A stretch of 64,000 nucleotides of DNA from Devosia rhodophyticola (GTDB lineage: Bacteria > Pseudomonadota > Alphaproteobacteria > Rhizobiales > Devosiaceae): NCBI RefSeq assembly GCF_028816475.1, contig NZ_CP118247.1, forward strand, positions 744,001 to 808,000, read 5' to 3'. Shown here in pieces: positions 1-64,000 of the stretch. The notes under the pieces were generated by a model. The model saw nothing but the letters and a program-made list of their open reading frames with translations. It was not told the origin of the DNA and searched no databases. Made by a program: the position numbers and the translations under genes. Position 1 is the stretch's first letter; each line of letters opens with the position of its first letter.

Positions 1-111
1 GCCGTCGACGGGATGCCCGGCAACCCATTCTTCTGCCTGCGCCATGACCGGCGATAACGCCAGCGCGGCGGCCGTAGCAGCTCCCAAACGCTTCAAAAAC
101 TGTCCGGTCAC
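1..111 (-). CDS. 5' end of a secreted or membrane protein, possibly cytochrome c oxidase subunit II
   Basis: Only the first 37 codons lie in the window, and the gene runs off the left edge. The likely start is the GTG at 111-109, with a purine-rich GGGGG tract just upstream. The translation begins with a signal peptide (basic TGQFLKR, an Ala/Leu core, and cleavage near PVMAQA) followed by EEWVAGHPVDG. The short mature part resembles the N-terminus of alphaproteobacterial CoxB, where a Pro/Gln-rich segment follows the signal peptide. That match is inferred from about ten residues, so the function is tentative. The signal peptide itself is clear. Confidence 0.45.
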   Translation of the reverse strand, partial: MTGQFLKRLGAATAAALALSPVMAQAEEWVAGHPVDG

Positions 112-437
112 CCTATAACCCCCTAGTAAACTGCGATCTGCGAAATGCTGCGCGATAGGTAAAACGGCACGGCGCATCATGCGCCGCCCCGACTCAATCC
201 CGAAGCACAAAACTCTGGTTTGACCTAAATCACATCCGGCAAACCAAGTCCATTCCGACAAGCACCTCTCCTCATGCGTCAAATTGCATCGCCATGAACA
301 TCAAAGCGCCCCACACTGGCCACAGTTGGCAGGGCATAAACGGCCCAATTCCGGGGCAAAAAGTTGACACCGGGCAATAGCTGTCGGAACAGTTCGCTTA
401 GCGAACGGACAAACGATTCGTCAGGAGTGGTGGGCAA
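112..437. other. Divergent intergenic region between the partial gene and the IalB gene
   Basis: This 326-base stretch holds no convincing ORF. It must carry promoters for both flanking genes. Visible elements are an FNR/FixK-like half-symmetric site at 220-233, a TTGACA hexamer at 364-369 without a good -10 partner, and a perfect small inverted repeat GTTCGC-TTA-GCGAAC at 392-406, about 30 bases upstream of the GTG start at 438. Confidence 0.5.
220..233. promoter_or_regulatory. Candidate FNR/FixK-type box
   Basis: TTGAC-CTAA-ATCAC matches the known FNR/FixK pattern TTGAY-N4-RTCAA at all but the last base. It lies about 110 bases upstream of the leftward gene that may be coxB. Oxygen-responsive control of a respiratory oxidase would make sense, but a single near-match in a GC-rich genome is weak evidence. 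Confidence 0.25.
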
Positions 438-938
438 GTGAAGCAGTTTTTAGCACGTGCTGGGTTGGTTGTGGGGCTGATGGTCGCCCTTGTGGGAGCA
501 TCTCAGGGGCAAGGACTGGTCAAGGCCCAGTATGGCGACTGGCAGATGAGTTGCGATACCCCGCCCGGCGCCAGCTTTGAACAATGCGCCATCATCCAGA
601 ATGTGACCGCCGAAGATCAGCCAAATGTCGGACTTTCGGTCATTGTGCTGAAGACCGCTGACAAAAAAGCCCGGCTCTTGCGGGTGCTGGCGCCGCTTGG
701 TGTGCTGTTGCCCAATGGATTGGGCCTCAATATTGACGGCAAGGACATGGGCCGCGTCGCCTTTGTGCGCTGCCTGCCCAACGGATGCGTTGCCGAGGTT
801 TTGCTCGACGACGCCATGATCGACACTTTATCCAAGGGAACGAATGCTATCTTTGTCGTGTTCAAGACCCCGGAGGAAGGCATCGGCATTCCCGTGTCGC
901 TCAAGGGCTTTAGTGATGGTTTCAAGGAACTTCCATAA
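438..938 (+). CDS. Invasion associated locus B (IalB) family protein
   Basis: The 166-residue protein begins at a GTG with an AGGAG ribosome site 10 bases upstream. It has an N-terminal signal peptide (about residues 1-25) and then the IalB fold (PF06776). The typical opening YGDWQMSC is at about 32-39, and the conserved cysteines are C39, C50, C112 and C117. IalB proteins are periplasmic or envelope proteins widespread in Hyphomicrobiales. The Bartonella member is linked to erythrocyte invasion, but in free-living relatives the role is unknown. A PilZ-domain gene follows 12 bases downstream and is probably co-transcribed. The family call is confident and the function is not. Confidence 0.88.
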   Translation: MKQFLARAGLVVGLMVALVGASQGQGLVKAQYGDWQMSCDTPPGASFEQCAIIQNVTAEDQPNVGLSVIVLKTADKKARLLRVLAPLGVLLPNGLGLNIDGKDMGRVAFVRCLPNGCVAEVLLDDAMIDTLSKGTNAIFVVFKTPEEGIGIPVSLKGFSDGFKELP

Positions 939-950
939 AGAGACGATGCG

Positions 951-1196
951 ATGACGGAAAACAACCGCAATACCGAGCGCCACCGCACACTTAAGGGCGG
1001 CAAGATCGTTTTCAACGACAACAAGTCGACGCTGGACTGTACCGTGCGCAACCTGTCGCAAACCGGTTGCCTGCTTAAGGTAACCAGCCCTATCGGCATT
1101 CCTGACCGGTTTCGGCTGATCATGAGCGACAGCCAGCGCTTTGACTGCGAAATCGCATGGAAGCGCGGCAATGAAATCGGCGTCGCCTTTTCCTGA
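951..1196 (+). CDS. Small PilZ-domain protein (putative c-di-GMP receptor)
   Basis: This 81-residue protein is essentially one PilZ domain. The two signature motifs for cyclic di-GMP binding are present: R6-xxx-R10 near the N-terminus, and N34-L-S36-Q-T-G39, which fits [D/N]xSxxG. The following beta-barrel segments end in EIAWKRGNEIGVAFS. No other domain is present, so it is a stand-alone adaptor of unknown target. It starts 12 bases after the IalB gene, behind AAAGAGA. The pairing suggests a shared envelope-related transcript. The domain is certain and the partner is unknown. Confidence 0.9.
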   Translation: MTENNRNTERHRTLKGGKIVFNDNKSTLDCTVRNLSQTGCLLKVTSPIGIPDRFRLIMSDSQRFDCEIAWKRGNEIGVAFS

Positions 1197-1201
1197 AAAA
1201 A

Positions 1202-1271
1202 GGACCGGCGCTGGTTCAAATGAACGCGGACCGGTCCAGTCATCAGGAAACTGGTCAGCACGGTGCTGACC
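1202..1271 (+). terminator. Two adjacent hairpins downstream of the PilZ gene (possible terminator)
   Basis: GGACCGG at 1202-1208 pairs with CCGGTCC at 1231-1237. A second, near-perfect hairpin follows with arms GGTCAGCAC (1253-1261) and GTGCTGACC (1263-1271). Neither is followed by a T-run, so intrinsic termination is uncertain; they may act as mRNA 3'-end stabilisers. Confidence 0.4.
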
Positions 1272-1359
1272 GGGATGGCACAAGCTCGTTACAGTTCATG
1301 CCAACTGGTAACCCGCGAGGGGCGGGGGCAAACGGGAGTTTTTGAGTCGACCGTCAAGT

Positions 1360-1617
1360 CTAGCGTGCTGCTCGCGCTGAGCGCCTGAAGGCCAGAAACT
1401 GGCCCGCTGGAGCGCGGTGGGCGAGCGCATCAAGAACGTCCTGGCGGCAAATGCCCAGATCGTCGAGCCGGAATTCGTCATATTCAAGCAACGTTTTGAG
1501 CGCTTTCATGCGCGCCTTGTCAGCGCGTATCTGGGCGAAATGGCGGCGAACAGATGCGGCAAAACCGGACGAGTGTGCGACCGCAACGGACCGCTCGCCC
1601 GAAAGCGAGATAGTCAT
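1360..1617 (-). CDS. DUF1127 family small protein
   Basis: The 85-residue protein starts at the ATG at 1617, supported by GGAG eight bases upstream. The C-terminal half carries the DUF1127 pattern: a basic helix (RADKARMKALKTLLEYDE) followed by FRLDDLGICRQDVLDAL. DUF1127 proteins are abundant in Hyphomicrobiales. Some have been tied to RNA-binding, phosphate or carbon metabolism, but no function can be assigned here. It is divergent from a LysR regulator over a 154-base spacer, which makes it a likely regulatory target. It ends in a basic Arg/Ala tail. Confidence 0.8.
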   Translation of the reverse strand: MTISLSGERSVAVAHSSGFAASVRRHFAQIRADKARMKALKTLLEYDEFRLDDLGICRQDVLDALAHRAPAGQFLAFRRSARAAR

Positions 1618-1730
1618 GATTTCATCTCCAATTTTGTTGGTGCCGGAGGGAGGCCGGCAGGTAGTGGCGCCAGTTGTGGTCGCCGCTGAAATCGAATTTA
1701 CGCCTCTGGACATCCATTAGTCGAACAAAT

Positions 1731-1741
1731 AGATTTTATCT
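1731..1741. promoter_or_regulatory. Candidate LysR-type operator between the DUF1127 and LysR genes
   Basis: AGAT-TTT-ATCT is a perfect small dyad set in an AT-rich tract of an otherwise GC-rich genome. It lies 31 bases before the LysR start in a divergent promoter region. LysR regulators typically bind such interrupted dyads and control both their own gene and the divergent one. Confidence 0.4.
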
Positions 1742-1771
1742 TATGTATCAATTTTTGTGATGGAGGCAGAG

Positions 1772-2662
1772 ATGGCCGCGCCCTTGGATCTTGACCAGTT
1801 GCAAAGCTTTTGCGCCATTGCCGATTGTGGCAGTTTCACCGAGGCGGCCCGTCGGGTGAACAAGACCCAATCGGCTGTGTCGATGCAGATCAAACGACTT
1901 GAAGAGCGTGTCGGCCATCCGCTGTTGTCGCGCGAGGGGCGCAGCGTCAGTCTCACACAGCATGGCGACGTTCTTTACGCCAAGGCGCGCCGTATGCTGC
2001 GGATCAATGCCGAAATTGTCGACCACTTTTCCGAGGGCGATCTGGCCGGCAGTATCCGGTTCGGCGTACCTGACGATTATGCCGTGCGGCTGTTGCCGGT
2101 GATATTGTCGAGCTTCCAGCGCACCCACCCGCGCATCGCCGTGGATGTTTCCTGCGTTGCCTCGGAACAACTGCTGGCCGGCATGCGGTCAGGGCGGCAC
2201 GATCTGATCGTTTTCACGCAGGGCACCGAGCAGAATTTCGGCGAGTTGTTCCGCACCGAACGCATGTTCTGGGTGGCCTCGCACGGTGGGCAGGCGATAG
2301 CCGCCGATCCTTTGCCGCTGGCGAGCGGTCCAAGCTGCTGCATCTGGCGCCATGATGCGGTCGAAGCGCTCAATCGCGTCGGCAAGGATTATCGAATTGC
2401 CTATACCTCATCCAACGCCACCGCCATTTCGAGTGCCGTTTTGTCCGATCTTGCGGTGGGCTTTCTGCCTGAAAGCGCCATTCAGCCAGGCATGAAGGTG
2501 ATTGCCGACGATTTCGGCCTGCCGCGTCTGGCCGACGCGCAAATCGCCCTGATGCGCGGCAGCCACGCCTATGGCGGCATTTATGACGCGCTGGCCAACC
2601 ACATCGTCCAGTCGATGGGCAATCTCGACAACGCCAGTCCCACTGCCGAAGCGGCCGAATAG
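1772..2662 (+). CDS. LysR family transcriptional regulator
   Basis: The 296-residue protein has the normal LysR layout: a winged helix-turn-helix at about residues 6-65 (LDQLQSFCAIADCGSFTEAARR, then SAVSMQIKRLEERVG) and a periplasmic-binding-protein-like effector domain from about 90 to 285. ATG 1772 is chosen because GGAGG lies five bases upstream; in-frame GTG/ATG codons at 1757 and 1760 lack a ribosome site. The SVSMQIKRLE helix and the RSVSLTQHG turn resemble the LrhA/HdfR-like subgroup. The effector is unknown. Its divergent DUF1127 neighbour is the obvious candidate target. Confidence 0.9.
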   Translation: MAAPLDLDQLQSFCAIADCGSFTEAARRVNKTQSAVSMQIKRLEERVGHPLLSREGRSVSLTQHGDVLYAKARRMLRINAEIVDHFSEGDLAGSIRFGVPDDYAVRLLPVILSSFQRTHPRIAVDVSCVASEQLLAGMRSGRHDLIVFTQGTEQNFGELFRTERMFWVASHGGQAIAADPLPLASGPSCCIWRHDAVEALNRVGKDYRIAYTSSNATAISSAVLSDLAVGFLPESAIQPGMKVIADDFGLPRLADAQIALMRGSHAYGGIYDALANHIVQSMGNLDNASPTAEAAE

Positions 2663-2800
2663 GTTGGTCATCAAGCAGTCCGTTGCCGGCGTACGGATTG
2701 GTGATGCCCTTAACGGATAAGCAAAGGGCGGCAAAGCTTCAAAGAAATCGACTCGCAATACCCAATAGAACGTCTTAGCTTTCCAATTTCGGAGCTAACA

Positions 2801-3271
2801 ATGGCTGGTGAATTGATGACAGGCATGACTATATTCAAGTCACTCTTGGATACTGCGTCTGGCCTCAAGGACATCCACGACGCGACCCTCCGTGATCAAG
2901 TTGCCTTCATGCTCCAAAAACAAATTCTCGAAGCCCAAGCAGCGCAATTTGCGCTCGTTGAGGAAGTAGGCAATCTCAAGACAAAGCTTTCCAAGCTGGA
3001 AAACTGGGAAACAGAGAAACTACGCTACAAATTGGAGCGCCAAGACCCGGGGGTGTTCATGTACGGATTGAAGCCAGACATGGACAATGGAGAACCCGAC
3101 CATAAGCTCTGTGCAACCTGCTACAATGACGGACAAAAGTCGATTCTTCACACTGATCATGGCAGTGGTCTCACATACTGGAAATGTCAAAAATGCGGGT
3201 TCGAAGAGCATAGCGGACGGTTCAATATTTCGGGCAACCGGAATGAAGGCGCAGGGTGGATGGGGCAATGA
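2801..3271 (+). CDS. Uncharacterised coiled-coil/zinc-ribbon protein
   Basis: This 156-residue protein has no recognised named function. The N-terminal 75 residues are helical with coiled-coil character (QKQILEAQAAQFALVEEVGNL). The C-terminal half carries two CxxC knuckles, CATC and CQKC, about 27 residues apart, which is typical of a zinc ribbon. GGAGC eight bases before ATG 2801 supports the start. Its codons are clearly AT-richer than those of the neighbours, and it stands alone with a hairpin behind it, both signs of horizontal acquisition. Similar helix-plus-ribbon proteins occur sporadically in bacteria and phages without a known role. Confidence 0.7.
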   Translation: MAGELMTGMTIFKSLLDTASGLKDIHDATLRDQVAFMLQKQILEAQAAQFALVEEVGNLKTKLSKLENWETEKLRYKLERQDPGVFMYGLKPDMDNGEPDHKLCATCYNDGQKSILHTDHGSGLTYWKCQKCGFEEHSGRFNISGNRNEGAGWMGQ

Positions 3272-3289
3272 TCAGTAGGCAACGAAGCT

Positions 3290-3307
3290 AAGCCGCCTTG
3301 GCGGCTT
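3290..3307 (+). terminator. Hairpin terminator after the coiled-coil/zinc-ribbon gene
   Basis: AAGCCGCC-TT-GGCGGCTT forms a perfect 8-bp stem 18 bases after the stop codon. The downstream U-tract is weak (TTCT). The bases from here to the gshA stop (3308-3514) show no convincing gene. Confidence 0.6.
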
Positions 3308-3514
3308 CCGCTTCTCTGGGCCTTCGTCATTTTCAGGTTAGTCTTTGGCTTCGGCGGCGTCTTCTCGCTTACGCCTTGAAGCCCTCGTTCAAGAAGACCT
3401 TCAATGAGCAGATGCGCAAACTCACTGGCAAGAGCATCAGATCCGCCAAACCGTCTTGGTTCTGCGACCAATAGGCCTCTACATCGTCACCGGCCTGTCG
3501 CACGAATCATAGGT

Positions 3515-4885
3515 CTAAAGCTCGGCGGCCTGATAGATTTTTGTCAGGTCGCCGCCCCATTTGGTGTGGTAGAGATCGAGCCAGCGTTTGGCCGGTGACT
3601 TGGCCTGCGAAATCGTTTCCTCGAGTGATGCCAGATGAACGGTCTCATCCTGCCCCTTGGCATTGAGCACACCGCGACGCACCAGGCCCGCCTCGGCGAT
3701 GCCGACAGCCTGGGCGGCGATATCATAGACATTGGTTCGGTCGTAGGGGGTCATCAGGCCCTGACGCGGCACTTCGCGACGGAACATGTCGTGATCGTCG
3801 AGCGACCAGTCCTTTACCAGTTCCCACGCTGCTTCAAGCGCAATATCGTCGTAGAGCAGACCAACCCAGAAGGCAGACAGAGCGGTGACTGATTTTTCGT
3901 CGCCCATGTCAGCGCCGCGCATTTCCAGAAATTGCTTGAGGCGCACTTCGGGGAAAATCGTCGACAAATGGTCTTCCCAGTCCTTGATCGTGGGTTTTTC
4001 GCCCGGCAACTGCGGAAGGCGCCCGGCGAGAAACTCGCGGAAGCTTTCGCCTGCGACATTGACATATTGTCCGTCGCGAATGACAAAATACATCGGCACA
4101 TCAAGCGCATAGTCGGCATATTGCTCAAAGCCAAAACCCTCATCGAAGGCGAACGGCAGCATGCCAGTGCGCTGATTGTCGGTATTGAGCCAGATGTGGG
4201 AGCGATAGGATAGATAACCGCTTTCCTTGCCGTCAACAAAGGGCGAATTAGCAAAAAGCGCTGTGGCAATCGGCTGCAGCGCAACCGAAACGCGCAGCTT
4301 CTTGACCATGTCGGCTTCGGAGGCAAAATCGAGATTGGTCTGGACAGTGCAGGAGCGGAACATCATTGATGTGCCGAGCGTGCCGACTTTTTCCATATAG
4401 GGCTTCATGATGCCATAGCGCGATTTGGGCATGGCGGGGATTTCGGCAACCGACCAGAAAGGCGTTACCCCGAGCCCCAGAAAATGAATATCGAGTGGCG
4501 CTGCGACCTTTTTGGCGACACGCATATGTTCGGCCACTTCATCGGCGGTGCCGTGCAAATCCTCTTGCTGGGCTCCCGACAGTTCGAACTGACCGCCCGG
4601 CTCAAGCGAAATGCCGCCTGCAACCTCGTGATTGCGCAAACCGATTATATTGTCGCCGTCGTAAAACGGCACCCAACCGGTTTCCTTTTCGATGCCTTCG
4701 AGCAACGCCTTGATGCCTTGTGGGCCAGCATAAGTCACCGGGCGCAGCGGGTCGGTATGGAACACGTGCTTTTCGTGTTCGGTACCAATGCGCCAGTCGG
4801 CACGTGGCTTGGCGCCACGGGCCATGGCGTCGATCAGGTCGGCCCGCGTTTCAATGGGGGGCGAAAAAATGTCGGCGCCGGCCAT
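3515..4885 (-). CDS. gshA: Glutamate-cysteine ligase
   Basis: GshA joins L-glutamate and L-cysteine with ATP, the first step of glutathione synthesis in the cytosol. The 456-residue protein is of the plant/alphaproteobacterial class (GCS2), with the diagnostic RIGTEHEKHVF near residue 34, then GWVPFYDGDNIIGL, an SLEPGGQFELSG substrate segment and SCTVQTNLDF. Start 4885 is preferred over an upstream codon at 4969 because ACGAGG lies five bases before it and the upstream extension overlaps rsmE. It follows rsmE by 74 bases, a conserved order in Hyphomicrobiales. Length is normal. Confidence 0.95.
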   Translation of the reverse strand: MAGADIFSPPIETRADLIDAMARGAKPRADWRIGTEHEKHVFHTDPLRPVTYAGPQGIKALLEGIEKETGWVPFYDGDNIIGLRNHEVAGGISLEPGGQFELSGAQQEDLHGTADEVAEHMRVAKKVAAPLDIHFLGLGVTPFWSVAEIPAMPKSRYGIMKPYMEKVGTLGTSMMFRSCTVQTNLDFASEADMVKKLRVSVALQPIATALFANSPFVDGKESGYLSYRSHIWLNTDNQRTGMLPFAFDEGFGFEQYADYALDVPMYFVIRDGQYVNVAGESFREFLAGRLPQLPGEKPTIKDWEDHLSTIFPEVRLKQFLEMRGADMGDEKSVTALSAFWVGLLYDDIALEAAWELVKDWSLDDHDMFRREVPRQGLMTPYDRTNVYDIAAQAVGIAEAGLVRRGVLNAKGQDETVHLASLEETISQAKSPAKRWLDLYHTKWGGDLTKIYQAAEL

Positions 4886-4959
4886 GCCGTCCTCGTTCAA
4901 TAATTGTGCATCAATGTTGGCGGGAACATAGCGAGGTGGAAGCCGAAAGCAATCGCCTT

Positions 4960-5709
4960 TTATCGCCAATCGCCGATGATTGCTTGAATGAGTGCCAATC
5001 CGGCCACCGCAGCTGTGTCGGCCCGCAAGATGCGTGGGCCAAAACTTATTGCTGTTACAAAGGGTTGTGCGCGCAGGCTTGTCAACTCATCATCCGAAAA
5101 TCCGCCCTCGGGTCCGATTAATAATCCGACAGGATGTCCCCGCAACGCCGCGATATCGTCCACCGGGGTCGCTGACGCGGCAGTTTCATCGGCCAGGATC
5201 AGCCTTCGGTCGCCTTGCTCAGTCTGCCAATTGGCCAGCAATTGGGATAGGCCAATCTCGCGCTTGACCCGTGGAACGCTCAACACTTCGCATTGTTCTG
5301 CCGCTTCTATGGCGTTGGCGACCAATCGTTCGTGCTTGAGTCTGGATATCTGGGTAAACTGGGTCAGCACCGGCTGGATGGTCCCTGCCCCCATTTCGGT
5401 TGCTTTCTGGATCACGTAATCGAGCCGCTCGGTCTTGAGCGGGGCAAAGCCATACCAGAGGTCGGAGGGCGAGGTTTGTGGCGCCACCTGTTCCAATAGG
5501 CCCAGCACCACGGATTTTTTCGCGTCGCTGGTCAATTGGGCCAACCAGGCGCCATCGCGGCCATTGAACAGCACCACCTGATCGCCGGTCTTTTTGCGCA
5601 AAACGGCTGCGAGATAGAGCGACTGCTCCTTGTTGAGCGCCACAGCGCCATCGCGCGCCAGATCCTGATCGACATGAAGGCGCGGCAGGGAAGCATGGGT
5701 GCGGGGCAT
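4960..5709 (-). CDS. rsmE: 16S rRNA (uracil-1498-N3)-methyltransferase
   Basis: RsmE methylates U1498 of 16S rRNA with S-adenosylmethionine. The 249-residue protein has an N-terminal PUA-like part and a C-terminal SPOUT trefoil knot, shown by LLIGPEGGFSDDEL at about residues 196-209 and by GPRILRADTA near the end. Start 5709 gives the family-normal beginning MPRTHASLPRLHV. Longer in-frame options run back into the divergent ubiA gene and are not used. It is divergent from ubiA over 55 bases and co-directional with gshA. Confidence 0.93.
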   Translation of the reverse strand: MPRTHASLPRLHVDQDLARDGAVALNKEQSLYLAAVLRKKTGDQVVLFNGRDGAWLAQLTSDAKKSVVLGLLEQVAPQTSPSDLWYGFAPLKTERLDYVIQKATEMGAGTIQPVLTQFTQISRLKHERLVANAIEAAEQCEVLSVPRVKREIGLSQLLANWQTEQGDRRLILADETAASATPVDDIAALRGHPVGLLIGPEGGFSDDELTSLRAQPFVTAISFGPRILRADTAAVAGLALIQAIIGDWR

Positions 5710-5764
5710 TGACTTGTCAGCCTGTGGGTTTAGCAATCCGTTCAATAGCGTGACAGGATGGCCC

Positions 5765-6700
5765 ATGCAAACCAGTGAACCGCCGCACGGCAGCGTTGCC
5801 GATGCCCCAACCGACAATTGGGTCGATAAATTTGCCCCCGATTGGCTCAAACCCTATGCGCGGCTGGCGCGCTGGGACCGCCCGATCGGATTTCAGTTGC
5901 TGTTCTGGCCCTGCGCCTTTGGGCTGGGATTGGCCGCAATTGCCGACCCGTTGCGCGGCTTTGACTGGATCGCGGCGATTCTGATGTTCTGTGGCGCGGT
6001 CCTGATGCGGGGCGCCGGTTGCACGTTCAACGATATCGTTGACCGCAATATCGACGACAAGGTTGCCCGCACGCGGCTACGCCCGATTCCCTCGGGTCAG
6101 GTCACCGCCAAACGGGCCATCGGCTTCATGGTCGCACAATCGCTTCTGGGCTTCATCATCCTGCTCCAGTTCAACGCCTTCACCATTTTCCTGGGTTTTG
6201 CCTCACTGGTTTTGGTGGCGATCTACCCGTTTATGAAACGGGTAACCTGGTGGCCGCAACTGTTTTTGGGTCTGGCGTTTTCCTGGGGCGCACTGATGGC
6301 GTGGAGTTCGCAAACCGGAGGGCTGAATGTTTCGGTGCTGCTGCTCTATTTTGGCTGCATCTTGTGGACCATCGGCTACGACACGATTTATGCGCTGCAG
6401 GATATTGAGGATGACGCGCTGATCGGGGTCAAATCCACGGCCCGCCTTTTCGGCCCCAAAGCCCGCGAGGTCGTTGGCGGGTTTTATGTCGGCGCCTGGA
6501 TATTATGGCTGGCGGCAGCGATGCTGAGTGGCGCGGACGTTCTCTTTTCCCTCGCCAGTCTGGTGGTGGCGGCAACGCTAGGGTGGCAGGTTTACAGCCT
6601 TGATGCCAAAAATCCTGACAATACGCTGACGCGGTTTCAGTTCAACCATATGGTCGGCATCGCCCTGACGCTGGCGTTTCTGGTGGAATGGGTCTGGTAA
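5765..6700 (+). CDS. ubiA: 4-hydroxybenzoate polyprenyltransferase
   Basis: UbiA attaches the polyprenyl tail to 4-hydroxybenzoate at the inner membrane during ubiquinone synthesis. The 311-residue protein has about eight or nine hydrophobic segments. The first Asp-rich motif N89-D-I-V-D-R-N-I-D97 and a second around YDTIYALQDIEDD bind the Mg-diphosphate. ATG 5765 is chosen because AGGA precedes it by seven bases; the earlier codon at 5699 would overlap the divergent rsmE start. A strong hairpin follows the stop. Confidence 0.95.
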   Translation: MQTSEPPHGSVADAPTDNWVDKFAPDWLKPYARLARWDRPIGFQLLFWPCAFGLGLAAIADPLRGFDWIAAILMFCGAVLMRGAGCTFNDIVDRNIDDKVARTRLRPIPSGQVTAKRAIGFMVAQSLLGFIILLQFNAFTIFLGFASLVLVAIYPFMKRVTWWPQLFLGLAFSWGALMAWSSQTGGLNVSVLLLYFGCILWTIGYDTIYALQDIEDDALIGVKSTARLFGPKAREVVGGFYVGAWILWLAAAMLSGADVLFSLASLVVAATLGWQVYSLDAKNPDNTLTRFQFNHMVGIALTLAFLVEWVW

Positions 6701-6709
6701 AAGCAAAAA

Positions 6710-6733
6710 GACCGGTCGCACCACCGACCGGTC
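6710..6733 (+). terminator. Terminator hairpin after ubiA
   Basis: GACCGGTCG-CACCAC-CGACCGGTC forms a perfect 9-bp stem with a 6-base loop, starting 10 bases after the ubiA stop. It is flanked by A-rich sequence on the left and a short T-containing tract on the right, so it could serve ubiA and the opposing gene. Confidence 0.75.
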
Positions 6734-6844
6734 AATTCTGCTTTGGAGGCATTGTTCTTCCCGCTCGCTACGGATGCAGCCGATAAGAGCGGTTTGTTTG
6801 AGTATTAACGGGCGTTAACAGATTTAGTTGCACCGGGGTTGTTG

Positions 6845-7360
6845 CTAATTGGCCTGTGCCGGTCCGGGCTTGCGACGATTGAGGAAGCGCGGACGACGAC
6901 CGGCCTCGGCAGCCAGCTTGCGGCGACCATTTTCCTGCCCCAGCATGACCCCGTCTACCTGCTGACTATAAGGCATGTAATTGCCATCGCCGGCCTTGAT
7001 GAACAGTGGCAGGCGCAGTTTGCGGCCCCAGTTCTGCCATTCGGCCACGACCGAATGATTGCCCTGCTCTTCAAACACGCGATAATTGAGCTCATTGTCG
7101 CCATGGATCAGTTCGATCGAGGAGGACAGAACACCCTCGTCCGAAATGCTGGTGGCGACGGCCACACCGATATATTCATCGACGGGCACCTTGATCTTGA
7201 TTGCAACGCCGCTCTTTTCGAGCTGTTTGCGAACGGTAACGGTCTTGACCGGCTCTTTTGGCCCGTTGTCGTTGGCCGCTACAAACCGCTTGGATGCCAA
7301 TGCTGGCGTTGCAAAGGGCAGAAGCACCGCCGACCCGTCAATTTTCACACCGTGGCTCAT
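6845..7360 (-). CDS. DUF6101 family protein
   Basis: The 171-residue protein matches the Hyphomicrobiales family DUF6101. The recognisable features are VKIDGSAVLLPFA near the start, the VVAEWQNWGRKLRLPLFI core at about 116-133, and a basic tail ending RRPRFLNRRKPG. No catalytic motif or membrane segment is seen. The family has no known function. AGGAAGG ten bases upstream supports ATG 7360. It stands alone, convergent with ubiA and divergent from the phosphatase gene at 7664. Confidence 0.75.
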   Translation of the reverse strand: MSHGVKIDGSAVLLPFATPALASKRFVAANDNGPKEPVKTVTVRKQLEKSGVAIKIKVPVDEYIGVAVATSISDEGVLSSSIELIHGDNELNYRVFEEQGNHSVVAEWQNWGRKLRLPLFIKAGDGNYMPYSQQVDGVMLGQENGRRKLAAEAGRRPRFLNRRKPGPAQAN

Positions 7361-7663
7361 GTTGATCTGCCTTCCTGTTAACCCCGAGAGCTTTTTGTTT
7401 GCTGCTCTCTTTTGTGACCCCAATCTAACTCACTCCCTTGCCAGCCAGCTTAAGAAGTTCGGTTAAGTTTAGGTTGTTTTGCAGCAGGGTTTACGGGTTC
7501 TAACCAGCTATAGGGGACAGTTAACCCATTGAGATCGCTTGGCGTTAACCACGCGGTTCGCGCCGGGCAAGATGCCAAAATTGTCAGTGAACCAAGTGCT
7601 TGAAACCCTTGTCCAATCGGCGCTTCAGGCCTACAAGCCCGCAACTGAGATTTGCGGATACCC
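7361..7663. other. Divergent intergenic region
   Basis: This 303-base spacer between the DUF6101 gene and the CysQ-like gene has no credible ORF. It contains several TTAA elements, for example around 7470-7477, 7520 and 7535, in a T-rich stretch. No exact TTAA-N7-TTAA CtrA site or other known operator could be recognised. Confidence 0.4.
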
Positions 7664-8503
7664 ATGGCGCCCAATACGCCGACCAGCTTCGAAACCGACC
7701 TTGAGTTGCTGCGCTCTTCAGCTGTGGCGGCTGGCATTATTGCATCGGGCTATTTCCGCCGCAGCCTCAAGACGTGGACAAAAGAAAACGCCTCCCCGGT
7801 CAGCGAAGCCGATATCGTGGTCGACAAGTTTCTTTTTGCCTCCCTTTTGGCGGCCCGGCCCGACTATGGATGGTTAAGCGAAGAGACTGCCGACAATGCC
7901 GAACGGTTGGGCAAGAAACGGGTTTTCGTTGTCGATCCGATCGATGGGACGCGCGGTTTCATCAAGGGCGAGGATAGTTGGACCGTCTCTTTGGCGGTTG
8001 TTGAAGATGGTCGTCCCGTCGCCGGCGTGGTTTACGCCCCCATACGCGACGAAATGTATGATGCCTGTCTGGGTGGCGGGGCGCGGCTTAATGGCAGCCC
8101 GATCAAGCGAAGCCGACGGCCGGGCACCAGCCCGCTGATCCCGGCCCCAGGCGCCGTGCACCAGGAAATGCAGGCGGCGGGGCTCGATTATGCTCGTGGA
8201 CCGGCCTATCCGTCGCTGGCCTATCGGCTGGTGCAGGTTGCCACCGGCAAACTCGATGGCGCCGTGGCCCGGCGCGGTGCGCAGGACTGGGATATTGCTG
8301 CAGCGGCGCTGATTCTGACCGAATCCGGGCAAGATTTTGCTGATGTTTGCACTGGCTACCCCCAATTCAACAAACGAGATGTGCGTCACGGGGCGCTTGC
8401 GGCCCTGGCCGACCCCAGCTTAAAACCGGTGGTGCATGCGGCACTGATCAAGGTCTATGGGTGCCCGGCCGAAACTGCCATTTCCAATGCTTCCCAGTCG
8501 TGA
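7664..8503 (+). CDS. Inositol monophosphatase family phosphatase, CysQ/HisN-like
   Basis: The 279-residue protein has the Li-sensitive phosphatase signature: WLSEET at about 70-75, D91-P-I-D94-G-T for the metal site, and WDIAAAAL near residue 206. Members hydrolyse inositol phosphate, 3'-phosphoadenosine 5'-phosphate (CysQ) or histidinol phosphate. In Hyphomicrobiales this gene, followed by a DUF4170 gene, is usually annotated as 3'(2'),5'-bisphosphate nucleotidase. Substrate cannot be settled from sequence alone. ATG 7664 (MAPNTP) is favoured over a TTG 12 bases upstream. Confidence 0.85.
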   Translation: MAPNTPTSFETDLELLRSSAVAAGIIASGYFRRSLKTWTKENASPVSEADIVVDKFLFASLLAARPDYGWLSEETADNAERLGKKRVFVVDPIDGTRGFIKGEDSWTVSLAVVEDGRPVAGVVYAPIRDEMYDACLGGGARLNGSPIKRSRRPGTSPLIPAPGAVHQEMQAAGLDYARGPAYPSLAYRLVQVATGKLDGAVARRGAQDWDIAAAALILTESGQDFADVCTGYPQFNKRDVRHGALAALADPSLKPVVHAALIKVYGCPAETAISNASQS

Positions 8504-8512
8504 GGTCCCGCC

Positions 8513-8752
8513 ATGAGCACTGAACCCGAAAAGCAGCTATTGCATCTTGTCGTTGGCGGCGAGTTGTCGAACCTGTCCGAGAACACTTTTGCCAACCTTG
8601 ATGAAGTCGATATCGTCGGGCTCTATCCCAATTATGCGGCGGCCTATGATGTCTGGAAGCAAAAAGCCCAGTCGACGGTCGACAATGCGCACACGCGCTA
8701 TTTCATTGTCCATCTGCACCGTCTGCTGGAACCCGAAACCCACAAGCCCTGA
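8513..8752 (+). CDS. DUF4170 domain protein
   Basis: This 79-residue protein is a complete DUF4170 domain: LLHLVVGGELSNL, then VDIVGLYPNYAAAYDVWKQKAQ and a terminal YFIVHLHRLLEPE. The function is unknown. It begins nine bases after the phosphatase stop and is almost certainly in the same operon, an association also common in related genomes. No signal peptide or cysteines are present. Confidence 0.85.
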   Translation: MSTEPEKQLLHLVVGGELSNLSENTFANLDEVDIVGLYPNYAAAYDVWKQKAQSTVDNAHTRYFIVHLHRLLEPETHKP

Positions 8753-8764
8753 CCTAATACGAGG

Positions 8765-9913
8765 CTAGCTGCCGCTGAGCTCCTCGATAATTGCCGCCAT
8801 GGCGCCCGGTCCGCCGATGCGCTGGCGGCCAATGTCGCCGAGGCGGGCGCGTTCCTGGCTATTGCGTAATAGGCCCCCCAATGCCTGCCCGACGCTGGCT
8901 GGGTCAGCCTCGGTCACAATCCGGGCCGACCCGAATAATTCCTGCTCATCGCGAAAGCGCGAACGGCGGTCGCGCGCGTTGACGAAAGTTATAGCGGGTT
9001 TACCCAACCCCAATGCCTGGACAGTTGCCGTTCCCGCTTGCGACAGGACAATGTCGGAGGTCGCCAGCAGGTTACCCATCGCGCCGCCGCGCGCCATATG
9101 CACGGTCAAATCGCCATCTGACAATTCACCGACATCGCTCGCCTCCCCGGTCAGCATTGGCGTACGCTGCAATTTGGCGGATCGTGCCAGATCATCCACT
9201 TTGACGCTGCCGGCCAGAGCCAGAAAAATATCAGGACGTTCGTTTGCAGATAGCGTGCGCAACGCATTGATCTGCACGGCAAAACTTTCGGCGGTCAGGG
9301 CCCGACTGCCCGGCAGCAGGGTCACCGCATGTGGCCGCGACCGGCGCGCGCCCGCGTCATAATCGCCGCTGGGGACCGTATCCATCATGATATTGCCGAC
9401 GCAGCGTGCGTCGACGCCCTTGTCTTTGAGGATCGCCGCCAGATTGGCAGCACGGCAAAACACCGCTTTACAACTGCGCCGGATGGCCATGGCTTCGAGT
9501 GGCGAATAGAGCCGCGCCGCGCCGGTCTTATAGACATCCAGATAGGTCAGATCGCCGACGCCGGTTAACACGCAACCAAGCACCCCGACCATGTCACCCA
9601 CCACAATGACGCGGTCATAGCGTCCCCGGATTTGCCGCAGAAAGCGCAGGGCCGGTGGAATGACGGAAAGCCCGCCGGTGGCAATATCCTTGCGCAGCGA
9701 GCCTTTGACATTGCGCCAGCCTTCAGAGGCAAGCGCCGCACGCGGCCCGACAATCGGACAGACATGAGCATAGGCGTTGCCCGCCCCGATCATCGGATAG
9801 GCTTCGGCCCTGATATTGTCCGGCAGGGCCTTGATCAGTGCCGCCGCAATCCAGTCCTCGCCATGCCCATTGGAAATGACGAGAAAACAGCGCTGATCAG
9901 CTTTGTCGGTCAT
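8765..9913 (-). CDS. LpxB-related glycosyltransferase-like protein
   Basis: The 382-residue protein resembles lipid-A-disaccharide synthase (GT-B fold) but is not canonical LpxB. The N-terminus reads FLVISNGHGEDWIAAALI rather than the AGExSGD motif of LpxB. The second half has VTLLPGSRA and the nucleotide-sugar-binding QAGTATVQALGLGKPAITF. This corresponds to the 'lipid-A-disaccharide synthase-related' group (TIGR03492 type) best known in cyanobacteria and Deinococcus. The substrate is unknown. Its stop lies 12 bases from the convergent DUF4170 stop, and it shares a transcript direction with xseA and DUF2093. Confidence 0.7.
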   Translation of the reverse strand: MTDKADQRCFLVISNGHGEDWIAAALIKALPDNIRAEAYPMIGAGNAYAHVCPIVGPRAALASEGWRNVKGSLRKDIATGGLSVIPPALRFLRQIRGRYDRVIVVGDMVGVLGCVLTGVGDLTYLDVYKTGAARLYSPLEAMAIRRSCKAVFCRAANLAAILKDKGVDARCVGNIMMDTVPSGDYDAGARRSRPHAVTLLPGSRALTAESFAVQINALRTLSANERPDIFLALAGSVKVDDLARSAKLQRTPMLTGEASDVGELSDGDLTVHMARGGAMGNLLATSDIVLSQAGTATVQALGLGKPAITFVNARDRRSRFRDEQELFGSARIVTEADPASVGQALGGLLRNSQERARLGDIGRQRIGGPGAMAAIIEELSGS

Positions 9914-9915
9914 GG

Positions 9916-10140
9916 TCAGTTCTGGCCGCGTCCAAACCGCTCAAAGGCTTCCGCCGCCGCCGCCGCATCAATATAGGCTTCCTGACGATCAACGCTCCAA
10001 TAGAACAGTTCATCGAGTGGAATGGGCTTGTCGGTAATGGCACAGCGCACGAATGAGCCGGGCTTGAGCACCACATAGTCGGCATCGAGGTAGCGGACCG
10101 TTGCCTGGGTCGGGGCAAAGCCCTTTTCAAATATGTTCAT
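9916..10140 (-). CDS. DUF2093 domain protein
   Basis: This 74-residue protein opens with the family-diagnostic MNIFEKGFAPTQATVRYLD and contains GSFVRCAITDKPIPLDELFYWSVDRQEAY. DUF2093 is alphaproteobacterial and usually lies beside xseA, as here; no function is known. ATG 10140 is preceded by AAGGA at a suitable distance. The single C and paired basic/acidic motifs give no catalytic clue. Confidence 0.88.
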   Translation of the reverse strand: MNIFEKGFAPTQATVRYLDADYVVLKPGSFVRCAITDKPIPLDELFYWSVDRQEAYIDAAAAAEAFERFGRGQN

Positions 10141-10191
10141 CGCTCGATCCTTGGTCGCCCCCTTGGGCATCTTACCGGCTATGGCGGGCCT

Positions 10192-11808
10192 TCAAAAGAG
10201 GCTTTTCTGTTCGCCACCTTCCGGCTCAGAACGCACTTTCTTTTTGCTCTTCACCGGGGCACCCGATACCGTGACGCCAATATCGCCATCGTTGAATGTG
10301 ACATTTAGCGCGTCACCCGGATCAAGTGCTTGTTTAGAGCCGACCAGATTGCCCTGCGCATCGCGCACCAGCGCATAGCCGCGCGCCAGAACGTTTGTAT
10401 AGCTTAGCGAGGTCAGCAATTTTTCGATTGCCCCCAGTCGCTGGCTGCGTTCACGCAATTGGCGCACAATTGCAGGCGACAGCCGCGCCGCCAGCGGGCG
10501 CAAATGGTTTTGTGCCTGGCGCAGTTCATTGCGCAGGCCACTGGGAGACAGTTTTCCGGCCACCCTCGCCAATTGCGCGGCCTTGCGCTCCAACAGAGTC
10601 CTTTTGGCGGGCAGCAGTTTTTGCGCCACCGGATCAAACAGCAACCGGGTGCGATCAACCGATTTGCGCAGACCAGCCTCGCCGCGTCGACTGACATTGA
10701 CCAGCCGTTCGGACAGTTCGCCCGTCCGTCGGGTCAGCAGCGATGGGTTGTGGCGTGGTTTGAGCCGCTCGAACTGGATGGCTTTTGCCTGACTGGCGTG
10801 ACGCAACCCACCCAAGAGATTTGAGGCGGCGTGATCGAGCCGTTGGCGCTGGGTTGCCACCAGATCGCTGGCCCGAGGCAGGCCAGCCGTTGCCGCGCGC
10901 AGCCGATCCCGCGCGCTGGTCGCCTGTCGCCGCGTGGCGTTGCGCTGGCGCTGGCCCAGATCTTCGACATAGCCGATCAGTTCGGCCCGCACCGGCACCG
11001 CCGCTTCGGCTGCCGCGGTCGGGGTGGGCGCGCGCATATCCGAGGCATAATCGATCAGGGTGGTGTCGGTTTCGTGCCCGACCGCTGAAATAATCGGGAT
11101 TGTGCTGTCGGCAACCGCGCGCACCACGCTTTCCTCGTTAAAACCCCAGAGGTCTTCAATCGAGCCGCCGCCCCGCGCCACAATCAAGAGATCAGGCCTT
11201 GGGATCGCCCCATCGGCGCTCATGGCGTTGAACCCGGCAATGGCGTTGACCACTTCGGGGGCGCAGGTATCCCCCTGCACTCGCACCGGCCACACCAGCA
11301 CATGGGTGGGGAACCGGTCGTCGAGCCGATGCAGAATATCGCGAATGACCGCGCCGGTCGGCGAGGTGATCACCCCGATAACGCGCGGCAGATAGGGCAA
11401 TGTCTTCTTGCGCTCGCGGGCAAACAGCCCTTCGGCCAGAAGCTTCTTGCGCCGCTCTTCAAGCAGCGCCATGAGCGCACCGGCCCCGGCGGGCTCTATG
11501 TTGTCGATGACGATCTGGTATTTGGACGAGCGCGGAAATGTGGTCAGCCGCCCGGTGGCAATGACTTCGAGCCCCTCTTCGGGCTTGAAGCTCAGTTTGG
11601 CGTAGTTGCCCTTCCAGACCACCGCGTCGATGGCGGCAGCCTGATCCTTGAGGGTAAAATAGGCATGGCCCGAGGAATGCTGGCCGCGAAAGCCGGAAAT
11701 CTCACCGCGCACCCGCACATAGCCAAATGAATCCTCAACCGTTCGTTTGACCGCTTGGGCGATCTCGGAGACGCTGAATTCACTGGCGTTGGATTTGGGT
11801 GCTTCCAT
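10192..11808 (-). CDS. xseA: Exodeoxyribonuclease VII large subunit
   Basis: XseA, with XseB, degrades single-stranded DNA to oligonucleotides. The 538-residue protein has an OB-fold N-terminus (VRVRGEISGFRGQHSSGHAYFTLKD, about 32-56), the conserved catalytic domain with PRVIGVITSPTGAVIRDIL, and the DMRAPTPTAAAE motif near 260. A long helical coiled region follows, and the C-terminus ends basic. It is divergent from purD over 95 bases and is followed by DUF2093, an arrangement conserved in Hyphomicrobiales. Length is in the usual range. xseB is not in the window. Confidence 0.95.
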   Translation of the reverse strand: MEAPKSNASEFSVSEIAQAVKRTVEDSFGYVRVRGEISGFRGQHSSGHAYFTLKDQAAAIDAVVWKGNYAKLSFKPEEGLEVIATGRLTTFPRSSKYQIVIDNIEPAGAGALMALLEERRKKLLAEGLFARERKKTLPYLPRVIGVITSPTGAVIRDILHRLDDRFPTHVLVWPVRVQGDTCAPEVVNAIAGFNAMSADGAIPRPDLLIVARGGGSIEDLWGFNEESVVRAVADSTIPIISAVGHETDTTLIDYASDMRAPTPTAAAEAAVPVRAELIGYVEDLGQRQRNATRRQATSARDRLRAATAGLPRASDLVATQRQRLDHAASNLLGGLRHASQAKAIQFERLKPRHNPSLLTRRTGELSERLVNVSRRGEAGLRKSVDRTRLLFDPVAQKLLPAKRTLLERKAAQLARVAGKLSPSGLRNELRQAQNHLRPLAARLSPAIVRQLRERSQRLGAIEKLLTSLSYTNVLARGYALVRDAQGNLVGSKQALDPGDALNVTFNDGDIGVTVSGAPVKSKKKVRSEPEGGEQKSLF

Positions 11809-11903
11809 AAACTGTTGGTGCCCGCTCAGGCCATTGGCGTCAAGGGTGGCGAGATGACAACACCCATGCTAGAGGGCCGCATCGAGATAACCGAGGGCTG
11901 GGC

Positions 11904-13190
11904 ATGCGCGTACTATTGATCGGATCGGGTGGTCGCGAGCACGCTTTGGCCTGGAAAATCGCACAATCGAAACGCCTCAGCCAATTGTTCATCGCCCCCG
12001 GCAATGGCGGCACGCGGGATCTGGGCGAAAACGTCGCGCTCGACATTACTGACCACAAGGCTATCACTGATTTTTGCAAACTGATGGCGGTTGATTTCGT
12101 CGTTGTCGGCCCCGATGCACAGGTGGTTGCCGGGCTGGGCGATGATGTTCGCGCAACCGGTATTCCGTGTTTCTGCCCTAGCAAGGCTGCGGGGCAACTT
12201 GAGGGCTCCAAGGGCTTTACCAAGGCGCTATGCGACGAAATGAACATTCCCACCGCCGCCTATGGCCGGTTCGACAATGAGGGGGCAGCGCTTGGCTATC
12301 TCTACCAGCAGGGGGCCCCCATCGTGATAAAAGCCGATGGGCTGGCAGCGGGCAAGGGCGTCACTGTTGCCATGACCATGGAGGAGGCAGAAGCGGCCAT
12401 TATCGACTGTTTCGGCGGTGCCTTTGGCGCTTCGGGGGCCGAAGTGGTCATAGAGGCGTTCATGGAAGGCGAGGAAGCCAGCATTTTCGTGCTGTGCGAT
12501 GGCAAGGACACGTTGCTGCTGGCGACCGCCCAGGATCACAAGCGCGCCTTTGACGGCGACACTGGGCCCAATACTGGTGGCATGGGCGCCTATTCGCCCG
12601 CTTCAATAATGACCGAGGCCTTGATCACCCAGACCATGGCCGAGGTCATCGAACCCACGGTGCGGGGATTGGCGGCCCGCGGCACGCCTTATCAGGGCGT
12701 TCTTTATGCCGGGATCATGCTGACGCAAAGCGGCCCGAAGCTGGTTGAATACAATGCCCGGTTCGGTGATCCCGAAACGCAGGTCCTGATGATGCGCCTC
12801 AAGTCGGATCTGCTCGATCTGCTCCTGGCCACCGCCACCGGCAAACTGGCGGGCCACACGGCGCAATGGCGCGATGACGTGGCGCTGACCGTCATCATGG
12901 CGACAAAGGGCTATCCCGGCAGCTATGGCAAGGGCAGCGAAATCGCTGGAACGGAAAAGCTCGACAGCGAGACGATTCAATTGTTCCACGCCGGAACCCG
13001 TTACGAGGGCGAGCGTTTAGTTGCCAATGGCGGGCGCGTACTCAACGTGACCGCGCTGGGGGCGAGTGTTTCGGAGGCACAGCGCCGCGCATATGAGGCG
13101 CTGGAAAAAATTGACTGGTCCGAAGGATATTATCGACGCGATATCGGCTGGCGCGCCATCGCCCGCGAAGCCGAAGACCAACGGACTTGA
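11904..13190 (+). CDS. purD: Phosphoribosylamine-glycine ligase
   Basis: PurD makes glycinamide ribonucleotide from phosphoribosylamine, glycine and ATP, the second step of purine synthesis. The 428-residue ATP-grasp enzyme shows the N-terminal [16 protein letters not shown], the ATP-grasp [11 protein letters not shown] at about 146-156 and the metal site [10 protein letters not shown] at about 287-296. The C-terminal [17 protein letters not shown] is family-typical. Length is normal and the reading frame intact. It is divergent from xseA, and a patatin gene follows in another frame. Confidence 0.97.
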
Positions 13191-13284
13191 ACCATTCCTA
13201 AACCTTGCAAGCCTAAACTTGTTTCGTCCCAGCGTGGACGAGGCACCAGCCAAACGCCCTTTGACGCCGCTGCAATTGCGCGGT

Positions 13285-14205
13285 ATGGCCGTCGCGCATA
13301 AGCTGGCCAACAAGGGTAAGGAGCCAGAACGCAAGGTGAGCACGTCGGGGCCAAGGATTGGTGTGGCATTTGGCGGCGGATCAGCGCGTGGGCTGACCCA
13401 CATTCCCTATATCGAGGCGATGGATGATTTGGGCATCAAGCCCGCGGTCATCTCAGGCACCTCGATTGGCGCGCTGATCGGGGCCGGTTGGGCCAGCGGT
13501 ATCAGCGGCAAGGATATTCGCGAGCATACCCTTGAAGTTCTGGGCACCATGCGCACCATTGCCGGAAAATTGTGGGCGGTGCAGTTGCGCGGTCTGGGCG
13601 CCATTTTCAAGAACGGCATTTCGATGCAGCTCGACGCGACCTCGATTGTCGATGCGTTCATTCCGCCGGGCTTTCCCGAGGAATTCAAAGACCTCAAAGT
13701 GCCGCTCTATGTGGTCGCCACCGATTTCCAGTCCTGGCATCAGGTGGTATTCAACAATGGCCAGTTGCGCTCGGCCATCGCTGGCTCGATTGCGATTCCG
13801 ACCCTGTTCAAGCCGGTCAGCTATGCCAATCACCTGCTGGTCGATGGGGGCGTCGTCAATCCGCTGCCGCTGGATCAGGCCGATATCGACACCGACTTTT
13901 TGATCGGCATCGACGTCAATGGCGATCCTTCCGAAGGCATTACCAAGACCGATCACCGGGCGCTCGACATCTGGTTCGGCTCGGCCCAGATCATGATGCA
14001 TTCGCTGACCGCCCACATGATGGCCGCCTATCCGCCCGATGTTTATGTGCGCCCCCATGTTGCCGATTTCGGGGCGCTGGAATATTGGCGGGCGCGCGAA
14101 ATCATCAGTCGGGGCGATGCCGACAAGGAGCGCTTCAAGCGCATTCTGGATCGCAAGATCGAGGATTACATCGCCGAGCGCATTCCGGTCACCGGTTCCA
14201 AATAG
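13285..14205 (+). CDS. Patatin-like phospholipase family protein
   Basis: The core carries a complete patatin serine hydrolase site: the oxyanion loop FGGGSARGL (about 29-37 from this start), the nucleophile elbow G58-T-S60-I-G62 and the dyad Asp in D187-G-G. RssA-like proteins of this type hydrolyse membrane phospholipids or are of unknown role. The start is unsettled. ATG 13285 is the first ATG after purD, but coding-like sequence extends upstream to about 13190 with only TTG 13219 or GTG 13234 as further starts. Codons before 13190 are merely the shifted purD tail. No signal peptide is seen. Confidence 0.85.
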   Translation: MAVAHKLANKGKEPERKVSTSGPRIGVAFGGGSARGLTHIPYIEAMDDLGIKPAVISGTSIGALIGAGWASGISGKDIREHTLEVLGTMRTIAGKLWAVQLRGLGAIFKNGISMQLDATSIVDAFIPPGFPEEFKDLKVPLYVVATDFQSWHQVVFNNGQLRSAIAGSIAIPTLFKPVSYANHLLVDGGVVNPLPLDQADIDTDFLIGIDVNGDPSEGITKTDHRALDIWFGSAQIMMHSLTAHMMAAYPPDVYVRPHVADFGALEYWRAREIISRGDADKERFKRILDRKIEDYIAERIPVTGSK

Positions 14206-14214
14206 ACCGCCGCC

Positions 14215-14670
14215 TCAGCGCCGCAAACTCTTGAAAAACTGCTGCAACAGCGCCGTTGCGCGTTGCTCGCCAATGCCGGACAGCACTTCGGGCGCGTGGT
14301 GGCAGGTGGGCTGGTCAAACAGTCGCACGCCATTTTCAACCGCCCCCGCCTTGGTGTCGCCCGCCCCGAAATAGAGCCGCCGCAACCGCGTATGGGCAAT
14401 GGCGCCCGCACACATGGCGCAGGGTTCCAGCGTTACATAAAGATCGCACCCGTCCAGCCGCCCGGTGCCGCGCGTCGCCAGCGCCTGGCGGATGGCCAGC
14501 ATTTCGGCGTGGGCCGTCGGATCGTTGAGCGCCCGCATCTGGTTGCGCGCACTGGCCAACAGCCGCTCCCCCTCCATGATGACAGCGCCCACCGGCGCTT
14601 CGCCATTGGCGGCGGCTTCCTCGGCCAGGCTCAGCGCCAGCTCCATCGGTGTCTGAACGGTGTTGCTCAT
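14215..14670 (-). CDS. tadA: tRNA-specific adenosine deaminase
   Basis: TadA converts A34 of tRNA-Arg(ACG) to inosine. The 151-residue zinc enzyme has the catalytic H54-A-E56 and the second zinc motif P83-C84-A-M-C87, plus the N-terminal NGEAPVGAV strand. The motifs and length match TadA rather than cytosine or guanine deaminase, though paralogues exist. It is convergent with the patatin gene, with nine bases between their stops, and co-directional with the EamA exporter. Confidence 0.9.
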   Translation of the reverse strand: MSNTVQTPMELALSLAEEAAANGEAPVGAVIMEGERLLASARNQMRALNDPTAHAEMLAIRQALATRGTGRLDGCDLYVTLEPCAMCAGAIAHTRLRRLYFGAGDTKAGAVENGVRLFDQPTCHHAPEVLSGIGEQRATALLQQFFKSLRR

Positions 14671-14709
14671 GCCCGTGTGGTAATCGGGCCTGCCGCCAAG
14701 GGCAAGCGC

Positions 14710-15573
14710 TCAGACAAGCGGCACCCGGCGGCGCTCCGCCCCGACAATGGCAATGGCAATGCCGCCTAAAATAACGATCGAAGCCACGATCAGCCGCGCG
14801 CTCAGCACTTCCCCGAACAATAGCGCCGCCCCCAGCGCCGCGATGGCTGGCACGCTCAGTTGCACCACCGCCGCCCGCGTCCGGCTTAAAAATGGCAGCG
14901 CCGCATACCAGATGGCGTAGCCAAGCCCCGAGGCAATCGCGCCCGAACCAATGGCCAACAGTACGCCCGCGCTGGTCGGCGGATGCTGGACAATGCCCCA
15001 GATCGCCATGATCAGGGCAATCGGGACCAGCCGCACAAAGCTGCCGGCGGCATCGGCCAAGGGCCGCGCCGATCCCCGCCCCAAAAGCGAATAGGCAGCC
15101 CAGCTCAATCCCGCGATCACCATCAAGAAACTACCCAGCGGATCGGGCGCCGACAGCCCCGGCGATACCAGATAGACAAAGGCACCAATGGCAATGGCAA
15201 TCCCCAACCATTCAATGCCGCCCGGCCGGTCGCCCGTCGCGATGGCGCGGGCAATCATGCCAAATTGCACGCTGACAAACAGAATTAGCGCCCCCGTGCC
15301 GGTGCTGAGCAGCGCATAGGCCAGCGAAAAGGCAATCGCATAGCCCAATAGCGCCCCCGCCTGCTGCCAATTGCCCAGTCGCGGCACCGCCCGCCAGCTT
15401 TTCGGCGCCCGCAGCGTAACCAGAAGCGCCAACATGATCGCCCCCGATACCAGCCGCACCCCGGCAAACCCCAACGCATCCATCGCCCCACTGCCCAGCG
15501 CCTGCCGCGTCAAAACCGAATTGGCCGCAAACGCCAGCATGGCCAGACAGGTCAGCGCAATTATTTTTGTCAT
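14710..15573 (-). CDS. EamA/DMT family transporter
   Basis: The 287-residue protein consists of ten hydrophobic helices in two EamA repeats (about 5-135 and 145-280). These carry the usual small-residue-rich motifs such as VQFGMIARAI and LSVPAIAALGAALLFGE. It is an inner-membrane drug/metabolite exporter-like protein; the substrate cannot be read from sequence. It lies between tadA and the RloC-like ATPase on the same strand, 69 bases downstream of the latter. GC content is normal here, in contrast to its upstream neighbour. Confidence 0.85.
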   Translation of the reverse strand: MTKIIALTCLAMLAFAANSVLTRQALGSGAMDALGFAGVRLVSGAIMLALLVTLRAPKSWRAVPRLGNWQQAGALLGYAIAFSLAYALLSTGTGALILFVSVQFGMIARAIATGDRPGGIEWLGIAIAIGAFVYLVSPGLSAPDPLGSFLMVIAGLSWAAYSLLGRGSARPLADAAGSFVRLVPIALIMAIWGIVQHPPTSAGVLLAIGSGAIASGLGYAIWYAALPFLSRTRAAVVQLSVPAIAALGAALLFGEVLSARLIVASIVILGGIAIAIVGAERRRVPLV

Positions 15574-15642
15574 TTTTGCGCTTTCAGGTTGGGGGGAGCT
15601 CCATAATGCACGTTGTGGAAGCCAAGGCCTAGCAACCCCTGA

Positions 15643-17883
15643 CTAGTAGCTACCGACGATGGCCACGACTTTTTGGCAATGGGTCCGCAGCTCGTTGGGT
15701 ACTGGAGCGTCGCCGCCACCATGCATGTTCGAGCGCGTATATTCATTCAGAGCGAACAAGTTGGTAGTGGAATGGCTTAGAGGATCGTCCCGCCCGGCGT
15801 TTTGTATTGATTGCGCCATTTCGAAAATTTGAGCTCTTGCCGGAAAGCGGCCTGGGAAGCGTAGGCGCAAGTAATCCTCAAGAAAAGGACGAATAGCCTG
15901 CTTAATACTATTAAGGGTCTGACCTTTCAAAATCTTCTGGTGGGATGCGTACTCTCTGATCATCTCGGACTGCTGCAGGTATAGCGACTTCAGTTCATCG
16001 GCGATCCGCCATTGGGTAATACTGCCTTCTCCTGAGTCGCTGCATTGGAGTTGGAAAGTGCGAACCGCCAATTGATCAGCGTTCTTCTCGATCAAGTTAA
16101 GGAATCGAGGATCATGCGACATAACGATCGTCTGGCACGCAGACGCGCCGATCGAACGAATGTGACTCGTCGTTTGGAACTGGCGGTCCAAGTCTTGACT
16201 GTTGAAAGGATCATCGAAGACCACTACTGCGTCTGCCAGCTTGAGGTCAGCGTTGACCTGCGCGATGAAAAACGCCAAGGCCAAAGTCGTTTTATCGCCG
16301 GCACTCAACACGGTTTTGAAGCTTGGCTCGATGTCTGATCTGTCCCCAGCTTTAACTTTTCTAGCACCAATCTCGATGGCGAATTCGGTGTTTGGGTCTC
16401 GACCCACAAAGTTGGTTTTGGCATCCACGATCCGGAAGCTTGCGCCAAAATCGAAAAGAAGGCTGTTCACTGCGGTTTGTCGCGCAGTCATCGTCGCTGC
16501 CGTGTATGAAGTCAGCGCTTTTTGCGCGGCCGCTTTGTCCGTTCTTATTGTCCGGAGGGTGTCGTCCGCACTTAAATATTCTTCAACGGCCGCTTTAACG
16601 GGGTCCACAGCCCTTTCTGCCAATGCATGCCATTTGGCTAGCATAATTTCCGTCTGAGCAATATCGATAGCCGTCGTGTCCGCGCGGGCCTGATCAATCA
16701 CGGCATTCGCTGCGGCAACCTTTTCGTTGTATGCGATAAGCACGCCGACCGCATTGTGAATCGCGGGGCCGTCTGTCCCCATCTCGACGATCTCCAGAGG
16801 GTTGCGTTGTTTCGCCTCGGCCAGCGCCTTGAGTTTATCCAGCCCCTCTCGGACCATTTCAATTTCGTCAGCGACTAGTGTTGGGGTAACGCTGAGATTG
16901 CATAGATCTGCCCAGTAGGCGAACTCGACATCATTCGCGTGCACGAGGGCACCGAACTTGCCAAGGCCCGCAAGAACGCCAGTGAGAGAATCAATCCGGG
17001 CCTTGTAGTTTTTAAACTCGTCGCTGAAAAACGACTTGTAGGCTGCGACTAGATCGTTTCCCCGTGTGTCCTGATCGCAAAACGGGCAACTGTCCTGTGG
17101 AGCGTGGGCTGACCCGTATTCGAGCCAATTGTGAGCGCGCAGACCAAGATCGTGTATCGCCAAGTGATGCGCGACACGTTGGGCCGTGTTTTCGCCCAAT
17201 CCGTCGATGGTCTCGCTCAGCAGCTCAACCACGACTTCTAGACCTTCTAATTCTAATGTTGACGGATTTGGCTTCTGCTTCACGACCGCTGCCTGTTTGG
17301 CGAGTTGAACCCGCTTTTCCCAGTCGTTGATTTTGTCCGTTAAGTTTTCGGGAATAATGGCCTTACAGAAGGCCAAGACTTTGCTCGCGTCGAGCGACCG
17401 ACACCTGGCAAGAATAATCTGTTCCTGCACTTTCTGCTTCTCACTGACTGCTCGCTGCTCCTTGTCTAGCGAGATCACCTTCTCAGAAAGCGCCACACCG
17501 TCATCACCTAGGACCACGGGGAGAAGGCTTCGCTTGTTCTCCCGCGTCACACTATCGCCGACGTGCAGGTTCTTTGACACGTACTCTTGGTCAAATATGT
17601 AGATCTTACCGGGACACGCGTTCCACCTTCCCGCGCTATAAGCGTAAGTCGTGCCTGACGCCCATGAAGTTTCCACTCTTGAATCCCGGATGGCACCGAG
17701 CCGCCGTCTCATAGATATGTGGTTAGCTTGACCGTCGGTGGCCGATCTCAAGATAGAGCACAGTGTACTCTTACCATACCCATTACGTCCAAAAATCAGC
17801 GACAGCCTAGTGAATGGCTCCGCCTTGTGAGTGAGCTTGGAGAACCGGCCAATCTCCTCAATCGACTTAAATTTATGCAGCAT
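15643..17883 (-). CDS. AAA_13 ATPase, RloC/PrrC-like anticodon nuclease candidate
   Basis: The 746-residue protein has an ABC-type ATPase head: Walker A G32-RNGYGKST40, signature LSAGDKTTLAL (527-537), Walker B VVVFDD (553-558) and an H-loop His at 590. A long helical middle contains CPFC at 266-269, resembling the zinc hook of RloC. The C-terminus (after about 650) has R665-xxx-E669 followed by LRLRFP and candidate histidines H704 and H721, in the order of the PrrC Arg-Glu-His nuclease triad. RloC cuts tRNA anticodon loops after DNA damage or phage attack. Start 17883 is an ATG; a TTG lies eight codons upstream. Composition is AT-richer than the neighbours and no partner genes are adjacent, so acquisition as a lone defence gene is likely. 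Confidence 0.7.
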   Translation of the reverse strand: MLHKFKSIEEIGRFSKLTHKAEPFTRLSLIFGRNGYGKSTLCSILRSATDGQANHISMRRRLGAIRDSRVETSWASGTTYAYSAGRWNACPGKIYIFDQEYVSKNLHVGDSVTRENKRSLLPVVLGDDGVALSEKVISLDKEQRAVSEKQKVQEQIILARCRSLDASKVLAFCKAIIPENLTDKINDWEKRVQLAKQAAVVKQKPNPSTLELEGLEVVVELLSETIDGLGENTAQRVAHHLAIHDLGLRAHNWLEYGSAHAPQDSCPFCDQDTRGNDLVAAYKSFFSDEFKNYKARIDSLTGVLAGLGKFGALVHANDVEFAYWADLCNLSVTPTLVADEIEMVREGLDKLKALAEAKQRNPLEIVEMGTDGPAIHNAVGVLIAYNEKVAAANAVIDQARADTTAIDIAQTEIMLAKWHALAERAVDPVKAAVEEYLSADDTLRTIRTDKAAAQKALTSYTAATMTARQTAVNSLLFDFGASFRIVDAKTNFVGRDPNTEFAIEIGARKVKAGDRSDIEPSFKTVLSAGDKTTLALAFFIAQVNADLKLADAVVVFDDPFNSQDLDRQFQTTSHIRSIGASACQTIVMSHDPRFLNLIEKNADQLAVRTFQLQCSDSGEGSITQWRIADELKSLYLQQSEMIREYASHQKILKGQTLNSIKQAIRPFLEDYLRLRFPGRFPARAQIFEMAQSIQNAGRDDPLSHSTTNLFALNEYTRSNMHGGGDAPVPNELRTHCQKVVAIVGSY

Positions 17884-18126
17884 GCAATTGCCCCGAACCA
17901 GCGGCAAGCTAAGATGCAGTTAGCGAGCGCGCAAGTAAGAATGAATATGGACAAGGTTTATTGAGAGAAACTTGCCAAGCACTACTAACATGCGTGTTAT
18001 TCGTCCAATGATTGACGAAGCCGCAGCAATTTTGAATTTGAAATCTTGGATTGTTCCCCCGCCCTAGCCGATAGGTGCCGCAAGCGACCGCGTTGGAAGC
18101 ATGGCGGCTGCCCCCACTCGGTGTCA

Positions 18127-18145
18127 CCCCGGGCTTGACCCGGGG
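18127..18145. repeat. Intergenic palindrome, CCCCGGG type
   Basis: CCCCGGG-CTTGA-CCCGGGG is a perfect 7-bp inverted repeat flanked by GTCA and TCCATCATGAGA. The form resembles short extragenic palindromes scattered through Hyphomicrobiales genomes. Only one copy is in the window, so dispersal is inferred. Confidence 0.6.
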
Positions 18146-18195
18146 TCCATCATGAGATTTATCCGCCCTCACTGCCAGTACGACCGCCACGATGG

Positions 18196-18215
18196 ATTCC
18201 GGCCTCCACCGGAAT
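18196..18215. repeat. Intergenic palindrome, ATTCCGG type
   Basis: ATTCCGG-CCTCCA-CCGGAAT is a perfect 7-bp inverted repeat set in GATGG...GACCG. It resembles another common alphaproteobacterial extragenic palindrome and lies 50 bases from the first one. Confidence 0.6.
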
Positions 18216-18614
18216 GACCGTATGGCGATGGAGGGTCAGCACCCCCCCACGCAAAACTTATCCCCACGCCCAAAGCCTCTGCCACAATAACACTCACTCC
18301 CCACGCGATTGCGGGGTCGCGACGAACGGTCCGTGGGAGAGCAGATGGGTGGGAGGCGGTCGCGCGCTCCTGGGTCCGTGTGACGGGTTTGTCCGGCCAG
18401 GCTGGAACAAAGCGCTCCATAGTCCTGAAAGCCCATCGCATGCGGCGAGACCAGTCTCGTAACTTAAAAATCACATGAGGCCGGTTCTCGCCGCATGTCG
18501 CAATCTTTTAAACCGCAGGCCTCGTGCCGGGCGGGATTTGGTCGTGGGCAAAATGCAAAGCGGGTCGGAAACCGCGTGGCGATCCCCTATGCTGGCCCAA
18601 AGGAGAATCGCTGC

Positions 18615-20393
18615 ATGCCGATCCGGCAATTACCTGATGATCTGATCAACCGCATTGCGGCGGGCGAAGTCGTCGAGCGCCCCGCAAGCGTTGTCAAGGA
18701 ACTGGTCGAAAACGCCATTGATGCAACCGCTACGCGCATTGTCATTACCACCGCTGGCGGTGGCAAAAGCCTTATCCGCATCGAGGATGATGGCCACGGC
18801 ATGGATGCGCGCGATCTGGTGCTTTCGGTCGAGCGGCACGCCACCTCCAAATTGGGTGACGCCGAGCTTGACGATATTCGCACCCTCGGTTTTCGCGGCG
18901 AGGCGCTGGCCTCCATCGGATCGGTGGCCGAACTGACCATTTCAACCCGCACCAAAAACGCTGAAACCGGTCTGCGGCTTAATGTTTTGGGCGGCAAGAA
19001 GCATGGCCCCCTGCCCCAGGCGATGAATCGCGGCACCATCATCGAGGTCAAAAATCTCTTTGCCCATATCCCTGCCCGGCTGAAATTCCTCAAGACCGAC
19101 CGGGGCGAAACCGCAGCGATCACCGACGTGGTCAAGCGTCTGGCCATGGCCAATCCCGAAGTCCATTTCGTTCTTAGCGGATCGGACCGCAGCACAACCA
19201 ACTGGCCTGCCGTCACCGGCGATGGCGCGCTCGCCGGACGGTTGGCGCAAGTCATTGGCGACGATTTTGCCCAGAACGCGGTCCGGCTGGCCACCACCCG
19301 ACACGGCGTTGTCGTTGCCGGTCTGGCGGGCCTGCCCACCTACACCCGCGCCAATTCGCTCAGCCAGTTCTATTTCGTCAATGGCCGCTCGGTGCGCGAC
19401 AAGGTCTTGATGGGGGCGGTTCGCGCCGCCTACGCCGATTTCACCTTCCGCGACCGGTTTCCCGTCATTGCGCTCTATCTGGCGGTCGATCCGGGCGAGG
19501 TCGATGTCAATGTACATCCCGCCAAGGCCGAATTGCGGTTTCGCGATGCCGGTGGCGTGCGCAGCGCCGTCATTCGTGCCATCGGCGAAGCCTTGACCCA
19601 TGCCGGTTTCAAGGCTTCGAGCAGCGTTGCCGAAGATGTCATCGGAGCGTTTTCCGCGCCGGGTCACGACGCCGCTGCCTCCGCCCCTCGCTCTGGCCCC
19701 TTGTCACCCACGCCCTTTGCTGCAACGCCATCAGCGTATGCGTCGCGCGATTATCCAATCGCCGCAGAGCGCGGCTTTGCCGGGTTTACTGAACCGAGCG
19801 GGCGGGTCGAGGACAGCGAACCGGCGGGGCTTGTCGACTATCCGCTCGGCACCGCCCGCGCCCAGATGTTTGACAATTTCATCATCGCCCAGAATGGCGA
19901 TGGGCTATTGCTGGTTGACCAGCACGCCGCCCACGAACGCCTGGTTTATGAGCGTTTCAAGACCCAGTTGGCGTCCGGGCCGGTGCCCAGTCAGGCCCAA
20001 CTTATTCCGGTGGTTATCGAACTGCCCGAGGAAGATTGCGTCCGCCTTGAAGACGCCGCCGCCGACTTTGAGCGCTTTGGTCTTTATATCGAGCGCTTCG
20101 GTGCCCGCGCCATTGCGGTGCGCGAAACCCCGGCCTTGCTCGGGCAAACCGATATTGAGGGCTTGATCCGCGATCTTGCCGATGGGTTGGCCGAGTGGGA
20201 AACCACCACTGCGCTCAGTGACCGGATGGAGGCCATTATCGGGCGCATGGCCTGTCATGGCTCGGTCCGTTCGGGCCGCCGCCTGCGGGTCGATGAAATG
20301 AATGCCCTTTTGCGCGATATGGAGGCGACCCCCATTCGGGCCAATGTATTCACGGCCGCCCGACCTATGTCGAACTCAAGAAGCGCGACATAG
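18615..20393 (+). CDS. mutL: DNA mismatch repair protein MutL, C-terminus frameshifted as sequenced
   Basis: MutL couples mismatch recognition to strand incision. ATG 18615 has AAGGAGA eight bases upstream. The GHKL ATPase motifs are E32-NAIDA37, D59-GHGM and G92-FRGEAL98. The C-terminal domain carries the endonuclease motif D435[11 protein letters not shown] (DQHAxxExxxxE), so this is a nicking MutL. At the run of five C (20329-20333) the frame is wrong: adding one C restores the expected [23 protein letters not shown]... and moves the stop from 20393 to 20419, giving a normal protein of about 601 residues. As written, the conserved C-x-HGRP motif, which contributes to the metal site, is lost. 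This is either a sequencing error or a real mutator allele. The corrected end lies three bases from the convergent edd stop. Confidence 0.93.
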
Positions 20394-20422
20394 AAAGGCT
20401 GTTCGGGCGGACGCGCTAGCCT

Positions 20423-22237
20423 CTATTGAAAGACGCTGGCGCCCCGGTCGGCCACGCCAACCAGACTGCGCATGCCCGCGAACAATTCGCGCCCCATGCC
20501 AAAATGCTGGGGACGCAGATCCTCGGTGGCCGGGGTGCGTGAGAAGAATTCGCGCTCGTCGCCAAGGAATTGCAGCGTTCCTTCATTGGCATCGAGCCGG
20601 ATCATGTCGCCATCGCGGATCTTGGCAATCGCGCCGCCGTCCATGGCTTCGGGCGTCATGTGGATCGCCGCCGGCACCTTGCCCGACGCCCCCGACATCC
20701 GCCCGTCGGTCAGCAGCGCCACCTTAAAACCCCGATCCTGCAACAGCCCCAGCGCCGGCGTCAGCTTGTGCAACTCCGGCATGCCAATCGCCCGCGGCCC
20801 GGAAAACCGCACGACAGCGATCAGATCGCCGGTCAGTTCACCCGCCTTGAACGCTTCCTGCAAGCCTTCCTGCCCATGGAACACCCGGGCAGGCGCTTCA
20901 ACAACCCGATGCTCGGGCTTGACCGCCGACACCTTGATGACCGAGCGACCAATATTGCCGGTCAACAGCTTGAGCCCACCCGTTGGCTGGAACGGAGCCT
21001 TTGCCGAAGCGAGAACCTTGGGTAGCGCCGACTCCTTGGGAGCCGGTTCAAAGCTCAACTTATCCTCGATCAGTTTGGCTTCGACACAATAGCCAGACAG
21101 GCCTGTTCCCCAGACGGTCTTGACGTCTTCATGCAGATGTCCTGATCCAAGCAGTTCCTGAATGAGAAAGCCCATACCACCCGCCGCGTGGAAATGGTTC
21201 ACATCAGCAACGCCATTGGGATAGACCCGCGCCAGCAAGGGAGTGGCATCGGACAGGTCGGACATGTCGTCCCATGTCACCGTCAGCCCAGCCGCCGCTG
21301 CGATGGCGATCAGGTGCATGGTGTGGTTGGTCGAACCGCCTGTCGCATGCAACCCCACGAGGCCGTTGACGATGGCTTTTTCGTCAATGACATGGCCAAC
21401 GGGGGTATAATTGTTGCCCTGAGCCGAAAGCGAAAGCGCCCGGCGTGTCGCTTCCTGGGTTAGCGCATCGCGCAGTGGTGTGCCCGGATTGACGAAGCTG
21501 GCGCCCGGCAGGTGCAGACCCATGATTTCCATCAGCATCTGATTGGAATTTGCGGTGCCATAAAATGTGCAGGTGCCCGCCGAGTGGTATGATTTCGCCT
21601 CTGCCTCAAGCAGTTCGGCGCGCCCGACCTTGCCCTCCATATAGAGCTGGCGAATGCGTGATTTCTCGTCATTCGGCAGTCCCGAAGGCATTGGCCCGGC
21701 GGGCACGAAAACGGCGGGCAAATGCCCAAACGTTAGAGCTCCAATCAACAGGCCAGGCACGATCTTGTCGCAAATCCCCAGAAACACACCGGCATCAAAC
21801 ATATTATGACTCAGCGAAATGGCCGTCGCCATGGCAATGACATCGCGCGAAAACAAGCTCAAATCCATGCCCGGCTGGCCTTGAGTGACGCCATCGCACA
21901 TGGCTGGTACGCCGCCCGCGACCTGTGCGGTTGCGCCGATCTCACGTGCCGCTGCCTTGATGATATCGGGATAGGTTTGGTACGGCTGGTGCGCCGACAG
22001 CATGTCGTTGTAACTGGTGACGATACCCAGATTAAGCGTCTTGTTCCCCGCCAGAGCGGCCTTTTCGGAGGGGCTGGAGGCGGCAAAGCCGTGGGCAAGA
22101 TTTCCGCAGGACAGTCGGGAGCGATAAACGCCAGCTTCCTTGGCGGCATCAAGCCGATTGAGATAATCGCGTCGCGACTCGCGGCTACGGTCTGCGATGC
22201 GGTCAGTTACGTCCTGAATGGCTTTAAGCACAGTCAT
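20423..22237 (-). CDS. edd: Phosphogluconate dehydratase
   Basis: Edd dehydrates 6-phosphogluconate to 2-keto-3-deoxy-6-phosphogluconate, the first committed step of the Entner-Doudoroff pathway, using a [4Fe-4S] cluster. The 604-residue protein has the IlvD/Edd architecture, with [19 protein letters not shown] and [20 protein letters not shown] 22237 is supported by AAGGAGC. It is the last gene of zwf-pgl-edd. The aldolase gene (eda) is not in the window. Confidence 0.96.
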
Positions 22238-22298
22238 GGTTGCTCCTTTGTGGGCGGACGGAGCGGCCGAGGCGACCAATTGGGGATCGCCTCAGGAG

Positions 22299-23006
22299 CT
22301 ATGGCGCCCAATAGACAGTTACAGGCTTTCCTGCGCGCAACACGGCGCGGATGGGCATTTGCTCGACCGGCCCTTCACCAAGCGCTGTTTCCAGCACCTG
22401 AGCCTTTTCCTCACCCTCAATATGGAGGTAAAGAGCGTCAGTATCGAGAAGATAAGGCAATGTCAGGGTCACGCGCGGCTCGCCCGCGCCGGGCGCCTCG
22501 ATGGCCAAGGCCGGGCCAGCGGCCGACAACGCCTTGCTCAACGTGTTGCCGCCGGGGAAAAATGAGGCAGTGTGGCCATCGCCACCCATGCCAAGAATTA
22601 CAGCGGCAAAGGGGCGCGGCAGATCGCCCAGAAGCGCATTGGTGCGCTCGATTGCAGCGTCATCGGGGGTTTGGCCACCAGTATAGAGCGGTAGAAAACG
22701 CGCAATGGCTGCAGGGCCTTGCAACATGCGTTCGTTGACCAGCATAGCGTTGGAGCGGTCGCTGGTTTCACTGACCCAGCGCTCATCCACCAGCGTAACA
22801 ATCACCTTGGACCAATCGACGTCCTTATGCTTGCCAAGCGCCGCAAAAAACCGGGCTGGCGTCGAGCCACCCGAAACTGCAATTGCCGCGATGCCATTGG
22901 CCTCGATGGCCGAATTGATATGGTTGGCAACATTGATCGCCAGCTCTTTGGCAAGCGCCAGTCGGCCTTCGAAACTGCGTCGTTCGATGCTCACCTTAGT
23001 ACTCAT
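22299..23006 (-). CDS. pgl: 6-phosphogluconolactonase
   Basis: Pgl hydrolyses 6-phosphogluconolactone between Zwf and Edd. The protein of about 235 residues shows the family motifs AVSGGSTPARFF, VTLVDERWV and ILGMGGDGHTASFFPG. The start overlaps the 3' end of zwf; ATG 23006 (MSTKVS) is chosen, while ATG 23012 two codons earlier is equally possible, and neither has a clear ribosome site, suggesting translational coupling. It lies in the zwf-pgl-edd operon, 61 bases before edd. Confidence 0.94.
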   Translation of the reverse strand: MSTKVSIERRSFEGRLALAKELAINVANHINSAIEANGIAAIAVSGGSTPARFFAALGKHKDVDWSKVIVTLVDERWVSETSDRSNAMLVNERMLQGPAAIARFLPLYTGGQTPDDAAIERTNALLGDLPRPFAAVILGMGGDGHTASFFPGGNTLSKALSAAGPALAIEAPGAGEPRVTLTLPYLLDTDALYLHIEGEEKAQVLETALGEGPVEQMPIRAVLRAGKPVTVYWAP

Positions 23007-24477
23007 CCTCATGCCAGGTGCGGCCATCGCGTTCGATCAAGGCGATGGCGGCGGTTGGGCCCCAGGTACCCGCTGTATAGATTTGAGTCGGATCGGTAGA
23101 TGCCTCCCAGGCTTCCCGGATCGGGTCGACCCATTTCCACGCGGCCTCGAGTTCATCACGTCGCATGAACAAGGTTTGATTACCCCTGACCACATCAAGC
23201 AGCAGGCGCTCATAGGCTTCGGGCGTGCGTTCGGCAAAAGTCTGGGCGAAGCTCAGATTAAGCGGCACTTCCCGCAAGCGCATCCCACCGGGACCCGGAT
23301 CCTTTATCATCATCATCAGTTTGACGCCCTCATCGGGCTGCAAACGAATGATGAGTTTGTTTGAACGCGGCGCGCCCTCGGCATGATCAAAGATCGAATG
23401 GGGGATGGGCTTGAACTGAATGCAGATTTCGGAAACCCGCTTAGCCATCCGCTTGCCGGTGCGCAGGTAAAATGGCACGCCCGCCCATCGCCAGTTTTCA
23501 ATCTCGGCTTTTACCGCAACAAAAGTCTCGGTGCGGCTGCCCTTCTTTTCCTCGGGCAACTCGTCCTGGTAACTCTTGACCGAAACGGTTTCCGAAGAAA
23601 TTCCGCGATATTGACCACGCACCGTCATCTTGCCGACTTCGCCATTGGTGATCGGCTTGAGTGAACGCAGAACCTTGAGCTTTTCGTCGCGCAGGGCGTT
23701 TGCATCATCAGAGGCTGGCGGTTCCATGGCCACGAGGCACAAGAGCTGCAACATGTGATTTTGGATCATGTCGCGCAAAGCGCCAGATTCGTCATAATAG
23801 CCGCGCGTACCAGCACCAACGGTTTCGGCGACGGTAATCTGAACATGGTCGATATGGGCCGAATTCCAGATCGGTTCGAACAACATATTGGCAAAGCGCA
23901 GCGCCAAAAGGTTCTGAACCGTCTCTTTGCCAAGATAGTGATCGATACGGTAGACCTGATCTTCTCGAAAAATCTTGGCAACGCCATCATTGATTTCCAT
24001 CGAGGATTCCAAGTCGTGACCCAACGGTTTTTCGATCACAACGCGCGCGTCGCGACGGTAAAATTTCTTCTTGGCAAGATATTCAGCGATCGGCTCGAAC
24101 AGGTTAGGCGCAACCGCGAGATAGAAGGCGCGAACGACTTCGGGCTCTTCGCGCAATGCCCCCTTGAGATCGCCCCAACCGGCTTCATTGCTCACGTCGT
24201 TGACGATGTAGGAGAATATTGAGACGAAACGGTCGATAACGGCCTTGTCCTGATATTCCTTGTCGACGAATTCGCTGATCGCGGTGCGTGCCACCTTCTG
24301 GAAATCGGCATCACTGAGCTTGGAGCGCGACACTCCGATAATGCGCGACTGCTCGTCGAACTGGCCGTCCTTGAAGCGATAATAGAGCGCCGGGATGAGC
24401 TTACGCCTGGTCAGATCGCCGGTGGCGCCAAACACCACATAATCAAAAGGCTGGACTGGAATGATACGGCTGGACAC
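22996..24477 (-). CDS. zwf: Glucose-6-phosphate 1-dehydrogenase
   Basis: Zwf oxidises glucose 6-phosphate with NADP, feeding both the Entner-Doudoroff and pentose phosphate routes. The 493-residue protein has the nucleotide-binding FGATGDLTRRK near residue 16 and the substrate/catalytic RIDHYLGKE near residue 177. Length is normal. It follows the sugar-kinase gene by 27 bases and overlaps pgl, so the four genes probably form one transcript. Confidence 0.97.
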   Translation of the reverse strand: MSSRIIPVQPFDYVVFGATGDLTRRKLIPALYYRFKDGQFDEQSRIIGVSRSKLSDADFQKVARTAISEFVDKEYQDKAVIDRFVSIFSYIVNDVSNEAGWGDLKGALREEPEVVRAFYLAVAPNLFEPIAEYLAKKKFYRRDARVVIEKPLGHDLESSMEINDGVAKIFREDQVYRIDHYLGKETVQNLLALRFANMLFEPIWNSAHIDHVQITVAETVGAGTRGYYDESGALRDMIQNHMLQLLCLVAMEPPASDDANALRDEKLKVLRSLKPITNGEVGKMTVRGQYRGISSETVSVKSYQDELPEEKKGSRTETFVAVKAEIENWRWAGVPFYLRTGKRMAKRVSEICIQFKPIPHSIFDHAEGAPRSNKLIIRLQPDEGVKLMMMIKDPGPGGMRLREVPLNLSFAQTFAERTPEAYERLLLDVVRGNQTLFMRRDELEAAWKWVDPIREAWEASTDPTQIYTAGTWGPTAAIALIERDGRTWHEDEY

Positions 24478-24504
24478 GATAAAATAGTCCCTTCAATACA
24501 AGGT

Positions 24505-25386
24505 TCAGGCGGACGCAAAATTCTGTTTGGACAGAATCAGGGCGCCGTGCAGCGGTTCAAATTTTGGCAGAGCGACGAAATCGCCATAACGTTTTTCAAG
24601 CAGCGGAAAGAGCGCTTGTCCAAAACCACCAACAATTGCCATGACCTTGGCACCCCGGGCCTTGAACCAGTCGGCATAGGCGTCGATGTAGGAGAACTGC
24701 AACGCCATCAGTTTGATGGCAATGGCGTCCCCCTGTTGATAGTGCTCGATGAACATGGGCATCAATGCGCCATAATCGGCGGGGTTCCGGTTATCATCGA
24801 AAGACCAGTCCATAACGGCATCGTTGTTGCCACCCAGTTTGGCGATAACTGCCTTGGTCAGGGCAGAACCCTCGACCAATCGGTCTTCAGCCTCAACGGC
24901 GATGCGGACAAGCTCTCGTCCCAGAATGGCGCCAGACATTTGATCGCCGATCTCAAAACCCCAGCCACCGGCCTGATGGCGCTGACCATCAATTATTGCC
25001 AGACCCGCGGAGCCTGTTCCCACGATGATCACTGCGCCATCCTTGCCACCAAGGGCGCCGGCGTGGGCAATGTCGATATCATCATAGACCCGCACTTTGG
25101 CAAAGGGCCAATCTCTGAGGGCAAATTCTTCGCGGGCCGAATTCAGGCGACCGCCCGCCATGCCGAAACAAGCGTAGGTGTTTGCAGTTTCTGCGAAATC
25201 AACACCTGCCTTTTCAAAGACTTCACGTGTACCCGCGTTGACGGCAGCATAGGCAGGGTCGCCGTCGTCGATCTGCAGATTGGACCGGCCATTGCGGACT
25301 TCGGCGAGCGTTTCGAGATTTTCATTGGCCAGACGGACGCGGCAATTGGTGCCACCACCGTCCACGCCGAGATAATATCTGGGCAC
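24505..25386 (-). CDS. BadF/BadG-type ATPase, probable N-acetylglucosamine or glucosamine kinase
   Basis: The 293-residue protein has the actin-like ATPase fold of the BadF/BadG/BcrA/BcrD family. The phosphate-binding loop is LGVDGGGTNCRVRL at about 6-19, the second motif VIIVGTGSAG is near 115, and a third AIVGGFG lies near residue 255. Single-subunit members of this size in Hyphomicrobiales act as N-acetylglucosamine or glucosamine kinases. Position upstream of zwf-pgl-edd suits a hexosamine or hexose entry step, which is inference. The promoter region carries a strong dyad (25411-25439). Confidence 0.75.
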   Translation of the reverse strand: MPRYYLGVDGGGTNCRVRLANENLETLAEVRNGRSNLQIDDGDPAYAAVNAGTREVFEKAGVDFAETANTYACFGMAGGRLNSAREEFALRDWPFAKVRVYDDIDIAHAGALGGKDGAVIIVGTGSAGLAIIDGQRHQAGGWGFEIGDQMSGAILGRELVRIAVEAEDRLVEGSALTKAVIAKLGGNNDAVMDWSFDDNRNPADYGALMPMFIEHYQQGDAIAIKLMALQFSYIDAYADWFKARGAKVMAIVGGFGQALFPLLEKRYGDFVALPKFEPLHGALILSKQNFASA

Positions 25387-25410
25387 GCTTGCGTCTCCGT
25401 CCTATATGCT

Positions 25411-25439
25411 GGTCCTACAGCGAATAATTCGCGCGGACC
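25411..25439. promoter_or_regulatory. Candidate operator for the kinase-zwf-pgl-edd operon
   Basis: A perfect 13-base palindrome, GCGAAT-A-ATTCGC (25420-25432), is framed by GGTCC (25411-25415) and GGACC (25435-25439). It lies 25 bases upstream of the kinase start, where a repressor would block transcription. The regulator is not identified and is not encoded nearby. Confidence 0.5.
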
Positions 25440-25557
25440 ATAATGCGAAAGATCATTAGACGAAAGTAGAATAAGGGACAAAATTGGCAGGCAAAGAGCT
25501 GTTTGAACATGGCACAAATGTGCTGGGTGCAGCGGAAGCACCACGGAGGGCCGTTTG

Positions 25558-26112
25558 ATGGCGCGCCATGTGTTAATTTTAGGGGGAGCCCGCTCCGGAA
25601 AGACAGGGTTTGCGGAGCGTTTTGCGCTCGGCGCGGGTAGAAGGCCAGCCTATCTGGCAACCGCCGAAGCGATGGATGAGGAGATGCGCGAGCGCGTCGA
25701 AAATCATCAACGCATGCGTGATCAGCTGTTTACAACCATTGAGGAACCGCTGGATCTGCCCCGGGCCCTACTCGCAGCCGCCGGCGATCACGATGTGATT
25801 CTGGTTGATTGCCTCACGCTGTGGATTTCCAATCTTTTGGGGGAAGGCGCCAGCGTTGCCGATGCGGTCGATATGCTTGAAGCCGCCATGACGCAAATCG
25901 ATGAGTGTCGGATAATTCTGGTCTCAAACGAGGTGGGTCAGGGGATCGTGCCCGACAACGCGCTGGCGCGGATGTTTCGCGATCTGGCCGGGTCAACGCA
26001 TCAACAATTGGCCGAGGCGTGCTCCGACGTATATTTTGTGACGGCTGGATTACCGCTGACGCTTAAGGGTCAGGTAGTTGGGGCTTCTGGGCGGCCGGTC
26101 GCTCGGAGCTAA
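25558..26112 (+). CDS. cobU: Bifunctional adenosylcobinamide kinase / adenosylcobinamide-phosphate guanylyltransferase
   Basis: CobU (CobP) phosphorylates adenosylcobinamide and transfers GMP from GTP to activate the aminopropanol arm in nucleotide-loop assembly. The 184-residue protein has the P-loop LILGGARSGKTGFAE at the N-terminus, VILVDCLTLWISNLL in the middle and SNEVGQGIVP, all family hallmarks. ATG 25558 follows GGAGGG by seven bases. Its stop overlaps that of the convergent cobD by four bases. Confidence 0.95.
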   Translation: MARHVLILGGARSGKTGFAERFALGAGRRPAYLATAEAMDEEMRERVENHQRMRDQLFTTIEEPLDLPRALLAAAGDHDVILVDCLTLWISNLLGEGASVADAVDMLEAAMTQIDECRIILVSNEVGQGIVPDNALARMFRDLAGSTHQQLAEACSDVYFVTAGLPLTLKGQVVGASGRPVARS

Positions 26113-27077
26113 CCCGTTGCCGAAAGCATCAGCAATGCAATCGCAAGGCTCAGGCCCAGCAGGATATTCAGCGTTGCCCGGTACAGTTGAAGGGCGCGCA
26201 AAATGTCGCTGCCGCGCAGTTCATGCTTGCCAGATCCCATCCGTGGCAGCTCAACAGTATTTCCATCATAAGAGCGAGGCCCGCCCAGTGAAAAGCCAAG
26301 TGCTCCGGCAAAAGCGGCTTCGGGCCAGCCCGAATTGGGCGAGGCGTGTCCAGAGGCGTCGCGGCCCGCTGTTGCCCATGCCTTGCCCGGACTTGCATGA
26401 GGCACGATGAAACAGGCCGCCGTGATCAGCATGGTACTTAGCCGCGCAGGAATCCAATTGACCACATCATCAAGTTTGGCAGCAGCCCATCCAAAGTCGC
26501 GATAGCGATCATTAAGATGTCCAATCATGGAGTCGGCGGTGTTGATGGCCTTATAGGCGACGATGCCCGGCAAACCGAACAGGACCAGCCAGAACCAGGG
26601 GGCCACAATGCCATCGGATGTACTTTCGGCCAATGTTTCAATGGCGGCGCGGCTGACCTCGGCCTCGTCCAATTGATCGGCGTCACGACCGACGATTTGG
26701 CTTACCTCGGCACGACCGGCGTCAAGCGAAATGTCCAATGCCTCGGCGACGGTGCGCACTGCGCGACCGAGCTCCTTTTGCGCGAAAAATGGCGTTGCCA
26801 ACAGCATTTCAAGCAACCAGCCCTGCGGAATTTGGCGCGTCAATTGTTGGACCAGCAAGGCGACGAGGACCACGCCCCCCAGGAGGATCGTCATTGAAAT
26901 GATACCGGCGTCGCGTCGCTGCTGTGTGGTTCTTTCGCGGCGATCGACGCGGGTTTCGAGAAAGTCGATGAGCTTGCCGAACCAGATAACGGGGTGGCCA
27001 ATTGCATTCATCAGGTGAGGTGGGTAGCCGGTGTAGCGCTCAACCATCAGAGCCAAGGGGGCGATAAAGACATGCAT
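26109..27077 (-). CDS. cobD: Adenosylcobinamide-phosphate synthase
   Basis: This is the CobD/CbiB membrane protein that attaches (R)-1-amino-2-propanol (phosphate) to adenosylcobyric acid. The 322-residue protein has several hydrophobic segments and the family motifs HPVIWFGKLIDFLE near 28-41, ESTSDGIVAPWFW near 150-162, and NTADSMIGHLNDRYRDFGWAAAKLDDVVNW. It overlaps cobQ by one base (TGATG) in the cobA-cobB-cobQ-cobD operon. The cobD name follows the Pseudomonas denitrificans scheme. Confidence 0.94.
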   Translation of the reverse strand: MHVFIAPLALMVERYTGYPPHLMNAIGHPVIWFGKLIDFLETRVDRRERTTQQRRDAGIISMTILLGGVVLVALLVQQLTRQIPQGWLLEMLLATPFFAQKELGRAVRTVAEALDISLDAGRAEVSQIVGRDADQLDEAEVSRAAIETLAESTSDGIVAPWFWLVLFGLPGIVAYKAINTADSMIGHLNDRYRDFGWAAAKLDDVVNWIPARLSTMLITAACFIVPHASPGKAWATAGRDASGHASPNSGWPEAAFAGALGFSLGGPRSYDGNTVELPRMGSGKHELRGSDILRALQLYRATLNILLGLSLAIALLMLSATG

Positions 27078-28540
27078 CAGACAATTTCCAACGGCTGGGC
27101 AAGCGCCAGAAGCGCATCGAGATCGAGATGAGACTCAAGGTGGGTGGCCAAGGCGTCAAGCGCTGCTTCCACGCCGGCTTCATAAATGAGCCCGCTTGTT
27201 GTTCCACCCAGAAATGCGGCGCGAAAGCTGTCGGACGCAAAAACGCCGTGCAGATACGTGCCAAAGACCCGGCCATCGGGGCTGCAGGCACCTTCGGGCA
27301 AATTGCTGATCTGGGCGAACGGATTGGCGCAATCGGGACCCTGCGAACGGCCCATGTGCATATGATACCCGGTGATGGGGTGACCGCCGGCAATTTCAAA
27401 GCCATCGACCATGCCTAATGTTTTGACCGGTGCAAGGATGGTTTTGATATCGAGGAGGCCAAGGCCTTCGCTGATGCCGGGTGTGCCCTCTATGCCGTCA
27501 GGGTCGGCAATGGATTGACCCAACATTTGATAGCCGCCGCAAATTCCGATAATCCGCCCCCCTGCGCGATAGTGCGCCAGAATATCAATGTCCCAGCCCT
27601 GTTTGCGCAAGATGGCCAAATCGGCGCGAGTGGCCTTTGAACCCGGCAAAATGATGAGATCGGCGCTGCGGGGGAGCGGGCTGCCCGGCTCAATGATGAT
27701 CAGATTTACTTCTGGTTCGGCCCGCAGGGGGTCGAGATCATCGAAATTGGCGATGCGCGGCAAACGCGGCACAGCAATGGTCAGTCGACCGCCACTGGCC
27801 TGACGCGGCGCGTCGAGCGCCAGCACATCTTCAGCGGGAAGCTTTGACGCGTCCGCAAACATAGGTAGCGGCCCAAACACCGGCCGTCCGGTGAGTTCGG
27901 CGATATAGGCCTTACCGGCATCAAACAGGCTCGGATCGCCCTGGAACTTGTTGACAAGTGTTGCCACGATCATGTCCCGATCCTTTGATGTGACGACAGA
28001 GAAGGTGCCGACAAGCGAGGCAATGACGCCGCCGCGATGAATATCGCCAATAACAATTACCGGCACATTGGCGGCGCGGGCGAAGCCAAAATTGGCGATA
28101 TCGCCGGTCCGCAAGTTCACTTCGGAGGCGCTGCCAGCGCCCTCGACCAGCACCAGATCGGTGTCGTCGGCCAGTTCATGGAAGGCGGCAACCACCTGCG
28201 GCAGCAATTCGCCCCGCTTCTTGAAATAGTCCCGAGCCGGCATCGAGCCTACGCGCTGACCGCGAACCACAAGTTGGGCGCCGGTTTCCTGCTCGGGCTT
28301 CAGCAGCACCGGATTCATTGCCGTGATCGGCTGGCGGCGCGCGGCGCGCGCCTGCAAGGCCTGAGCGCGCCCGATTTCGCCGCCATCCTCGGCCACAGCG
28401 GCATTGTTGGACATGTTTTGCGGTTTGAATGGCGCAACCTTGAGACCGCGATTGGCCATGGCCCGACACAGACCAGCAACGATCAGTGACTTGCCGACAT
28501 CGGAGCCGGTGCCCATGAACATCAATGCTCTTGCCGTCAT
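27077..28540 (-). CDS. cobQ: Cobyric acid synthase
   Basis: CobQ amidates positions b, d, e and g of adenosylcobyrinic acid a,c-diamide with glutamine and ATP. The 487-residue protein has an N-terminal dethiobiotin-synthetase-like domain ([16 protein letters not shown], then [10 protein letters not shown]) and a C-terminal class I glutamine amidotransferase domain with nucleophile Cys in [10 protein letters not shown]. It is translationally coupled to cobB (ATGA overlap) and to cobD. Length is normal. Confidence 0.96.
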
Positions 28541-29823
28541 GGCGTACCCACATCAATAACGTGGGCGTAGGAACCCATGGTTCTGCCAATCGCTGCGCCC
28601 ATTGGTGGCAACGCTTCGCCGCGCGCATCGTTGGCATGGAAAAGCGGTGGCAGGCGCGATTGCTTTGCCGAGGAATAGTGGAACTCGTGACCCGCCAGCA
28701 ATTGCGGCCACGGCAAGGCGCTCTGATGGGCCAGCCGCCGATAGCCGAGAATCCGTTTGGGGCGGTCAATCTGAGTTACCACGGGCAACAGGCCGGCCAT
28801 TTCATGGGGAATGCCGGTCTTGTCGAGCAAGACCTCACCCATCACCATGAACCCACCGCACTCACCGTAAATGAGCGCGTCGCGATTTTGCGCAGCCAAT
28901 AGCCCTGCCTTGAAGGTTTTTGCGGCGGCAAGACCCGCGCCGTGCAGCTCGGGATAGCCGCCGGGCAAATAAACAGCATCGGCAGAGGCATCAGGCGCCT
29001 CGTCGGCGAGCGGGGAAAAAAACGACAGTTCTGCTCCTGTCTGACGCCAGCCCTCTAGAAGATGCGGATAAATGAAGGCAAAAGCATCGTCCCGAGCGAT
29101 CGCGATGTGTTGGCCCAACGGCGCCAGACGTGGCAAATCCTGCTCGGAAGGTACCGGCTGTGCAAGATTGAGCAGTTGGCCCAGATCAACATAATCACCC
29201 AAGGATTGAGCCGCTTCGGTCAGGAAGTGATCGAATGCCGTAACCTCGTTGGGCATGACCAGACCAAGATGGCGTTCCGGCACGACCAGCTGGGGATTGC
29301 GTGGAATTGCACCAAGGCAGGGAATACCGGTGGCCGACAGCGCTTCAAGCAACATTTTTTCATGTCGCGTGCTTGCAACACGATTGAGAATGACGCCGCC
29401 AATTTGTACGCCAAATCTCCAATTGGCAAAGCCGGATACCAAGGGCGCAATGGATTGGCTCTGCTTATCTGCATCGACGACCAGCACTACTGGCAGTTCG
29501 AGCAATTCGGCCAGATCGCCGGTAGAACCGATGCCGTCGGCGGCGCCGTCGAACAGGCCCATGACGCCTTCGATCAGTAAATGTTGGGCATCCACACTCG
29601 ATGCCAGATGTTTGAGGCGATGGCCGCTCATGGCCCAGGGGTCAAGATTTATCGCGGGGCGCTGGGCTGCCCGTGCCAACAGGGTTGGATCGATGTAATC
29701 CGGCCCGGTCTTGGCGGCGGCAACATCGATACCGCGCTGCTTCAAGGCCGCGAGTAATCCAAGCGTTACAATTGTCTTGCCAGAGCCCGAGCGCGGCGCG
29801 CCAATGACCAGCCCCTTAACCAA
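28537..29823 (-). CDS. cobB: Cobyrinic acid a,c-diamide synthase (hydrogenobyrinate type)
   Basis: CobB (CbiA family) amidates the a and c carboxylates of (hydrogeno)byrinic acid. The 428-residue protein has the P-loop [18 protein letters not shown] at about 7-24 and a C-terminal glutamine amidotransferase domain with [12 protein letters not shown] near residue 320 and GHEFHYS beyond it. It overlaps cobA by eight bases. Whether the substrate is metal-free hydrogenobyrinate or the cobalt form depends on the ambiguous route in this cluster. Confidence 0.94.
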
Positions 29824-30652
29824 AGCCGTTCTCCCGCGCCGGGCCGACGTACCAATCCAACGCTTCGCGATAGGCGCTGACGGGCCCTACAACGACAATG
29901 GCTGGTGTTGGCACATTTGCCAGAGTGCCGGCGTCGGCAAGGCTCGATTCGATGACGGATTGCTGAGGCGAGGCGGCGTTGGAGACGATTGCGATCCGAT
30001 CTGCTGGATCGCGGCCGGCGGCTAGCAGTTTTTGGGTAATGGTGCCCAGATGCTTGACAGCCATGAACATGACGATCACCGGCGCCGCCCTTGCAATGGC
30101 GGGCCAATCAAGTGGCGAGACGTCGCCTGTTTCATCATGGCCGGTCAGGAAAATAACCGATTGGTTAGTTTCGCGGTGGGTAACCGGAATGCCGGCATAA
30201 GCCAGCCCGCCCAAGCCTGATGAAATGCCCGGCACGATGCGGAATTTTACTTTGGCGCGGAACAGGGCCCCAGCTTCCTCGCCACCACGACCAAAAACGA
30301 ACGGGTCCCCGCCTTTGAGGCGCAAGACGCGTTTGCCTTTTTGCGCCCAATCGATCAATTGCAGCGTTATATCCGCCTGTTTGGGGCTTGGTTTGCCACC
30401 GCGCTTGCCGGCGTAAATTTTCTGAGCGCCTGGATTGGCTTGCGCCAACAGACGTTCACTCACCAGCGCGTCGTAAACAATGACATCGGCCTGTCCCAAA
30501 GCATGATAGCCGAGAAGTGAAATCAGACCCGGCGCGCCGGGGCCCGCGCCAACCAACCAGACCGAGCCGGGCGCAAATTCAGGAAAATCGGCAGCATCAA
30601 GTGCTGCGAAATGCCCGCGTCGCCCCAGCAAGGACTTTAGCCAATCCAACAT
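29816..30652 (-). CDS. cobA: Uroporphyrinogen-III C-methyltransferase
   Basis: CobA (SUMT) adds two methyl groups to uroporphyrinogen III, giving precorrin-2. The 278-residue protein has the class III methyltransferase motifs VWLVGAGPGAPGLISLLG near residue 30, LKGGDPFVFGRGGEE and IVPGISSGLG. No siroheme oxidase/chelatase domain is fused, so this is CobA rather than CysG. It heads the cobA-cobB-cobQ-cobD operon and is divergent from cbiD with only 41 bases between starts. AGGGGA precedes its ATG. Confidence 0.95.
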   Translation of the reverse strand: MLDWLKSLLGRRGHFAALDAADFPEFAPGSVWLVGAGPGAPGLISLLGYHALGQADVIVYDALVSERLLAQANPGAQKIYAGKRGGKPSPKQADITLQLIDWAQKGKRVLRLKGGDPFVFGRGGEEAGALFRAKVKFRIVPGISSGLGGLAYAGIPVTHRETNQSVIFLTGHDETGDVSPLDWPAIARAAPVIVMFMAVKHLGTITQKLLAAGRDPADRIAIVSNAASPQQSVIESSLADAGTLANVPTPAIVVVGPVSAYREALDWYVGPARENGFG

Positions 30653-30693
30653 TATGTTCCCCTGTTCGGGATCAGCTTATATAGGTCTTTGCC

Positions 30694-31788
30694 ATGAGTG
30701 AAACCGTTGATCAGCACCTGCCCCACGCAAAGTCGCTCAGACGCGGTTGGACAACAGGTGCCTGTGCCACTGCGGCGACAAAATCTGCCCTGACGGCACT
30801 TCTAGGGAGTGGCTTTGTTGACCCTGTGGTGATTACGCTGCCCGGTGGCCAACAGCCTGCCTTTGCGCTGGCGCACGAGACGGCGGGCGAGGGTTTTGCC
30901 GAAGCCGGGATTATCAAGGATGCGGGGGATGATCCCGACGTTACCCATGGCGCGTTGGTTACGGTGCGGGTTGAACAAGGTCCGGTCGGTAGCGGCGTGC
31001 AATTCAGGGCGGGCAAGGGCGTTGGCATTGTTACCAAGCCGGGGTTGCCGCTGGCGGTTGGTGAACCGGCAATCAATCCGGCCCCGCGCTCGATGATGAC
31101 TGGCGTTGTTGACGAGGTGGCAGCCGAATTTGGGGTCGCCGCCGATTTTGCCATTACCATTTCGGTGCGTGATGGCGAACAATTGGCAGAAAGAACATGG
31201 AATCCGCGCCTCGGCATATTGGGCGGCCTATCGATCCTGGGGACGACCGGCATTGTTATTCCCTATTCATGCGCGGCATGGATTCATTCGATTCATCGCG
31301 GCATTGACGTCGCGCGGGCGATGGGGTTGAACCACGTTGTTGGCTCAACCGGCGATCTGTCCGAAAAAGCCGCACAGGCGCACCTAGGATTACCAATAGA
31401 GGCCTATCTCGATATGGGCGATTTTGCGGGTGGGCTGTTGAAATATTTGAAGCAACATCCGGTGGAACGGCTGACCATTGCCGGGGGCTTTGCCAAACTG
31501 GTCAAGCTTGCCCAAGGCTCGCTCGATTTGCATTCGGCGCGCTCGAGCGTGGAATTGGCCGGCCTGGCGGCAATGTTGGCCGAATTGGGCGCAAACGCGG
31601 CACTTTTGGCGAAAGTGCCGACGGCAAACACCGCCAACGAGGTTCTGGGCATGGCAAATGAACTGGGACTGGCCAATGCCGTCGCCCGCGCTGCCAAAGC
31701 AAAGGTTGAAAAAACGCTTGGTGCATCTGGCGTTGCGGTAAGCATTTTGGTGGTTGACCGCGCCGGTGCGATTGTAGGCGAAGCGTAG
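30694..31788 (+). CDS. cbiD: Cobalt-precorrin-5B (C1)-methyltransferase
   Basis: CbiD methylates C1 of the corrin in the cobalt-early pathway; in the oxygen-dependent route this step normally belongs to CobF. The 364-residue protein opens with the family hallmark LRRGWTTGACATAATKSAL (residues 15-33), and contains NPAPRSMMTGVV and a long central GTTGIVIPYS segment. It starts a two-gene operon with cobK, whose ATG follows directly on its stop. No cobF is seen in the window, so CbiD probably supplies the C1 methyl here. Confidence 0.94.
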   Translation: MSETVDQHLPHAKSLRRGWTTGACATAATKSALTALLGSGFVDPVVITLPGGQQPAFALAHETAGEGFAEAGIIKDAGDDPDVTHGALVTVRVEQGPVGSGVQFRAGKGVGIVTKPGLPLAVGEPAINPAPRSMMTGVVDEVAAEFGVAADFAITISVRDGEQLAERTWNPRLGILGGLSILGTTGIVIPYSCAAWIHSIHRGIDVARAMGLNHVVGSTGDLSEKAAQAHLGLPIEAYLDMGDFAGGLLKYLKQHPVERLTIAGGFAKLVKLAQGSLDLHSARSSVELAGLAAMLAELGANAALLAKVPTANTANEVLGMANELGLANAVARAAKAKVEKTLGASGVAVSILVVDRAGAIVGEA

Positions 31789-32505
31789 ATGAAAATTCTG
31801 ATCCTTGGCGGTACAGGCGAAGCGCGGGCGTTGGCTGAAGCCCTGATTGGGCTGCGCCACGATGTAACGACGGCGTTGGCCGGGCGGACCCAATCGCCGT
31901 TGCCAATACCAGGCAATATTCGAACCGGGGGTTTTGGTGGAGCCGAAGGACTTCGAGAGTTCATCGTTTCGGAAGGGTTCGACCACATTTTTGATGCGAC
32001 ACACCCCTATGCCGAGCAGATTTCGCGCAATGCAATTTTGGCCACGCAGAGCGCGGGGCGACCACTGGTTCGGTTGTTGCGCCCAGCCTGGGAGGAACAA
32101 CCCGGAGCCGACTGGTTGCGGGTCGCGGACGCGGGAGCCGCGGCTGTCAGTTTGCCGAGCGGTGCAATGGCGCTGCTGACAACAGGGCATCGGGGACTTG
32201 AAGATTTTCTGTCACGCGAGAATTGCATGTTCGTCCTGCGCTTGATTGAAAAACCAGAGGCCGTGCTTCCAGACAATGTGCGGCTCGTCATCGCACGACC
32301 GCCCTACTCGGTCGAAGAAGAGAGTGCGCTGATGCGAACCCATGCGATTACGCATCTGGTAACCAAGAACTCGGGTGGTGCGCAAACAACGGCGAAGCTG
32401 GTCGCCGCGCAAAGGCTAGGGGTCAAGATCGTAGTGATCGACCGACCGCAATACGATCCCGGCGTGGAGGTCACGAACGTAGCCGACGCGTTGAAAGCTC
32501 TCTAG
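31789..32505 (+). CDS. cobK: Precorrin-6A reductase
   Basis: CobK reduces precorrin-6A to precorrin-6B with NADPH. The 238-residue protein begins ILILGGTGEARALAEAL (dinucleotide-binding) and carries FDATHPYAEQISRNA, the signature segment of CobK/CbiJ, then LLTTGHRGLEDF and VTKNSGG. CbiJ of the cobalt route is homologous, so the metal state of the substrate is not decided by sequence. Its stop codon overlaps that of the convergent cobM by four bases. Confidence 0.94.
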   Translation: MKILILGGTGEARALAEALIGLRHDVTTALAGRTQSPLPIPGNIRTGGFGGAEGLREFIVSEGFDHIFDATHPYAEQISRNAILATQSAGRPLVRLLRPAWEEQPGADWLRVADAGAAAVSLPSGAMALLTTGHRGLEDFLSRENCMFVLRLIEKPEAVLPDNVRLVIARPPYSVEEESALMRTHAITHLVTKNSGGAQTTAKLVAAQRLGVKIVVIDRPQYDPGVEVTNVADALKAL

Positions 32506-33287
32506 CCGGCCAGTTTTGCCTTTTTCTTTTTGCCAACATTGCGTAGCACATGGGCAAACTGGGCGTCGTAGAGTTTTGAATCCTTGAACCGGGTTTGCCC
32601 GAACACCTGCCCGACGAAAATCAGCGCCGTTCGGGTGATTTTCTCCTCACGAACCCGCCCGCGCATTTCCGCCAGCGTCGTCACAATGATTTCTTCATCG
32701 GGCCACGTGGCGCGATAAATGATGATGACCGGGCAGTCGGGTCCATAGTGAGGCGTCAAGGCGGTTTCGACGTAGGCCAGATTGCGGATCGAAAGGTGGA
32801 TCGCAAGGGTTGCCTTTGCTGCACCCAAAAGTTCGAGCCGCTCACCCTCGGGCACCGAAGAAGCCTTGCCCGATGTGCGTGTCAGAATAATGGTCTGGGC
32901 GATTTCAGGTAGCGTCAATTCGGTTTGCAGACGGGCCGCGGCACCGGCAAAGGCGGGAACACCCGGTACCACTTCATAGTCAATCCGCAAGGCATCCAGT
33001 CGACGCATTTGCTCGGCTACGGCACCATAAATCGAAGGGTCACCGGAGTGCACGCGAGCAATGTCCTGCCCTGCCTCATGGGCTAGGCGCATGTCTTCAA
33101 TTATCTGATCAAGATGCATCGGCGCCGTATCCTTGATCAGCGCGCCCTTTGGAGCCGAGGCGACGATTTCAGGCGGCACGAGCGAACCCGCATATAGACA
33201 GACGGGACAGCGCTCGATCAGTCGCTGGCCACGCAGCGTAATCAGATCGGCTGCGCCCGGGCCGGCACCAATGAAATAGACGGTCAT
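32502..33287 (-). CDS. cobM: Precorrin-4 C11-methyltransferase
   Basis: CobM (CbiF) methylates C11 of precorrin-4. The 261-residue SAM-dependent enzyme has the class III signature MTVYFIGAGPGAADLITLRG, RVHSGDPSIYGAVAEQM and VVPGVPAFAGAAA. The C-terminus is Lys-rich (KKKKAK). It is the last gene of the cbiX-cobH-cobL-cobI-cbiG/cobJ-cobM operon, overlapping the upstream gene by four bases. Confidence 0.95.
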   Translation of the reverse strand: MTVYFIGAGPGAADLITLRGQRLIERCPVCLYAGSLVPPEIVASAPKGALIKDTAPMHLDQIIEDMRLAHEAGQDIARVHSGDPSIYGAVAEQMRRLDALRIDYEVVPGVPAFAGAAARLQTELTLPEIAQTIILTRTSGKASSVPEGERLELLGAAKATLAIHLSIRNLAYVETALTPHYGPDCPVIIIYRATWPDEEIIVTTLAEMRGRVREEKITRTALIFVGQVFGQTRFKDSKLYDAQFAHVLRNVGKKKKAKLAG

Positions 33288-35026
33288 GACTGGCTCTTTC
33301 GTTCGTAGCCGCGCGGCGTATAGGCATAGGTCTGGCCATTGCCGCGTTTAAGGGCGCGGGAGGTGGATGCGCCAAACAGCACAATTGTCAGCATGTCGAC
33401 TTCGCTCGGATCAAAGGTGCCAAGCGTCGTGACGCGCACATTTTCCTCTGGACGCCCGACACTGGTGCCGATGACGACCGGGGTATCCGAAGGACGGTGA
33501 TCGAGATAGATGGCTTTGGCCAGTTCGATCAGATCGGTGCGTCGTTTAGAGCGCGGATTGTAAAACGCCGTCACAAAATCGCCCTCTGCGGCAGCGTGCA
33601 GGCGTTTGATGATATCTTCGCGCGGCGTCAGAAGATCAGAAAGGGAAATGGCGCAAAAATCGTGTCCGAGCAGAGCGCCAGCTGTAGCAGAAGCCGATTG
33701 GAGCGCTGATATTCCGGGGTGGCTGGCGACGCCGACGCGACACGCGGCATCGGACAACGCGCGAGCGCCGGTTACATCGAGCAGTTCGTAAACGAGCGCC
33801 GCCATCGCGTATATTTGAGCGTCGCCGGAACAAACCAACGCCACTATCTTGCCCGTCGCAGCCAATTCCAGAGCATGGCGAACGCGCGGTTCCTCATCGC
33901 CTAACGGGAAGCGATGTTGGTGCTGATGATCGTGTAAATCAGCGATCAGATCGAGGTAGAGGCCGTAACCAACCCAGTCGGACGCGGCGTCGAGCGCTGA
34001 GACTGCCGACGCGGTGCGCGAAATGGCTTCGCCCGGACCAATTCCAACGATATGCAACTGGCCGGGGGCGCGGCCAAATTGTTCAACCGTGATTGGTGAT
34101 GGAGCCTTGCCAATGGCGCAGGTGGCGCGCTTTGATTTCTGTTTTGGCACGAGCAAGACACCTGCCTTGAGCGCCGCAGCCTCGGAAACACCGGGCGTGC
34201 CGGTTTCGGCGGCTACAATGGCGGAAGGGGTAACCAGCCGATCGCTTTCCGCGTTGAGGTCAGCGGCTGAGAACACCCGCAGCGGCACCCCAAAATGAGT
34301 GGCGGCGGTGTGAAGGGCCGCTTCATCGGCCTTGAGATCAATGCTGGCGATGGCGGCAAGCGATAACGGGGTCAGTCCAGCGGTGGCCAAGGTTTTTTCG
34401 ATCAGACCGATAAGTTCGGATGGATCGGTTCCCCGTTCGCAACCAACCCCGGCGATGAGTATTTTGGGGTGGATTACCAGCCCTGCCCCGCCATTTTTTT
34501 CCGTAATCGTGATCGCGACTGTGCCCGACTGTGAGACCGGATAACCCGCTGCGGCAAGCCAGGGCGCGTCACCGGTCAGAGTGATAGCTTCCCCTTCGAG
34601 CACAGAGATCATGGCGGATTTTGCCGCAAGAGGATCGGCGATAACATAGCCCTCTGGCGGCTCATCCAGTCCGCGTGAAAATCTGGCGTCCGAAGCGGTG
34701 GTCAGCGCTGCAGTGCCCCCCAAGGCGCTCGCCAAATGCCGCGCCAGTTGATTGGCACCATGGTGACCGCCCAATAGGGGAACAATGTGAGTGCCGTCGG
34801 CGCTGACGGCAAGTACCGGCGGTTCGTCGTGTTTGTCGCTGATAAGGTCGGCAAGAAGGCGGATCAGGATACCGGCGGCGCAAACACCGATAATCGGGGT
34901 TCCAGAGGCGAACAGGCGCGGTAAGGCCGTCTTGCCGTCGGCTATGACAGTGCTGCCGGTGATGGCCGCAATTGCATTGGCCGTGGCGGCACCAGCGCTA
35001 GAAAAGGTCAATATGGCGGGTTTCAA
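33284..35026 (-). CDS. cobJ: CbiG-CobJ fusion: cobalamin biosynthesis protein / precorrin-3B C17-methyltransferase
   Basis: The 580-residue protein joins two enzymes. Residues about 1-310 are CbiG-like, including the N-terminal domain with AAGILIRLLADLISDKHDEPPV and LLGGHHGANQLA, which in the anaerobic route opens the delta-lactone, and a C-terminal CobE-like part with AGVGCERGTDPSELIGLI. Residues about 335-580 are CobJ, with LHIVGIGPGE, VCSGDAQIYAMAALVYEL and FYNPRSKRR. CobJ drives ring contraction and C17 methylation. Standard oxygen-dependent clusters need only CobJ plus a short CobE, so the intact CbiG N-domain is notable. Four-base overlaps join it to cobI and cobM. Confidence 0.93.
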   Translation of the reverse strand: MKPAILTFSSAGAATANAIAAITGSTVIADGKTALPRLFASGTPIIGVCAAGILIRLLADLISDKHDEPPVLAVSADGTHIVPLLGGHHGANQLARHLASALGGTAALTTASDARFSRGLDEPPEGYVIADPLAAKSAMISVLEGEAITLTGDAPWLAAAGYPVSQSGTVAITITEKNGGAGLVIHPKILIAGVGCERGTDPSELIGLIEKTLATAGLTPLSLAAIASIDLKADEAALHTAATHFGVPLRVFSAADLNAESDRLVTPSAIVAAETGTPGVSEAAALKAGVLLVPKQKSKRATCAIGKAPSPITVEQFGRAPGQLHIVGIGPGEAISRTASAVSALDAASDWVGYGLYLDLIADLHDHQHQHRFPLGDEEPRVRHALELAATGKIVALVCSGDAQIYAMAALVYELLDVTGARALSDAACRVGVASHPGISALQSASATAGALLGHDFCAISLSDLLTPREDIIKRLHAAAEGDFVTAFYNPRSKRRTDLIELAKAIYLDHRPSDTPVVIGTSVGRPEENVRVTTLGTFDPSEVDMLTIVLFGASTSRALKRGNGQTYAYTPRGYERKSQS

Positions 35027-35727
35027 GATTTGGACCAGGCTTCCTCTCCGGCTGAGCAGAGAATGATCGAGAAATAGGGGCGCGTGTCGTGCGCGAAATC
35101 GGAGAGTTTGGTGATGCGCTGGTTCTGGCCCGTGGCAAATTCGACAACGACGGCATTTTGAGCATGCCCTGTGGCTTCCAGAAGCCCCCGAATGCGGTCG
35201 AAATGGCGCCCCACCTTGATGATCGCGGCAGCGGGCGTTGTGCCGAGTTCGGCTTTCAAACGTTCATCGGGCAAGGGGGCGGGCAGGATTTTCAACGTCT
35301 CGTTTCGGGCGGCCAGCGGCCGGACAATGGCCGCCGCGGCTGCCGTTAGCGACGTTATGCCGGGGACCACGGCAACCGGTGCGTCAATTCGGTCAAGCAG
35401 ATACATGGCCGAGCCATAAAACAGGGGATCGCCTTCGCAGAGATAGGCGACGTCGCACCCGGCATCGAGCTGCAGTTGAATGGCGCGGGCACCGATATCG
35501 TAGGCCGCTTGTGCTGGGGCACGGTCCAGACGCATTGGCAAGCTGACGGGTATCAGTTTCGCATTGGGGTTGATGTGTCTACGCGCAATCTCAAGCGCCA
35601 TGGCACCTTGGTTTTCGGTCGCCGGGTAAGCAATTACCGGCACTTTCGCAAGCAGCCGCGCCGCCTTGAGTGTTAGCAGTTCAGGATCGCCCGGTCCCGT
35701 GCCGATCAGATACATGGTGCCGGTCAT
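35023..35727 (-). CDS. cobI: Precorrin-2 C20-methyltransferase
   Basis: CobI (CbiL) methylates C20 of precorrin-2 to give precorrin-3A. The 234-residue protein shows MYLIGTGPGDPELLTLKAARLL at the N-terminus (SAM-binding), VAYLCEGDPLFYGSAMYLL and VVPGITSLTAAAA. Sequence does not separate the metal-free (CobI) from the cobalt (CbiL) substrate. It overlaps cobL and the cbiG/cobJ fusion by four bases on each side. Confidence 0.94.
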   Translation of the reverse strand: MTGTMYLIGTGPGDPELLTLKAARLLAKVPVIAYPATENQGAMALEIARRHINPNAKLIPVSLPMRLDRAPAQAAYDIGARAIQLQLDAGCDVAYLCEGDPLFYGSAMYLLDRIDAPVAVVPGITSLTAAAAAIVRPLAARNETLKILPAPLPDERLKAELGTTPAAAIIKVGRHFDRIRGLLEATGHAQNAVVVEFATGQNQRITKLSDFAHDTRPYFSIILCSAGEEAWSKS

Positions 35728-36917
35728 GGTTTTGTCACTAGATATTGGGTGACGGCCATGCGCGGGCGAAGGACGCGGTGGCGACCGATTTGATCGAGCA
35801 CAGCGGTTTCAATACGCACAATGTCACCGCCAAGGCTGAGCTGGCGCTCAAACAATGCCACCTCCCCTTCAACTGTCACGGCATTGGCAAGCAATCGACC
35901 GCCGGGGCGCAGCGCTTCCCAACAGCCATCAAACAGCGCGCGATTGCCAACGTCGCCGCCTAGGAAGATGGCGTCTGGCATTGGCTTTCCATTAAGATTG
36001 GACAAGGCATCGCCGGACTCAATTCGCAATTGCGGCGTCCCGAGCGCTTCGGCGTTGGTAGCGATCAGTTGCAAACGAGTTGCTGATTTTTCAAAGGCGA
36101 TTGCCTGACAGTCGCGCGCACTCCTGAGCCATTCGATGGCAATTGAACCGCACCCTGCGCCGACGTCCCAAAGCATGGCGCAGGGAAAGGGTGCGAGCTT
36201 GGCAAGGCTTGCAGCGCGAACCTCACGCTTGGTCAATTGACCATCTGAAACAAAGGCCTGATCGGGTAAACCTGGCACCGAAGGTAGCAAAGCGGCACCA
36301 TCGCTGGCGACACAATCAATGGCCAGGACGTAAAAGTCGCCAATGGTGGCCGCCTCGAAATGTTCGGCATCGGCGTGTGAAATGCGCTCATTGGCGGCGC
36401 CCAGATTTTCCAGAGCCGTCATCAATGAGGCACCATAACCGCGATCGACGAGAATTTCGGCAACGCTGTTGGCGGTACTTCGGTCGCTGGTCAATGCCAG
36501 AATTCTGTTGCCGGGCTGAATATGGGCGTGAATGATTTCGGACGGACGCCCATGAAGCGAGATTGTTGCGACGTGCTGAAGCGGCCAGAGCAGTCGCGCC
36601 GCCGCGAGTTGGAATGCCGATGGATGGGTATGGATGGCAATCTCGTCGCGTCCATAGCGCTTGGCCAGCGTGGCGCCAATGCCAAACCACATTGGATCGC
36701 CGGTGGCCAGAATAAGTGTCGGTTTACCGCGCTGGGCATCAATCTGGTCCAGCATGGCGGACAATGGCGACTGCCATGGTACGTGACGAGGGTCGCCATC
36801 GGCGAAGCGCGGCGGCCCTATGATGGTATCTGCGGCAGCAACAATCGCTTGCACGCCAGGCGGTAAGTTAGCAAGACCATGCTCCCCCACCCCAACGATA
36901 TCCAGCCATTTACTCAT
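35724..36917 (-). CDS. cobL: Precorrin-6Y C5,15-methyltransferase (decarboxylating)
   Basis: CobL methylates C5 and C15 and decarboxylates the C12 acetate of precorrin-6B. The 397-residue protein is the full-length fusion of a CbiE-like domain (about 1-205, with LDIVGVGEHGLANLP and ATGDPMWFGIGATLA) and a CbiT-like domain (about 210-397, with LWDVGAGCGSIAIEWLR and DAIFLGGDVG). The fused form is usual in the CobL group. It is coupled to cobH and cobI by four-base overlaps. Confidence 0.95.
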   Translation of the reverse strand: MSKWLDIVGVGEHGLANLPPGVQAIVAAADTIIGPPRFADGDPRHVPWQSPLSAMLDQIDAQRGKPTLILATGDPMWFGIGATLAKRYGRDEIAIHTHPSAFQLAAARLLWPLQHVATISLHGRPSEIIHAHIQPGNRILALTSDRSTANSVAEILVDRGYGASLMTALENLGAANERISHADAEHFEAATIGDFYVLAIDCVASDGAALLPSVPGLPDQAFVSDGQLTKREVRAASLAKLAPFPCAMLWDVGAGCGSIAIEWLRSARDCQAIAFEKSATRLQLIATNAEALGTPQLRIESGDALSNLNGKPMPDAIFLGGDVGNRALFDGCWEALRPGGRLLANAVTVEGEVALFERQLSLGGDIVRIETAVLDQIGRHRVLRPRMAVTQYLVTKP

Positions 36918-37543
36918 TCGTCGTTGGCCAATTTCGCAATGGCGTTGAACGCCGCACTGGTGATGGCCGAGCCTCCACGCCGTCCCCGCACGGTTACAAA
37001 GGGTATGCCAGCTGCAGTCGTAGCCAGCAGCGCCTTGCTTTCGGTCGCGCCGACAAAGCCCACGGGCGCTGCGATAATGGCGGCGGGGCGGTCGGCACCA
37101 GCAGCGATCATATCGAGCAGGTGAAATAGCGCAGTCGGCGCGTTACCGATCACAATAATGGCGCCCGCCAGCCGGTCCTGCCATAATTCCACGGCGGCCG
37201 CGGAACGTGTGGTTTTGAGCGATTCGGCCATTTTTTCAGTGAGTGGATCGTTGAGTGTCACCACAAGATCGTTGGCTTTGGCCAGGAATTTGGTGATGAT
37301 ACCAGCGCGGACCATTTCACAATCACACAATATCGGTTTTTCAGCGTCGAGCGCTTTGGCAACAGCCTCGACCAGATCATCTGACCCGATTATGTCGTCG
37401 GCCAGATCGACCATGCCGCAGGCGTGAATCATGCGGATGGCGACGGGGCGAAGAGTGGGCGGCAAGACTGACAGGTTCGCCTCATGCTCGATCGTGGCAA
37501 AGCTTTGAGCGTAAATACCGACGGGGTCACGCATATATTGCAT
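36914..37543 (-). CDS. cobH: Precorrin-8X methylmutase
   Basis: CobH (CbiC) moves the C11 methyl to C12, forming hydrogenobyrinic acid. The 209-residue protein has the catalytic histidine in M-I-H40-A-C-G-M-V-D and the conserved CDCEMVRAGI and NAPTALFHLL segments. ATG 37543 is preferred because GGGG lies eight bases upstream and it begins four bases after the cbiX stop; an internal ATG at 37534 is the alternative. It overlaps cobL by four bases. Confidence 0.94.
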   Translation of the reverse strand: MQYMRDPVGIYAQSFATIEHEANLSVLPPTLRPVAIRMIHACGMVDLADDIIGSDDLVEAVAKALDAEKPILCDCEMVRAGIITKFLAKANDLVVTLNDPLTEKMAESLKTTRSAAAVELWQDRLAGAIIVIGNAPTALFHLLDMIAAGADRPAAIIAAPVGFVGATESKALLATTAAGIPFVTVRGRRGGSAITSAAFNAIAKLANDE

Positions 37544-37547
37544 TCGC

Positions 37548-38741
37548 CTACCCCTTATTGCCCTGGCTCTGGGCAAGTTTGCCCTGAATCTTGGGCAGGG
37601 TTACCGGCCCTAGCGGATGGTTTGCATGCGGATAGGGATGGTGATGGTGATCTCCATGATCGTGACTGTGGCCAGCTTTCCTGTTGAGCAAAACGTGATC
37701 ATGACTGTGACTGTGAGCATGGTCACCATGAGGCTCGTGGCTATGGAGTGGGGTCCATGGCAGATCATGAGTTTTGCAAAAGGCCTCATCGCGGCAGGAG
37801 GCGTCGCAATCGCCGCCACAGGGGCAGTTTTCCAGTCCGCCACCGACGCCTTCTACATGATGGTGGTGACTTTCCTGGGCCATGCCGATCTCGGCCTCAA
37901 AACCCAGCACCTGCTCACGGTATTTGCACATGGCACAATTCATCAGGTTCTGGCCGACCAGCATTTCATCAAGCCGCTCAACGAAAGTGTCGATGACCAG
38001 GGGGTGGTCGTTCAAATAGGGCGCATTGAGGATTTCAACGTCGGGAAATTTGGCCTGCGCCTCTTCGGCAGCGGCATAGATGCGGTTGACCAGAACGCCG
38101 GTGAACAGGAAATAGGGAAAGACAATGATGCGGCGGTAGCCAAGCTTTACTGCGTGGTCGAGCGCAGGGGTAACCAGAGGAAAAGTGACGCCTGAATAGC
38201 TGACCTCGCCCCAGCCAAAACCCATCCCTTCCCAGATCATGCGCATGACTTTAGCGACATTTGAATTGGCATCGGGATCGGATGATCCGCGCCCTACCAC
38301 CATCAACAGGGTTTCGTGTCGATCAATGGTTTGGTCAGGTGCGGTTGCAATTGCCTCTTCTATGCGCTCACCGGCGGCGCGGATCATCTTGAGATCGACG
38401 CCCAACTCGCGGCCATAGGTAATGTCAAAATCGTCGTGGCTGGCGGCGTATGTGTTCAGAACAGACGGGATGTCGTTTTTCGCGTGGCCAGCGGCAAACA
38501 GCATGCCAGGGACAGCGAGAACTTTCTTGACGCCTTGCTCACGTAACCGGTCTAGCCCCAGATGAATGACGGGATTGGCAAATTCGAGATAGCCGTACTC
38601 GACTGGAATGCCCGGCAATCTCTCGCGCAAGCGCTCGGCTAGATTGGCGAATTCGCCGACGGCCAGCTGATTTCGACTGCCATGGCCACACAGCATAATG
38701 CCGGTTTGGGGTGGCAAGGAGAACGGGGTTGAAGTGGTCAT
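37548..38741 (-). CDS. cbiX: Sirohydrochlorin cobaltochelatase CbiX, long form with Fe-S and His-rich tail
   Basis: CbiX inserts cobalt into sirohydrochlorin early in the anaerobic route. The 397-residue protein has two CbiX/SirB-like halves with H20 in LCGHGSRNQ and H86 in AAGHAKNDIP as likely metal-site residues. The tail carries M267-N-C269-A-M-C272, matching the MxCxxC Fe-S motif of the long CbiX type, a Cys-rich patch at 306-322 and a very His-rich stretch at about 333-375. It leads the cob operon where Rhizobium-type clusters have cobG. GAGG five bases before ATG 38741 sets the start, and this ribosome site lies inside a hairpin (38746-38770). Confidence 0.92.
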   Translation of the reverse strand: MTTSTPFSLPPQTGIMLCGHGSRNQLAVGEFANLAERLRERLPGIPVEYGYLEFANPVIHLGLDRLREQGVKKVLAVPGMLFAAGHAKNDIPSVLNTYAASHDDFDITYGRELGVDLKMIRAAGERIEEAIATAPDQTIDRHETLLMVVGRGSSDPDANSNVAKVMRMIWEGMGFGWGEVSYSGVTFPLVTPALDHAVKLGYRRIIVFPYFLFTGVLVNRIYAAAEEAQAKFPDVEILNAPYLNDHPLVIDTFVERLDEMLVGQNLMNCAMCKYREQVLGFEAEIGMAQESHHHHVEGVGGGLENCPCGGDCDASCRDEAFCKTHDLPWTPLHSHEPHGDHAHSHSHDHVLLNRKAGHSHDHGDHHHHPYPHANHPLGPVTLPKIQGKLAQSQGNKG

Positions 38742-38745
38742 GATC

Positions 38746-38770
38746 GCCTCTTGGTTTGAATCAAAGAGGC
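38746..38770 (-). promoter_or_regulatory. Leader hairpin occluding the cbiX ribosome-binding site
   Basis: On the leftward mRNA, GCCTCTT and AAGAGGC form a perfect 7-bp stem with an 11-base loop, and the 3' arm contains the AGAGG ribosome site of cbiX. Translation initiation would depend on opening this stem. No cobalamin box (GCCACTG) is present in this leader, so a different signal would be involved. Confidence 0.5.
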
Positions 38771-38956
38771 AGGTTCGCAAAAAACCGTAGCAGCTCCGGA
38801 CTTGGTCCCCGATTTGGGTCGACCGCACCGAACTCTGTTTCAGTTCCTGTGGGGAACGCTGCGCTGGCGCTGGTTCTATTGCGCCAGAACTGCGTGGTCA
38901 ATCAAAGGCTTGCATGAATCGGTAACATCAATCGCCGCTTTTGAAAATCAATTGCA

Positions 38957-38993
38957 ATAACAATGACTTGCCTATGTCACCCGCAATTGTTAT
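38957..38993. promoter_or_regulatory. Inverted repeat between cbiX and the CDF exporter
   Basis: ATAACAAT (38957-38964) and ATTGTTAT (38986-38993) form an 8-bp inverted repeat with a 21-base spacer, in an AT-rich patch about 40 bases before the CDF start. It could be an operator for a metal-responsive regulator or two half sites; the regulator is unknown. Confidence 0.45.
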
Positions 38994-39032
38994 GCCCGCC
39001 ATCCGGTCTCGGGTGATACTTCTGGCCAGACA

Positions 39033-39947
39033 ATGGGGCGACATTTGGCGGACAATTCGGCACGGCAGACCTTGATCGTTGCGGGCATCAGCCTTGCGAT
39101 AGGGCTAATTGTGCTTGCCCTCAAAATATGGGCTTGGCGCATCACGGGGTCGATCGCGCTTTATTCGGATGCGCTGGAATCGGTAGTGAATGTCGTGACG
39201 GCGATAACGGCAATCGTGGCCGTACGCTTGGCCCAAAAGCCCGCTGACGCAGCCCTGCCCTATGGCTATCATAAGGCCGAATATTTCTCCGCTGTCATCG
39301 TCGGCGTCATGATCATTGTCGCGGCAATCCTGATTTTTCGCGAAGCTATTCTTGGTTTCTTCACGCCTGAGTTCACCAGCGCGCCGCTCAATGGCCTGTT
39401 AATCAGTGCCAGCGCCACCACGCTCAATGGCCTCTGGGGAATTGCGCTATTGCGCTATGCACGCAAGGTGCGCTCGCCAGCACTTCGCGCCGATGCCAAA
39501 CATCTGTTTACCGATGTAGTTTCGACCGCCGGTGTGTTGATTGGTCTGGCGCTGGTAGTTGTTACCGGCTGGACTATTCTTGATCCGATACTCGCGGCCC
39601 TTGTGGCGCTCAATATTCTCTGGTCTGGATGGGGCGTAATCCGGGATAGCGTCGGTGGGCTGATGGATGTAGCAACGCCACCCTCGACCCTCAAGACCAT
39701 TCGCGATGTCATCGCCAGCAACGCCGACGGTGCCCTTGAAGCACACGATATTCGGACACGGCAAGCGGGTCGACTGACCTTTATCGAGTTTCACCTGGTG
39801 GTTCCGGGTATCATGAGCGTTGAGGACGCCCACAATATTTGTGACCGGGTTGAAGCGGAACTGCGAAGAGCGGTTGAGGATGTGCAGATTACCATCCATG
39901 TCGAACCCGAAGACAAGGCCAAGCACTCGGGCATTGTTGTGGTCTAG
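39033..39947 (+). CDS. Cation diffusion facilitator (CDF) family metal exporter
   Basis: The 304-residue protein has six transmembrane segments (about 12-215) and a cytoplasmic ferredoxin-like C-domain. LYSDALESVVNV in TM2 and H157-LFTD161 in TM5 match the CDF metal site, and PYGYHKAEYFSA is the conserved loop. The family exports Zn, Co, Mn or Fe; a divergent cobalt-chelatase gene hints at cobalt or zinc, which is inference. The start has no strong ribosome site. Confidence 0.9.
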   Translation: MGRHLADNSARQTLIVAGISLAIGLIVLALKIWAWRITGSIALYSDALESVVNVVTAITAIVAVRLAQKPADAALPYGYHKAEYFSAVIVGVMIIVAAILIFREAILGFFTPEFTSAPLNGLLISASATTLNGLWGIALLRYARKVRSPALRADAKHLFTDVVSTAGVLIGLALVVVTGWTILDPILAALVALNILWSGWGVIRDSVGGLMDVATPPSTLKTIRDVIASNADGALEAHDIRTRQAGRLTFIEFHLVVPGIMSVEDAHNICDRVEAELRRAVEDVQITIHVEPEDKAKHSGIVVV

Positions 39948-39993
39948 CCGCGCCGCGCTTGCCTGCATTGGCAAGCACAGGCACATTGGCTTG

Positions 39994-40476
39994 ATGAGAG
40001 CCCTTGTCTTAGTTGTGATGCTGGTTTGCGCCATACCTGCTTTGGCAAGCGATTGGGGGTATTATTCCAACGCCAGGTTTGGCTACGGCATTGATATTCC
40101 CCCCGACTTTACTGGTTTGGGCGAAAGTGACAATGGCGACGGGCAGCGTTTCGAGCGGACGGGCCGTGCCCAAATCCTCGTTGTATGGGGAGGCAATGCG
40201 CTCGCCGGTTTTGGGGTGGAGACGGCCGAACGCATCGGTTATCTCGCGCCAAAAGGCTGGAATGTTACCTATCAGGCGACGACGCCTACTTGGGCCAGCT
40301 TTTCGGCCGTTGCGGGGCAGCGCGTCTTGTACCAGCGGATGATCGCCTTATGCGGTGGCCAGCAGTACGCTGCGTTTCAGCTAAAATATTCGATGATCGA
40401 CATCGCCAAAATGAATGCCGTCGTCGAGCAGCTGGTCGCCTCATTGTCAGCGGAAACGTCGCGAAACTGCCAATAA
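39994..40476 (+). CDS. Small secreted protein of unknown function
   Basis: The 160-residue protein has a clear signal peptide (MRALVLVVMLVCAIPALA, cleaved before SDWGYYSNARFGYGIDIP). The mature part shows a YGIDIPPDF...GQRFER pattern seen in short periplasmic proteins of Hyphomicrobiales, with two Cys near the C-terminal part. No catalytic motif is recognised. ATG 39994 is chosen because the longer frame upstream is only a shadow of the CDF gene; the ribosome site is weak. It is 46 bases downstream of the CDF gene and may be co-transcribed. Confidence 0.75.
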   Translation: MRALVLVVMLVCAIPALASDWGYYSNARFGYGIDIPPDFTGLGESDNGDGQRFERTGRAQILVVWGGNALAGFGVETAERIGYLAPKGWNVTYQATTPTWASFSAVAGQRVLYQRMIALCGGQQYAAFQLKYSMIDIAKMNAVVEQLVASLSAETSRNCQ

Positions 40477-40490
40477 CTACTGCCAGCTTG

Positions 40491-41144
40491 TTAGAATTCA
40501 ATGCCAGCCTGCGCTTTGACGCCAGCACGGAACGGATGCTTGATTTCGGTCATTTCGGTGACCAGATCGGCAATTTCGATCAACTCGTCCTTGGCGTTTC
40601 GGCCCGTGACAATGACGTGGGTATCGCGTGGCTTGTTCCTGAGCACCTCGACGACTTCATCAAGCGGCAGATAGTCGTAACGCAGGCAAATGTTGAGTTC
40701 ATCAAGCATCACCATCTTGTAACTGGGGTCGCCAATCATCTCTTTGGCCTGTTTCCAGGCGGCGGCAGCGGCGGCGAGGTCGCGCTGTCGGTCCTGAGTG
40801 TCCCAGGTAAAGCCCTCTCCCATGGCACGAATGGTCACAAGATCTTGAAATTTTTCTAAAATATCGCGTTCACCGGTGCCCCATGCGCCCTTGACGAATT
40901 GGACAACGCCGACCTTGAATCCGTGACCGATGGCGCGGAAGACCATGCCGAAGGCGGCGGTCGACTTGCCTTTGCCCTTGCCCGTGTGGACGATCAGCAA
41001 GCCGCGTTCTTCGGTCTTGGTGGCCAGCATGCGGGTGCGCGCTTCCTTCTTTTTACGCATCTTTTCAGCATGATAGGCGTCGCGCTCGGCTTCGGTCATC
41101 AGGTCGGTTTTCTTGGGGCGGTCAGACATGGGGCGGTCAGACAT
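40491..41144 (-). CDS. cobO: Cob(I)yrinic acid a,c-diamide adenosyltransferase
   Basis: CobO (BtuR/CobA family) transfers the adenosyl group of ATP to Co(I) corrinoid. The 217-residue protein has the P-loop IVHTGKGKGKSTAAFGM and the family segments WDTQDRQRD and MVMLDELNICLRYDYL. GAGGAG eight bases before ATG 41144 supports the start, which overlaps the cobN end by eight bases. The first ten codons are an exact tandem duplication (MSDRP MSDRP), so a second start at 41129 is possible. It is the last gene of cbtB-cbtA-cobW-cobN-cobO. Confidence 0.95.
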   Translation of the reverse strand: MSDRPMSDRPKKTDLMTEAERDAYHAEKMRKKKEARTRMLATKTEERGLLIVHTGKGKGKSTAAFGMVFRAIGHGFKVGVVQFVKGAWGTGERDILEKFQDLVTIRAMGEGFTWDTQDRQRDLAAAAAAWKQAKEMIGDPSYKMVMLDELNICLRYDYLPLDEVVEVLRNKPRDTHVIVTGRNAKDELIEIADLVTEMTEIKHPFRAGVKAQAGIEF

Positions 41145-44100
41145 GGGGGGTCTCCTCGAGAAGAGCGTAGGCGGAGTTGGAGCGGGGTGTCCAGAGGCCG
41201 CGGGCAAGGGCTTCGCGGAATTTTTCAAGTAATTCGTCATAGCCGAAGCTATTGTTTTTTTTGATGAAATTACGTGTGTTCTCGTCCTCCACGAAGGCTT
41301 CGAAGGCGAGATCGAAATGGTGAGTTTTGACAGCGCCGGTCGTTGCGGCGAAGGCGAACATGTAATCGACGGTGGCGATGATTTCGAAGGCGCCCTTATA
41401 ACCGTGACGGCGTAAGCCATTGATCCACTTCGGGTTTACGACGCGCGACCGCATGACCTTGGCAATTTCCTCGGTTAGCGTTCGCGTTAACACATGCTCA
41501 GGGCGTGAGTGATCGTTGTGGTAGACGGCAGGTTGGCTTCCGGAAAGGGTTTCGGCGGTGACAGCGAGCCCACCTTCGAACTGATAATAGTCGTCGCTAT
41601 CAAGCAAATCGTGCTCGCGATTGTCCTGATTGTGCACGACGGCATCAATGTTGGAGAGGCGCGCGGCAAAGCGGTCGCGTTCGGGAGTGCCCGCGGCCTT
41701 GGCGCCGTAGGCGTACTGCCCCCAGTTCAGGAAGGCGTCGGCCAGATTGGCCTTGGTTTGCCAGTGACCAGAATCTATCAATGCCTGAAGGCCGGCACCG
41801 TAAGCACCTGGTTTTGAACCGAAAATGCGATGACCGGCCGCGAGGGCGGCATCCGCCTCGCTCGAGCCAGAGGCCATTAAACCCAGAGCATCGGCGCGCA
41901 TAAGGGCGGCGATGGGGTTTTGATCATCGGGCTCGTCCAAGGCACCAACGGCCCGGATGGCACGGTCGAAAAGGGCGATCTGGGCCGGGAAGGCATCGCG
42001 GAAAAAGCCTGAAATTCTAAGGGTTACGTCAATGCGGGGACGACCCAACTTCGCCAAGGGAATTATTTCATAACCCGAGACGCGGAGGGAGGATGGGTCC
42101 CATTTCGGTTTGGCACCGATAAAGGCCATGGCCTGGGCAATATCGTCGCCGCCAGTGCGCATATTGGCGGTGCCCCAGACTGAGAGCGCCAGCGATTTAA
42201 GGTACACGCCATGGTCTTGAAAATGGCGCAGGATGGTGTTTTCAGCCGATTGGCGACCCAACTCCCAAGCGGTTGGCGTTGGCACGGCGCGGTTGTCGAG
42301 CGAATAGAAATTTCGGCCCGTTGGCAGCACGTCGAGACGACCGCGCGAGGGCGCGCCGGAGGGACCGGGGGCGATGAATTTTCCATCGAGACCGTCAATC
42401 AAGGCCTTGATTTCATTAGGACCGCTAGCGGCAAGGCGGGGGCGAATGGTGGTTTGGATGGTTTGTAGAACCGCCTTGGTGGCGGTCCATTCCGGTTCTG
42501 GGGATGTGCCTGAAACAAGGCTTGCGGCAAGGGTTTCGAGCACCTCGACCATGTCACCGTTGGTGCGCACGTCGGTTAGCACCGTGTTAGCGTTGAGTGT
42601 CACCTGGGGACCACGCCATGGAGAACCGAGCTTTGCGCTCAGTGCATCGAAGCCCAATTTCAGATCATCGGCCAAGGCGCGAATGATGGATGCCTCGCCG
42701 CCGCCATTATCCCCGCGCGGAACACGCGCCAGTGCCACGATCAGATCGCGCTCCAAATCGCCGGTGGGCGACTGGCCAAAAACATGCAGACCGTCGCGGA
42801 TTTGGGCTTCCTTGAGATCGCAAAGGAAATTGTCGATTTCGGCTAGCGCGGCGTCGGGATCGTCCGGCAAGGCGATGTCGCGATCAAGGCGAGTGTCGCG
42901 CGTGAAATCGAGAATACGACGCTTGAGATCATTGAGGCGTCGGCGGTCCATACCGGAAGCGGCGTAGTATTCGTCGAGCAACGCTTCGAGGTCTTTGAGG
43001 GGGCCATAGGTTTCGGCGCGGGTCAGCGGGGGCACCAGATGATCAATAATGGTAGCGCCCGTTCGACGCTTGGCCTGAGTGCCCTCGCCGGGATCATTGA
43101 CGATGAATGGATAGACGTGGGGCAATTGGCTCCAGAGCGCGTCGGGGTAGCTGGTTTCATCAAGCGCCGTCGCCTTGCCGGGAAGCCATTCGAGATTGCC
43201 GTGCTTGCCATTGTGAATGAGGGCATGGGCGGCGAACTCGTGGCGCAACCAGAGATAGGCGGCAAGGTAAGCGTGGGGCGGCACCAGATCGGGATCGTGG
43301 TAGCTGGCGGTGTCGTCGCGATCATAGCCGCGGGCGGGCTGCAGCAGGACTGTGAGATTGCCAAAGATCAGAGCCGGTAGATGGAAGATGTCGCCGCGCA
43401 GGAACGGGTCGGCTTCGGGTTGGCCCCAGCGGGTGGTGACTTCCGTTCGGATTTTTTCGGGCAGCGCAGCGAAGAGCGTATTGTAGCGGGCAAGGGTCAG
43501 TTGGGCCTTGCTGGTGCCGCGCTGCGGGTTGGCATTGGTGGGCCCCGATTGCAGGGCCTCGATCAGCGCATTGCCGTTTTCAGGAACGCTGAGAGCGTAG
43601 CCTTCAGTTTTGAGGACCTTGAGAATTTCAACGGTTGACTGCGGCGCGTCATAACCGACGCCATTGGCAATGCGACCATCGCGGATGGGGTAATTGGCAA
43701 GCACAAGGCCGATCTTGCGCTGGGCACGTGGCGTTGCGCGCAGGCGGGCATAGTTCTGGGCCAGCGTTGTGGCGCGGGCGATGCCGGATAGATCGGGGGC
43801 ATAGGCCGAAAGCGGGCATTGGGTGCGACCGTGCCAAAGAGCCTGTTGCTTGTGGCCGACGAGAATGTCGCCAATGCGGCCATCCAGTTCGGGCAAGACG
43901 ATCTGCATCGCCAGATCCTTGGCGGACAGGCCTTGCGGGTCGGCCTGATATTGCTCGACCGGTCGCCCGCCCTGCAGCAATTGTATGATGGGCGCGTCGG
44001 TGCCTGAGAAGGGATTGGCTTTGGCTTCGAGCCCGTCCAACCCCAGTGCGAAACCAGTCAGATTAAGGATGGCGGCGGGCGGGAAGGCTTTGAGTGCTGA

Positions 44101-44874
44101 CTGGACGAACCGAACGCACGCGGCTTCCTTGAGCGATGAGATTACCAGCGGGACCGGCGCGAGATCGGCAGCTTCGAGCGCTGCGATCAGCGCTTCGAGC
44201 GTTGCTGTGCCCGCCCCTTCCAGTGCTGCACGATAGAACAGGATGGGGATGTTGGTTGGCGTTTTGCGATTGTGATGGGCGCGCAGCAGGGATTCGTCGG
44301 TGATGCCGAGCCGGGGGTGCCAGAGGCCAAACCGTGCAAAGGGCGATGGTGCATTGTTAAGCTGCGGCGAAATTTCCGTGTCGCGCTGGTGTGGCGCGGC
44401 GAGTTGATGGAGCGCTGCAAGGAGCCTATCGGCGTTGTCGGGACCGCCAGCGGTGAAAAGCGCGTGCAGGGATGTCCAATCATCAGGGTTGACGGTGGAG
44501 CGGTCGCGCAATATCGGGTCGGGGTTGGCGTCACCGGGAAGCAACGCCAGGGGGATTTTATGATTGGCGCAGATGGCGGTCAATTCGTCGACGCCATATT
44601 GCCAATAGGCAGCGCCGCCCAAAAGGCGGACAAGGACGATTTTGGCATGGCGCACAGTTTGCTCAAGCCAGAGATCTACTGAATAGTTGTGCGAGAGGCG
44701 CAGCGTATTGGCGAGGCGCAATTGCGTTTCGCCCGCCCGATCGGCGGCGCCTGCCAGCATCGCCAGTTCGCTATCGGCGGCGGAGGCAAAGATCAACGCG
44801 CCCGGCGTCTGTGCCAGGTCGATGGCTTCTCCGTCCTGCTGGATGGCGCCAGCCTGGGCCGAAAGCAGATGCAT
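41137..44874 (-). CDS. cobN: Cobaltochelatase subunit CobN
   Basis: CobN is the large, substrate-binding subunit of the ATP-dependent CobNST chelatase, which inserts cobalt into hydrogenobyrinic acid a,c-diamide late in the oxygen-dependent pathway. The 1245-residue length and motifs such as HALIHNGKHGNLEWLPGK and the C-terminal WINGLRRHGYKGAFEI mark it as CobN; the magnesium chelatase BchH is the nearest alternative but is unlikely in a cob operon. cobS and cobT are not in the window. It overlaps cobW by one base (TGATG). Confidence 0.96.
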   Translation of the reverse strand: MHLLSAQAGAIQQDGEAIDLAQTPGALIFASAADSELAMLAGAADRAGETQLRLANTLRLSHNYSVDLWLEQTVRHAKIVLVRLLGGAAYWQYGVDELTAICANHKIPLALLPGDANPDPILRDRSTVNPDDWTSLHALFTAGGPDNADRLLAALHQLAAPHQRDTEISPQLNNAPSPFARFGLWHPRLGITDESLLRAHHNRKTPTNIPILFYRAALEGAGTATLEALIAALEAADLAPVPLVISSLKEAACVRFVQSALKAFPPAAILNLTGFALGLDGLEAKANPFSGTDAPIIQLLQGGRPVEQYQADPQGLSAKDLAMQIVLPELDGRIGDILVGHKQQALWHGRTQCPLSAYAPDLSGIARATTLAQNYARLRATPRAQRKIGLVLANYPIRDGRIANGVGYDAPQSTVEILKVLKTEGYALSVPENGNALIEALQSGPTNANPQRGTSKAQLTLARYNTLFAALPEKIRTEVTTRWGQPEADPFLRGDIFHLPALIFGNLTVLLQPARGYDRDDTASYHDPDLVPPHAYLAAYLWLRHEFAAHALIHNGKHGNLEWLPGKATALDETSYPDALWSQLPHVYPFIVNDPGEGTQAKRRTGATIIDHLVPPLTRAETYGPLKDLEALLDEYYAASGMDRRRLNDLKRRILDFTRDTRLDRDIALPDDPDAALAEIDNFLCDLKEAQIRDGLHVFGQSPTGDLERDLIVALARVPRGDNGGGEASIIRALADDLKLGFDALSAKLGSPWRGPQVTLNANTVLTDVRTNGDMVEVLETLAASLVSGTSPEPEWTATKAVLQTIQTTIRPRLAASGPNEIKALIDGLDGKFIAPGPSGAPSRGRLDVLPTGRNFYSLDNRAVPTPTAWELGRQSAENTILRHFQDHGVYLKSLALSVWGTANMRTGGDDIAQAMAFIGAKPKWDPSSLRVSGYEIIPLAKLGRPRIDVTLRISGFFRDAFPAQIALFDRAIRAVGALDEPDDQNPIAALMRADALGLMASGSSEADAALAAGHRIFGSKPGAYGAGLQALIDSGHWQTKANLADAFLNWGQYAYGAKAAGTPERDRFAARLSNIDAVVHNQDNREHDLLDSDDYYQFEGGLAVTAETLSGSQPAVYHNDHSRPEHVLTRTLTEEIAKVMRSRVVNPKWINGLRRHGYKGAFEIIATVDYMFAFAATTGAVKTHHFDLAFEAFVEDENTRNFIKKNNSFGYDELLEKFREALARGLWTPRSNSAYALLEETPHV

Positions 44875-45917
44875 CAGACCGCCGCACCGTTAAGGCTTGC
44901 GGTGATGGCTGCGTGATCGAGCGGTTGTTCGCCAATGACGACCAGAGCGGTTTCCCGCACCTCGCCTTCGGCCCATGGCCGGTCGAAATAGGCGGTGACG
45001 CGGGGGCCGACTGCCTGAATGGAGAGGCGTGCGGGCGAACCGTCGATGGCGGCAAAGCCCTTGAGGCGCAACACGTCATGGGTGCGAATGGTCGTTTCGA
45101 TAGTGGCCAACAGCTGATCCTTTCCCGAAATCTTTGGCATGCGGATGGAAAAACTGTCGAAATCATCATGCTCGTGGCCTTCACCATCATGCTCGAGTTC
45201 ATGATGGCTCTGGCGCTGCTCGATATTGTCTTCGGTGGACAGGCCGAGGCCAAGCAGGGCGCCGAGATCAACATGGCCATTTTGGGCGTGGATGATGCCG
45301 GTGCCAGGACGCAGTTCAGCACGGAGGGCCGTTTCAATGGTGGCCAATTGTTCAGCTGTCACCAGATCTGTCTTGTTGAGAACAATCAGATCGGCGGCGG
45401 TCAGCTGGTCTTCAAAAAGTTCGCCCAATGGGGTTTCGTGGTCGAGCATGGCATCGGCCTGCCGCTGGGCATCAACGGCGGCTTCGTTTGAGGCAAAGCG
45501 ACCTTCGGCCAGAGCGGCGGCATCGGCAACGGTGACCACAGCATCGACCGTGACGCGGGATTTGATTTCGGGCCAGTTGAAGGCACGGATCAAGGGCTGG
45601 GGCAGCGCCAGACCAGAGGTTTCGATAATGATGTGGTCAAAGGTGTCGGGCCGGTCGAGCAATTGGGTCATGGTGGGAATGAAATCTTCGGCCACGGTGC
45701 AGCAAATGCAGCCATTGGCCAACTCGACCATATCCTCTTCGCGGCAGGTTTCATCACCACAGCCAGCCAGGACTGCCTTGTCGACGCCAATATCGCCAAA
45801 TTCATTGATGATCAGCGCGATGCGCTTGCCTTTTGCGTGGCTGAGCAAATGACGCACCAGTGTGGTTTTGCCGGCGCCGAGGAAGCCGGTGATGACGGTG
45901 GTTGGGATCTTGCTCAT
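44874..45917 (-). CDS. cobW: CobW GTPase (cobalt chaperone for cobaltochelatase)
   Basis: CobW is a G3E-family GTPase thought to deliver Co(II) to CobNST. The 347-residue protein has Walker A ITGFLGAGKTT (9-19), the metal-binding C70-I-C72-C73, the nucleotide-specificity NKTD and a His/Asp/Glu-rich segment HHELEHDGEGHEHDD near residue 245, followed by the CobW C-terminal domain. ATG 45917 overlaps the cbtA stop by four bases, with GGAG nine bases upstream. A much longer reading frame upstream is a shadow of cbtA. Confidence 0.94.
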   Translation of the reverse strand: MSKIPTTVITGFLGAGKTTLVRHLLSHAKGKRIALIINEFGDIGVDKAVLAGCGDETCREEDMVELANGCICCTVAEDFIPTMTQLLDRPDTFDHIIIETSGLALPQPLIRAFNWPEIKSRVTVDAVVTVADAAALAEGRFASNEAAVDAQRQADAMLDHETPLGELFEDQLTAADLIVLNKTDLVTAEQLATIETALRAELRPGTGIIHAQNGHVDLGALLGLGLSTEDNIEQRQSHHELEHDGEGHEHDDFDSFSIRMPKISGKDQLLATIETTIRTHDVLRLKGFAAIDGSPARLSIQAVGPRVTAYFDRPWAEGEVRETALVVIGEQPLDHAAITASLNGAAV

Positions 45918-46687
45918 AGAGTGGCGCTCCGGGTTGCGGGGGCAGTATTTTGAAAGACCTGGTTGAAATAACCGATCAACGGGCCGACGAGCAGCCAGAA
46001 GAGGGCCGAGACAGTCAGGGCCGAGGCCGCAAAGGCGGTGGCCAGATGCGCAGGCACGACGCTCGGCTCGTCGGGGGCAACGGGGGCTCCGATGACATGA
46101 GGTGCCAAAAGCAGGAATGTCCCAATAGCAAAACTGACCGGATTGGGCCGTTTGGCGATCAACAGGAAGGCGCCAGCGCTGGCGATTGCGGTGCCCCACC
46201 ACCAGAGCTGGCGAGCGCCAAGGTCGGCGGCGGCCATGCCGGGTAATTCGGGCGGCAGGCCAAAGGCAGGGGCAAGCTGGAAGGCAATCCACCCCCCAAG
46301 GCCCCAAAGTAGGCCGTTGCGCGGAGTGATGTCGATTTTTACCACGATGGCAGTGGCTACCAGCAGGAAGGCAAAGGCGATTGAGCCCAGCACATCGGCC
46401 AGCACCGTATAGAGGGCGCGTTCGAGCCCATCCTGTGGCGTCCACGCATTTTCGTCGTGGGCATGAGTGGGAGCCACTGTTGTGGGGACAGCATCGTCGT
46501 GTGCCGGGGTGCCGGGGGCATGTTCATGGGCCACGACGGCATGATCGTGGACCTGTTCGGTCGCCTCAAAGGTTTCGGCCTGTAGGATCAGGGGCACGAC
46601 CTTCCATTGCTGGAAGGCGGACATGACAAGGCCTGCTGCGAGTCCGGCAAGGACCGCAGCGAAAAAAATTCGCTGAAACAATTGCAT
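45914..46687 (-). CDS. cbtA: Cobalt transporter subunit CbtA
   Basis: CbtA is a five- to six-helix inner-membrane protein predicted to import cobalt together with CbtB. The 257-residue protein begins MQLFQRIFFAAVLAGLAAGLVMSAFQ and has a His-rich loop at about 47-80 (HDHAVVAHEHAP and THAHDENAW) between the first and second membrane segments, fitting metal capture. It lies between cbtB and cobW under the cobalamin riboswitch. Confidence 0.92.
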   Translation of the reverse strand: MQLFQRIFFAAVLAGLAAGLVMSAFQQWKVVPLILQAETFEATEQVHDHAVVAHEHAPGTPAHDDAVPTTVAPTHAHDENAWTPQDGLERALYTVLADVLGSIAFAFLLVATAIVVKIDITPRNGLLWGLGGWIAFQLAPAFGLPPELPGMAAADLGARQLWWWGTAIASAGAFLLIAKRPNPVSFAIGTFLLLAPHVIGAPVAPDEPSVVPAHLATAFAASALTVSALFWLLVGPLIGYFNQVFQNTAPATRSATL

Positions 46688-46725
46688 TTTATTCTCTCGG
46701 GCCGCTCAGCGGCATTCCAAAATGG

Positions 46726-46908
46726 CTAGTGGCAGGGAAAACCCATGGCATGGCGGGTATCGTGTGCGCCATTATGCAGGGCCATATCGCTGGCAAAACC
46801 GACGCCATAAAGCATGGTCAGGCCCAAAAACAGGGCAAGACCGGCCGCGATGGCGCGCTGGGAAATGGAAAGAGAGGCAAGAGTGGTCGTCTGGGTCGTG
46901 GTATTCAA
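46726..46908 (-). CDS. cbtB: Cobalt transporter subunit CbtB
   Basis: CbtB is a small single-span membrane protein. The 60-residue product ends in the family-typical metal-binding tail HNGAHDTRHAMGFPCH. The likely start is the TTG at 46908, placed seven bases after GGAGGG; codons further upstream fall within the riboswitch leader. One helix (about 18-38: AIAAGLALFLGLTMLYGVGF) is predicted. It is the first gene of the riboswitch-controlled operon. Confidence 0.9.
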   Translation of the reverse strand: MNTTTQTTTLASLSISQRAIAAGLALFLGLTMLYGVGFASDMALHNGAHDTRHAMGFPCH

Positions 46909-46959
46909 AGCAACACCCTCCGTGTGCATGTGACAATATGGGCGACAAGCCCCTGATCC

Positions 46960-47145
46960 GTGCTGGCAGGTCTCCTGACTCGCGGTGGATACAGCTCCCC
47001 TCGCCTTCCCGGCCAATCGGCCAGTGGCATGTGAGAAAAGCGCACCGCTTACAGTTGCGGGGGCAGTCCCGGTTTTGGCCCCTGATGGGTAATCCGCACC
47101 GTGTTCCCTTTTGATCCTGTTGCCACCTGGGCGCGAGGAACCATC
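46960..47145 (-). ncRNA. Cobalamin riboswitch upstream of cbtB
   Basis: Reading leftward, the leader contains the ordered conserved blocks of the cobalamin aptamer: GGTTCC, then CAAAAGGGAACACGGTGCGG, GGGACTGCCCCCGCAACTGT with AAGCGGTG, the B12 box CATGCCACTGG, GGGAAGG, and the closing AGTCAGGAGACCTGCC. About 50 bases with a small GGGC/GCCC hairpin separate it from the cbtB ribosome site. Bound adenosylcobalamin is expected to repress the cbtB-cbtA-cobW-cobN-cobO operon. Confidence 0.95.
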
Positions 47146-47216
47146 ACTCCTTTGGTTTGGCATGGCGCGAAGGTCAGGTCAATGCAGTTGGCCGCTGACG
47201 ATGGATTGACGGCGTG

Positions 47217-47252
47217 AATGTTATTACGTTACATGTAACTGTATTACATAGC
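47217..47252. promoter_or_regulatory. Candidate Zur operator of the zinc-uptake operon
   Basis: A perfect 12-base palindrome, GTTACATGTAAC (47228-47239), sits in a wider AT-rich imperfect dyad running ATGTTATTAC...GTATTACAT. The AT-rich, TGTTA/TAACA-like form resembles alphaproteobacterial Zur boxes, and the operon downstream ends with a zur-like gene. Position 40-50 bases before the first ORF suits repression. Confidence 0.65.
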
Positions 47253-47282
47253 GTTCGGCTTTGACGACCCGTGAGTGAATTA

Positions 47283-47390
47283 ATGCGAAAAGTGAGTTTG
47301 GCGCGACTAAGCGCCGGGGTACGCGTCGGGCTGGTGCTGGTACCGATTGCGCTGATCTGGGTGATTGTGGGCTGGCTGGTGCAATCGTGA
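47283..47390 (+). CDS. Short membrane peptide ORF leading the zinc-uptake operon
   Basis: This 35-codon ORF (39 if the in-frame GTG at 47271 is used) has a basic N-terminus (MRKVSLARLSAGVR) and one strong hydrophobic helix (VGLVLVPIALIWVIVGWLV). Its stop overlaps the GTG start of the ATPase gene (GTGA), as for translational coupling. The ribosome site is weak. It could be a transporter accessory peptide or a coupling leader. No family is recognised. Confidence 0.45.
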   Translation: MRKVSLARLSAGVRVGLVLVPIALIWVIVGWLVQS

Positions 47391-48151
47391 GCGCGATAAT
47401 CAAGCTGGACAATCTGACGCTGGGATATGACGGGCACCCGGCGGTGCACCATGTCAGCGGTACGTTTGAACAGGGATCAATGACGGCTGTGGTGGGGCCG
47501 AACGGCTCGGGCAAATCGACGTTACTCAAGGCAATCGCCGGGGTGATAAAGCCACTGGACGGCAGCATCATCCGGGGCTCGGACTGGCGACAGGGCATGG
47601 CATATCTGCCGCAAAGCGCCGAGATTGACCGCAGCTTTCCAGCGGACGTTACCGATCTGGTGGCGCTGGGCCTCTGGAAGCAGCGCGGACTGTTTGGCGG
47701 GATCAGCCGTGCGGATGCGGAACGGCTCGAGGCGGCATTGCAGGCGGTGGGGCTGGCCGGGTTTGAGCGGCGCGGCATTGATACATTGTCGGGTGGACAA
47801 TTGCAGCGGGCGCTATTTGCGCGGGTGCTGTTGCAGGACGCCAAGGTGATTTTGCTCGACGAGCCGTTTACCGCCATCGACGAGAGGACCGTGAGCGATC
47901 TGATCGGTTTGGTGCGGCGCTGGCATGGCGAGGGGCGCACGGTGATCGCCGTGCTGCACGATGCTGAAATGGTGCGGCAGGTGTTTCCTCAAACGCTGCT
48001 TTTGGCGCGTGAACTGATCGACTGGGGGCCGACTGAAGCGGTCATGACGCGTGAAAATCTGCGCCGGTCGCGCGGCATGACCGAGGCCTGGGACGAGCAC
48101 GCGCCCTGGCACGAGGATGGGCACAACCACGGCCATGAGGCGGCGCAATGA
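47387..48151 (+). CDS. aztA: Zinc ABC transporter ATP-binding protein
   Basis: The 254-residue ATPase has Walker A G37-PNGSGKST45, signature LSGGQ (134-138), Walker B VILLDEP with D158-E159, and a C-terminal His-rich tail (HAPWHEDGHNHGHE). It powers import through the downstream permease. The partner binding protein is AztC-like, so the set is best read as an Azt zinc importer rather than ZnuC of the classical type. It starts with GTG overlapping the preceding short ORF and overlaps the permease by four bases. Confidence 0.88.
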   Translation: MSAIIKLDNLTLGYDGHPAVHHVSGTFEQGSMTAVVGPNGSGKSTLLKAIAGVIKPLDGSIIRGSDWRQGMAYLPQSAEIDRSFPADVTDLVALGLWKQRGLFGGISRADAERLEAALQAVGLAGFERRGIDTLSGGQLQRALFARVLLQDAKVILLDEPFTAIDERTVSDLIGLVRRWHGEGRTVIAVLHDAEMVRQVFPQTLLLARELIDWGPTEAVMTRENLRRSRGMTEAWDEHAPWHEDGHNHGHEAAQ

Positions 48152-49020
48152 GTTTTTATCAGCTATTGATTGAGCCGTTTGCCCAATATGGCTTTATGGG
48201 GCGGGCGCTGGCCGGGGCGATGATCCTGACGCTGAGTGCGGGGCCGGTGGGGGTGTTCTTGACGCTGCGGCGGATGAGCCTGACCGGGGACGCGATGGCG
48301 CATGCGATTTTGCCCGGTGCGGCGGCGGGGTTTTTGATCTCAGGACTGGCTATCCTGCCGATGACGCTGGGCGGGTTTGCGGCGGGGTTGATCGTGGCTC
48401 TGCTGGCGGGGCTCGTGGCGCGATTCAGCATTCAGCGCGAGGATTCCAGCCTTGCGGCGTTTTACCTGATTTCGCTGGCGCTGGGGGTGATGCTGGTCAG
48501 TTTGCGCGGGTCAAATGTTGATCTGATGCATGTGCTGTTTGGCACGGTTTTGGCGCTCAACAATGATGCGCTGATCATGATCGGGGCGATCGTCAGCATC
48601 TCGCTTGTCGGGCTGGCGCTGATCTGGCGGGCGTTGGTGGCGGAGTGCCTTGATCCAAGCTTCCTGCGCAGCGTCTCGCGGGCCGGACATCCGGTGCATC
48701 TGGTGTTTTTGGGGCTGGTGGTTTTGAACCTGGTTGGCGGGTTTCAGGCGCTAGGCACATTATTGGCCGTGGGGTTGATGATGTTGCCGGCGGCGGCGGC
48801 GCGGTTCTGGGTGCGCGGGCTTGAGGCGATGTGCGGGCTGGCAATCGGCATCGGGGCGGTATCGAGCTATTTCGGCCTGCTGATTTCCTATCATTTGAGT
48901 GTGGCGTCGGGTCCGGCGATCATTCTGGTGGCGGGTTTAATATATGCCGCGTCACTGATTTTCGGGCGGCGAGGCGTGGTGTTTTCAAGGCTGCATTCGC
49001 GGCGTCACAGGATTGCGTAA
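48148..49020 (+). CDS. aztB: Zinc ABC transporter permease
   Basis: The 290-residue ABC-3 family permease has about eight or nine hydrophobic segments and the family loop LRRMSLTGDAMAHAILPGAAAGF near residues 32-54. It forms the membrane channel for the ATPase and the binding protein on either side. Its four-base overlap with the ATPase gene and near-abutment to the binding-protein gene indicate one operon. The metal, zinc, is inferred from the neighbours. Confidence 0.88.
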   Translation: MSFYQLLIEPFAQYGFMGRALAGAMILTLSAGPVGVFLTLRRMSLTGDAMAHAILPGAAAGFLISGLAILPMTLGGFAAGLIVALLAGLVARFSIQREDSSLAAFYLISLALGVMLVSLRGSNVDLMHVLFGTVLALNNDALIMIGAIVSISLVGLALIWRALVAECLDPSFLRSVSRAGHPVHLVFLGLVVLNLVGGFQALGTLLAVGLMMLPAAAARFWVRGLEAMCGLAIGIGAVSSYFGLLISYHLSVASGPAIILVAGLIYAASLIFGRRGVVFSRLHSRRHRIA

Positions 49021-49021
49021 A

Positions 49022-49918
49022 ATGGATGGCATGATGAAACGGGCAGTATTGGCACTGGTATTGGGACTGATAAGCGGGGGCAATGCCGTGTTGGCAGCCC
49101 CCGTCCAAGCGGTAGCAAGTTTTTCGATTTTGGGGGATATGGTCGCGCGGGTCGGCGGCGAGCGGGTGGTGGTGACCACAATTGTGGGCCCCAATGCCGA
49201 CACCCATATTTATGATCCCAGGCCGGGCGATGTGGTCAGCCTTGCCAAGGCGGACGTGTTTTTCGTCAATGGATTGCATTTTGAGGGATGGCTTGATCGG
49301 TTTGTCGGTTCGACCGGTTTTGCAGGGCCGGTGGTGGTGGCCAGCGACGGGGTGGCAGCGCGCGAAATGGATGAGGATGGCACAGTGGTGGTTGATCCTC
49401 ATGCTTGGCAGGATTTGGCCAATGGCGTGATTTATGCGCGCAATATTGCGGCGGGGCTGTGCGGCGTCGATGCGGCGGGATGCCCGACCTATGAGGGCAA
49501 CGCCAAGGCCTATGCCGAGGAGATGCTGGCGCTTGATATGAAAATCAGGGCCAGATTTTATGCAGTACCGACAGCGCGGCGACAGGTGATTACCAGCCAT
49601 GATGCCTTTGGGTATTTCGGTGCGGCGTACGGGATAGAATTCATGGCGCCGGAAGGGGTTTCGACGGAAAGCGAAGCCTCGGCGGCGGATGTGGCCAGAT
49701 TGATTGAACAGGTGCGCGCATCGGGTGCAAAATCGCTATTTGTCGAGAATATGAGCGATCAGCGATTGCTGGAACAAATCGGGCGCGAGACCGGAGCGAC
49801 AATTGGCGGGGCGCTTTATGCCGATGCCCTTTCTGAACCCGACGAGGGTGCGGGCAGCTATCTTGAGATGTTCAGCCACAATGTCGCACAATTATTGCCG
49901 GCAATGGCAGCGCAGTAA
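49022..49918 (+). CDS. aztC: Zinc ABC transporter substrate-binding protein, AztC-like
   Basis: The 298-residue protein has a signal peptide (about 1-26) and a cluster A-I binding fold. The zinc ligands can be placed: H62 (THIYDPRP), H127 (DPHAW), H193 (SHDAFGYF) and D268. Unlike ZnuA it lacks a long His-rich loop, and GVSTESEASAADVARL plus SDQRLLEQIGRETG match Paracoccus AztC closely. C147 and C154 may form the loop disulfide. The start is uncertain among ATGs 49022, 49031 and 49034. The metallochaperone gene aztD is not seen. Confidence 0.87.
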   Translation: MDGMMKRAVLALVLGLISGGNAVLAAPVQAVASFSILGDMVARVGGERVVVTTIVGPNADTHIYDPRPGDVVSLAKADVFFVNGLHFEGWLDRFVGSTGFAGPVVVASDGVAAREMDEDGTVVVDPHAWQDLANGVIYARNIAAGLCGVDAAGCPTYEGNAKAYAEEMLALDMKIRARFYAVPTARRQVITSHDAFGYFGAAYGIEFMAPEGVSTESEASAADVARLIEQVRASGAKSLFVENMSDQRLLEQIGRETGATIGGALYADALSEPDEGAGSYLEMFSHNVAQLLPAMAAQ

Positions 49919-49931
49919 CGGAGGCGGGATC

Positions 49932-50366
49932 ATGGCGGGAATGGGCGACGATCATGCGGGGCATGACCATGTTTGGGCCGACGATCTGACCAAAAACCAG
50001 GGGTTGGTGCTGGGTACGCTGGCCCATTCGGACGGGCCGCTATCGGCCTATGACATTCTGGACAAGTTGCGGGAGGATGGGCTGCGCGCGCCGTTGCAGG
50101 TCTATCGGGCGCTCGACAAGTTGATGGAGCGCGGGCTGGCGCATCGGCTGGAGTCGCTGAATGCATTTGTTGCCTGTGCCGATGCCAATTGTCACCGGCG
50201 GGGGCTGATTGCCTTTGCAATCTGCGAGGATTGCGGCAAGGTCGATGAGTTTGCTGATCCATTGATCGACGAGCGACTGGGGGTATGGGCCGGAGCCAGG
50301 GGGTTTGCTGTGGCGCGGACGACCATGGAAATTCGAGGCAAATGCGCCAATTGCGCCGCCGCCTGA
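49932..50366 (+). CDS. zur: Fur family regulator, probable Zur
   Basis: The 144-residue protein has a winged-helix N-domain (LSAYDILDKLREDGLRAPLQVYRALDKLMERG) and a metal-binding C-domain with the paired zinc motifs C98-xx-C101 and C138-xx-C141, plus C82, C87 and H88. A His-rich N-tip (DDHAGHDH) is present. Being last in a zinc-uptake operon with a palindromic operator, it is most likely the zinc sensor, autoregulating the operon. GGAGG precedes ATG 49932. Fur or Irr are less likely from context. Confidence 0.85.
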   Translation: MAGMGDDHAGHDHVWADDLTKNQGLVLGTLAHSDGPLSAYDILDKLREDGLRAPLQVYRALDKLMERGLAHRLESLNAFVACADANCHRRGLIAFAICEDCGKVDEFADPLIDERLGVWAGARGFAVARTTMEIRGKCANCAAA

Positions 50367-50376
50367 CGCGTCAGGC
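50361..50376. terminator. Shared palindrome at convergent zur/rsmD ends
   Basis: GCCTGACGCGTCAGGC is a perfect 16-base palindrome that contains the TGA stops of both convergent genes, only four bases apart. It could act as a bidirectional terminator stem, but there is no T-run on either side. Confidence 0.4.
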
Positions 50377-50925
50377 CGTATAGGATAAAAGGTATATGGC
50401 GGCGGCACCGTAAACGCGGCGGTCGATCAGTTCAAAGCCGGTGGGCAGTGAGATTTCGGCCTCGGCACTTTCCTCAAATGCCAAAGTGGCAGCGGGGGTC
50501 AGCCAACCTTTGGTGAGCCCCGCCAGGGCGGTTTCGCCAAGGCCCTCATTATAGGGAGGGTCGAGAAAAACCAGATCGAAGGGTTTGATCGAGCCGGGAA
50601 CGCCCAGATCTGTGGCGTCGCGGCGCAGGAGTTTTGTAACGCCGCCTGCCCCGAAGGCTTCGATATGATCGCGGATAATACCGCGCGCCTCGGTGCCCAT
50701 GTCGACAAAAGTGACATGAGCGGCGCCGCGCGACAGGGCTTCTAGGCCCAGGGCGCCGGTGCCGGCAAACAGGTCGAGAACCCGCCGGCCTTCAAAATTG
50801 GGGCCCAGGCGACTGGCCAGAATATTGAACAGGCTTTCGCGCACGCGATCCGCCGTCGGGCGGATAGAGAGATCCGACGGCGATATCAGTTGCCTGCCGC
50901 GAAATTTTCCTGAAACGATGCGCAT
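50371..50925 (-). CDS. rsmD: 16S rRNA (guanine-966-N2)-methyltransferase
   Basis: RsmD methylates G966 of 16S rRNA. The 184-residue protein begins MRIVSGKFRGRQLISPSDLSIRPTADRVRESLFNIL, the usual RsmD opening in Hyphomicrobiales. It has the SAM-binding VLDLFAGTGALGLEALSRGA and the catalytic DPPY tetrad in LVFLDPPYNEG. It follows the pseudouridine synthase gene by three bases, a conserved pair. Confidence 0.95.
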   Translation of the reverse strand: MRIVSGKFRGRQLISPSDLSIRPTADRVRESLFNILASRLGPNFEGRRVLDLFAGTGALGLEALSRGAAHVTFVDMGTEARGIIRDHIEAFGAGGVTKLLRRDATDLGVPGSIKPFDLVFLDPPYNEGLGETALAGLTKGWLTPAATLAFEESAEAEISLPTGFELIDRRVYGAAAIYLLSYTA

Positions 50926-50928
50926 GGG

Positions 50929-52602
50929 CTAGCCGCGCGGCTTGCGCGGACCACCAGAGGGACGACCGCCACCGGGCCGACCACCGGGTGCCGGGCGGCC
51001 GCCAGAGCGCCCACCGGGACGTGGGCCACGCGCAGGGGCGGCACCATCGCGCTTGGGCTGAGGCTTGCCGTCAGGGCGGGTTCTGGGCTTGCCATAAGTC
51101 TTGCCGACCGAGCCCAATTCGTCGCGGCCGGGACGCTGGCGTTCCCCTTCTGGCCGACGGTTTGCCGGGCGCGCCGGGCGGTCGCCATCGGGACGGAAGC
51201 TGCGGGGTTTTTCAGAAAAATTACGGCCCGGACGACCGGTCACCGGATGGGGTGACTGGGTGCGTTCATTGTCGGGGCGAGTGCGGGGCGCGAAGGCGCG
51301 GGCTGGGCGCTCGGCATCGGGGCGACGCTGGGGGCGTTCGCCATCAGGGCGTCGCTGCGGACGGTCACCAAAATCGCGCTTTGGCTTGTCGGCAAATGAG
51401 CGTTTGGGGCGATCGCCGCCGGCATCGTCGCGGCGGGGGCCGCGCGGCTTGTCGTCAAACGATTTGCGCGGACCATCGGCGCGCGGACCGCCCTTGCCGG
51501 ATGGTTTGTCGCCAGCATCGCCTCGGCCAGGCTTCTTGCCATAGGTTTTTTCGACAAAATCTTCTTCGCGGCCATCATCAAAGATGATTTTGCGTGGGGG
51601 TCCGGTTTCGCCCAGATCGCGATCATCGAACCGCTTGACCGGTGGGGCGGAGCGGGTGGCGCCAAAGCGGCCCGGACGATCCTGGCGCGGCTTTTCCTCA
51701 CGAATTTCGCGCTCGGTCTTTTCCGCACTATCGGTAAAGCGAAAACGCTGTTTTGCGATTTCGACTGTATTGGTGCCGCGCCCTGTCAGACGGTCGCGGG
51801 TGGGTTTACCAACCAATTCTTCCTTGCCGGGCATTTCGCTGTCGAAATCCACATCGGCTTCTTCAGCGAGGCGTTTGCCAAGCTGTTCGCGTAGCATGCG
51901 GGCCTTAACGGTTTCAATCCCGCCGATGGGAATATCGCCCAGTTGGAACGGACCATAGCTGACGCGGATCAGCCGATTGACCTCAAGACCCAATGCACCA
52001 AGGACATTCTTGACTTCGCGGTTCTTGCCTTCACGCAGCGCCATGGTCAGCCAGACATTGGCCCCCTGCTCGCGTTCGAGTTTGGCTTCGATGGCCCCAT
52101 AGCGGATACCTTCGATCTCAATGCCATTGGCCAGACCATCGAGCGCTGCCTGAGTGACGGCGCCATGGGCGCGAACGCGGTAACGGCGAAGCCAACCGGT
52201 GGCAGGCAATTCGAGCACGCGTTTGAGCCCACCATCATTGGTGAGCAGCAAAAGGCCTTCGGTATTGATATCGAGACGGCCAACTGTGACGACGCGGGGC
52301 AGGCCATGGCTGGCCAAAGCCTCAAAAATCGTCGAGCGGCCTTCGGGGTCTTTTTCGGTGACAACCAGCCCTGCAGGCTTGTGATAGAGCCAGACGCGCG
52401 TGCCCTGACGGGCAGCGAGCGGGGCCCCGTCGACCATAACCTTGTCGCGATCGGTAACGTTGAATGCGGGGGTCATGACCTTTTTGCCATTGACCTCGAC
52501 GCGCCCAGCCGTGATCCAGGTTTCGGCATCGCGACGTGAACAGAGGCCCGAACGGGCAATGACCTTGGCCAGACGGTCACCGGTGGCGGGAGTTTCACTC
52601 AT
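50929..52602 (-). CDS. rluB: Pseudouridine synthase, RluB-type, with long disordered C-terminal tail
   Basis: The 557-residue protein has an S4 RNA-binding domain (about 8-60) and an RsuA/RluB catalytic domain (about 68-235) with the catalytic Asp in VGRLD111INTEGLLLL. It should isomerise a uridine in 23S rRNA (position 2605 in E. coli numbering). From about residue 255 to the end lies a low-complexity tail rich in Arg, Asp, Gly, Pro and Lys, with repeats such as RPQRRPDGERPQRRPDAERP and a Gly/Arg/Pro-rich terminus. Such tails are common in alphaproteobacterial RluB and probably bind RNA. It is coupled to rsmD. Confidence 0.92.
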   Translation of the reverse strand: MSETPATGDRLAKVIARSGLCSRRDAETWITAGRVEVNGKKVMTPAFNVTDRDKVMVDGAPLAARQGTRVWLYHKPAGLVVTEKDPEGRSTIFEALASHGLPRVVTVGRLDINTEGLLLLTNDGGLKRVLELPATGWLRRYRVRAHGAVTQAALDGLANGIEIEGIRYGAIEAKLEREQGANVWLTMALREGKNREVKNVLGALGLEVNRLIRVSYGPFQLGDIPIGGIETVKARMLREQLGKRLAEEADVDFDSEMPGKEELVGKPTRDRLTGRGTNTVEIAKQRFRFTDSAEKTEREIREEKPRQDRPGRFGATRSAPPVKRFDDRDLGETGPPRKIIFDDGREEDFVEKTYGKKPGRGDAGDKPSGKGGPRADGPRKSFDDKPRGPRRDDAGGDRPKRSFADKPKRDFGDRPQRRPDGERPQRRPDAERPARAFAPRTRPDNERTQSPHPVTGRPGRNFSEKPRSFRPDGDRPARPANRRPEGERQRPGRDELGSVGKTYGKPRTRPDGKPQPKRDGAAPARGPRPGGRSGGRPAPGGRPGGGRPSGGPRKPRG

Positions 52603-52692
52603 GAATTTGAGCCTTCATAACATGCGGGACCCAAATGGGCGGCGCGGGGAGGAAAAGCTCCGCCAAATGCGGCGGAGCGGAAAAGTGAAGGC

Positions 52693-53388
52693 TTAGTTGC
52701 CGTTGTCGTTACGGCCCAGAACATTGTTGACGTCGGAGCCGATGAGACCATCGCTGTTTGGCGTCGCACGTCCAAGTGCCTGACGAACATCGAGCGGGCA
52801 CTTTGGATCGCTCAACGCGACCAATTCACCATTGGCAGCCTTGCAGACCGTGTCGCGACCGCCAACCGTGGTGAAATATTCATCGGGCGGCAGATAGAGC
52901 GGCCGCTTGCCATTGACCTTGACCGATTTGTTCGCCGCCATCATGCGCGCGGTCAGGGCACGCGATTCAACTTCGGTCAGTGGACGACCCGAGAGCGAGC
53001 GCAAATCGACGACGCGTGCATTGCGCAGGCGCGACAGATCAGCCTCGGTCAGATTGGACGTATCAATCTGGACGCTATCGCTATCCACCGGCAACTGGTT
53101 GGCAATCGAAGTGGTTGGGGTGGGAAGGCTGGCAGTACTGCGCGGCAGCGCCAGAGGCGCGCGGGGCGTGGTCGGCTCTTCCTTGGGCGGGCCTTTCGGG
53201 ATCAAGCCAACGCCCTGAGCGGTCGAAGTGATCACCTCGCGCTCAAAGGTTCCGGGATCGGAGAGCGCATTGGTGCCTTCAACCGTCGTGCAACCGGCAA
53301 GGGCCACCAGCACCAACAGGCCAAAGGCCACACGGCCTGTCCGGGTTCCGGCCGAAAGAGCAATCTGCCCGGTCAATCCATTGCGCAT
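52693..53388 (-). CDS. Putative lipoprotein of unknown function
   Basis: The 231-residue protein has a basic N-terminus, a hydrophobic helix and the lipobox LVALAGC (Cys at about 33), so it is exported and lipidated. A Pro/Thr-rich linker follows (about 68-95), then a C-terminal domain with LPPDEYFTTVGGRDTVCKAANGELVALSDPKCPLDVRQAL holding two Cys. No known domain is recognised. It sits between rluB and lspA on the same strand; the neighbouring gene lspA encodes the peptidase that would process it. Confidence 0.8.
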   Translation of the reverse strand: MRNGLTGQIALSAGTRTGRVAFGLLVLVALAGCTTVEGTNALSDPGTFEREVITSTAQGVGLIPKGPPKEEPTTPRAPLALPRSTASLPTPTTSIANQLPVDSDSVQIDTSNLTEADLSRLRNARVVDLRSLSGRPLTEVESRALTARMMAANKSVKVNGKRPLYLPPDEYFTTVGGRDTVCKAANGELVALSDPKCPLDVRQALGRATPNSDGLIGSDVNNVLGRNDNGN

Positions 53389-53511
53389 GAAACGTCCTTC
53401 AAAGCTATCGGCGGCGCTTATAGCGCATTGTCGCGCCTAAGACCAGATTCTGGCAGTAAAGTGTTCGACCGGGATTTGCCCCAACAAGCGTGCCCCATAC
53501 GACACATATTT

Positions 53512-54069
53512 TCAGGTCTTTGCGGCACGGGGGCGACCCACGCCCAGCAGGTCGAGAATCAACAGAATGACGCCAAAGGTGATCGCCACATCGGCAAGGT
53601 TAAAGATATAGAACCCCTGCCCGCCAATATGGAAATAGAAAAAATCAGCGACTGCACCATAAAGATAGCGATCCAGCGCATTGGAGAGCGCGCCGCCGAT
53701 GCAGAGTGCCAATCCGACGCGGATCAGTTCGCTATCGGCCTTGAACCACCAAAATGCCAAAGCCACAATGGCGATGGCCATAACAAGGCCCAATGCCCAG
53801 ACCGGCAGACCATCCAGCAGGCCATAGGAAATGCCGGTATTCCAGGTCAGCACGTAATCAAAAAAGCTGGTGACGTGGGTGATTTCGCCGCCGCGCCAGC
53901 CGGTCATCGAAAACGGCACATAGCCCGAAAACGGAGTGACGCAGACCGATTGCCCCGGCGCAATGCAGTCGGCGGCAATATGATAGGCCTTTTGCGCCCG
54001 GTCGAAGCCAAACGCCAGAATGGCGGCGACGAGCGAGACGTAAATGGCTGAAAGCGATTTTAGCGTCAT
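53512..54069 (-). CDS. lspA: Lipoprotein signal peptidase
   Basis: LspA cleaves the signal peptide of prolipoproteins at the inner membrane. The 185-residue protein has four transmembrane segments. The catalytic Asp pair is expected in GGALSNALDRYLYGAVADFF and IFNLADVAITFGV. A periplasmic loop with two Cys (about 34-45) is longer than in E. coli. ATG 54069 is supported by GGAGG eight bases upstream. It lies downstream of ileS, the classical order, separated by a strong palindrome. Confidence 0.94.
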   Translation of the reverse strand: MTLKSLSAIYVSLVAAILAFGFDRAQKAYHIAADCIAPGQSVCVTPFSGYVPFSMTGWRGGEITHVTSFFDYVLTWNTGISYGLLDGLPVWALGLVMAIAIVALAFWWFKADSELIRVGLALCIGGALSNALDRYLYGAVADFFYFHIGGQGFYIFNLADVAITFGVILLILDLLGVGRPRAAKT

Positions 54070-54083
54070 TGCCCGTTCCTCCC

Positions 54084-54117
54084 CCTTCAGCCCTCCCCGC
54101 AGGCGGGGAGGTGAAGG
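54084..54117. repeat. Strong intergenic palindrome between ileS and lspA
   Basis: CCTTCA and CCTCCCCGC (54084-54100) pair with GCGGGGAGG and TGAAGG (54103-54117), giving a 15-bp stem with one 2-base bulge and a 2-base loop. It resembles dispersed extragenic palindromes of Hyphomicrobiales. Lying in the ileS-lspA spacer, it may stabilise or partly terminate the ileS message. Confidence 0.7.
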
Positions 54118-54146
54118 GAGAGATGCCAATATTGGAACGCCCATGG

Positions 54147-57100
54147 CTAGAGACCGGCAGCGGCGCGTTCGCGCAACGCCTGAGCGTCGCGCGGGGTGAC
54201 ATCTGGATAGTCGGGGTCCGAGCCTACTTCGGGCAGCACTTTCCACGAGCGGGCACAGCGGGTGCCCGGGGCCATGGCGGGGACAACCGCGACCTCAGCA
54301 ATGTCGTCGAGCCGGAAGGCGTTTTCCGGGCCCTGCCCTGCAATGATCTCAATGGCCGAGGTGATGGCGATATCGGCAAAATCATGCCCATCAATGGCGG
54401 CCAGAAGATCGGGATCGGCGACATAGACTTTGGGGGCGGCTTCAAGCGAGGAGCCAATGCGCTTTTCGCGGCGTTCGATTTCAAGCGCGCCGGTGACAAC
54501 GCGGCGCACTGTGCGGATTTTGGCCCATTTGGCGGCCAGATCGGGGTTGAGCCAAGTTTTTGGCACGTCGGGGAACAAACGCAAATGCACCGACGAATCC
54601 TTGCCCGGGTGGCGCTCGAGCCATACCTCTTCCATCGTGAAGACCAGAATGGGCGCGAGCCAAGCCGTCAGGCAATCAAACAGGTGATTGAGCACTGTCA
54701 GGCCAGCGCGGCGACGGGTCGAGGAGATCGGATCGCAATAGAGCGCGTCCTTGCGGATGTCGAAATAAAAGGCCGATAGCTCGATGTTCATGAAATTGGA
54801 GATCAGCGAGACGATCTTTTTATAGTCGAAATCATTGTAAGCCTGGCGCACCTGGACATCGAGTTGAGCCAGTCGATGCAGCATCAGGCGTTCGAGTTCG
54901 GGCATATCGGCAAAGTCGACAGCGTCAGCAGGATCGTAATGGGCAATATTGCCCAACAGCCAGCGCAGCGTGTTGCGCAGCTTGCGATAATTATCGACCG
55001 TGGTCTGGATGGCTTCCTTGCCCAGGCGCTGGTCTTCCCAATAATCGGTCGAGGCCACCCAGAGTCGCAGGATATCGGCGCCGTACTGCTTGATGATGTC
55101 CTGCGGGGCAACGGTATTGCCCAGCGATTTGCTCATTTTCTTGCCGTTGCCGTCCATAGTAAAACCATGGGTGAGCACAGCGTCATAGGGCGCGCGGCCA
55201 CGGGTGGCGCACCCTTCAAGAAGCGAAGAATGGAACCAGCCGCGATGCTGGTCCGAGCCTTCGAGATAAAGCGAAGCGGGCCATTTGAGGTCGGGCCATT
55301 TCTGCCTGTTTTCGAGGACGAAAGCGTGTGTCGAGCCGCTATCGAACCAGACATCGAGAATGTCGCGGACCATATCGTAATCGTCCGGATTATGCCGGTC
55401 TTTCAGGAAGCGCTCCTTGGCGCCATCGGCGAACCAGGCGTCGGCCCCTTCGGCGGCAAAGGCGTCGACGATGCGGTGATTGACCACTTCATCAACAAGA
55501 ATTTCGTTGCTGTGTTTTTTGACAAAGACCGAGATGGGCACGCCCCAGGCGCGCTGGCGGCTGAGGACCCAATCGGGGCGGTCAGCGATCATGGCGCGGA
55601 GACGGTTTTGACCGGCACCGGGGACAAAGCGGGTGGCGTCGATGGCGTTGAGCGCGCGGGAGCGCAGGGTGTCACCCGCTTTTCCGGCAATGTCGCGATC
55701 CATATAGACGAACCATTGCGGGGTGTTGCGGAAGATCACCGGCTTTTTGGAGCGCCATGAATGGGGATAGGAGTGTTTGACGCGGCCACGGGTAAAAAGA
55801 GCATTGCGTTCGATCAACGCCGCTATGACTCGCTGGTTGGCGTCGCCAGTCTTGCCCGAGTCATCTATGACGCGCGCGCCCTCGAGGCCGGGAGCGTCGC
55901 TGGTGTAAAACCCAGCGTCGTCGACGACATAGGGGATTTTGGTGTCGATGCCACGCTCGCCCAACAGACGAGCGGAATCCATCCAGATGCCAAAGTCATC
56001 CAAACCATGGCCGGGGGCGGTGTGGACAAAGCCAGTACCGGCATCGTCGGTGACGTGCTCGCCATCGAGAAGCGGGACGTCAAAGTCATAGCCTCCAGCG
56101 AGCCCACGCAACGGATGATTGAGGGTTAGGGAGCCAAAATCGTGGGCAGAAACGTCGAAAAGCCTTTTGAATTGCACCTTAGCTTTAGCAGCGCATTCAT
56201 CCACCAGCTTGTCAGCGAATATGAGCTTTTCGCCCGGTTGCGGTCCGAAATCGTTTGTCGCTTCAATTATTTCGTAAAGCCCATAAGCAATTTTTGACGA
56301 GAACGAAATCGCACGATTGGCAGGAATGGTCCAAGGTGTGGTGGTCCAAATGACGAGCACTGCGCTCCCGAGCGCCGAAAGATAACTTTCAAGTTCCTCG
56401 GTCTTGGCGGTATCCCGTTCTATCCCGCTATCTACTTGGAGGGGCTTCGAGCGGGCGAATTTTGACGAATGGGCATTGGCGATTTGGCTAGTATCCAGTT
56501 CTGACACCGGAAACTTCACCCAGATGGTGTCACTTTGGTAGTCGGCATATTCGATTTCGGCTTCGGCGAGGGCGGTGCGTTCGACGACGGACCACATGAC
56601 GGGTTTGGAGCCGCGATAGAGTTGGCCGGAGGTGGCGACTTTCATCAGCTCGTTGGCGATGGTGGCTTCGGCATCAAAACTCATGGTCAGATAGGGATTT
56701 TCCCAATCGCCGAGCACGCCGAGGCGCTTGAATTCCTCGCGCTGCACATCGACCCATTTGGTCGCAAAGGTGCGGCATTCCTGACGGAATTCATTGACAG
56801 GGACTTCGTTTTTGTCGCGACCCTTGGCGCGATATTGCTCTTCGATTTTCCATTCAATCGGCAGGCCATGGCAATCCCAGCCCGGCACATAGGCCGAATT
56901 ATAGCCCATCATCTGCATGGAGCGGGACACAAGATCCTTGACGGTCTTGTTGAGCGCGTGACCGATATGAATGTTGCCGTTGGCGTAGGGAGGGCCATCG
57001 TGCAGGGTGAACTTTGGCCGATCCCTGGCCTGTTCGCGCTGCATGGCGTAAATATCCATTTCCTCCCACCGGGCGAGCCAGTCGGGCTCGCGCTTGGGTA

Positions 57101-57188
57101 ATCCGGCGCGCATGGGAAATTCAGTTTGCGGCAGGAAAAGCGTGGCCGAATAATCGGTTTCGGTAGGGGCGGAATTGGTGTCGGTCAT
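54147..57188 (-). CDS. ileS: Isoleucyl-tRNA synthetase
   Basis: IleS charges tRNA-Ile. The 1013-residue class I enzyme has H74-I-G-H77 in [16 protein letters not shown] near residue 684 ([10 protein letters not shown]), the editing domain with [16 protein letters not shown], and an anticodon-binding C-terminus. ATG 57188 gives MTDTNSAP. Compared with relatives, about 45 extra residues (about 222-268, [14 protein letters not shown] onward) lie just before the WTTTPWT motif, encoded by visibly AT-richer DNA (about 56130-56560). It precedes lspA, and its leader holds an opposite-facing terminator hairpin. Confidence 0.96.
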
Positions 57189-57234
57189 TGCGGGCAATCA
57201 ATCGAGGAATTGTTGTGGCCGCCTTGTAGCAAGG

Positions 57235-57274
57235 GCGGGCCCAAGGAGCAAAGGTTTTGGACCCGCAGTTTTTT
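57235..57274 (+). terminator. Rightward intrinsic terminator between ileS and the SDR gene
   Basis: GCGGGCCCAA (57235-57244) and TTGGACCCGC (57257-57266) form a 10-bp stem with one G-T pair, followed on the + strand by AGTTTTTT (57267-57274), a textbook intrinsic terminator. No rightward gene precedes it; both neighbours are leftward. It may stop antisense transcription, or its stem may serve the leftward SDR mRNA, which lacks a U-tract on that side. Confidence 0.6.
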
Positions 57275-57276
57275 GG

Positions 57277-58134
57277 TCAGTTCAGGAAGCGCTCGATCAC
57301 CAGTGCCTGAAGCTTTTTGCCGTCGGGATCGGTGCTGGTCTTGAGGCTGGTCAGTTCCTCGGCCCAGGCAGAGGTGCGGATGCGTACAGGCGGATTGGGA
57401 TTGGCAACAACGCCAGTGACGACGGCGGCGCATTCGTGCGAATCCTGATAGGCATCGGAAGCCCCTTGGCGGGTGCTGCTGCCACCTATGTATTTTTCGA
57501 GGATAGGCTTGTACTCATCGTCGAGCATGCCGCCGGTCGCCGCGACACCAGCCATGACATTATTTGCAAATTCGGTGCGGATGCCACCGGGTTCGACGGC
57601 GGTAAAATTGATGCCGAAGGAAGGCGTCACATAACTGGCTAGCGCCTCAGTATAGCCTTCGACGGCAAATTTGGCAGCGCAGTACAATTCGTTGAACGGC
57701 TGGCCGACGAGGCCTCCGACCGAAGTGATGTTGATGATATGGCCGCTGCGGGCGGCGCGCATATGGGGCAGAACAGCCTTTGTGGCGCGCACAACGCCGT
57801 GGAAATTGACGTCCATGACCCAGTTGATTTCGTCTTCGCTTGCCTGTTCGGTGGTCCGGACAAAACCGGCACCGGCATTATTGATCAGGACATCTATGCG
57901 TCCTTCGACGGCGATGATCCTGGCAACGGCATCGCTGACGCTTTCGCGTTTTTGTACGTCCAGCTTTAAAACATTGAGCGATACATTGGCGGCTTTGGCG
58001 GCTGCGTCAAGCGCGCCGCGCTTGTCCAGATTGCGCATGGTGGCATAGACGGTGTGGCCGATTTCGGCCAGTTGCACAGCAATGTCTATTCCCAGCCCCG
58101 TTGAGGTGCCGGTGACAAGTATGATTTTGCTCAT
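57277..58134 (-). CDS. SDR family oxidoreductase
   Basis: The 285-residue classical short-chain dehydrogenase has the cofactor motif VTGTSTGLGIDIA (TGxxxGxG) at about 6-18, NNAG near 83 and catalytic Ser-Tyr-Lys with ITSVGG and Y-C-A-A-K near 145-160. The ARMNLDKR-like region after beta-2 (MRNLDKRG) suggests NADP. The substrate is unknown. It starts at ATG 58134, ten bases after the ribF stop, and may be in the ribF transcript. Confidence 0.88.
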   Translation of the reverse strand: MSKIILVTGTSTGLGIDIAVQLAEIGHTVYATMRNLDKRGALDAAAKAANVSLNVLKLDVQKRESVSDAVARIIAVEGRIDVLINNAGAGFVRTTEQASEDEINWVMDVNFHGVVRATKAVLPHMRAARSGHIINITSVGGLVGQPFNELYCAAKFAVEGYTEALASYVTPSFGINFTAVEPGGIRTEFANNVMAGVAATGGMLDDEYKPILEKYIGGSSTRQGASDAYQDSHECAAVVTGVVANPNPPVRIRTSAWAEELTSLKTSTDPDGKKLQALVIERFLN

Positions 58135-58144
58135 TGGATTTCTT

Positions 58145-59120
58145 TCAGTCTGCGAAAAAACCGATATGGGCATCGAGCCCGCTGATCGGAAGTGCTGTGG
58201 TCAGTATTGTTTTTGCAGCGGCGCTATCGCGGTCCATGGCGGCAATCAGATCGGGCAATCCTGAAAAGACCTCCTGTCCGCGAATATGGCCTACCAGGGC
58301 AACAGACAGGGTTTTACCGTAAATATCCTCGGAAAAATCGAACAGGTGCGTTTCAAACGGCGGTAGTTGATTGTTGAACATTGGTTTGCCATAGGCGGCA
58401 ACACCATTGAAGCGCCGATCACCGAGCATGGCGCGCACGGCATAAACGCCCTGAGCCAGATGAAAGCCGGGCGGCGTGCACAGATTGGCCGTGGGATAGC
58501 CCAGCTCGCGACCACGGCGATCACCCTCAATCACCACCCCATCAATGAACCAGCGATAGCCGAGCAGTTGATTGGCCCTGTCGACATCCCCTCCCCCAGC
58601 GCGGCGCGGATCAGCGAGGAAGAAATGATATCGACCCCCTCCCCGATCAGATCGAGCGTTTCAACACCAAAGCCTTCGGCGATGCCCGAAGCCTTGAGGA
58701 AATCGGGGTGCCGCGACGGCCACGACCGAAATGGAAATCGGAGCCGACGATGACGCCCGACACTGCCAGCGCCTTGACGAGAAAACGTGAGACAAAATCT
58801 TCGGCCTCGATCTGGGAAAAATCGCGGTCAAACGTCATGACAACAATGCCATCGAGCCCCAGCGCCTTGGCCAGTCGGGCCTTGGCGTCGCCATCGGTCA
58901 GGCGGAACATGAAGGGTTCGGGCGCAAAGACATCGCGCGGATGCGGCTCGAAGGTCAGGACAATGGCGGGCACGCCCTGTTCGGCAGCGCGCGTCTTGAG
59001 CGTTTCCATGACGTGCTGATGGCCGCGATGAAAGCCATCGAAATTGCCGATAGCCACCATAGCGCCGCGCATGGCGTCGGGGACTGCATCAAGATTTGAC
59101 AGGCGGATAAAGTCGGTCAC
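58145..59120 (-). pseudogene. ribF: Riboflavin kinase/FAD synthetase with two frameshifts as sequenced
   Basis: RibF makes FMN and FAD from riboflavin and is normally essential. The FAD-synthetase half (start 59120) has VAIGNFDGFHRGHQHV and VIVGSDFHFGRGRRGTP; the riboflavin-kinase half (ending 58145) has RRGRELGYPTANL and YGKTLSVALVGHIRGQ. They lie in different frames. One base is missing at the G/C run 58705-58708, after which the expected DFLKASGIAEGFGVETLDLI reads in a second frame, and another is missing in the runs 58588-58597, after which DVDRANQLLGYRW resumes in a third. Restoring both gives one normal RibF of about 325 residues. A genuine double null is unlikely for this gene, so sequencing error is favoured. 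Confidence 0.9.
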
Positions 59121-59189
59121 GCGGGGCTAGGTCCTCTGCTGGCGCGCAGGCGGGGCGCAAGGTGCATCGACGCAACGCATATTGCAACC

Positions 59190-60050
59190 CTACCAGACAA
59201 GGCGTGGCAAAAAGCCAGCCAGACGGGCGCCGCTGGGCGCCACCAACGCCTCGATGACGGCGGCATCAGGATTGGCGAAAGCATCAATTTCGGCGGCATG
59301 GATCGAGCCAGAGACAAACAGCAGATCAATGCCAAAACCGGCCGCGCCGGTTGCGTCGGTCCGCACACTGTCGCCAACCCCCAGAATGCGGGGCTTTTCG
59401 AGTTTTCGACCCGCGGCCACCTCGGCCAATCGAAAGGCTTCGTCATAAATGGGGGCAAAGGGCTTTCCTGCCATTTGCACTGTACCGCCCCGTTCAGCGT
59501 AATAATCGCCAAGGGCGCCGCCGCAATAAATCAGCTGGTCGCCATGCTCGACAACCTTGTCGGGGTTGGCGCAGATCATGGGCAGGTTGCGTTCTAGCCA
59601 CTGGGCAACACGCGGGGCGTAGACCTCTGGTTCCTCATCGTCGTGGTCAAGATCGGTTACCACCACCACTTCGGCTTCGGCGGCTTGCCCGCGCACGAGA
59701 CCCAGACCTTCATAGAGGGCATCATCGTTGGTTTGGGGGCCGACATGATGAATGATCCGGCCCTTGTATGGCGCCAGTAAAGCGCGCGTCGCATCACCCG
59801 ACGACACGATGGCATCCCAAGCGGTGCGCGGCACGCCCAACCGATCCAGCATCTCGATAATGGGTTGGGAAGGAACGGGCGCATTGGTGATCAGCACCAC
59901 GACACCGCCCTGGGCGCGATAGTTGACCAGCGCTTCGACGGCGGCTGGAAAGGCCTTGATGCCGTTGTGGATGACGCCCCATACATCGCAAAGCAACGCG
60001 TCATAGGATGGGGCGAGATGGGCGAGATTGGAAAGCTGGGTGGAGGGCAT
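59190..60050 (-). CDS. HAD-superfamily hydrolase, TIGR01459 type
   Basis: The 286-residue protein has HAD motif I D-V-W-G-V (LLCDVWGVIHNG at 19-30), motif II VLITNAP near residue 52 and motif IV ILGVGDSVRTDATGA near 222-236. It belongs to the alphaproteobacterial HAD-IIA group (TIGR01459), related to nucleotide or sugar phosphatases; the substrate is unknown. It lies upstream of ribF on the same strand, a frequent neighbourhood in Hyphomicrobiales, with 69 bases between them. Confidence 0.87.
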   Translation of the reverse strand: MPSTQLSNLAHLAPSYDALLCDVWGVIHNGIKAFPAAVEALVNYRAQGGVVVLITNAPVPSQPIIEMLDRLGVPRTAWDAIVSSGDATRALLAPYKGRIIHHVGPQTNDDALYEGLGLVRGQAAEAEVVVVTDLDHDDEEPEVYAPRVAQWLERNLPMICANPDKVVEHGDQLIYCGGALGDYYAERGGTVQMAGKPFAPIYDEAFRLAEVAAGRKLEKPRILGVGDSVRTDATGAAGFGIDLLFVSGSIHAAEIDAFANPDAAVIEALVAPSGARLAGFLPRLVW

Positions 60051-60160
60051 GAAAACCTGAGGTCTGGAGGGGCTGCCGTGGATTTGGCAGTTTTTGCAGA
60101 ATAATCAAGTCATAAGAACGTCGACTAGACCAAAGTGCGGGTCAATGCGGACAACCAAGC

Positions 60161-61393
60161 CTACATTTCGGCGCGGCGCGGCATCATGGCCGACGGAACA
60201 CGGTCGACGCCAAGATCCGGGCGGATTGGACCGGCACTTGCAATGTGGGTGCCCTGCGCCAGAACAATTCCGTCTTCAAGCAACTCAAGTATCTGGGCTT
60301 CGCGCGTCACATTGGTTGCCAGAAGCTCGATCCCGAACCGGCCGAGATAATCGGCAATATCGGAGGGATGAAAATCAGTCAGTGTCTCGGGCGATGAGAT
60401 GAACTGGGCAGCATCGACCCGCAGCGAGCGCACCGACCGGGCGGCCAATTCGGCAACATCATTGCGCAACGATCGGGTTTTGGACAGCGAGAAGCCAATG
60501 CCCTTTTTGACCATGGCAGCAATAACTGCGCGCTCGACGCTGTTCAGATGGCCCCAATCTGAATCCGCGATCAAAAATACCAGACCGCCGCAAACGGCAC
60601 GGTTGGCTTCAAGCGTTGCGAGAAGTTGCTCTGCGCCATTGGCATCGCTCAGAGTGGCCCGAGACAATGGGATAAACAGATTGGATGCCTGGCCATTTGT
60701 GCGGGCGCGCCGGGCAATGGTAACCGCTTCCATCAGGGCCAGTTGTTCGATCTGACGAACCACATCCTCACCGCCTCGACGCGGCATGAAGTCGATCTGA
60801 TCGGCCAAATCGCCGTCTTCAAGCATCAGGCGCGGAACGAGATCGTGACCAAAAGCGCGGCGCTGAGGTAGTTTTACGGTTTGCAGGACGTGGAAAATCA
60901 GACGATTTTCAGTCAGCGACTGGCGCAATTGGGCCAGTGATATCCTGGGCTCGGGTTCGCGAACCGGCGCTTCGATGGCGGGGGCAACAGGTGCGGGACG
61001 CTCGGGTTCGGAAGATGTCGTTTTGCCGCGATCCTCGATTTCCGAGACAGCTTCGGCCACCTGCCGAATGACGGTGCCAAGAACCGAAATGTCGGCTTCC
61101 ACGCCTTCGAGGCGCGGGCCAGCATCAATATCGGCCATGGCATTGATCCGCTGTCCGAGGACGGCACCGGCCTGGGCGTCGGTCGAAAGCAGCCGCGACA
61201 AGTCCTCAATGGCGCGTTCGAGCCGGTTCTCGGCGCGCTGGCGCAGTTGGCGTTCCACCAGAACCACCGCGACGCAGGCGAACATGACCGCAACCAGAAA
61301 TGATTCCAGCGGGGTCAGGGTCAACCCGTAATAGCCAGTGGCCCCCAAACCGAGGGCAGCCAGCGCGATAAAAACATAAACCAGTGACTGCAC
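60161..61393 (-). CDS. Membrane-anchored degenerate EAL-domain protein, TipF-like
   Basis: The 410-residue protein has two N-terminal transmembrane helices (about 3-24 and 29-47), a coiled coil (about 48-75 and 100-122), a Pro/Glu-rich linker and a C-terminal EAL fold (about 150-390). The catalytic EAL motif is not conserved (GHDLVPRL at that place), so it is probably a c-di-GMP binder or structural protein rather than a phosphodiesterase. This layout matches Caulobacter TipF, which helps position the flagellum. It is divergent from a sigma-54 activator, which fits a motility role, but this is inference. Confidence 0.7.
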   Translation of the reverse strand: MQSLVYVFIALAALGLGATGYYGLTLTPLESFLVAVMFACVAVVLVERQLRQRAENRLERAIEDLSRLLSTDAQAGAVLGQRINAMADIDAGPRLEGVEADISVLGTVIRQVAEAVSEIEDRGKTTSSEPERPAPVAPAIEAPVREPEPRISLAQLRQSLTENRLIFHVLQTVKLPQRRAFGHDLVPRLMLEDGDLADQIDFMPRRGGEDVVRQIEQLALMEAVTIARRARTNGQASNLFIPLSRATLSDANGAEQLLATLEANRAVCGGLVFLIADSDWGHLNSVERAVIAAMVKKGIGFSLSKTRSLRNDVAELAARSVRSLRVDAAQFISSPETLTDFHPSDIADYLGRFGIELLATNVTREAQILELLEDGIVLAQGTHIASAGPIRPDLGVDRVPSAMMPRRAEM

Positions 61394-61621
61394 GAGCGGT
61401 CTCGGGCTCCATTGCCGAAGATTCGGTTACTTCTCTTAGCATCATGGTTAAGAGCGCAAAAGCGGACTGTGGCCGCTATGCAGTATTGTTTTCATCGAGC
61501 TCAAGGCAAAAGCGGAACGGATTATTTACTCTGTTCGTCAACAATCGGGAAACCAAGCGGGCGGTGCGCCCACATCGAACCTTGGCCGAAATTGAAATAC
61601 GACGAACAAGGACTGGGCTCC

Positions 61622-63049
61622 ATGCCGAAGCTGAACCAAGCCGATGCTGCCAGAGGTGGTGCCCTGTTGCTGATCGAAGGCAATGCGGACAGCGCTCAAT
61701 TGCTGGTGGCCAGCCTGACCGAGTGCCTGTCTGGCGCGCCGGTAATCGTGGCGGTCAGCAGTGGAAAGCAGGCGTTGGCCAGCCTTCGGGCCGAGCAGTT
61801 CGATATTGTGTTGGCCGATCTGGCAAGTCTGGGCGATATCAGCGCGCGCACTGAAGACGTGGTGGGACGGCTGGTCAAGCTGGCCAACGGCGCACTGGTT
61901 CTGGCCCTTTCGGACGGGGCATCGGTTTCAGGGGCCGTGGCGGCCATGCGGGCGGGCGCCCATGATTATGCGGTCAAGCCGCTCAATGGCGCGGCGTTGG
62001 CCGCGCGGATCGGGGAGATGGCCGAGCGGCATGGCAAATGCCGGACGCTATCGGTTGAGGCGACGCCGCAGATCGGGGTTGCTGATTTTGCCGGATTTAT
62101 CGGTTCGTCGAGCGCCATGCAGTTTGTCTATGAGCAGATCGAGCGCATTGCGGCGTCGGCCGCGCCGGTGTTTATCACTGGGGAGAGCGGCACCGGCAAA
62201 GACGTTTGCGCCGAGGCGCTGCACAACAAGGGACCAAGGGCCGGCGGCCCGATCATTGCCATCAATTGTGCGGCCATACCGCGCGATCTAATGGAGAGCG
62301 AATTGTTTGGCGTGGCGCGGGGGCTTTTACCGGCGCACACGAAGATCGCAAGGGCGCGGCGGAACTGGCCGATGGTGGCACTCTATTTCTTGACGAGATC
62401 GGGGAAATGGACCTGTCGCTGCAGACAAAGTTATTGCGGTTTTTGCAGACGGGCACCTTGAGCCGGGTCGGCGAAGCGGGCGTTCGGCAGGTGGATGTGC
62501 GACTTGTCTGCGCCACCAATCGCAACCCGATGCAGTTAATCAGCGAGAAGAAATTCCGCGAAGACCTGTTTTATCGCCTGCATGTGCTGCCGATCCATTT
62601 GCCGCCTCTACGCCAACGACCGACCGACATTCTGGTTCTGGCGCGGCACTTTCTGGGGCGTTACGGCCAGGAAGAGCGCAAGAATTTTTCCGGGTTCAGC
62701 CCGGAGGCCGCCAATTGGCTGATATCGGGCGAATGGCCAGGCAATGTGCGCCAGTTGCAAAATCTGGTGCGGCGACTTGTGGTGATGTTTGATGGTGGCG
62801 AAATTTCGGCCAGCATGGCCAAGGCAGCCGACATTGAGGGGCAGCATCGACCGAACTCGCCCGGGGCCAGCAATGATGCCCGAACAAAGCTGTATCCTGC
62901 CGATGTGGCAGCAGGAGCAACGTATTATCGAAAATGCGGTCGCTCAGTTCGGTGGCAATATTTCGCTGGCGGCGGCGGCGCTTGAGATCAGCCCCTCAAC
63001 AATCTATCGCAAGCGTCAAAGTTGGGCTGAACTCAGCCGCGTTGCCTGA
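61622..63049 (+). pseudogene. Sigma-54-dependent response regulator (FlbD/NtrC-like), two frameshifts as sequenced
   Basis: The gene encodes an N-terminal receiver-like domain (about 1-125, with a reduced acidic pocket), an AAA+ sigma-54 activation domain (Walker A GESGTGKD) and a C-terminal Fis-type helix-turn-helix ([20 protein letters not shown]). Reading shifts by one lost base at the five-G run 62319-62323, after which [16 protein letters not shown] and [10 protein letters not shown] continue in another frame. It shifts back by one extra base near 62860-62866, restoring [19 protein letters not shown] and the stop at 63049. Correcting both gives one protein of about 475 residues. ATG 61622 follows AGGA. 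The neighbouring TipF-like gene suggests flagellar control. Confidence 0.85.
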
Positions 63050-63412
63050 TCAGGCATCGTCGCGCTCGAATTTTATCTTGTCGCCCCAAAAGACAAGATG
63101 ATCGCGGATCGCTTGCGCCGACGGGCCTGGATCGGGGTAGTACCAGACGGCATCCTCGGCGGTCGCGGTCAAGGTTTTCAGGGTAAAATATGCCGCGTCG
63201 CCCATATAGGGGCTGTGGCTCGTAGTATCGGATGTCTCCAGAATGTCCGGGCGTACTTCATCGCGCGGAATATAGAGCCGCACCGGCGCACCGGGCTCAT
63301 CCACTTCAAGCGCATGGATGGTACTGACGATTTCAGCATCATCGAAAATGACGCGAACGCGACCGGTCGCTGGCCTGATCTTGATGTCTTTGGGCTGACA
63401 TTTCTCGGTCAT
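63050..63412 (-). CDS. DUF427 domain protein
   Basis: The 120-residue protein is one DUF427 domain: RVRVIFDDAEIVSTIHALEVDE, VRLYIPRDEVRPDILETSDTTSHSPYMGDAAYFTL and AVWYYPDPGPSAQAIRDHLVFW. The conserved Tyr/Pro/His/Lys pattern of the family is kept, but the function is unknown. It abuts the convergent sigma-54 activator gene and is divergent from groES. Confidence 0.9.
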   Translation of the reverse strand: MTEKCQPKDIKIRPATGRVRVIFDDAEIVSTIHALEVDEPGAPVRLYIPRDEVRPDILETSDTTSHSPYMGDAAYFTLKTLTATAEDAVWYYPDPGPSAQAIRDHLVFWGDKIKFERDDA

Positions 63413-63514
63413 GAATTTTTGCCAGTGCTGGTTATGGGTCTTGGGGGAAGAACCATTCGCGCGGGTTTTGGTTGCCGCAAGGCATAAAATGAAAAATCTA
63501 CGTCAGTGCCGACC

Positions 63515-63543
63515 TTGACGCTCACGAGGGCCTCGCCTATATC
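63515..63543 (+). promoter_or_regulatory. groES promoter
   Basis: TTGACG (63515-63520), a 17-base spacer and TATATC (63538-63543) form a good sigma-70-type promoter. The CTTGAC and CTATAT core also resembles the alphaproteobacterial heat-shock (RpoH) promoter. The CIRCE operator begins 13 bases downstream. Confidence 0.7.
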
Positions 63544-63555
63544 CCCGTTCAGCTG

Positions 63556-63582
63556 TTAGCACTCTCATTCAACGAGTGCCAA
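63556..63582 (+). promoter_or_regulatory. CIRCE operator (HrcA binding site)
   Basis: TTAGCACTC-N9-GAGTGCCAA matches the CIRCE element TTAGCACTC-N9-GAGTGCTAA with one mismatch. It lies between the promoter and the groES ribosome site. HrcA bound here represses groESL, and heat relieves it. Confidence 0.95.
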
Positions 63583-63627
63583 CAAGCGTCAGATTTGCGT
63601 TTCATACAGTTTCTCATAGGAGCAAAC

Positions 63628-63918
63628 ATGAGCTTCCGTCCCCTGCACGACCGCGTGGTCGTCCGTCGCCTTGATGGCGAAGAAAAAACCAAAGGCGGGA
63701 TCATCATCCCCGATACCGCCAAGGAAAAGCCCAGCGAAGGCGTTATCGTTTCAGTTGGCCCCGGTGCCCGTGATGACAATGGCAAGACTGTCGCCCCAGA
63801 CGTCAAGGCTGGCGACCGCGTGCTGTTCGGCAAGTGGAGCGGCACCGAAGTCAAGGTCGACGGCGAAGACCTGTTGATCATGAAAGAAAGCGACATCATG
63901 GGCGTGATCGAAGGCTAA
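63628..63918 (+). CDS. groES: Co-chaperonin GroES
   Basis: GroES caps the GroEL cage during protein folding. The 96-residue protein starts [20 protein letters not shown], has the mobile-loop [16 protein letters not shown] and the core VGPGARDD, and ends [15 protein letters not shown]. Start ATG 63628 follows AGGAG by about six bases. It heads the groES-groEL operon, with CIRCE and promoter upstream. Confidence 0.98.
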
Positions 63919-63968
63919 GGCTTTCGCCCCACCCGACGATTTCCCTTCATTATTAAGGAGCGCCTCAC

Positions 63969-64000
63969 ATGGCTGCTAAAGAAGTAAAGTTCTCCACCGA
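63969..64000 (+). CDS. groEL: 5' end of GroEL chaperonin (truncated by window edge)
   Basis: ATG 63969, preceded by AAGGAG at 63955-63960, starts MAAKEVKFST, the standard GroEL N-terminus. The gene runs off the right edge. It lies 50 bases after groES in the same operon. Confidence 0.95.
   Translation, partial: MAAKEVKFST

Follow-up and report, generated by a model that had tools for sequence, protein, structure and literature searches.

Does the mutL gene of this Devosia rhodophyticola genome lack its conserved C-terminal end in the living organism, or only in the assembled sequence? The window, which is the whole 64,000-nucleotide stretch of DNA that we analyzed, belongs to a one-contig assembly (G000). 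Near its 3′ end, mutL changes reading frame at a short run of C, next to a convergent neighbor gene. The listed open reading frame that contains mutL begins at 18495, upstream of the ATG at 18615. The features concerned are the following:

18615 to 20393, + strand: mutL reading frame as written, 592 aa, start codon ATG at 18615, matching NCBIfam MutL and Pfam MutL_C
20329 to 20333, + strand: five-C run at the mutL break, the junction being set by the MutL of relatives
20336 to 20419, + strand: conserved MutL end (CIHGRP and LFGR) in another frame, stop codon TAG
20423 to 22279, − strand: edd, phosphogluconate dehydratase, the convergent neighbor (TIGR01196, 1000.7 bits)

The Pfam domains HATPase_c_3, DNA_mis_repair and MutL_C were found in the MutL protein. 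MutL_C was complete at residues 416–557 (window 19860–20285), upstream of the break. The NCBIfam profile NF000953 matched the protein as written up to profile position 586 of 611, whereas its match to the MutL of a relative (G069) reached position 611. When the G069 MutL was used as the query, its residues up to 596 aligned in one frame and residues 596–624 in the other, 93% identical, and the net shift at the junction was −1. The last ~20 residues of mutL as written are out of frame. The conserved end, 27 codons long, lies one frame back from the main frame and finishes with TAG at 20417–20419, leaving three bases between this stop and edd. The original prediction, made from the sequence alone, had described a frame break at the five C of 20329–20333 with the conserved end one frame back and a stop at 20419 beside edd, and both statements were confirmed. 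It had also named the lost base as a C of the run. That one base is missing agreed with our alignment, but its identity is less certain than had been stated. Across the loci compared, the Thr codon at the break was ACG 22 times, ACC seven times, and ACT and ACA once each (31 of 46 given loci were readable, and some genomes occur twice). The third base of this codon varies, and therefore the sequence does not tell which base was lost.

The protein was compared with the domains and motifs of a MutH-independent endonuclease MutL (PMS2-like). The N-terminal ATPase and MutL_C domains were present, and the DQHA(X)2E(X)4E motif was in the main frame, intact as predicted. The ACR motif site in the mutL frame consists of a 10-residue stretch followed by H. 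The C-x-H-G-R-P motif was not in the same frame; CIHGRP sits in the other one, most likely because of an assembly error. The protein as written does lack CxHGRP, as had been stated. The domain order, the in-frame DQHAxxExxxxE, and the presence of CxHGRP and LFGR in the DNA resemble the MutL of Aquifex aeolicus (NF000953). A difference is that the CxHGRP end is here in another frame, most likely an artifact.

The original prediction had further argued that CxHGRP is needed for the nuclease site, and this reasoning is sound for the His and the Arg of the motif. In the available parts of the reports on Aquifex MutL, changing the His of CPHGRP abolished nicking (PMC2744016), and the Arg is catalytic (PMC10366529). 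The same part of the former describes a Thermus MutL Cys mutant that retained endonuclease activity (PMC2744016). Nicking would very likely be lost in a MutL without this entire end.

We examined 121 loci for the two MutL motifs (L001–L121, some genomes being present twice). The DQHA-type motif and CxHGRP shared one open frame in 108 of them and were in different frames in three, two from G000 and one from its nearest relative, G025. In the remaining ten, a pattern match was absent for one or both motifs: four had CxHGRP without the first pattern, one was without CxHGRP, and five, which had entered the set through edd matches, had neither. Of 61 genomes, 58 had a MutL_C match; the domain was undivided in 57 of these, among them G000, and split in two in G025.

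Two frames that meet at a C run with a shift of −1 could be joined by programmed −1 frameshifting during translation. The classical heptamer rule for such recoding is X XXY YYZ. The letters around the C run read GCG ACC CCC ATT, which is no such heptamer, and the motifs are split in only the three loci above while 108 of 121 keep them in one open frame. We regard recoding of mutL as vanishingly unlikely.

The 27 codons of the tail were compared with those of relatives. There were three synonymous and no non-synonymous codon differences from G025, nine and two from G069, and 14 and three from G082, respectively. The tail is undecayed, and this codon pattern points to purifying selection up to now or nearly so. 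A gene that is intact in the living cell would be expected to have such a tail.

mutL was not the only broken gene in G000. Seven genes with at least two references were broken: mutL, mutS, infB, ribF, a rarA-like ATPase gene, a parB-like gene, and a sigma-54 response-regulator-like gene. For the rarA-like gene and the regulator, the NCBIfam matches behind the names fell short of the curated cut-offs. Two of the seven, besides mutL, are in the window:

58157 to 59120, − strand: ribF (riboflavin kinase/FAD synthetase), breaks near 58585 and 58700
61511 to 63037, + strand: sigma-54 response-regulator-like gene, breaks near 62323 and 62862

infB and ribF are essential in Escherichia coli and should be so here as well. 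The single infB copy of G000, encoding IF-2, is split at G000:C1 ~1311950–1311977 into two adjacent pieces in different frames, one open over 734 aa and the other over 276 aa; the gene was whole in all six other genomes searched. A further doubtful junction was observed near the start of this infB (L241:4711–7762). G000 had a single RibF flavokinase domain, located in a 171-aa open frame vs 328–468 aa in five relatives, and the N-terminal part of ribF was spread over two other frames. The mutS gene was split inside MutS_V (L122, L123; C1:1609955–1610514). Of ten other genomes searched, nine had MutS_V undivided. The exception was G062 (L152; 84% complete), where the domain was divided among three open frames, likely through assembly errors as well. 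Open frames as long as in relatives were found in G000 for dnaE, ileS, valS, leuS, EF-G, and EF-Tu.

The junctions had a common feature. Nine of ten in the seven genes, mutL included, were in the phase of one lost base; six of these were exactly −1, and three agreed only modulo 3, the doubtful infB junction being one of the three. The two junctions of the sigma-54 response-regulator-like gene differed, one being in the one-base-lost phase and the other in the opposite phase. A run of at least four equal bases was located at most 15 bases from nine of the ten junctions as a raw count, and the main infB junction adjoins a run of only three G. A word-specific cause was also sought: the most depleted and most enriched five- and six-base words of G000 did not match the break sites. 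The counts of CCWGG and GAWTC were low in G000.

Mismatch-repair defects favor indels that change run length. If the mutL lesion were real, MutL would be without CxHGRP and would not nick, the organism would be a mutator, and the other short-run breaks would be its consequences. The lesion does remove the motif whose His and Arg serve nicking in Aquifex MutL, as far as the available parts of the two reports cited above go (PMC2744016, PMC10366529). Against it, the single-copy core genes infB and ribF are broken too, and the mutL tail shows no decay. The break in mutS also speaks against it, as a second hit should bring no further advantage. Nine of ten junctions being in the one-base-lost phase argues against such a lesion as well. 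A genuine lesion is very unlikely. That a living lineage is truly without MutS and MutL through small indels, persists as a long-term mutator, and expresses infB and ribF by recoding is more doubtful still.

The original prediction was right about the gene, the motif, the missing base, and the tail. It had ascribed the loss to the gene itself, and this part is doubted because six other genes of G000 are also frame-broken, mostly in the one-base-lost phase. An assembly error is far more likely, because core genes that a cell should need (infB and ribF) are also broken.

To count broken genes, we relied on a test of the genes in 359 kb of G000 against reference genes chosen by conservation. With at least one reference, 11 of 170 genes were broken in G000 vs 13 of 606 in five comparison genomes (p 0.009), where four of the 11 rest on a single reference genome and the 13 are flags of the scan. 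With at least two references, the counts were 7 of 130 and 5 of 315 (p 0.046). Leaving out mutL and mutS gave 5 of 128 with at least two references (p 0.16) and 9 of 168 with one reference (p 0.035). Earlier runs, in which references picked by length still admitted antisense frames, gave 5 of 68 in G000 vs 2 of 164 with another reference choice, and 7 of 93 vs 6 of 346 in a second run (p 0.009), or 5 of 91 vs 6 of 346 without mutL and mutS (p 0.056). For core-gene regions, with noisier references, the numbers were 5 of 38 in G000 and 10 of 129 in the comparison genomes. The excess of broken genes in G000 is modest and depends on the criterion; therefore, the broken core genes carry the argument for an assembly error.

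A scan that took all open frames of at least 100 aa as references was rejected. It produced much noise, since G+C-rich genomes such as these contain long antisense open frames that are mistaken for genes. In four comparison genomes, it flagged 9 to 17 candidate breaks each, none backed by all three others, and in the window, it flagged 12, of which five were backed by three or four genomes.

Alternatively, the lineage might be host-bound and its genome truly decaying, in which case mutL and the other broken genes would be recent pseudogenes. The 7 of 130 broken genes with at least two references are in line with decay. The G+C content of the window, 0.588, is below that of four relatives (0.630–0.645), yet it equals that of G025 (0.587). 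Decay should spare core genes like infB, the mutL tail is well preserved, and the genome size of 3.47 Mb is inside the range of one-contig relatives. We consider decay extremely unlikely.

The completeness of G000 was 93.44%. Of 14 other genomes in the genus with a single contig, 13 reached 98–100%, and only G025 was lower, at 91%. A one-contig genome whose completeness falls a few percent short of its one-contig congeners should be viewed with caution.

G025 was itself full of breaks: 49 of 158 tested genes were broken, and G000 was much cleaner. Its mutL is broken elsewhere, with GAGCCT where the window has GAACT, and its mutS is broken outside MutS_V. Among single-base indels with clean flanks, 37 of 71 in which G025 is longer span GAGCCT or its complement; in the reverse direction, 0 of 27 do. 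Thus, the two sister genomes both have a broken mutL, the position of the break differs between them, and either break looks like the rest of the errors in the assembly that contains it. In several G025 loci (L113, L124–L127, L192–L202), a recurrent extra base produces GAGCCT, often where G000 has GAGCT. GAGCTC was rare in G025: counting both strands, it occurred 10 times in 298 kb, compared with 44 times in 244 kb of G000. The GAGCCT excess of G025 may reflect a DNA-modification motif at which base calling goes wrong.

These results suggest, with high probability, that G000 is a one-contig assembly with uncorrected single-base indels and that the mutL break is an artifact in an ordinary, intact gene. 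Most of the indels would be lost bases, of the kind left in long-read assemblies after too little polishing, and one base would have been dropped at or beside the five-C run of an otherwise intact mutL. Judging from the sequence, MutL in the living organism most likely has the full C-terminal metal site and would nick independently of MutH. As expected for long-read artifacts, breaks were present in unrelated single-copy core genes (infB and ribF; also mutS and others), and most were one-base losses. Gene-fragmenting indel errors of long reads have been described (PMC12007338), and the available part of that report is alike in breaks that are mostly in the one-base-lost phase and scattered among unrelated genes, and in lowered completeness. 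According to the same part, most deletion errors in one MinION assembly came after runs of four to five equal bases (PMC12007338). For G000, we infer both the read type and the cause, be it sequencing or consensus calling.

As biology, the locus is minor, since the mutL is an ordinary one. For practice, before a mutator is called from a one-contig assembly, the lesion should first be compared with the frame breaks in the single-copy core genes of that assembly.

Two further features of the window were recorded, the second of which matches the PADLOC candidate defense models PDC-S06 (best E 5.8e-57):

46948 to 47160, − strand: cobalamin riboswitch, 117.2 bits
15643 to 17907, − strand: AAA_13 ATPase of 754 aa
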